The notes under the pieces: generated by a model
What the model saw: only the letters and a program-made list of their open reading frames with translations
Database searches by the model: none
What the model was told of the DNA's origin: nothing
Source: a virus
Virus record (IMG/VR): IMGVR_UViG_3300037558_001396
Coordinates: 1 to 26,203 of that record
Reading direction: 5' to 3' (one strand)
DNA: 26,203 bases
Program-made: the position numbers and the translations under genes
Shown: positions 1 to 26,203 of the stretch, piece after piece
Layout: each line of letters starts with the position of its first letter
Numbering within the stretch: position 1 is the first letter of the stretch

Positions 1-32
1 TCACCAAAGCAAGAGCGCTTGCAAAGGCACTC

Positions 33-449
33 ATGGACGAGCATAAATTGACCGGGTGGCGGCTACACTTTGACGACGCACGCCGCCGCTTCGGACGTTG
101 CGCTTATCGAGCAAAGCAAATCAACTTGTCGCGCGTACTGGTCAAGTTGAACAGTGAGGAAAAAGTACGCGATACGATATTGCACGAAATTGCACACGCG
201 CTTGCCGGCCCCGGTGTGGGCCACGGGCAAAAGTGGAAAGTCGCGGCAATGTCGGTTGGGTGTAACCCGCAACGTTGTTACGGCGACGACGTGGTGACAC
301 CAACAGCAACCTTTACAGGCACATGCCCGGGTTGCGGTCGAACGGTCGAAAGACACAGACGAAGCAAAATTGCTTGTGGCGAATGTTGCCGAAAACACAA
401 CGGCGGCCGCTACGACAAAAAGTTTGTGTTTAAGTGGAAAAGAAATTGA
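33..449 (+). CDS. SprT-like zinc metallopeptidase (5' end may lie upstream of window)
   Basis: The 138-residue product carries the HExxH zinc protease signature HEIAH at residues 51-55. A GHG follows at 63-65 whose His64 is a likely third zinc ligand. A C-terminal zinc ribbon uses Cys98/Cys101 and Cys115/Cys118. This HEIAH plus zinc-ribbon layout is typical of SprT/Spartan-like proteins, which in eukaryotes cleave DNA-protein crosslinks; the phage role is unknown. The reading frame stays open upstream of the ATG to the window edge, and the upstream codons (ALAKAL) look like a continuing helix, so the true start may lie outside. The next gene starts 2 nt after its stop. Confidence 0.8.
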   Translation: MDEHKLTGWRLHFDDARRRFGRCAYRAKQINLSRVLVKLNSEEKVRDTILHEIAHALAGPGVGHGQKWKVAAMSVGCNPQRCYGDDVVTPTATFTGTCPGCGRTVERHRRSKIACGECCRKHNGGRYDKKFVFKWKRN

Positions 450-451
450 CC

Positions 452-628
452 ATGAGCAATTACATTATCAAGGTCAGTATGTATGACCCGTACCCGAAAG
501 AGTGGGAAGTGCGGGCCAACGCTTCGAGCGTGCATACCGCAATTGCAAGAGCGCTTAAGGAATTGCGGCAAGGACCACTCAAAAAGAAGCGCATTAAAGA
601 GATTACTATTAAGGCAACAAAAATATGA
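452..628 (+). CDS. Small hypothetical protein
   Basis: A 58-residue basic protein of unknown function. I chose the ATGAGC start at 452 over the in-frame ATG at 434. It falls just after the upstream stop and matches the ATGAGC start used by about a dozen genes here. The pattern is an N-terminal beta strand (YIIKVSMYD), a helix and a Lys-rich C-terminus ending in a strand. Its stop overlaps the next start as ATGA, which implies translational coupling. Confidence 0.6.
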   Translation: MSNYIIKVSMYDPYPKEWEVRANASSVHTAIARALKELRQGPLKKKRIKEITIKATKI

Positions 629-783
629 AGTCACAAATTATCGACGTACTAGGGTTTGCCGCGAGCATATACATTTTCGGCTTACTCTTTGTACTTCTTA
701 TGGTGGCCACCGGCTACCAAGGCGGCGACATGCTCACCGAGCATTACCGGGGCGTGTTGCAAAGCATTATAAGTTTATTCTAA
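625..783 (+). CDS. Small single-pass membrane protein
   Basis: A 52-residue product starting within the ATGA overlap with the previous gene. Residues about 5-30 form one strongly hydrophobic segment rich in Leu, Phe, Val and Ile, followed by a short polar stretch with Gly-Gly-Asp and a C-terminal amphipathic tail. One transmembrane helix is the only supported prediction. A holin-like or superinfection role is conceivable but unsupported. Confidence 0.55.
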   Translation: MKSQIIDVLGFAASIYIFGLLFVLLMVATGYQGGDMLTEHYRGVLQSIISLF

Positions 784-790
784 AGCGAGC

Positions 791-1012
791 ATGACAAAAA
801 CAATCGAGCAAACATTATCAGCATGTTGCGACGCGCCGCTTATCGGTGACACTCAATGCGAAGCATGCGGCGGTGACGGCCGCGAAGTATGCGAGTATTG
901 CGGTGGGGTCGACGGCGAGCATGAGGACGTAACAACAATGGAACAGGTGTACCCGGGTGAGCCGCACATGGCCGACATTGGGACCGCACCTTGTCCGGCA
1001 ACCGTGGAATAA
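791..1012 (+). CDS. Cys-rich zinc-ribbon mini-protein
   Basis: This 73-residue acidic protein has successive Cys pairs (ACCDAP, CEACGG, CEYCGG). The CxxCxG-type knuckles resemble those of the DnaJ zinc-finger region, but there is no J domain. It is one of several tiny zinc-binding proteins in the same gene run. A structural zinc site is well supported by the Cys spacing; partner and role are unknown. Confidence 0.6.
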   Translation: MTKTIEQTLSACCDAPLIGDTQCEACGGDGREVCEYCGGVDGEHEDVTTMEQVYPGEPHMADIGTAPCPATVE

Positions 1013-1018
1013 AAAATT

Positions 1019-1222
1019 ATGAGCAAAACACAAAACTTCAATTACAAAGGAATGTTAAAAGACCTTGTGACCGCCGGCTTTGGTGGGGTCCGTACCTCGT
1101 CACTTAAAGGTCGGTCGATTGCAGAGGTAGCAAATTGCGACCATATATGCAAAAGCGATTGTCGCCGTGACGGGTGCGACGCGCACGGGTGTGTATGTGG
1201 TGGCGAGTGGCATAACGAATAA
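1019..1222 (+). CDS. Small Cys-rich hypothetical protein
   Basis: A 67-residue protein with ATGAGC start and A-rich upstream sequence. The C-terminal half holds seven closely spaced Cys plus His residues (CDHICKSDC, then CDAHGCVCGG), suggesting a compact metal-binding knob. The N-terminal half is a basic helix. No family is recognised. Confidence 0.55.
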   Translation: MSKTQNFNYKGMLKDLVTAGFGGVRTSSLKGRSIAEVANCDHICKSDCRRDGCDAHGCVCGGEWHNE

Positions 1223-1228
1223 AAAAAC

Positions 1229-1438
1229 ATGAGCAAAAAAACAAGAAACTGTAAAGAGTGTGGGTCACAAACATACTACACAAACGAGGACGGCACGCCG
1301 AGTGATACATGCCAAAATTGCACGCTTTTCCTAAACTTCTTTTGGACGACGATTGCGGCAATGAACATGCACGTACCAATCACCGGCAAACGTCGAAAGA
1401 TAACAATACTCGAGTATAAGTTGGAAAGAGTAGATTAA
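1229..1438 (+). CDS. Small zinc-ribbon protein
   Basis: A 69-residue product with an N-terminal four-Cys ribbon: CKEC at about residues 8-11 and CQNC at about 28-31. A hydrophobic stretch (LFLNFFWTTIAAM) and a basic C-terminal tail follow. It starts at ATGAGC after a poly-A tract, 6 nt past the previous stop. Probably a minor nucleic-acid or protein-binding factor; no specific function can be given. Confidence 0.55.
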   Translation: MSKKTRNCKECGSQTYYTNEDGTPSDTCQNCTLFLNFFWTTIAAMNMHVPITGKRRKITILEYKLERVD

Positions 1439-1445
1439 AAACACC

Positions 1446-2108
1446 ATGAGCAAAACATACAACCCCGGAAAAATTAAACCAATGGTGCAAGTAGTAGCCG
1501 GGATACTTGAAAACGACCCGAGCTTACACCAAGACCACGACCGGTTGTTGGCAACCGTGTACGTCAACATACCGGAGTTGAAGGACAAAGCACGGTGCGC
1601 CAATTGTAGTGCCTCAATGGTCCAGTACGAGTACAAAATTGACGTATTGGACGTGGCATTGGTAATTGGCATGGCACAAGAGGCAAAACGACGCGTGAGC
1701 GACGGTATGAGCTTCACAGAGGCCAACAAGGTGCATGTGCCAACGCTCGACGTTAGCGACGCCGTGCGGCACCGCACAACAAAATGCTCGAAGCTCGGGC
1801 TTATAGCAAAGTACCGAGAACAGGGCAAGCAATTAAAAGGTACGTGGGTAATTACAAAGCGGGGCTTCGAGGCCTTGAAAGGTAAAGAGGTACCCACTGG
1901 CACAATCGTTTGGCGCGGCAATATAATTGACCGCCCGGACACAACAACCACGTTTGAGAGTGTACGCACGTCGTATACTCGACGTGTGGCAGATTATGAA
2001 CGCAAGCACCGGAAGGCACCGAAAGACGACCACCGCGACGCAATGGGAACATACAACCCTTTGGAGTGGGTAGACTTTGCCGGCTACCATGACGGCGACT
2101 TGTTTTAA
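1446..2108 (+). CDS. Hypothetical protein with winged-helix-like segment
   Basis: This 220-residue protein is the largest in the first cluster. It contains a CANC Cys pair near residue 51 and a helical centre. Around residues 110-140 the pattern 'SKLGLIAKY...GTWVITKRGFEAL' resembles the recognition helix and wing of a winged-helix DNA-binding domain. That reading is inference from pattern only. The tail (MGTYNPLEWVDFAGYHDGDLF-like) is acidic and aromatic. It could be a phage regulator or replication accessory factor. Confidence 0.55.
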   Translation: MSKTYNPGKIKPMVQVVAGILENDPSLHQDHDRLLATVYVNIPELKDKARCANCSASMVQYEYKIDVLDVALVIGMAQEAKRRVSDGMSFTEANKVHVPTLDVSDAVRHRTTKCSKLGLIAKYREQGKQLKGTWVITKRGFEALKGKEVPTGTIVWRGNIIDRPDTTTTFESVRTSYTRRVADYERKHRKAPKDDHRDAMGTYNPLEWVDFAGYHDGDLF

Positions 2109-2121
2109 CCATTAAAAGAAA

Positions 2122-2628
2122 ATGAACATGACACCAAACGAAGTACAAAAAGTAACAGCACAGCAAAAGCGAGCAAAGAAGTTGGCCTATTGGTTGCTTC
2201 TTTACCTTATCGTTGTGACGGTGGCGGTTGTTTGGTTGGGTACAAAAGTGTTTTTTGCACCCGAGCCAACATGTAGCCCTACAATTACACCTACCGAGGA
2301 ACCGCAAGCCATAGAGGAAACACAGCAAACAATTGCGAGTTGGTACGATTACGAGCTTGACGGTATACCTTGGAGTTTGGACCATGCGACGGCCGCAAGC
2401 CGAGAGTTTGAGCGCGGCACACTTGTTGAGGTTACAAACATTGAAAACGGAAAGACGGTTGAAGTGCTTATTAACGATTACGGACCCGACGAAAGCGTAC
2501 ACCCGGACCGTGCGCTTGACTTGAGCAGTTATGCTTTTAAGCAGATTGGAAACATAGAACACGGCTTGGTAACGGTCGAGTACCGAGCTATTGGAAAAGG
2601 CGAGTATTACCCACTGGCTCAAAATTAA
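2122..2628 (+). CDS. Membrane-anchored RlpA-like double-psi beta-barrel protein
   Basis: The 168-residue product has a cytoplasmic basic N-terminus, a transmembrane helix at about residues 21-44, a Pro/Thr/Glu-rich stalk at about 48-70 and a C-terminal RlpA-like barrel. RlpA hallmarks are visible: IASWYDYELDG, then GTLVEVTNIENGKTVEV, then NDYGP, then RALDLSSYAF with the conserved Asp. RlpA proteins are septal lytic transglycosylases acting on denuded peptidoglycan. Here the domain would face the cell wall. It could help lysis or alter the wall during infection. No other endolysin candidate is visible in this window. Confidence 0.7.
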   Translation: MNMTPNEVQKVTAQQKRAKKLAYWLLLYLIVVTVAVVWLGTKVFFAPEPTCSPTITPTEEPQAIEETQQTIASWYDYELDGIPWSLDHATAASREFERGTLVEVTNIENGKTVEVLINDYGPDESVHPDRALDLSSYAFKQIGNIEHGLVTVEYRAIGKGEYYPLAQN

Positions 2629-2630
2629 CC

Positions 2631-2753
2631 ATGTTTGGAAAACTACTTTGCCTTATAGGTTGGCACAAGTGGTCGCTTACCACACCATTTGACCGGAATA
2701 CACCAATGCACGTATGCGCTCGGTGTAACCGGCCGGACCGGGTGAGTTGGTAG
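2631..2753 (+). CDS. Tiny CxxC zinc-binding protein (DUF1660-like)
   Basis: A 40-residue product beginning 2 nt after the RlpA-like gene. It has the pattern LLCLIGWHKW followed by CARCNRPD, matching small phage proteins of the DUF1660 style (CxxGHKW then CxRC). Two Cys/His pairs probably bind one zinc. It ends at TAG just before a promoter region. Confidence 0.5.
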   Translation: MFGKLLCLIGWHKWSLTTPFDRNTPMHVCARCNRPDRVSW

Positions 2754-2762
2754 TTATCCACA
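2754..2762 (+). promoter_or_regulatory. DnaA-box-like 9-mer upstream of promoter
   Basis: The sequence TTATCCACA matches the strict bacterial DnaA box. It lies immediately after the previous gene and 8 nt upstream of the -35 element. A single box is weak evidence for an origin. It may be an operator read by host DnaA or may be chance. Confidence 0.3.
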
Positions 2763-2769
2763 TTGATTA

Positions 2770-2798
2770 TTGAGTATAAAAGATTTATAGAGTATAAT
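2770..2798 (+). promoter_or_regulatory. Sigma70-type promoter, leaderless spacing
   Basis: TTGAGT (2770-2775) and TATAAT (2793-2798) are separated by 17 nt. Counting 12 nt from the first base of the -10 box places the transcription start at about 2805, one base before the ATG at 2806. The mRNA would therefore have essentially no 5' leader. It should drive the recombination block from 2806 on. Confidence 0.75.
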
Positions 2799-2805
2799 TA
2801 CAAAC

Positions 2806-3243
2806 ATGAGTACGAAAGCAAAAGAAAACGGAAGGAAAGCCGAGATTGCCGTAAAAGAGCAATTGTGGCGCAATGGGTACTCGGTCAAAGACGTGGCCCG
2901 GGTAGCGGACTACGATTTATTAGTTAATGACCACATAAAGGTCGAGGTCAAAAGTGCCGAGTACAAGCAGTTGAAAAAGGGGCTTGTTTGGGATATTCAG
3001 CAAGTACGAATTAAACCAAACGGGGCCGACATATTGGCCATAGTGCTTACGACGCCACTAAACGACACAATGATTTTGTACACCAAATGGAGTGCGAACG
3101 TCATTAAAGCGTTTGATAACGGCGGCGTAATGTACGGTGACAAGATAAAAAACGGCAATCGCGTTGTATGCGACTTGAGGTTGACGCCGGATACCCTCAA
3201 GAATTGTTTTACCCAAAGCCCGGCACAGGTATTAAAAAATTAA
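2806..3243 (+). CDS. PD-(D/E)XK nuclease, Holliday-junction-resolvase-like fold
   Basis: This 145-residue protein shows the nuclease core. It has an N-terminal helix with GRKAEIAVKE (Glu13), then DYDLLV (Asp37), then VEVKS with Glu47-x-Lys49, ordered and spaced as in archaeal-type Holliday resolvases and small restriction-like endonucleases. It is first in the operon that also encodes a probable annealing protein and a RecB-like nuclease, which fits a role in recombination or repair of phage DNA. The exact substrate cannot be read from sequence. Confidence 0.7.
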   Translation: MSTKAKENGRKAEIAVKEQLWRNGYSVKDVARVADYDLLVNDHIKVEVKSAEYKQLKKGLVWDIQQVRIKPNGADILAIVLTTPLNDTMILYTKWSANVIKAFDNGGVMYGDKIKNGNRVVCDLRLTPDTLKNCFTQSPAQVLKN

Positions 3244-3259
3244 AGAGCAAATAAAAAAC

Positions 3260-3697
3260 ATGAGCAAAGTAAAAACATTAGAAAAGTACACGGCCGCTAT
3301 GCTTGCCGTTGCGGAATACCGCAAAAAGCATGCAAAGTTTTTTGACGAATACGACGTGCTACGCCTAGCAGTAACAGACGCCGAGGCCGCACTTAAAGAG
3401 GACGTCAAAGACAACTTAAAAATGAACGTAGCAAACGAGCATGTCCGGGTGACGTACTCACCGGCATTTAGCAAGGGCTACAACGTTAAAACGATACTCG
3501 AGAAAGTATCACCGGCAGTTAAAAAGAAACTGTACGACCTCAAAGCAATTGTTGTTGAGGAAAAGGCCGACAAAAAGAAAATCGAGGAAGCCGTAGAGCA
3601 AGGCATTATCCCGGTTGACGTGAAGCAAGCGGCCTTCGAGGAAAAGGAACTTGCACCACGCGTCACCATTAAAGAAGTTGACCATGAGCAAGAGTAA
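3260..3697 (+). CDS. Hypothetical protein, recombination operon
   Basis: A 145-residue, highly charged, mostly helical protein. Helices rich in Lys, Glu and Ala at about residues 5-55 and 95-115 suggest a coiled coil. The middle (NEHVRVTYSPAFSKGYN) looks like a beta hairpin. The next gene starts 14 nt inside its 3' end. Position and helical content recall Gam-like or Gp157-like accessory proteins, but I see no diagnostic motif. Confidence 0.55.
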   Translation: MSKVKTLEKYTAAMLAVAEYRKKHAKFFDEYDVLRLAVTDAEAALKEDVKDNLKMNVANEHVRVTYSPAFSKGYNVKTILEKVSPAVKKKLYDLKAIVVEEKADKKKIEEAVEQGIIPVDVKQAAFEEKELAPRVTIKEVDHEQE

Positions 3698-4478
3698 AAA
3701 AACAACAAAAAAGAAAAAGACCACGCGCAAAAAGAAGGCGTCCGGGTTGGTGAAAATCACTAGCCCGGTAAAGAAGGACGCCCAATTTTTCGTGGCAAGT
3801 GAGTTGGCCGACGACCGCCTTATTGGCCAAGAGCTTTTGGGGCAGACGTCAAAAGGCCTAGTGTACGAGTACGAAAACAAAGACGGCGACAAAATACAAG
3901 GCCTATCGTACCTTGGTGTACGTGAAGCGGTCCGGGTAATTAACCGGGACCGAAAGAGTGGCCACATTATACAAGTGAGTGACAAGCCGCCGATTATTCA
4001 ACGCGACGTCACAATGTATGGCCAAGAGGGTGTCGAGGTACAAGTGTACGCAATTGACATTGAAGGCGGGGGCGGACTATGGGGCATGAAGTTTGAACCA
4101 TGGCAACGCATTGTCGACGGAAACGGAAGCACAGAGTACAACCGGTTTGCACTTGAAACAGCTTTGTCAAAGGCACAGCGCAACGCAATGTTTGGGCTAT
4201 TGCCGGCACACTTGGTTGAGGACGTCATTAAGAAGTTTGCGAAGGACAAAGAGCAAGTCGTTAAGCTCGACGCACCAAAGGAAACAACGCGTGCGGTTAA
4301 AGCAAAGAAAACGGCAGACGATAAACTATACCGGGCGACACTCGACCGTGTAGGAAAAATAAGCGACAATAAAGTTGGACTTGAGCAAACACTTGAGAAG
4401 GTCGACAAAATGCCACTCAATGCACGACAGCGTGCGACAGTAAGGCGCAAAATTACTGGATACCTTAAAAAGCTATGA
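3684..4478 (+). CDS. Probable single-strand annealing / recombination protein
   Basis: The 264-residue product starts at the ATGAGC overlapping the preceding gene by 14 nt, rather than at an in-frame ATG 33 nt earlier. A Lys-rich N-terminal tail (residues 1-20) precedes a globular domain. Its end, FALETALSKAQRNAMFGLLP, resembles the closing helix of Rad52/ERF-type annealing proteins and related phage recombinases. A helical, basic C-terminal segment follows. The overlapping ATGA with a RecB-like nuclease gene supports a Red-type exonuclease/annealase pair. The family assignment is inference. Confidence 0.45.
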   Translation: MSKSKKTTKKKKTTRKKKASGLVKITSPVKKDAQFFVASELADDRLIGQELLGQTSKGLVYEYENKDGDKIQGLSYLGVREAVRVINRDRKSGHIIQVSDKPPIIQRDVTMYGQEGVEVQVYAIDIEGGGGLWGMKFEPWQRIVDGNGSTEYNRFALETALSKAQRNAMFGLLPAHLVEDVIKKFAKDKEQVVKLDAPKETTRAVKAKKTADDKLYRATLDRVGKISDNKVGLEQTLEKVDKMPLNARQRATVRRKITGYLKKL

Positions 4479-5131
4479 GCAAATTAGAAATGCCACTACC
4501 CTATCTTTCCAAGTCAGCTTTCGAGTTGTACGAGAAAGACCCCATGGAGTATTACGAGCAATACTTTGTGGCGAGGGTGTACGAGGAAAGCGAAGCAATG
4601 ACCCTTGGTACCATATTTCAAGAGGCATGGTGCGACCCAAAGTACAATTACAAAAAAGCATTGAAGGAAGCCGGGTTTAATTCAGACAAGGCACGCGCAA
4701 TTGAAAATGCGCTTAATCACCCGGCAACAATAAAGCTACCAAAAAAGAAAACAGAAAAGAGCGTTACCGTGCAAGGACGAGGGCTTAGATACCCGGTACT
4801 CGCACAGTTTGACGGCCTCGACCCGGACATTAACCTGATTGTCGAAAACAAGTTTGGTGCCGTGTGGACGCAAGACCGTGTAAACAGTAGCGTTTATTAC
4901 GACAAGGACCGTAAGCAACGAAAGGACCGACAATTGACGTGGTACACGCTCGTATACTGGATAAAGTACCGGAAGTTTCCGAAGTTTCTTTTGCAGAGCT
5001 TCAACGGACGCAACGGGATACCAAACAAGTTTTGGGTAAAGAAGTATGCGGCAGACCTCGACATGTTGGTTGCAGACATTAACAATATGGTCACACGGGT
5101 ACAATCCGGTGACTTTGAAAAATACGAGTAA
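4475..5131 (+). CDS. RecB/Cas4-like PD-(D/E)XK exonuclease
   Basis: The 218-residue protein begins with the RecB-family N-terminal motif (YLSKSAFELYEKDPMEYY), then TLGTIFQEAW. The catalytic core has Asp113 (FDGLDP) and Glu124-x-Lys126 (IVENKFG), followed by the QLxxY motif at Gln153-Tyr157. This order is that of lambda-exonuclease/RecB-type nucleases. Translation is coupled by ATGA to the putative annealing protein. It would resect double-strand ends for recombination or replication of phage DNA. Confidence 0.75.
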   Translation: MSKLEMPLPYLSKSAFELYEKDPMEYYEQYFVARVYEESEAMTLGTIFQEAWCDPKYNYKKALKEAGFNSDKARAIENALNHPATIKLPKKKTEKSVTVQGRGLRYPVLAQFDGLDPDINLIVENKFGAVWTQDRVNSSVYYDKDRKQRKDRQLTWYTLVYWIKYRKFPKFLLQSFNGRNGIPNKFWVKKYAADLDMLVADINNMVTRVQSGDFEKYE

Positions 5132-5133
5132 TT

Positions 5134-5457
5134 ATGGCAAAGAAAAACGACGAGCAAAAAATTGAGCGATACCCAAAGGCATTGCTCGAGGAAAAATACC
5201 AACACGAAAACCCGGGCATACCGTACGAGGATTGGAAGGAAAAGCACGGATACATTGAGGACGGAATAGAGTACCCGGAAAACAAACGGCTTAAGGTTAT
5301 GAAGGAAAGAGCCAACGAGCTTTACAAGGACATGACCCACGCCATTAAAGACGGTGAGGACGCCGGCCTACGCTTTCACAAATACTCGAAGGCATACGCC
5401 GAGTGCTTAAAAGAAATTGAAATTGAGGCACAAATGCCCAACTTCGGTGAGCGATAA
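5134..5457 (+). CDS. Hypothetical charged protein
   Basis: A 107-residue hydrophilic protein rich in Glu and Lys, starting 2 nt after the exonuclease stop. The N-terminal half contains Pro- and Tyr-containing loops (NPGIPYEDWKEKHGY). The C-terminal half is one or two amphipathic helices. No known domain is recognised. Close linkage suggests a role with the recombination genes. Confidence 0.55.
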   Translation: MAKKNDEQKIERYPKALLEEKYQHENPGIPYEDWKEKHGYIEDGIEYPENKRLKVMKERANELYKDMTHAIKDGEDAGLRFHKYSKAYAECLKEIEIEAQMPNFGER

Positions 5458-5466
5458 AAAAACATT

Positions 5467-5970
5467 ATGAGCATATTTCAAGATTACGAAAAAAAGCGGG
5501 CAAAGCTACTTGAGAAATTGGAAACCCCGGACAGCTTCGAGAAAGGCGACAAGACCGTAGGTAAGGTGTACGCGTACGCCCGCGAGATATACCAAAGAAG
5601 CAATACCAATGATGTTAACTGGCTATTGCGTCGAGGTATGGAGTTGTCGACGTTAGCCGGTGTACTTGACGGCAAAGCAACGTCGGCATGGGGCGAGTAC
5701 CGGACCGCCGAAATGGCATACAAAAGTTTGCGCGACGGTTTGGTGCTTGCCGGTAAAAGCGAGCATGACACAGTGACAGCGGCCAAGGCGGCCGCGTATA
5801 GGTCGACACAAGACGCGGAAGTTGACGCATTACGCCTCGAGCAAAGAGCAAAGTACTACGCTTCGGCGGCCGACATGTGCAACCGTATCGTCATGTTTAT
5901 ACAAACAACCGTGCGTTGGCGGGAAAGTGAAATGATACAGACCCGAGTACAAGAGCGCGGACAAGCATAG
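5467..5970 (+). CDS. Hypothetical helical protein
   Basis: A 167-residue protein, almost entirely helical by composition, with an Ala-rich central part and a C-terminal helix carrying aromatic residues (FIQTTVRWRESEM). ATGAGC start after an A-rich gap. No catalytic motif is visible. It ends with TAG, unusual here where TAA predominates. Confidence 0.55.
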   Translation: MSIFQDYEKKRAKLLEKLETPDSFEKGDKTVGKVYAYAREIYQRSNTNDVNWLLRRGMELSTLAGVLDGKATSAWGEYRTAEMAYKSLRDGLVLAGKSEHDTVTAAKAAAYRSTQDAEVDALRLEQRAKYYASAADMCNRIVMFIQTTVRWRESEMIQTRVQERGQA

Positions 5971-5974
5971 CACC

Positions 5975-6091
5975 ATGAAAAAAGTTATAATTACAATTGA
6001 CCCGATTGTTGACGCAGAAAAATTAAGGTGGCTTGAGGACTTTTTGCGCGACAATCAATTGGCTTACTTGGTAAGAGATAAAGACGAATAA
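5975..6091 (+). CDS. Mini-protein, 38 residues
   Basis: This short open frame starts 4 nt after the previous stop with an ACACC-ATG-like context used by neighbours. Its codon choice fits the region. The sequence has a strand (MKKVIITID) and one helix (VDAEKLRWLEDFLRDN). Coding is supported by spacing and composition only. Confidence 0.45.
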   Translation: MKKVIITIDPIVDAEKLRWLEDFLRDNQLAYLVRDKDE

Positions 6092-6096
6092 AAAAC

Positions 6097-6318
6097 ATGA
6101 GCAAAAAATGTAACGAGTGCGGACAATTCAAACTGTACACGCACGCAAAACTAGCAAGAATAATTGGAAGCGTGGCGGCGCCACTTGGGCTTTTCCTCAT
6201 TTGGATACCCATTGTAGGCCTCATGCTTTTGCTTATCGGCATTGCCCTATTCTTTGGGTCATTTGTGCCGGCGGCAAAGAAGCGCCACATTTGCCTTAAC
6301 TGTAACTACAAAGATTAA
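6097..6318 (+). CDS. Membrane protein with zinc ribbon split across two helices
   Basis: In this 73-residue protein an N-terminal CNEC (residues 5-8) and a C-terminal CLNC (about 67-70) flank a long hydrophobic region at about 22-57. That region is long enough for two transmembrane helices with a Pro/Gly turn (IWIPIVG). A hairpin topology would bring the Cys pairs together on one membrane face to form one zinc site. Function is unknown. Confidence 0.6.
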   Translation: MSKKCNECGQFKLYTHAKLARIIGSVAAPLGLFLIWIPIVGLMLLLIGIALFFGSFVPAAKKRHICLNCNYKD

Positions 6319-6320
6319 GT

Positions 6321-6692
6321 ATGCGAGCAATACCCGAAAAAATGAAAAAGGAAATGTTAGAGGACCCGGCATACCACTTTTGTATGCGGAACATGTACTT
6401 TAACGACCACATTTGCCGGGGACGGTTGACGCTCGAGCATGCTTTTATCCACGGTGGCAAACAAATTAACGAAAAGTGGGCGACTATAAGCATTTGTGCT
6501 TGGGCGCATGACGTAGACGAATGGCAAGACGCCGGCAACCTCGAAAAGAAAAAAAATCAGTATGTCGCGCTCATGCGAGCGACGGCCGAGGACTTGGAAA
6601 AATACCCGAAGGCAGATTGGGACCAGTTGCGCAGTTATCTTATTGGCCTTTACGGTGTCCCCAAGATACCCACAAAGTTTGATTTATTCTAA
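6321..6692 (+). CDS. HNH-like zinc-binding phage protein
   Basis: The 123-residue product contains LTLEHAFIHGGKQINEKW followed by ISICAWAHD, with Cys at about 21, 32 and 59. This resembles a widespread phage family with an HNH-type fold (C..C, EHA..GGKQI, C..H). The usual second catalytic His is AHD here, so activity is uncertain and the fold may be only structural. It starts 2 nt after the preceding membrane protein. Confidence 0.5.
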   Translation: MRAIPEKMKKEMLEDPAYHFCMRNMYFNDHICRGRLTLEHAFIHGGKQINEKWATISICAWAHDVDEWQDAGNLEKKKNQYVALMRATAEDLEKYPKADWDQLRSYLIGLYGVPKIPTKFDLF

Positions 6693-6712
6693 CCGCAATG
6701 ACTATGGTACAA

Positions 6713-6741
6713 TTGAAACAATCAAGTTGGAACGGTAAAAT
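6713..6741 (+). promoter_or_regulatory. Strong sigma70-type promoter
   Basis: TTGAAA (6713-6718), a 17-nt spacer and TAAAAT (6736-6741) make a near-consensus promoter. The predicted start is 6748, exactly the first G of a small hairpin. It lies in the 131-nt gap between the HNH-like gene and the gene at 6824. Confidence 0.75.
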
Positions 6742-6747
6742 GGTTAT

Positions 6748-6806
6748 GGGTGGCAACACCCCCCAAAGACCCGGAACCGTGCCAACGGCCGGGCTTTGTT
6801 GGTTTT
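6748..6806 (+). ncRNA. Candidate ~59-nt structured RNA or attenuated leader
   Basis: From the predicted start, the RNA would open with hairpin GGGTG (6748-6752), a GCAA tetraloop of the stable GNRA class, and CACCC (6757-6761). A terminator-like hairpin follows directly, then a T-containing end. There is no open frame on this predicted transcript before 6806. It could be a free small RNA or a leader controlling the gene at 6824. The structure is visible by eye; the RNA itself is inference. Confidence 0.5.
6765..6806 (+). terminator. Terminator-like hairpin
   Basis: AAAG-A-CCCGG (6765-6774) pairs with CCGGG-CTTT (6789-6797), leaving one bulged A. An inner CCGT/ACGG helix (6777-6780 with 6785-6788) extends it. 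The sequence GTTGGTTTT follows. The T tract is broken by GG, so termination may be partial, consistent with attenuation. Confidence 0.55.
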
Positions 6807-6823
6807 AAGAGAGAGAAAAAAAC

Positions 6824-7255
6824 ATGAGCAAAATACAAGAGAGAGAAAACAAGAAAAAGGAAAAGTCGGAACACCGGCAACTCATTGAGTACTTTTCCGA
6901 TATGACGGTAAAGACCCGGGGTTTCCGGCCGAGAATAAGCCCGAAGGACGCAAGGCAATTAAAAAACGTGCTTGAGTTTGAGATACTTGACCAAACACAG
7001 CTCGAAAAGATTATGCTTTATTTCCTTGCCGACCGCTCTTACGCAAACCTCGGGCCTTCAATTGCAACAATCATGTCCTCAACGGTGTTAAACTCGCTCA
7101 TTAACAAAATGAAAAACCGGGCGCAGTTTTACAAAGAGCTTGAGGAATACGCGACCCGGTACTTTGGCAATGGGCGCGGTGTGATTGTATCCGGGCAAAT
7201 GGTCGATATTGCCTCGCAGTTGGAACAGTTAAAAGAGAAATTAAAAATCAAGTAA
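6824..7255 (+). CDS. Hypothetical protein downstream of the attenuator-like element
   Basis: A 143-residue, mostly helical, basic protein with ATGAGC start and a purine-rich leader (GAGAGAGAAAAAAAC). The central part (LEKIMLYFLADRSYANLG) and the C-terminal Leu/Lys helix (QLEQLKEKLKIK) suggest a helical bundle with a coiled-coil end. The first gene after the 6.7 kb promoter and hairpin unit. Function not recognised; a replication or regulatory role is possible. Confidence 0.6.
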   Translation: MSKIQERENKKKEKSEHRQLIEYFSDMTVKTRGFRPRISPKDARQLKNVLEFEILDQTQLEKIMLYFLADRSYANLGPSIATIMSSTVLNSLINKMKNRAQFYKELEEYATRYFGNGRGVIVSGQMVDIASQLEQLKEKLKIK

Positions 7256-7256
7256 C

Positions 7257-7493
7257 ATGCCAAAAGAAAAAACACAAAAACTTGAGGAAAGGTTAGAGGA
7301 AGCGGGAATGACGCTTGAGGAATTGGCCGTGGCAATCGAGAAGGTATCAAACGGAGTTGAAGTACTTTTTAACTCACGAATAACGTACGACACACTCGTT
7401 ATGCTCATAAGCCGGTCGTCGAAAGTGTCACAAAAAGACGTAAAGGCGGTACTCGACTGCTTACCTCAACTTAAAAGAGAGTACCTAAAATAA
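7257..7493 (+). CDS. Small helical protein, possible HTH-like
   Basis: A 78-residue product starting 1 nt after the previous stop. It has a charged N-terminal helix, then MTLEELAVAIEKV, then ITYDTLVMLI, then VSQKDVKAVLDCL. The succession of short helices could be a small DNA-binding domain, but no clear recognition helix can be assigned. Confidence 0.5.
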   Translation: MPKEKTQKLEERLEEAGMTLEELAVAIEKVSNGVEVLFNSRITYDTLVMLISRSSKVSQKDVKAVLDCLPQLKREYLK

Positions 7494-7500
7494 AAACATC

Positions 7501-7782
7501 ATGTCAAAAGAAAAAGAAACAAACGAAATTGAGAAGTACGAAACGCGACGCTTTCGGTACAGCAACCAAGTGACCTTCGAGTTTGACCTTGACGTGTCGG
7601 ACCCGGAAAGCGCCGTGGCAGAGATTACCGACTTTATAGAGCTTATGAAGTTGGCAACAAACGACCTCGAGGCATTGCGAAAAGATTTTGCCACGAAGGT
7701 TGAAAAGAAGGAAGCACCAAAGAAAGACGAAGGGACAGGGGCAAGCCCGGGTGAAGGCGAGGGGTCGAGCGCCGGTAAATAA
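7501..7782 (+). CDS. Hypothetical protein with acidic Gly/Glu tail
   Basis: This 93-residue protein has a beta/alpha N-terminal part (RFRYSNQVTFEFDLDV, then EITDFIELMKLA) and a low-complexity tail GTGASPGEGEGSSAGK from nt 7735. The Gly-Glu tail is of the same style as linkers in the protease and two structural proteins far downstream. No domain is recognised. Confidence 0.5.
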   Translation: MSKEKETNEIEKYETRRFRYSNQVTFEFDLDVSDPESAVAEITDFIELMKLATNDLEALRKDFATKVEKKEAPKKDEGTGASPGEGEGSSAGK

Positions 7783-7804
7783 TTAAAAGTAAAAAAGCAA
7801 AGCC

Positions 7805-8017
7805 ATGAGCAAACATCAGTTAATTGGAACACTAAAGCAAGTGCAAACCGTGTCGAAGGTCGACGACAGGGGGCGCGAGATACACACCGTATCGGCTAAA
7901 ATCGAGCTTATCGAAAACAAGGGGCGCGACGAAATGCAAGAGATTGCAAAGCAGTTGAACAAGCCAATACGCCTTGATTTCGACGCGGTGCAACTTGAGC
8001 TTGGCGAGGAAGCATAA
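7805..8017 (+). CDS. Small beta-rich hypothetical protein
   Basis: A 70-residue product with alternating strands (HQLIGTLKQVQTV, EIHTVSAKIELIE) and a C-terminal strand (PIRLDFDAVQLEL) around one helix. ATGAGC start after an A-rich gap. The pattern would fit a small beta-barrel, but no family is identified. Confidence 0.5.
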   Translation: MSKHQLIGTLKQVQTVSKVDDRGREIHTVSAKIELIENKGRDEMQEIAKQLNKPIRLDFDAVQLELGEEA

Positions 8018-8020
8018 ACC

Positions 8021-8332
8021 ATGACCACATTAAGAAAGAGAGAGAAAGCAAAAAAGCGTCGCAAGGATTACGAGAAAAAGCGTAACATTGCACGCAACAA
8101 GTCAACCTCGCACGACGAGGAAGTGCCGAAGTACAAAGAAGTGCAGACCAAAACCGGCCGGAAGGTCGTTAAAGACGGCACAAAAATTGTGCGACGGAAA
8201 AACATAAAACCTAGATTGCAAGCCGGGGAAGGCATATTGCCGGCAAGTCGAAAACACCGGTTGAGAAAAAAGGAAGTTGCTAGACGCAAGAAAGCGGCCG
8301 GCAACGTGATTACAACAATAACTAAAAAATAA
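8021..8332 (+). CDS. Very basic Lys/Arg-rich protein
   Basis: The 103-residue product has Lys and Arg as about 40 percent of residues, with clusters such as KREKAKKRRKDYEKKR near the N-terminus and KHRLRKKEVARRKK near the C-terminus. It probably binds nucleic acid non-specifically. It follows the previous stop by 3 nt. No conserved domain is visible. Confidence 0.5.
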   Translation: MTTLRKREKAKKRRKDYEKKRNIARNKSTSHDEEVPKYKEVQTKTGRKVVKDGTKIVRRKNIKPRLQAGEGILPASRKHRLRKKEVARRKKAAGNVITTITKK

Positions 8333-8335
8333 AAC

Positions 8336-8707
8336 ATGTCAGATACAAAAACAATCGAGAAGCGAAGCGACAAGGATATACTCATGGAACACCGTAACAA
8401 TTTCCAAAAGCAGTTAATGGACAACCTTTTGGACTTGCGACGCCATGAAGCAATCAAGGCAATTGACCCAAATTATCAGCGCCAAAACCCACAATCCGGC
8501 AAGTACACAAGCATTGACGAGCTTATAGAGAACTACCGGAAGGCGGCCGCAAATGCAAAGAGCTACGTGCAAATTATTGACGACTTTTTGCAGAAGGACG
8601 AAAGCGGCTCACTTTCGAGTGAGTGGGAAAACGTCGAACTCGTACCGTTTCCAATATCCTTTGGAAAGGACGAAGGCAAAGAGGACGAAGGCAAGGAAGC
8701 AAAATAA
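8336..8707 (+). CDS. Hypothetical helical protein with acidic tail
   Basis: A 123-residue product. Helices span about residues 10-45 and 55-85. The tail is acidic with two GKxDEGKE-like units. ATGTCA start 3 nt after the basic protein. The neighbouring basic and acidic proteins might interact, but this is speculation. Confidence 0.5.
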   Translation: MSDTKTIEKRSDKDILMEHRNNFQKQLMDNLLDLRRHEAIKAIDPNYQRQNPQSGKYTSIDELIENYRKAAANAKSYVQIIDDFLQKDESGSLSSEWENVELVPFPISFGKDEGKEDEGKEAK

Positions 8708-8730
8708 TTACTAACCACTTAACCGGCAAT

Positions 8731-8740
8731 GTGCTAAAAT
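8731..8740 (+). promoter_or_regulatory. Extended -10 promoter, leaderless spacing
   Basis: TGC-TAAAAT with the hexamer at 8735-8740 forms an extended -10 element; no good -35 is seen. The predicted start falls at about 8747, one base before the ATG at 8748. The gap 8708-8747 holds nothing else. Confidence 0.55.
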
Positions 8741-8747
8741 AAAAATC

Positions 8748-8933
8748 ATGTCAGAAACAGAACACAAATGTATTGAGAAGGGGTGCAACAAAACATTTGT
8801 CATTACCGAGGGTGAGGAACAATTTTACACAGACAAGGGCTTTTACCTTCCAAAACGTTGTCCCGATTGTCGCGCAAAACGCAGAGCAGAAAAAGAAGCG
8901 CGAATGAACGGCGAACATGAAAACGGTAATTGA
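8748..8933 (+). CDS. Zinc-ribbon protein, zf-trcl-like
   Basis: This 61-residue protein matches the probable zinc-ribbon family zf-trcl: CIEKGCNKTF, then a conserved ITEGEEQFY motif, then LPKRCPDCRAKRR. The four Cys are placed for one zinc. The basic tail may contact nucleic acid. First gene behind a leaderless-type promoter. Confidence 0.65.
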   Translation: MSETEHKCIEKGCNKTFVITEGEEQFYTDKGFYLPKRCPDCRAKRRAEKEARMNGEHENGN

Positions 8934-9192
8934 GCACGGAAACCTTGTAGTGTACCTCACACCCTTGGTGTACATACACACGGTAAATAAGTGGCAAGGC
9001 GCAACGATTAAGGACTTCGCAGTTGATATTATTTCGGTATATTTCGACCGCGACAGTGGATTAGACCGCCTCGACTTCGCCGTGGTGGTGTTGGGCTTCG
9101 GCCTTTCACTCAAGGTAAACTACTTCGAGCCATTAACCCCCGAGGAAAAGAAAACAATGTGGGGAAAAATCAAAGAGAAAATAGGTATATGA
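8917..9192 (+). CDS. Hypothetical beta-rich protein
   Basis: A 91-residue product overlapping the zinc-ribbon gene by 17 nt. The sequence is mostly hydrophobic strands (NLVVYLTPLVYIHTV, FAVVVLGFGLSLKV) with a helical end. A transmembrane reading is possible but charged residues are interspersed, so a soluble beta domain is more likely. Unknown function. Confidence 0.5.
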   Translation: MKTVIEHGNLVVYLTPLVYIHTVNKWQGATIKDFAVDIISVYFDRDSGLDRLDFAVVVLGFGLSLKVNYFEPLTPEEKKTMWGKIKEKIGI

Positions 9193-9440
9193 AATGGCAT
9201 TTACTTAAAAACAATCGGTGCGCAAAATGTGAAAAGGACCTTGTTAAAAGCATGGTCGAGGGTCGCCCCGGATATATCACTTGCCAATGCGGTTTCAGCA
9301 TTTCGCAAGAACAATACCAAAACATTTGCGCGGACAGAGTAAGAAAACAACTTGAGCATGAGCAAAACAACGAGCAAGAATACGACGAGGAAACAGTTAA
9401 TAGCTTCCTTGATAGCGAAGGAACAGAAATTGAGAGCTAA
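9189..9440 (+). CDS. Zinc-ribbon protein with acidic tail
   Basis: An 83-residue product whose start at 9189 forms an ATGA overlap with the previous stop, favoured over an in-frame ATG at 9159. The N-terminal ribbon has CAKC at about residues 11-14 and CQCG at about 32-35. A helix and a Glu-rich tail follow. Likely a zinc-binding adaptor; function unknown. Confidence 0.55.
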   Translation: MKWHLLKNNRCAKCEKDLVKSMVEGRPGYITCQCGFSISQEQYQNICADRVRKQLEHEQNNEQEYDEETVNSFLDSEGTEIES

Positions 9441-9603
9441 CAAGCATGAGGAACACGACACACAAATAATTGCGGCAGAATTAGGGTACGCTTTCCTTGA
9501 GATACCAAGGTGGCAAGTTTGGAAGTGGTACCCGATTGCCCGGCACCTCGACTTAATGGGTCGCATACACTCGAAGTGTTGCGGCTTTTCTATTGACGAT
9601 TAG
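9358..9603 (+). CDS. Small hypothetical protein
   Basis: The 81-residue product begins at ATGAGC at 9358, overlapping the previous gene by 83 nt in another frame. A Thr/Lys-rich N-terminus leads into a helix (RKQLIASLIAKEQKL), and a Trp-rich part (IPRWQVWKWYPIARHLDLMG) follows. The overlap is long for this genome, so the true start could be an internal codon. Confidence 0.45.
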   Translation: MSKTTSKNTTRKQLIASLIAKEQKLRANKHEEHDTQIIAAELGYAFLEIPRWQVWKWYPIARHLDLMGRIHSKCCGFSIDD

Positions 9604-9605
9604 TT

Positions 9606-9923
9606 ATGCGGGTATTCAAACAAGTACCATTTCCGGCACATGTGCGCCGACCTTCAAAACTCGCCGCATTGTTGGCAGAGAGGATTAAGTACATGTTTGA
9701 AATTGAGGTTGAGCCGGTCATTATCCGGCACCCCGGCAGTTACTACAAAACGCGGGAGTTTCGCTTTAACTGGTCAATGAGGACTTATTGCGGTCGGTAC
9801 GAGATTGCGTGTTACGAACCGGCCGGGGAAATGGCAAGGAAACCGGCATGGCATGTATTGGACCAAGTGCCTTTGCTCGCCTATCAATCAAACACGCGCA
9901 TTACTGGAAAAATAATTTATTGA
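9606..9923 (+). CDS. Small hypothetical alpha/beta protein
   Basis: A 105-residue product starting 2 nt after the previous stop. It has an amphipathic helix (LAALLAERIKYMFEI) and then strands with aromatic residues. No motif of a known family is visible. Codon use matches its neighbours. Confidence 0.5.
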   Translation: MRVFKQVPFPAHVRRPSKLAALLAERIKYMFEIEVEPVIIRHPGSYYKTREFRFNWSMRTYCGRYEIACYEPAGEMARKPAWHVLDQVPLLAYQSNTRITGKIIY

Positions 9924-9927
9924 AAAC

Positions 9928-10350
9928 ATGGGATACCAAGTATACAGAATTGGAAAGGACACGGGCGGCTACCGTCACGGCGGGTACGGTGTACCGACAT
10001 ATTGCGAACACCCGGAGTGTAACGAGGAAATTGACCGTGGCATGGCATTTGCTTGTGCCGGCGAGCCGTTTAGTGAGATAGGGTGCGACCGGTACTTTTG
10101 CAGTAAGCACTTGCAAATGGAGTGCTTTAAGACCGACGGCGACGAGGGGACGTGCGACCATGAGGACAATTGTAATTGCGAGTGCAAGGAAGTGTGCGAA
10201 AGGTGCGCTACCGGTAAAGACCCGTTTCCTTACAAACCGGAACACCCGGAATGGGTCGCGCATGTTTTGACGCATGAGAGTTGGAACGAGTGGCGCGAGG
10301 AAAACCCGGAATTAGTAGAAAAATATAAAAGAGAAAATGAAAAAAATTAA
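9928..10350 (+). CDS. Cys/His-rich multi-zinc protein
   Basis: This 140-residue protein contains at least twelve Cys. They are arranged as CEHPEC, then CDRYFCSKHLQMEC, then CDHEDNCNCECKEVCERC. The first part resembles treble-clef or FYVE/RING-like zinc sites. The acidic C-terminus is helical. It overlaps the methyltransferase gene by 14 nt, so both are probably translated together. Protein or DNA binding is likely; nothing specific can be claimed. Confidence 0.55.
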   Translation: MGYQVYRIGKDTGGYRHGGYGVPTYCEHPECNEEIDRGMAFACAGEPFSEIGCDRYFCSKHLQMECFKTDGDEGTCDHEDNCNCECKEVCERCATGKDPFPYKPEHPEWVAHVLTHESWNEWREENPELVEKYKRENEKN

Positions 10351-11380
10351 AGTATTGAGCTTGTTTGACGGTATCAGTTGTGCGCAAGAGGCATTAAAAA
10401 AACTCGGGTACGACCCGGAGTATTACGCAAGTGAGGTGGACAAGTACACAATAGAGGTTACACAAAATCAACACCCGGAAACAAAACAACTCGGAAGCGT
10501 TGAGGACATAAACGGAACCGACTTTGCCGGGGTTGACTTAATAATTGGCGGGTCGCCTTGTCAAGATTTAAGCGTTGCGAAGGTTAACAGAGAAGGCCTG
10601 GCCGGAAAACGTAGCAAGCTATTTTTTGACTTTGTACGTATCTTAAAAGAAGCAAAACCAAAATACTTTGTACTTGAAAACGTGGCGAGCATGAACCGGG
10701 AAAGCAAAGAAAAGATTACAGAGATTTTGGGAGTGGAACCAATAATGATTGACGCCGCCTTGGTTTCGGCTCAATCACGTAAGCGTTTGTTTTGAACGAA
10801 CATTAAAGGTATCGAGCAACCAACCGACCGAGGCATTATGCTTAAGGACGTTATAGAGAGTGGATTTACACCCGAAGCAAAAGCAAGAACTATAACCGCC
10901 TCATATAGCAAAGGTGCAAATGTAAAAAACCTTGGGACACATAGAGAAAGGACATTGGTTTGGTTAAAGCCGGTGCAGGTCGGAACCGTGGCAAAAGGAA
11001 TGTCGGGGCGCGTATATTCAATTGACGGAAAAAGTATTGCACTAAAGGCAAATGGTGGTGGGTCGGGCGCCAAAACCGGGCTTTACGAAATATCCGGTTG
11101 CGCGAGTAGGACATTTCCACGACAAAAGAAACCGGGAGTGAAAAGAGAAAAGCAAATTGAGGTAAGAAAAGACGGGAAGGCAAACACTATAACGAGTGTT
11201 GCCGGGGACAGTATGCTTTATTGGAAAAACTACGTAAGACCATTAACGCCGGTGGAGTGTGAACGCTTGCAGTCGTTGCCGGACAACTACACCGAGGGAA
11301 TATCAAAAACGCAAAGGGTTAAGGCACTTGGCAACGCCTTTAACGTGGAAGTCATTAAACACATTTTAAGCAACATGTAG
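10337..11380 (+). CDS. DNA cytosine-5 methyltransferase with one in-frame TGA
   Basis: Read through one stop, this 347-codon frame has all major m5C methyltransferase motifs. Motif I is FDGISC at 10-15. Motif IV is GGSPCQD with catalytic Cys75. Motif VI is ENV at 114-116. Motif VIII is QSRKRLF, then TGA at codon 153 (10793-10795), then TNI. Motifs IX-X are RPLTPVECERLQ and LGNAF. The family normally has Trp after RKRLF, so TGA replaces TGG exactly. Flanking frames are uninterrupted and motif-rich. It may be a recent nonsense change, a sequence error or readthrough. Truncation at 10795 would remove motifs IX-X and the target-recognition domain. Likely role: protecting phage DNA from host restriction. 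Confidence 0.85.
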
Positions 11381-11383
11381 TGC

Positions 11384-11608
11384 ATGGGGAACAATGAAAA
11401 GAAGCGAATTATAAACAGCATTGGACCCGGGCAACTATGGGCGAGCAAAAGCCAAGGGTTGCTTAAAGGCGCCGTTGTAGAGATTAAAAGACGGCACGGC
11501 CGGGGCTTTTGGCAAACGACACGTGTTGACGAGAACGCACCGAGTAGGAAGCCGACGCACCTTGTACGTGATTGGGACCTTATAAAGTTTTACGAGCGAA
11601 TTAAGTAA
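11384..11608 (+). CDS. Small basic beta-rich protein
   Basis: A 74-residue protein with strands (GQLWASKSQGLLKGAVVEIKRR) and a Trp-containing loop, ending in a basic helix. It resembles small SH3-like beta barrels in pattern only. It follows the methyltransferase stop by 3 nt. No family recognised. Confidence 0.5.
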   Translation: MGNNEKKRIINSIGPGQLWASKSQGLLKGAVVEIKRRHGRGFWQTTRVDENAPSRKPTHLVRDWDLIKFYERIK

Positions 11609-11610
11609 CT

Positions 11611-11742
11611 ATGATTGAAAAAGCAAAGCGGGCCATTTATTGGCGCCTTACGTTGATACGGGATAAGCGATACGTACCCGGGTTTATTACCGAAGGTATA
11701 GATTGGTTACGGTACGAAGTGTTTTACCCGTACAGCGATTAA
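11611..11742 (+). CDS. Mini-protein, 43 residues
   Basis: Starts 2 nt after the previous stop and ends at TAA before the packaging operon promoter. The sequence is basic at the N-terminus and aromatic at the C-terminus (WLRYEVFYPY). Spacing and codon use support coding; function unknown. Confidence 0.45.
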   Translation: MIEKAKRAIYWRLTLIRDKRYVPGFITEGIDWLRYEVFYPYSD

Positions 11743-11813
11743 CATTGAAATTAACAATTAACATTTGAGAAGGTAGACGCAAGAGCAAATATATCGCATG
11801 ACTTCAACGTGTT

Positions 11814-11822
11814 TGCTATAAT
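11814..11822 (+). promoter_or_regulatory. Extended -10 promoter for packaging genes
   Basis: TTGC-TATAAT with the hexamer at 11817-11822 is an extended -10 element (TGn). A convincing -35 is not seen. The predicted start at about 11829 is 3 nt before the ATG at 11832. The rest of the 89-nt gap is AT-rich with a TTAACAATTAACAT direct repeat. Confidence 0.65.
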
Positions 11823-11831
11823 TAAAGGGAT

Positions 11832-12335
11832 ATGATAACCGCAAGAAAGGTAAATAATAAAGGGGGGGGCTTTCAACCTTACAAAAAGGACGTTTTTGCG
11901 CGTTTCATTGATTGGTCAACACTCACAAAAAAAGAACGGCAGAAAGTCGGTATTGAAACAGCAAAGGCGTTTGCCAAAAAGTACGACATTACAGAAAAGA
12001 CATTGGTTGATTGGAAAAAGCGCCCGGACTTTCTCGACCTCAAGCGCGAGGCGCAAATACTAAAAATGTGTGAGGACACCCCGGACGTACTCGAGGGGCT
12101 TAAGCAACGGTGTATCCGGTATGGTATGGCCTACGACGTAGAGTTGTTTTTGCTTTATGTTGAGGGTTGGGACCGCAAGCACGTACTCGAGATATTGGGT
12201 GAGGTGAAATTGGGCGATAACGACATACGCTCATTGGTCGAACTATTACCAGAAAATAAACGCGCACAATTCTATGAAACACTTGCAAACCTCGTCGCCG
12301 AAGCAGAATATGCAAGAGCTAACGCAACGCCTTAA
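11832..12335 (+). CDS. Probable terminase small subunit
   Basis: The 167-residue protein has a helix-turn-helix in the N-terminal half (AKAFAKKYDITEKTLVDWKK), like the phBC6A51-type domain of phage small terminases. A helical C-terminal part probably mediates oligomerisation and large-subunit contact. It lies directly before the large terminase, whose start lies inside it. It would recognise the packaging site on phage DNA. Assignment rests on the HTH and the position. Confidence 0.65.
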   Translation: MITARKVNNKGGGFQPYKKDVFARFIDWSTLTKKERQKVGIETAKAFAKKYDITEKTLVDWKKRPDFLDLKREAQILKMCEDTPDVLEGLKQRCIRYGMAYDVELFLLYVEGWDRKHVLEILGEVKLGDNDIRSLVELLPENKRAQFYETLANLVAEAEYARANATP

Positions 12336-13824
12336 AAACGAGGTGTTGGCAGAAGTGCCAAGCGACGACCGCCATTTTTGGAAGGTGTACAAAGACAAGC
12401 CGATTACGGTTATAAAAACGTACTACCCGCAAATTAAGTGGCCAAAAAAGTTTCGGTATATCTTTGCACAGATATGGACCGGGAAAGCCGGCAAGAAGGT
12501 AATTATTACCGGGCCTCGAGGTGGCGGTAAAAGTGTACTCATGGGTGCGCTCGGTTTTGCGCTTTGGTTATTACGGCAACGCTCGATTGTCGACATGGGC
12601 GGCTCACTCGCACAAGCAAAGATTGTGTACGGATATTTTTCGGCAATTGTGTACTCATGCAAGGCGGCGTTGAGGTTTTGTAAAAAAGACCCGCTCATGG
12701 AAAACACCGAGAGCCACGAAGGCAATTACTTTAAGGCATTGCCCGCGTCACCAAAGGCGGTACGTGGTCCTCACCCGGACGTGCTTATGGCCGACGAGGC
12801 ATGCGAAGCAAAAGACGAGATATTGGCCGACGCATTGCCAATGGTCACCTCAAGCCCGGACCCGCTCACAATCATTACTTCGACTTTTCATAAAGTGTTT
12901 GGCGCATTTCAAGAGATATGGGACCAAGCCGACGAACTCGGGTACACTCGCTTTACATGGGACATTTTCGACGTGACCAAAACATTTGACCCGGCCATTT
13001 GGAATGACAAAGAACTTAACCGGCAAATACCCGACTTGCACAAACTCAAGGACTTGGCGAACGGTCGCACCGGTGACCCGGACGGGTGGGTGCATGTCGA
13101 AAACATTATTGACGCGTGGCAAGGTAAGCGCTCACTCGATTGGTTTTTGGTTGAGTTTATGGGAACGCGTCCAAGCGCGGCCGGATTGGTGCTTGACCCG
13201 GTTGACGTTGAGGCGGCTATGTTTGATAGCGCGACAGAAAAACAGTACAATTATAAAGAGGGCGCGGAAGTTGTCGGTGGCCTCGATTGGGGCTTTTCAA
13301 GCATGACGTCGTGGGTTTGCGAAATGAACCACGCGGACGCCGTAAAAGTCACCATACAAAACAGGAACTACACCCAAGTCGCAAGCGAAACAATCATTGA
13401 GGACGTTTGCGCAGACGTTAAAACCTACGGCATACGATTTATTTATGCAGACAGCGCCGGAAAGTTTGAAAACGACGCACTACAAAGAGAACTCAACAAG
13501 CGACGTTTAGGGTGTAAGGTCATTGAGGTTGTTTTTTCAAAAGAGAAAGACGAAATGTTGGGAAACTATCGTGCGCACTTTCAAAATAAGAAAAAGAAAA
13601 TCCCAACAAGGTTTCAAGAGGCAAAGTGGCAACACAAGCGTTACCGATATGTCGAAGGCACAAACAAGGCGGCAAAGAAAGACGACCACATACCGGACGC
13701 AACCATGTGTGCGCTCAAGCATTGGCCACTCGGCATTAAGAGGCACACGCCAAGCGATTTACCAAAGGTCGACCACGAATTGTCACGCACCATTTCTCGG
13801 GGGATAATGAAAAAAAGGTTTTAA
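12310..13824 (+). CDS. Terminase large subunit
   Basis: ATPase and nuclease motor that packages DNA through the portal. With the start at 12310 (504 residues), Walker A is GPRGGGKS at 68-75 and Walker B is VLMADEA at about 158-164. An RNase-H-like nuclease domain follows, with Asp326 (GGLDWGF), Asp381 (YADSAG) and Asp463 (HIPDATM) as metal ligands. An in-frame ATG at 12274 would add 12 residues; both starts overlap the small subunit gene. The three-Asp nuclease and length of about 500 are typical of the family. It ends just upstream of the portal promoter. Confidence 0.9.
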   Translation: MQELTQRLKNEVLAEVPSDDRHFWKVYKDKPITVIKTYYPQIKWPKKFRYIFAQIWTGKAGKKVIITGPRGGGKSVLMGALGFALWLLRQRSIVDMGGSLAQAKIVYGYFSAIVYSCKAALRFCKKDPLMENTESHEGNYFKALPASPKAVRGPHPDVLMADEACEAKDEILADALPMVTSSPDPLTIITSTFHKVFGAFQEIWDQADELGYTRFTWDIFDVTKTFDPAIWNDKELNRQIPDLHKLKDLANGRTGDPDGWVHVENIIDAWQGKRSLDWFLVEFMGTRPSAAGLVLDPVDVEAAMFDSATEKQYNYKEGAEVVGGLDWGFSSMTSWVCEMNHADAVKVTIQNRNYTQVASETIIEDVCADVKTYGIRFIYADSAGKFENDALQRELNKRRLGCKVIEVVFSKEKDEMLGNYRAHFQNKKKKIPTRFQEAKWQHKRYRYVEGTNKAAKKDDHIPDATMCALKHWPLGIKRHTPSDLPKVDHELSRTISRGIMKKRF

Positions 13825-13833
13825 GCCCCAACG

Positions 13834-13842
13834 TGGTATAAT
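13834..13842 (+). promoter_or_regulatory. Extended -10 promoter before portal gene
   Basis: TGG-TATAAT with hexamer 13837-13842. Predicted start near 13849, only about 6 nt before the ATG at 13855. No strong -35 is apparent. It separates the terminase and head transcription units. Confidence 0.65.
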
Positions 13843-13854
13843 TTATATAACAAT

Positions 13855-16218
13855 ATGGCGACTAAAGACAAAGAAATAAAAACCGCAAGCAGAAAAGTTA
13901 TTGGTGCAAGTGGCACCGACATTTTCTCGGGCATAATCACAGAGGAATACAACCCGGAACTATCCGGCATACAGGGAATTAAGATTTACGACGAAATGAG
14001 AAAGTCGGACGCAACAGTGCGTGCGGCAATTTCGGCATGTCAGCTTCCTATCCGGCGTGCCAACTGGTTTGTAAAAATCGACAGTGACGACGAAAAGGAC
14101 ATTGAGGTAAGGAACTTCATAGAAAGGGCGTTGTTTGACGAAATGGCGATTACATGGGACGACTTCTTGCGACAAGCGTTGCTCATGCTTCCTTTTGGCG
14201 TCATGCTCTTTGAGAAAGTATTTACCGTAAGGGAAGTGGACGGAGTAAACCGCGTCATTTGGCACAAGTTTGCACCACGCATGCCAAAGAGTATTACGCA
14301 TTGGGAAACAGCAAGCGGCGACACGGGCGTGCAACAGCTTGCAACCGGAACAGTTGCGGCCGTTTCAATACCAATGGAAAAGTTGCTTGTTTTCGTAAAT
14401 GAGATTGAAGGTGAGAACTGGTGGGGTACTTCCCTACTTCGCGCCGCTTATAAACATTGGTTTGTAAAAGCAAACCTTGAACGTATCGACAGCGTTGCTC
14501 ACGAACGCCAAGGCCTTGGAGTACCGGCAGTAAAATTACCACATGGACACAACGACGCAGACGTAACCCGAGCGGAAAACATTTTGAAAAACCTACGTGC
14601 GCATGAGGAAGGATACTTGCTTGAGTACGACGACATGGAAGTTGAGTTTAAGGACATGAAGGCGCACACAACACGCGACCCTTCAAAGACAATGATGTAT
14701 CACAACCGGCAAATTGTATTGTCGGTACTCGCACAGTTTCTTGACCTTGGAAGCGGCGCAACCGGTAGCCGAGCATTGAGCGAGGACCACACCAACTTAT
14801 TTTTGCAATCACTGGAAGCAATCGCCAACAGCTTTGTTGATGTGGTTAACAAGTTTGCCATTAAGGAACTTGTCGACCTCAACTTTGACGGTGTAGAGAT
14901 ATACCCGGAACTCGATTACAACGGCATTTCGCGCGTTGACGTTGATAAACTTTCAACCGCATACCAACGCTTTACACAATCCGGTGGCCTCAAACCAACG
15001 AAGGGCGACGACCAGTACGTGCGTGAGCTTTTGGGCTTGCCGGAACGTACCGACGAGGACGAGGACGTGGAAACAGAAAAAGTCGAGGACATAGAGATTG
15101 AGGAAACGACAGAGGAACTAGGAATGAGCGAGCTATTGCGTAAAAAAAAAATATCCACCGAGGAAATAGAAAAAGCACTTGATAAACGGCTCGAAGGTAT
15201 GGGAATGGCCGAGCAGATAGACCTATTGCTAGGCAACCTAAAGTCAATGCGCGGTTTTAAGAAGCACCAAAGGTTTTTCTCGGTAGCAACCGGCGTGCTT
15301 GGGGACCGGTACGACAAACTCACATGGCGGTACTTCCAAGAAAACAACGACTTTAAGGGTTGGCGACCACTCACCTTTGCAGAGAAAAAAGTTAACTTCA
15401 AAAGCATACAATCGCAAATGGATAAGCTCGAGGGCGAGCTAACCGACAAGAGCCGGAAGTTATTGCAAAAAGAAAAGGACGTGTACCTTGCAAAGCTCAT
15501 GCCGGCAATCCAAAAAAAGGACGTTGCCAAAATCAAAGAGTTGGAAATTGCCTTTTTGAACAGTTACACAAAGTTGCTCAATGACCTTATGCAAGCGGCA
15601 TATACGTTTGGTAAAAATAACGCCGCTCGAGAAATGGGATTGAAAGCGCAACCAAGCAATGCAGACGTGTTGCGCTCAATAACCATAAGTGCGGATAATA
15701 TCGCGGCAAAGCATACGCAACAACTAACGAGTGAAGCCAAAACAGTATTGGCAGACAGATTGGCAAAGGGTGAAAGCCCGGCCACTATTGCCGGCGCGGT
15801 CGACGCGGCAATTGTAAAAGTTATTGAAAAAGTGACCCGGGATACAAGTGCCGTGGTAATTGCCGGACATATCAACCTTGGTCGCAAAACCGTCTTTGAC
15901 CGAAACGCAAGCAAGATTTTTGCATTGCAACGGTCAGAGATATTGGACAGCAAGACGTGTAACTATTGCTTGAGCATTGACGAAAGGATTATTGAAAAAA
16001 CCGACCCACTTGCAAAGATTGGGACTTTCCACAGCAATTGCCGTGGCATTTGGGTTGAGATATTAGAGGCCGAGGAAAACAAGCCGAACATTACCGGAGT
16101 ACCAAACAGCTTGCGCGACCGTATAGGGGACGCGACAAATGAGCTTACCCAACCACCAAAGCCGATTGTCAAAAAGAACACACCGGCAGAAAGGCAAGCA
16201 AAGAAACGGGAAAAGTAA
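13855..16218 (+). CDS. Portal protein fused to Mu gpF-like minor head protein
   Basis: A 787-residue two-part protein. Residues about 1-395 match the DUF935/Mu gp29 portal type (LRQALLMLPFGVMLFEKVF, then WWGTSLLRAAYKHW, then LDLGSGATGSRALSEDH). An acidic linker at about 396-425 follows. The C-terminal part carries the Mu gpF/SPP1 gp7 signature: QRSEILDSKTCNYCLSID with Cys702/Cys705, then HSNCRG with His726/Cys729. Portals form the dodecameric DNA channel; gpF-like proteins sit inside or near it. These are usually separate genes. The frame is continuous, so the fusion is genuine in this sequence. Confidence 0.85.
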   Translation: MATKDKEIKTASRKVIGASGTDIFSGIITEEYNPELSGIQGIKIYDEMRKSDATVRAAISACQLPIRRANWFVKIDSDDEKDIEVRNFIERALFDEMAITWDDFLRQALLMLPFGVMLFEKVFTVREVDGVNRVIWHKFAPRMPKSITHWETASGDTGVQQLATGTVAAVSIPMEKLLVFVNEIEGENWWGTSLLRAAYKHWFVKANLERIDSVAHERQGLGVPAVKLPHGHNDADVTRAENILKNLRAHEEGYLLEYDDMEVEFKDMKAHTTRDPSKTMMYHNRQIVLSVLAQFLDLGSGATGSRALSEDHTNLFLQSLEAIANSFVDVVNKFAIKELVDLNFDGVEIYPELDYNGISRVDVDKLSTAYQRFTQSGGLKPTKGDDQYVRELLGLPERTDEDEDVETEKVEDIEIEETTEELGMSELLRKKKISTEEIEKALDKRLEGMGMAEQIDLLLGNLKSMRGFKKHQRFFSVATGVLGDRYDKLTWRYFQENNDFKGWRPLTFAEKKVNFKSIQSQMDKLEGELTDKSRKLLQKEKDVYLAKLMPAIQKKDVAKIKELEIAFLNSYTKLLNDLMQAAYTFGKNNAAREMGLKAQPSNADVLRSITISADNIAAKHTQQLTSEAKTVLADRLAKGESPATIAGAVDAAIVKVIEKVTRDTSAVVIAGHINLGRKTVFDRNASKIFALQRSEILDSKTCNYCLSIDERIIEKTDPLAKIGTFHSNCRGIWVEILEAEENKPNITGVPNSLRDRIGDATNELTQPPKPIVKKNTPAERQAKKREK

Positions 16219-16235
16219 TACACATGTCCACTGTA

Positions 16236-16265
16236 TTGTCCACAGTTTTATAAATAAGGTATAAT
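16236..16265 (+). promoter_or_regulatory. Promoter with overlapping DnaA-box-like element, leaderless spacing
   Basis: TTGTCC (16236-16241), an 18-nt spacer and TATAAT (16260-16265). The predicted start coincides with the ATG at 16272. The -35 region also forms TTGTCCACA, one mismatch from a DnaA box. An inverted repeat ACTGT-N7-ACAGT spans it, which could be an operator. Confidence 0.65.
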
Positions 16266-16271
16266 AAAATC

Positions 16272-17576
16272 ATGTTAGTAAAGGACCAGAAAACAAAACG
16301 GTTGCCCGTGATATTTCCAATCAACGTGCATGCCTTTGCGGAAACCACCGCAAGCGGCGAAGTGCCACGCGAGATACACGTGTTACCCGTAGGCAAGTGG
16401 AACCACCCGGCCTATGGTCCAATCGTGATTGAGCGCGAGGACGTTGCGCAGTTTAAGGAAAACTTTGACGCGGGCTTGCGTAAAGGCATACCCATTACGG
16501 AAGGCCACGACAACGGTATGAGTGGCGGTGAGCTACCGGCGATAGGTTGGTTTACCGAACTCATTGACAGGGGCGCCAACGGCTTGTATGCCGTGGTAGA
16601 ATGGACCAATAAGGGCAAAACCCTTTTGGCCGAGAAAGCATTTAAGTATTTCTCACCCGAGTTTTACAGTGAGTATGAGGACCCGGAAACCCGGACCATA
16701 CACAACAACGTGCTTGTAGGGGGTGCGTTAACCAATAAGCCCTACTTCAAGGAATTAGAAGCGGTCGTGTTAAGCGAACCGAAAATTAACAACCAATTTA
16801 ACTTTAACGAAACCATGAACTTACAAGAATTACTTGCAAAAAAGGTTGAGGACCTATCCGACGAGGAAAAAGCATTTATCGTCGAGCATAAGGGCGAACT
16901 CAACGACGAGCAAAAAGAAACCTTTAAGTCAGTACTCGACACCGACGGCGGCGACGGCGAAGGTGAGGGCGAGGGTGACGGTGAAGGAACAGAAGGCGGC
17001 GACGAAGGCACCGAGGGTGGCGACGAAGGCGGCGAAGGTGAAGGCGACGGGTCCGGTGAGGGCGACGGCGAAGGCACCGAAGGTGACGGGGAAGGCGAAG
17101 GCGAAGGCCAACAGCAAAACGCGTCAGAGTTTAAGACAGACAAGAAAGGCAATGTCATTATGACAATGGCCGAAGTCAAAGCGCTTACAAACAAGGCAAA
17201 TGCCGGCTATGAAGCGTCAGAGAAATTGCGCAAAGCAGAAATTAAGGCAGAGGCAAGCAAACTCGTCTTTTCCGAGCAGAACTCGAACGGACGCATATTG
17301 CCAAAACATGAGGCAAAAGTATTGTCCTTCATGGAAGGCCTTAACGACAAACAGCGCAAAGAGTTTAGCGAGATTGTAAGTGCAATCCCGGCAACTCAAA
17401 TCTTTAACGAGAGGGGCCACGGTGGAAACACCGAAGGAAGCGCGGCCAGTGAGGTTGAGAACCTTGCGAAAAAGGTAATGAGTGAGAACAAGGGTATGCA
17501 GTATGCCGACGCGGTAACGCAGGTATTCAGCGAAAACCCGGAACTCGCAAAGCGATACGAGCGAGAGCTTGTGTAA
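16272..17576 (+). CDS. Prohead protease with C-terminal scaffold domain (Mu gpI-like)
   Basis: The 434-residue product begins with a Mu gpI-type protease. His79 lies in ITEGHDN, Ser128 in KYFSPEF and the LTN motif at 153-155, like family members that mature proheads. Residues about 182-222 are helical, then an acidic Gly/Glu/Asp linker runs 225-279 (nt 16944-17108). A helical scaffold-type C-terminus follows, rich in Lys, Ala and Glu. An internal ATG at 16815 could give a scaffold alone, as in Mu gpI/gpZ. It is transcribed from its own promoter. Catalytic assignment of His79 and Ser128 is inference from family patterns. Confidence 0.75.
   Translation: MLVKDQKTKRLPVIFPINVHAFAETTASGEVPREIHVLPVGKWNHPAYGPIVIEREDVAQFKENFDAGLRKGIPITEGHDNGMSGGELPAIGWFTELIDRGANGLYAVVEWTNKGKTLLAEKAFKYFSPEFYSEYEDPETRTIHNNVLVGGALTNKPYFKELEAVVLSEPKINNQFNFNETMNLQELLAKKVEDLSDEEKAFIVEHKGELNDEQKETFKSVLDTDGGDGEGEGEGDGEGTEGGDEGTEGGDEGGEGEGDGSGEGDGEGTEGDGEGEGEGQQQNASEFKTDKKGNVIMTMAEVKALTNKANAGYEASEKLRKAEIKAEASKLVFSEQNSNGRILPKHEAKVLSFMEGLNDKQRKEFSEIVSAIPATQIFNERGHGGNTEGSAASEVENLAKKVMSENKGMQYADAVTQVFSENPELAKRYERELV
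16815..17576 (+). CDS. Possible internal start: scaffold protein nested in protease gene
   Basis: ATG at 16815 (Met182) follows ACGAAACC, the same A-rich ACC-ATG context as the starts at 17604 and 18002. The 253-residue product would lack the protease domain and comprise the helical segment, Gly/Glu linker and C-terminal scaffold. Mu encodes its scaffold gpZ by the same nested arrangement within gpI. Only the start context and precedent support it here. Confidence 0.4.
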   Translation: MNLQELLAKKVEDLSDEEKAFIVEHKGELNDEQKETFKSVLDTDGGDGEGEGEGDGEGTEGGDEGTEGGDEGGEGEGDGSGEGDGEGTEGDGEGEGEGQQQNASEFKTDKKGNVIMTMAEVKALTNKANAGYEASEKLRKAEIKAEASKLVFSEQNSNGRILPKHEAKVLSFMEGLNDKQRKEFSEIVSAIPATQIFNERGHGGNTEGSAASEVENLAKKVMSENKGMQYADAVTQVFSENPELAKRYERELV

Positions 17577-17603
17577 CATTAGTAAATTAAACACTTAAAA
17601 ACC

Positions 17604-17972
17604 ATGTCACAATCAATCAAAGATTTTGAACGAACCGGTACCGCCGGCGAGGATATGGACACAAAGCAGTACTATATCGTACAGCAAAGTGCAACGGGCG
17701 ACATTGAGGTTGGCGAAGGCGCAACCGACTTGCTCGTTGGTGTCCTTCAAAACAAGCCGAAGTCGGGGGAAGCGGCACTATACCGTTTTGCCGGTACTTC
17801 AAAAGTTGTCGCAAGTGCGGCAATTGCTATTGGTGCTTATGTCACCACCACGGCGCTTGGTAAGGCAGTTACTACAACTACCGCCGGCGACGTTGTAATT
17901 GGTCGAGCGTTGGAAGCGGCCGCCGCAGACGGCGACGTTATCGAGATACAGCTTACGCACTTCCGCTACTAA
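17604..17972 (+). CDS. Capsid decoration/cement protein (DUF2190-like)
   Basis: A 122-residue protein with a Gly/Ala/Thr-rich beta pattern (DLLVGVLQNKPKSGEAALYRF, then SKVVASAAIAIGAYVTT, then DVVIGRALEAAAADGDVIEIQL). This is characteristic of DUF2190 small trimeric decoration proteins next to major capsid genes. It would bind the outer capsid surface and stabilise it. Position directly before the major capsid gene supports this. Confidence 0.75.
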   Translation: MSQSIKDFERTGTAGEDMDTKQYYIVQQSATGDIEVGEGATDLLVGVLQNKPKSGEAALYRFAGTSKVVASAAIAIGAYVTTTALGKAVTTTTAGDVVIGRALEAAAADGDVIEIQLTHFRY

Positions 17973-18001
17973 AATTATTAACTCTTAATTCTTAAACAAC
18001 C

Positions 18002-18919
18002 ATGTTAGTAATACGCGACGTAGTAGTAGACCCGGTACTTTCCAACGTATCGAAGGCATACCAAAACGAAATGTATATTTCGGAAATGATTATGCCGTCA
18101 ATGAAAGTTGGAACAGAAAACGGGAAATACTACCAATACGACAGGGCGAAGTTTCGCCGAAACACTACAAAGCGTGCGGCCGGTGCGAAGGCCAACGAAG
18201 TTGAGCATGGCCTATCAACGGCTAGTTACTCAACCGAGGACCACGCTTTGAAAGAGAAAACACCTTGGGAAATTATCCGACAGGCAGACACGGCACTTGC
18301 ACCCGAAAGGGACGCAACCGAGAATGTTACGGAACAGTTGCTTATCGACAAAGAAGTTGCACTTGCAACCTCAATGGCGGCAACAGCAACGATTACCCAA
18401 AACACGACACTTTCCGGTACGTCACAATGGAGTGACTACACCAACTCGGACCCTATCGGCGACGTAAAGACCGCCGTAACAACCGTCCAAAAGTCAATTG
18501 GCCGAAAGCCAAACACAATGATTGTTGGTAAGGAAGTGTTCGACAAATTGGCAGACCACCCGGACATTATCGAGAAAGTAAAATACTCACAGCTTGGAGT
18601 ACTCACAGAGGAACTACTTGCGCGAGTATTTAACGTCCAAAAGGTTATCGTAGCCGAAGCTATTTACAACACCGCAACAGAGGGTGCAACAGATAGCATG
18701 AGCTACATTTGGGGCAAGCACGCTTGGTTGGTGTACATTACACCGGCCGCACGCCTTCGCTCAATCACCCTTGGCTTTACCTTCAAGTATGAGGACCGAA
18801 AGACCAAGAAGTGGGACGACGAGGACGCAGAAGCACGTTTTGTTCGTGTAAACGAAAACTACGTGCAGAAGTTTGTCGCAACGGAAGCCGCTTACCTTAT
18901 CAAAAACGCGGTAGCTTAA
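18002..18919 (+). CDS. Major capsid protein (HK97 fold, Mu-type)
   Basis: The 305-residue product has a beta-rich N-arm with YYQYDRAKFRRN, a long helix region (TENVTEQLLIDKEVALATSM) and the P-domain-like segment IGRKPNTMIVGKEVFDKL. The C-terminal part carries a WGKHAWLVYITP motif and aromatic strands. This pattern matches encapsidating proteins of phages with DUF935 portals. No N-terminal delta domain is evident, consistent with a separate scaffold. The gene is followed by a long RNA-type inverted repeat. Confidence 0.8.
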   Translation: MLVIRDVVVDPVLSNVSKAYQNEMYISEMIMPSMKVGTENGKYYQYDRAKFRRNTTKRAAGAKANEVEHGLSTASYSTEDHALKEKTPWEIIRQADTALAPERDATENVTEQLLIDKEVALATSMAATATITQNTTLSGTSQWSDYTNSDPIGDVKTAVTTVQKSIGRKPNTMIVGKEVFDKLADHPDIIEKVKYSQLGVLTEELLARVFNVQKVIVAEAIYNTATEGATDSMSYIWGKHAWLVYITPAARLRSITLGFTFKYEDRKTKKWDDEDAEARFVRVNENYVQKFVATEAAYLIKNAVA

Positions 18920-18941
18920 AGCTCTTTACAAGTTATTGGAT

Positions 18942-19050
18942 TACGGTGGGCCTTCCGGCCCCCGCGCTCACTCGAAACTTAATTGTGGGTAGTGGGATTT
19001 CCATCGATACGCTCAACTTCGGTTGAGCGCGGGGAACGGAAGCCACCGTA
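18942..19050 (+). ncRNA. Candidate structured RNA element after capsid gene
   Basis: Long-range complementarity spans this gap. TACGGTGG (18942-18949) pairs with CCACCGTA (19043-19050). CTTCCG (18952-18957) pairs with CGGAAG (19037-19042). CCCCGCGCTCA (18960-18970) pairs with TGAGCGCGGGG (19024-19034). A UUCG-capped hairpin CGCTCAAC/GTTGAGCG (19010-19029) shares 19024-19029 with the third helix, so two folds compete. No U tract follows, so this is not a simple terminator. Possible roles are mRNA stabilisation, a processing site or regulation. Confidence 0.55.
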
Positions 19051-19067
19051 TTAACTACAAAAACACC

Positions 19068-19553
19068 ATGTCATTAGATAGACGATTTAACCAACGAGTA
19101 AGTGCGCCGGACTTCAAAATGAAGCGAGGGGCAGTAACTCGTCAAAACGGCCTTACTGTAAAGAAGGTCGCAACAGCATTGTTTGACACGGCCGGCACAG
19201 ACAGCGCCGGAGTAGCAAACACAACCATTGCTTCACACGGTACGGGGGTTTACCTTCCGAACGACGCCGTGATTACGCGAGCATGGTTTGAAGTGCTTAC
19301 AACCTTTACGTCAGCAACCGACGCGGCAACCCTAGCAGTTACCACGCAAACGGCCGGTGATGTTAAGGCGGCAATTGCAATTTCAAACGTTGCCAACCCT
19401 TGGGACGCCGGTTATACCGAAGGTATCCAAGCGGGTGCGGCGGCAAACTTTGTCAAGCTATCGGCAGAGCGCGAAATTGTTGTTGCGGTAGCGGTTGAAG
19501 CATTGACCGCCGGCAAAATGGTAATTTTTGTCGAGTACGTTATAGGTGATTAA
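19068..19553 (+). CDS. Virion structural protein, beta-rich
   Basis: The 161-residue product starts at ATGTCA after AAAACACC; the in-frame ATG at 19023 lies inside the RNA element and is rejected. It is Thr/Ala/Val rich with patterns ITRAWFEVLTTFTSATDAATL and REIVVAVAVEALTAGKMVIFVEYVIGD. This matches a protein type common beside Mu-type capsid genes in such phages. Probably a head-associated or head-tail structural component. Confidence 0.55.
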   Translation: MSLDRRFNQRVSAPDFKMKRGAVTRQNGLTVKKVATALFDTAGTDSAGVANTTIASHGTGVYLPNDAVITRAWFEVLTTFTSATDAATLAVTTQTAGDVKAAIAISNVANPWDAGYTEGIQAGAAANFVKLSAEREIVVAVAVEALTAGKMVIFVEYVIGD

Positions 19554-19577
19554 AAATTAAGACAATAAAAAACTACT

Positions 19578-19928
19578 ATGTCAAATTACAAAGTAAAATC
19601 AAATCTTAAGCACGACGGTAAGGAGTTTAAGAAAGGCGACACAATCGACCTTGACGAAGCTACCGCAACGCAGTTGCTTAACGACAACATTATTAGCGAC
19701 CCAAACGCCAACATTGAGGACGAGGAACCGGAAACACCACAGCCACCAGTAAACGAAGTCAAACGAGAGGACGACGACGTAGAAGGTGAGCGAGTAGTTG
19801 CACCGGGAAAGGTCGAGAAGCCACAACCCGGTGACGGTGAGGACACAATACCCGGTGAAGGCGAAGGACAAGGCGAGGGCGAAGGTGAAGGAACCGGCGA
19901 AGGCGAAAATGCCGGCGACAACCTTTAA
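19578..19928 (+). CDS. Structural-region protein with Gly/Glu tail
   Basis: In this 116-residue protein the N-terminal 45 residues form a small domain (YKVKSNLKHDGKEFKKGD, then ATQLLNDNIIS) seen in many phage head modules. Pro/Glu/Asp-rich disordered sequence and a Gly-Glu repeat tail at nt 19855-19921 follow. The tail matches the style of the protease linker. Probably a minor head protein. Confidence 0.5.
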   Translation: MSNYKVKSNLKHDGKEFKKGDTIDLDEATATQLLNDNIISDPNANIEDEEPETPQPPVNEVKREDDDVEGERVVAPGKVEKPQPGDGEDTIPGEGEGQGEGEGEGTGEGENAGDNL

Positions 19929-19941
19929 TCAGTAACCAATT

Positions 19942-20370
19942 ATGTTAACAGCAATCGAAACATTAAGGGCCTCGGCCGCTCAAGTGGCCGGAACCGAAAA
20001 CGGGACGGCAGTTAAGTTGCAACGACACTACACGCAACTTACGGTCATTCTCGACGTGACGGCGGCGGCCACGGCAGTTGACGACACCTTGGACGTGTAC
20101 ATTGACACCTCATTTGACGGTGGCACGACTTGGGTTAACATTGGCCACTTTACCCAAGTATTGGGGAACGGTGGTACAAAGCGTTTCGTCATGTCGTTTG
20201 TGGCCAACCCGGTTGCTTCAAGTAATGCGACAGACGCAACAGCCGACCAAACAGCCGGCAATGCGTTGCAAATTGGTTTTGGCGACCGACTACGCGCCCG
20301 AGGCGTTGTAGTAGACCCAACAGGGGCGGACGCGTCGTTTACTTACGCGGTTACGGCCTTCTTAAAGTAA
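19942..20370 (+). CDS. Virion structural protein, beta-sandwich pattern
   Basis: A 142-residue product with alternating strands rich in Val, Thr, Ala and Asp (YTQLTVILDVTA, DTLDVYIDTSFDGGTTW, RFVMSFVANPV, DRLRARGVVVDPT). The 'YIDTSFDGGTTW' element resembles small phage proteins that form jelly-roll-like or sandwich folds. Position within the head gene run supports a structural role. Confidence 0.5.
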   Translation: MLTAIETLRASAAQVAGTENGTAVKLQRHYTQLTVILDVTAAATAVDDTLDVYIDTSFDGGTTWVNIGHFTQVLGNGGTKRFVMSFVANPVASSNATDATADQTAGNALQIGFGDRLRARGVVVDPTGADASFTYAVTAFLK

Positions 20371-20377
20371 AAACACC

Positions 20378-20719
20378 ATGCACAAAGCTAAAATTACAAG
20401 CGCAGAAAAAGTACGACACCAAGCAAGCAACACCGAGTTTATCGACGTTGCCTTTGACATTGTTAATGCCGAAGGTGAAGTTGTAGAAACCCGACGTATT
20501 GGCTTGGACGTTGCCTCAAGCAAAGAGGACGTGGCAAAAGAAGTAAGCGCACACGTCAAGGAGTACGAAAACGAGCTTGAGAATAAAAAAGTAGATAAGA
20601 AAAGAGAAGCCGCAAACGCCAATGTCCGGGATATTCAAGAAAACCTTGTGGGAAGCGAGGTTGAAATTAGCTCGGATAGCGAACCGGTCGAGGAAGGCGA
20701 CGGCGAAAGCGAAAATTAA
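20378..20719 (+). CDS. Hypothetical structural-module protein
   Basis: A 113-residue product: a beta hairpin N-terminus (EFIDVAFDIVNAEGEVVETRR), a helix with Lys/Glu clusters and an acidic C-terminus ending EEGDGESEN. It starts 7 nt after the previous stop with an AAAACACC-ATG context. No family recognised. Confidence 0.5.
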   Translation: MHKAKITSAEKVRHQASNTEFIDVAFDIVNAEGEVVETRRIGLDVASSKEDVAKEVSAHVKEYENELENKKVDKKREAANANVRDIQENLVGSEVEISSDSEPVEEGDGESEN

Positions 20720-20729
20720 AAGTTTAAGT

Positions 20730-20735
20730 TATAAT
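20730..20735 (+). promoter_or_regulatory. -10 box with leaderless spacing
   Basis: TATAAT at 20730-20735 lies exactly 12 nt before the A of the ATG at 20742, so the transcript would start at the codon. No -35 element is convincing. It repeats the spacing seen at 16272. Confidence 0.5.
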
Positions 20736-20741
20736 CAAACC

Positions 20742-21380
20742 ATGAACACAGTAAGCAAAGAAAAGGCGCGACTACGACTTTACGAAAACGTAAATTACGA
20801 GTTGCGCGACGCGGAAGGGAACCTTAAGCCCCTTTTCCACGTAAACAAACTCGGCCGAAAGGTGCTTGAGTTTGTACGTCGCCATGTAGACGCATACGAC
20901 GCAGAAGGCAACCGCAAAAGTGGTTTCCTAGCGGACCTTGCGCTTTACGGCCTTCGTATCCCGGGAGTAACAGGGCATTGGACCAATAGCATGACTATTG
21001 CCAACCTTATTACAAACGCGGGTGCGGCCGGCGTAGCTTCACGTATCAACGGCTCGGGCGCGGAAGCGGCATTTACATATATCGCAATCGGTACGGGTGC
21101 AGTTGCGGCCGCAGTTGGCGACACGACCCTTGGTGCAGAAATTACAACCGGTGGTGGTGCGCGTGCTAACTCCACAGCGTCACGTGTCACAACAGACGTG
21201 ACCAATGATACCGCACGACTTGTTAACACATTCAACTTTACGGCCTCATTTGCAGTTACCGAAAGTGGTGTGCTTAACGCGGCGACAGTTGGTACCTTGC
21301 TATGTCGTCAAGTATTTTCAGCAATCAACGTTGCCAACGGCGACAGTTTGCAGATAACTTGGGACGTTGACGTTGACTAA
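20742..21380 (+). CDS. Virion-associated protein, Gly/Ala/Thr rich
   Basis: A 212-residue product starting at the leaderless-type ATG at 20742; an in-frame ATG at 20622 lies within the previous gene and is rejected. After a charged N-terminus the body is a Gly/Ala/Thr beta domain (FTYIAIGTGAVAAAVGDTTLG, then VTTDVTNDTARLVNTFNFT). It ends in SLQITWDVDVD. This resembles conserved phage proteins near tail-fibre genes. Probably a structural or fibre-associated protein. Confidence 0.55.
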   Translation: MNTVSKEKARLRLYENVNYELRDAEGNLKPLFHVNKLGRKVLEFVRRHVDAYDAEGNRKSGFLADLALYGLRIPGVTGHWTNSMTIANLITNAGAAGVASRINGSGAEAAFTYIAIGTGAVAAAVGDTTLGAEITTGGGARANSTASRVTTDVTNDTARLVNTFNFTASFAVTESGVLNAATVGTLLCRQVFSAINVANGDSLQITWDVDVD

Positions 21381-21388
21381 AGATAATC

Positions 21389-21397
21389 TGCTATAAG
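21389..21397 (+). promoter_or_regulatory. Weak extended -10 before tail gene
   Basis: CTGC-TATAAG with hexamer 21392-21397 (TGn extended). Start predicted near 21404. A three-codon ATG GAA ACG TGA unit at 21412 lies between it and the tail gene, and may affect translation. Confidence 0.4.
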
Positions 21398-21437
21398 TAG
21401 AGCCAATTAGCATGGAAACGTGAGCGGACAAAAAACC

Positions 21438-24400
21438 ATGCCAAAACTAAATAATTTCAAAAAAAAACATAAAAACGCATATTCGTATGAAGCCAAAGAC
21501 GACGTGCGTGACCGTATTGAGGTGGAAGTCGGAGATATAATGCAAGACGACTTCATGCCCCAGATTAAACTAAAGCGTTGGGATAATGAGGTGAACTTAT
21601 CGGTGCGCCTAAAAGAAAACATGCATGGCGCTATCACGTTGGATGGTGCGGGTGATATAGTAACATTAGCCGACGACAAAAAGAGTGTAAAGTTTTATAA
21701 CGTATCAAAAGACATTAGTAAGTACCACGACCCAACATTTGTTCGAGTGGTACGGAATTATGGTGTGGCACCAGAGCGTTTTTTGAGTACGTACGAGTTT
21801 AATAAAAATGTACGTGGCAACAAATCTCAAATTGCATTTATAAGCGTCGTAGATAGACCGATGCTTTTTTTGCTCGGCTCTAGTAACTTAGTTAGTGACT
21901 TTTACTATGAGGACATTAGATTACCAGTATATAGACTTCTTACGGGGTTTTCGTCAAACCCAATGTATATAGACAAAGGAATGGTGATGTTGAGTATCGA
22001 ACACTCTAGAGCAGAAGATATACGGCACGCTTTCATGGATAATGTCGCAAAAGGGCTATTGGCGTATGGGTTTGAGAGTAAACATTTCAGAGTGTCACGC
22101 AGTAAGAAGTTATTATACAAAGAGAAGAAGATTGTATCTACTTCAATAGAGGATAATTTATTTGGCGCATACGTAAACTTTGATTGTGAGTATAACAAAT
22201 CAATGGAGTTGTATCGTGCAGGTGTTAAGTATGACAGTCAGGACGAGGTCGGTACCACGTATGGTAAGTTGCATAGTATAAACGCAGACATACCACAAGA
22301 GAAGTTTGTCGAACATGTGGTATTTGAAACATTGAGCGCATTAGGTATACAGCATAAAATATCAAAGCTAACTGTTGCGGAAGAAAGAGCAGTAGAGGCG
22401 AAAGAAAAAATTGCAATAAGCGATGAGTGGAGGAAAGATATGGTTCGCAAAGACAAGTTAGGTATGCACGACACCGAAGGTTTTGAGTTTGAGCTTGAAC
22501 TACAAAAACCACCAGAGAGCGGTATTTTTAGGTTTACAATACAAACAAAGGGGTTAGATTTCTTTTATCAACCGGCACTTACATCAGAAGAAAAATCAAA
22601 AGGATTACATCGTCCGTACGACGTTGAAGGTAGTTATGCTGTTTATCATAAAAAAAGAAAAGGTAACATTATTGGGGGCAAAGATTATAAGACAGGTAAA
22701 GCATTTCATATTTATAGACCATACGCAGAAGACGCAAATGGCGACAGAGAATGGGGTCACTTAACTGTCGACGAAAAGAACGGAGAGCTTAAAATGGAGT
22801 TTAGCAAAGAGTGGCTAGACAGCGCAGCTTACCCAGTGAGAGTTGACCCAACATTTGGTTATACTAGCGTTGGTGCTTCTAGTGCGGATATGTCGTCACA
22901 ATATACCAGTTTCGGCTCGGCACAACAATACGCAGTCGGAAGTGGGTTTGACTTGGACTCAATAAGTATGTATGTATCGCAGCCCTCCGGCGGTTTCGCA
23001 ATAAAGGCAGCGTTATATGACGACAATGGCTCAAATACTCCAAATAACAGGCTCGCACTTGGCACGGTAACAGTCAGTACGACCGCAGCGTGGAAAACAA
23101 AAACTTTAGTGTCCAACGGTAACTTGACCGGTAACTATTGGGTGCACTGGTCAGAAGACGCAAACGGTGACGCATATATAGGCAGAGGCCAGATATATTA
23201 CGACACAGTATCGTCCGGCACTTTGTATACAGCGTCAGACAACGATGATGCCTATGTGATGAATGGTGACCCTTGGGGTGGCACAAATGGCATAAACACG
23301 GTAACAATGCAATATTCTATATACGCAACATATACAGCGGGCAGCACAGCATATACAAAAAACCTTACAGAGTCTATAACTTTAGTAGATACAAAAACAA
23401 TACAAACACAAAAATCTTTTAACGAAGTTATAATAGTATTAGACACAATAGCGAAAAAGTCAGCAAAGGTGTTTACAGAAAACATCACGCTTAGCACTGC
23501 TATTGCAAAACAAATTGCGCATACTTTTGTTGAGGCAATCACTTTGGCGGACTCTATAACAAACCAAACGAGCAGACTATTTACCGAGTCAATCACATTG
23601 GCAGATACTATCGCAAAAACCATGGTGCGGTCACTCACCGAGGCGATAACGCTCACAGACACACTCACACGCCAAACTCAACGGATATTTACAGAAACCG
23701 TCACATTGGCCGACAGCATAGCGAAACAAGCTCAAAAATCGTTCGTAGAGGCGATTACGCTTGTAGATAGCATATTGACCCAAGCAACGCTATTTAAGGT
23801 GCTCACGGAAGCCGTGGCGTTGACTGATAGCATAAAAAAACAGCTTTCCCGGTCATTTTCGGAAACAATCACGCTCACAGACGTACTATCAAAAATCGGT
23901 ACTTTTTTCAAATCGTTGGTTGAGGCAGTAACCCTCACGGACTCATTGAGCAAAAAGCCGGTAAAGTCATTCACCGAGTCAGTCAGTTTGTCGGATACAA
24001 TCACCAAACAAACTGCGCACGCTTTTGTGGAAGTGGTGACGCTCACAGATACAGTAACACGGCAAATCAATCGGACGTTTACAGAAGTGGTCACGTTGGC
24101 AGATAACATCACAACACAAGTTGCCCGTGTGTTCATAGAAACAATTGCACTAACGGACACATTGAGCAGACAAATTGGCAAGTCATTTACCGAAACAATT
24201 GTGCTTGCAGACACATTGAGAAAACAAACACAAAAGTCTTTCACCGAGTCAGTAACTTTGGCGGACGCTATAAACACCCTCACGGTATTTGGTAGAGTAT
24301 TCACAGAAACCGTGACGCTCACTGCAACATTGACCGTCAAAACACTTATGAGCAAAGGCAAGATTGTTTTGCTCACAATCGCCGATAAAAGCATTACTGC

Positions 24401-24521
24401 AATACGCAATACAAGCAAAGCAATTTTGCGCACTATAAAAGACGACAAAAATATAGTAAAATTAAAGAGTACAGACAAGGCAATTTTGCCGTCAAAAAAT
24501 AAAGACCAAACAATACTATGA
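21438..24521 (+). CDS. Large tail or receptor-binding-type protein with 18 repeats
   Basis: The 1027-residue product starts at the ATG in AAAAAACC-ATG; a GTG at 21420 would add 6 residues. Residues about 1-470 are a mixed domain ending WLDSAAYPVRVDPTFGY, typical of large phage surface proteins. About 471-640 are a Ser/Thr/Gly beta domain, possibly carbohydrate-binding. Residues 643-972 are 18 tandem repeats of consensus FTEAITLADTIxKQ-, 15 of 18 residues and 3 of 20. A Lys-rich tail with IxKAIL-type mini-repeats follows. Base composition is more AT-rich and differs from its neighbours. Likely host-range determinant; no enzymatic motif seen. Confidence 0.7.
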   Translation: MPKLNNFKKKHKNAYSYEAKDDVRDRIEVEVGDIMQDDFMPQIKLKRWDNEVNLSVRLKENMHGAITLDGAGDIVTLADDKKSVKFYNVSKDISKYHDPTFVRVVRNYGVAPERFLSTYEFNKNVRGNKSQIAFISVVDRPMLFLLGSSNLVSDFYYEDIRLPVYRLLTGFSSNPMYIDKGMVMLSIEHSRAEDIRHAFMDNVAKGLLAYGFESKHFRVSRSKKLLYKEKKIVSTSIEDNLFGAYVNFDCEYNKSMELYRAGVKYDSQDEVGTTYGKLHSINADIPQEKFVEHVVFETLSALGIQHKISKLTVAEERAVEAKEKIAISDEWRKDMVRKDKLGMHDTEGFEFELELQKPPESGIFRFTIQTKGLDFFYQPALTSEEKSKGLHRPYDVEGSYAVYHKKRKGNIIGGKDYKTGKAFHIYRPYAEDANGDREWGHLTVDEKNGELKMEFSKEWLDSAAYPVRVDPTFGYTSVGASSADMSSQYTSFGSAQQYAVGSGFDLDSISMYVSQPSGGFAIKAALYDDNGSNTPNNRLALGTVTVSTTAAWKTKTLVSNGNLTGNYWVHWSEDANGDAYIGRGQIYYDTVSSGTLYTASDNDDAYVMNGDPWGGTNGINTVTMQYSIYATYTAGSTAYTKNLTESITLVDTKTIQTQKSFNEVIIVLDTIAKKSAKVFTENITLSTAIAKQIAHTFVEAITLADSITNQTSRLFTESITLADTIAKTMVRSLTEAITLTDTLTRQTQRIFTETVTLADSIAKQAQKSFVEAITLVDSILTQATLFKVLTEAVALTDSIKKQLSRSFSETITLTDVLSKIGTFFKSLVEAVTLTDSLSKKPVKSFTESVSLSDTITKQTAHAFVEVVTLTDTVTRQINRTFTEVVTLADNITTQVARVFIETIALTDTLSRQIGKSFTETIVLADTLRKQTQKSFTESVTLADAINTLTVFGRVFTETVTLTATLTVKTLMSKGKIVLLTIADKSITAIRNTSKAILRTIKDDKNIVKLKSTDKAILPSKNKDQTIL
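23364..24353 (+). repeat. 18-unit protein-coding tandem repeat, 54-bp period
   Basis: The 990 bp encode 18 units: 15 of 54 bp and 3 of 60 bp, which sums exactly to 990. Each unit reads F/L-T/V-E-x-I/V-T-L-x-D-x-I/L followed by a polar/basic stretch. Units are diverged in DNA but conserved in protein, so selection has kept the fold. The pattern predicts a beta-solenoid or beta-fibre shaft. Confidence 0.85.
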
Positions 24522-25438
24522 AAACTTTAATTGCACCAACAGAGGATTTTATAAAACTTGAGCGCACCGAGCTTGACGCAGACGTTTCCGCCGGCTCAAA
24601 TGTCGCACTCACACTTTTGAGCAATGACGGATTGAGTCAAAACGATTTTATTGTTGTTGGCCGTGAAGGGTCAGAAAAAGCAGAGCTTCAACAGATAAAT
24701 GCGGCGGTTGTGGCCGGTACTACGGTGCAAGTTGCAACGCTCAAGTTTGCACACAAAAAGGGCGACCCGGTAACACGATACCGATACAACCAAAGAAAGT
24801 TTTATGGTGCAACAAGCGCGACCGGGACATACACAGAATTAACAACCGACGGCTCGCCAAAAACAATTCAAGTTGACGACCCACAAGGCACAATACTTGA
24901 GTACACCGGCTCGGAAGGATACACACATTTTAAGGCGACGTATTACAACGCAACAAGCATCGACGAAACAAGTATTGCCGACAGTGACGCAGTAGAGGCA
25001 GACGAAAGTAAACGCTACACGTCGCTTTATAATATCCGCGTACAAGCCGGATTAACCAACAACCCATTTATTACCGACGGCAGAATTGAAAGAAAAAGAA
25101 AACAAGCAGAAAACGAAATTAACTCAATGATTGCTTCGAGGTACACGTTGCCTTTGGCAGAAGTACCGGAGTTGTTGGGTACCATTTGTGACTTGCTTGC
25201 GGCCGGTTATGTAGATTTTGAAGAGTTTGGACCGGACGGCGAAGGTAAAAAATGGTTAGGGGAAGCACGCGGCATGCTCAAGTCATTGCAAGACGGAAGG
25301 CAACGCCTCATAGGAAGCGACGGCACCGAGCTATCACCAACGAGCAAGTCAAACCGATTACGTGGGTACCCCGATAATGACGGGGTAGGTCGAGCCGACA
25401 CACCGGAAAGACATTTTACAGTTAACAAAAGATTTTAA
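24518..25438 (+). CDS. Head-tail connector, DUF1320/Mu gp36-like C-terminus
   Basis: A 306-residue protein starting within an ATGA overlap with the tail gene. Residues about 1-140 are a beta domain (VALTLLSNDGLSQNDFIVV, then TVQVATLKFAHKKGDPVTR). Residues about 165-265 match the DUF1320 connector: VQAGLTNNPFITDGRIERKRKQAENEINSMIASRYTL-like helices, then ICDLLAAGY. Mu gp36 lies in the head completion region. The long N-terminal beta domain is unusual for the family and may be a fusion. Confidence 0.65.
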   Translation: MKTLIAPTEDFIKLERTELDADVSAGSNVALTLLSNDGLSQNDFIVVGREGSEKAELQQINAAVVAGTTVQVATLKFAHKKGDPVTRYRYNQRKFYGATSATGTYTELTTDGSPKTIQVDDPQGTILEYTGSEGYTHFKATYYNATSIDETSIADSDAVEADESKRYTSLYNIRVQAGLTNNPFITDGRIERKRKQAENEINSMIASRYTLPLAEVPELLGTICDLLAAGYVDFEEFGPDGEGKKWLGEARGMLKSLQDGRQRLIGSDGTELSPTSKSNRLRGYPDNDGVGRADTPERHFTVNKRF

Positions 25439-25440
25439 GT

Positions 25441-25899
25441 ATGGCATTTCAACTCGCATGGAACATTGAAGGTGAGCAACAACTTTTGCGTAACCTTCGG
25501 GGAGTAAAAGAAACCATGGGGGATTGGAAACCGGCCTTTGACAAAACAGCACGTGACCTTAAAAGAGTTTTTGCAAATGATGTTTTTTCAAGCAAAGGTC
25601 GAGCAGTAGAGGAAAACTGGCCACCACTCAAACCGCAATACCTTGCACAGAAACGCGCTCAAGGTTTCTCGGACCAACCACTTGTAAAGACAGGCAAAAT
25701 GCAAAAGTCGTTTAAGTCACTGGTGAAGGCAGACAGCGCGACGATATGGAACGCAGTAACATACTTCCGGTACCACCAATCAAACAAACCACGTACAGTG
25801 CTTCCACGACGAGTTATGATGAAGCTAGGCAATGACCAAAAAGCAATGGTGGTAAAGATTTTCCACACGCATTTTGTAAATAAATTAAAAAGAACATGA
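25441..25899 (+). CDS. Phage virion morphogenesis/tail completion protein (Mu gpG-like)
   Basis: The 152-residue product has the Mu gpG/P2 gpS signature: ENWPPLKPQYLAQKR, then PLVKTGKMQKSF, then VTYFRYHQSNK, then LPRRVMM. Family members join head to tail or aid virion assembly. It starts 2 nt after the connector stop and overlaps the next gene by ATGA. Length is typical. Confidence 0.8.
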   Translation: MAFQLAWNIEGEQQLLRNLRGVKETMGDWKPAFDKTARDLKRVFANDVFSSKGRAVEENWPPLKPQYLAQKRAQGFSDQPLVKTGKMQKSFKSLVKADSATIWNAVTYFRYHQSNKPRTVLPRRVMMKLGNDQKAMVVKIFHTHFVNKLKRT

Positions 25900-26203
25900 G
25901 CGACTTATACACAGACCCAATACTTAAAAAATACGCAGACCTCATTACCGGGGTCGTTGGTGAGGGTGTCTTTAAGCGCACCTACTTTGGCGACCCGATA
26001 CGCATACCGGTAAGCAATATGCCGGCGCTCATTTTGTCGAAAGACGAAACAAGAGCGCAAAACCTCACGAACAGTGAGGACGTACACCAAATGGCAATAG
26101 TGCTTACGGTCGTTACCGATATGCGCGACGACATAAGCGACGATAAAACAATTGCCGCCGGCATTGCAACTCTTTATGATATTATAGAGGGTAGGGACGA
26201 AAC
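25896..26203 (+). CDS. Partial tail/head completion protein (cut by window end)
   Basis: The frame starts with ATGAGC inside the ATGA overlap with the previous gene and stays open to the window end, giving at least 102 residues. It has a helical N-terminus (DPILKKYADLITGVV), then strands (GEGVFKRTYFGDPIRIPV, MAIVLTVVTDMRDD). Similar small proteins after gpG-like genes act in tail completion, but I cannot assign a family. 3' end missing. Confidence 0.6.
   Translation, partial: MSDLYTDPILKKYADLITGVVGEGVFKRTYFGDPIRIPVSNMPALILSKDETRAQNLTNSEDVHQMAIVLTVVTDMRDDISDDKTIAAGIATLYDIIEGRDE

Follow-up and report, generated by a model that had tools for sequence, protein, structure and literature searches.

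Split cytosine-5 (m5C) DNA methyltransferases of the M.AquI type are defined by a break past motif VIII that lies ahead of the variable region or inside it (PMC3404938). A homologous enzyme interrupted in another way is found in Vibrio phage ICP1_2006_E (L021:1495-2499; MH310934.1), where the methyltransferase is annotated in two pieces, ORF229.2 and ORF229.1, and a single in-frame TGA follows 77 residues, in motif IV, the reading frame staying open before and after it. Four other ICP1-group records have matching regions that are 99.8-99.9% identical to this one; two of these records, ICP1_2006_D and JSF5, carry one full-length annotated CDS, and the remaining two are similarly labelled. No discussion of the ICP1_2006_E interruption was found in the literature searched. 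Among 80 sampled viral-contig homologues, one (L093:2501-3517) is a methyltransferase that is complete except for a single in-frame TAA. That interrupted phage m5C methyltransferases are an ordinary, low-frequency event follows from these cases.

Here, we have analysed a 26,203-base virus sequence (IMGVR_UViG_3300037558_001396; the window is this whole stretch) and found that the plus-strand frame at 10337-11380 is continuous except for one TGA, at exactly the place given in the original prediction (10793-10795). When the TGA is read as a residue, a single 347-aa frame results, of which residues 4-346 match PF00145 with 146.7 bits, so that in the profile search the curated cut-off of 22 is passed across the whole domain; under the standard code, the TGA deprives the gene of the one uninterrupted frame expected of a PF00145 protein. 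The two halves match successive segments of the profile. Taken alone, the 152-aa half before the TGA covers profile positions 1-124 with 101.4 bits and scores 144.6 bits against phrog_116, while the 180-aa half after it alone scores 46.6 bits at profile positions 249-321, all of which comes from 10838-11377. The TGA is followed by 194 stop-free codons, and the other five frames have 4-11 stops each past that point; as base composition gives P ~ 6e-6 for such a run, its openness is not due to chance. By its profile matches, 10337-11380 is a phage cytosine-5 DNA methyltransferase gene, whose parts are listed in Table 1. In an alignment of ten sequences (A1), the invariant columns include P74 and C75 of the PCQ motif IV, E114 and N115 of the ENV motif VI, Q146, R148 and R150 of the QxRxR motif VIII, and G332 of motif X. 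All ten m5C motifs had been described as intact; we could place motifs I, IV, VI, VIII, IX and X on conserved columns.

Table 1. Features of the interrupted methyltransferase gene, in positions of the 26,203-base window
Feature	Position	Strand	Description
N-terminal part, m5C methyltransferase	10337..10795	+	Motifs I-VIII with the catalytic Cys75; 152 aa up to the premature TGA
In-frame TGA, residue 153	10793..10795	+	Family Trp site directly after motif VIII
C-terminal part, same frame	10796..11380	+	Target-recognition region, motifs IX and X; ends in TAG
First in-frame ATG past the TGA, residue 168	10838..10840	+	Candidate start codon for a separate C-terminal product

The TGA lies three residues past the last Arg of motif VIII, and nearly every aligned homologue has a Trp there (QxRxRLFW). 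That the stop takes the place of a family Trp, as was first proposed, is borne out by several observations. The Trp is invariant at the TGA column of A1, and it is present in 80/80 sampled viral homologues that align at the site, a count that is biased because one of the two search patterns included the same Trp. The orthologues L019 and L139, which were found independently of that pattern, also have Trp, as does DNMT3A, which by sequence is the closest relative with a solved structure. Almost all other well-aligned sampled loci agree; in L011, whose contig appears to be recoded, an Arg stands in this column. No sampled homologue besides the window copy has a TGA at the residue-153 site.

TGA reads as an ordinary working stop in this genome. 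It terminates 8 of the 42 genes in the window gene list, and it takes part in ATGA overlaps at 791-794, 4475-4478 and 24518-24521, which makes three such overlaps and not the four originally counted. For the TGA-ending genes at 3651-4478, 9606-9923 and 25441-25899, the homologues in two related phages end 0-4 codons away, mostly with TAA. As a separate observation on the late genes, 21420-24521 encodes a 1033-aa protein, probably a tail fibre, whose C-terminal part consists of many degenerate repeats of ~22 residues (FTEAITLADTITKQ-like).

Kin of the phage were located via terminase and capsid searches. The record IMGVR_UViG_3300005096_000107 (G003), with a terminase 75% and a major capsid protein 88% identical to those of the window phage, contains the intact methyltransferase L019, which has 60% identity to the window frame and occupies the same position upstream of the terminase genes. 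A second phage (G005; major capsid protein 57% identical) contains L139, an intact open frame of 360 aa with 49% identity overall. The original prediction had named a true truncation in the family, with relatives lacking motifs IX-X, as an outcome that would overturn it; the relatives are full-length. The methyltransferase looks dispensable within the phage group, judging from a related 39-kb record (G001; terminase 72% identical) in which no methyltransferase match was found. Elsewhere, L056 and L007 are two m5C methyltransferase genes that adjoin each other in tandem in one phage contig. Other copies of the same species were not found among viral contigs with a degenerate pattern across the site, megablast of the first 25 kb of the window against phage records gave no matches, and a scan of genome contigs returned distant homologues only.

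These relatives also bear on the age of the stop. In relative-rate tests of the downstream half, with L019 as the partner and seven outgroups, the window copy had 7-14 private changes and the intact copy 7-21, with no p < 0.15; when L139 served as partner or outgroup, the sole p < 0.05 pointed to L139, and not to the window copy, as the faster-changing one. As the downstream half shows no accelerated drift, the stop is either very recent on this scale or not real. We considered decay of the downstream half, since identity to the syntenic L019 falls from 73% before the TGA to 52% after it, and rejected it: the intact pair L019 and L139 shows a like drop, from 66% before the site to 44% after it, so that the fall represents ordinary divergence of the target-recognition region.

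We argue that the window gene most likely carries a fresh nonsense mutation in a phage methyltransferase that the group can do without, and give this reading a probability of about 0.6. In the proposed sequence of events, a Trp codon in a solitary phage m5C methyltransferase gene would have changed to TGA very recently, directly past motif VIII. Ribosomes would stop there and release the 152-aa fragment; it would keep the catalytic Cys and should be inactive, since the target-recognition domain and motifs IX-X would be missing. Small amounts of the full-length enzyme may still be made where tRNA-Trp now and then misreads the UGA. Counted for a nonsense allele are the intact, Trp-bearing copies in two related phages, the lack of accelerated change past the stop, the use of TGA as a working stop, the interrupted copies in ICP1_2006_E and L093, and the apparent dispensability of the gene; that the phage population really has this base is presumed. 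Counted against it are that a one-base consensus error could explain the difference between the nonsense copy and the intact ones, and that the break falls exactly where split m5C enzymes divide. The interruption is to be seen as a common kind of gene damage and not as a novel mode of making protein.

Nonsense mutation and sequence error, two of the three options offered by the original prediction, are the ones we favour; the third, readthrough, received no positive support from tRNA genes, RNA structure, Rfam or relatives. Second in rank, though unlikely at perhaps one chance in several, is that the phage methyltransferase is intact and that a single wrong base in the metagenomic consensus produced the TGA. 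Counted for such an error are that the record consists of one virus contig, that the close relatives are intact, and that the downstream half is free of signs of decay. Against it, the other genes with homologues in the two related phages read open, most of them as full-length matches, so that the contig is not generally poor; moreover, the change is a substitution, and not an indel in the T run that lies just before it.

Leaky or programmed readthrough, in which UGA would be decoded part of the time as Trp to regulate the amount of full-length enzyme, is rather improbable. The TGA replaces the very residue that a near-cognate tRNA-Trp would insert, the downstream half is conserved, and the base after the TGA is an A. 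In E. coli, TGA followed by A is a relatively leaky context. This context is not evidence of selection, because the A is the first base of the codon for a nearly invariant family Thr (T154), and three real genes of the phage have an A after their terminal TGA as well. The stop is not kept in the relatives sampled: TGA is absent from the site in every one of them, and nearly all have Trp there. No tRNA gene, suppressor or other, was found in the 26,203-base window, which is possibly a genome fragment. No stimulatory structure was found in it either: the 80 nt from the TGA fold like their shuffles (z = 0.01), and Rfam gave no match at the TGA region. Selenocysteine was set aside on account of the Trp site and the lack of structure past the TGA. 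More doubtful still is that the TGA is kept on purpose, with either leaky decoding of UGA by the tRNA-Trp of the host or reinitiation of a second subunit providing a limited amount of active methyltransferase. Genuine readthrough would place a DNA-modification enzyme of a phage under the control of a stop codon, a rare case, but nothing we found supports it.

A fourth option, missed by the original prediction, is a split two-subunit enzyme like M.AquI, in which the 152-aa product would assemble with a 180-aa product made by reinitiation at ATG 10838. The window TGA does fall past motif VIII and ahead of the target-recognition domain, the dividing place of natural and engineered split enzymes; ATG 10838 lies inside the interval in which split enzymes divide, and a GAGG stands just 5' of it. 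In addition, the alignment of PHROG 17284, whose function is unknown, is confined to the C-terminal half of the methyltransferase and begins at motif VIII (residues 137-346; window 10745-11377). This suggests that some phage proteins consist of the C-terminal part only, and the family possibly represents naturally split phage enzymes. The start itself is not credible. With a start-context matrix derived from 36 real ATG starts of the phage (median score 4.14), ATG 10838 scores -6.64, which is lower than every one of the 36 and falls at the 32nd percentile among the other ATGs, and a split enzyme is therefore unlikely. Motifs resembling Shine-Dalgarno sequences are no commoner at real starts (4/36) than at other ATGs (17%). 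Gene starts in the window (1-26203) mostly lack a Shine-Dalgarno sequence and have A-rich leaders with C or T before the ATG, as expected for Bacteroidota-type initiation. Further, a Met at residue 168 is found in 6 of 81 aligned homologous segments, with no stop at the TGA site there, and the two fragments would not overlap, leaving residues 153-167 missing. The split is not kept in relatives either: L019 and L139 are unsplit, and the phage homologues examined for split genes are single full-length genes wherever annotated, with no naturally split gene among the annotated phage homologue records that hint at two features or an unnamed product. Taken together, we regard a split enzyme as very improbable.

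Genome-wide reassignment of TGA to Trp would fit a single internal TGA at a Trp site, but its probability is negligible and we reject it, as the original prediction had also leaned, since genes end in TGA where comparable homologues stop at or near the same place, the conserved genes need no second internal TGA, and apparently recoded contigs carry many TGAs in the same gene, at Gly positions. Two such metagenomic virus contigs contain m5C methyltransferases with 14 (L002:176-1510) and 9 (L011:2443-3339) in-frame TGAs. Many of these TGAs fall where the family has a conserved Gly (FDGM, PCQGF, LGNGW), and the contigs look as if they use TGA for Gly (code 25), as in Gracilibacteria/Absconditabacteria hosts.

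Returning to the recent nonsense allele, we would like to point out how the window gene compares with the known systems. Like M.AquI and the M.SssI fragments (PMC3404938), it is divided past motif VIII, either ahead of the target-recognition region or inside it. Whereas the M.AquI, M.EcoHK31I and M.SssI pairs are engineered fragments or separately translated subunits, each with a proper start, the one ATG close behind the stop of the window gene has a poor start context. The window gene shares its neighbourhood upstream of the terminase genes with L019, but that copy is intact and has the Trp, while the window gene is interrupted by TGA. A further likeness is to ICP1_2006_E: in both, an m5C methyltransferase is cut by a single in-frame TGA while near kin are full-length, although the stop falls in motif IV, after residue 77, in the Vibrio phage and after motif VIII in the window. 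If the nonsense allele is real, this would be a second phage lineage, after ICP1, with a freshly broken m5C methyltransferase while close kin keep theirs, and it would fit the idea that solitary phage methyltransferases come and go as host restriction changes.
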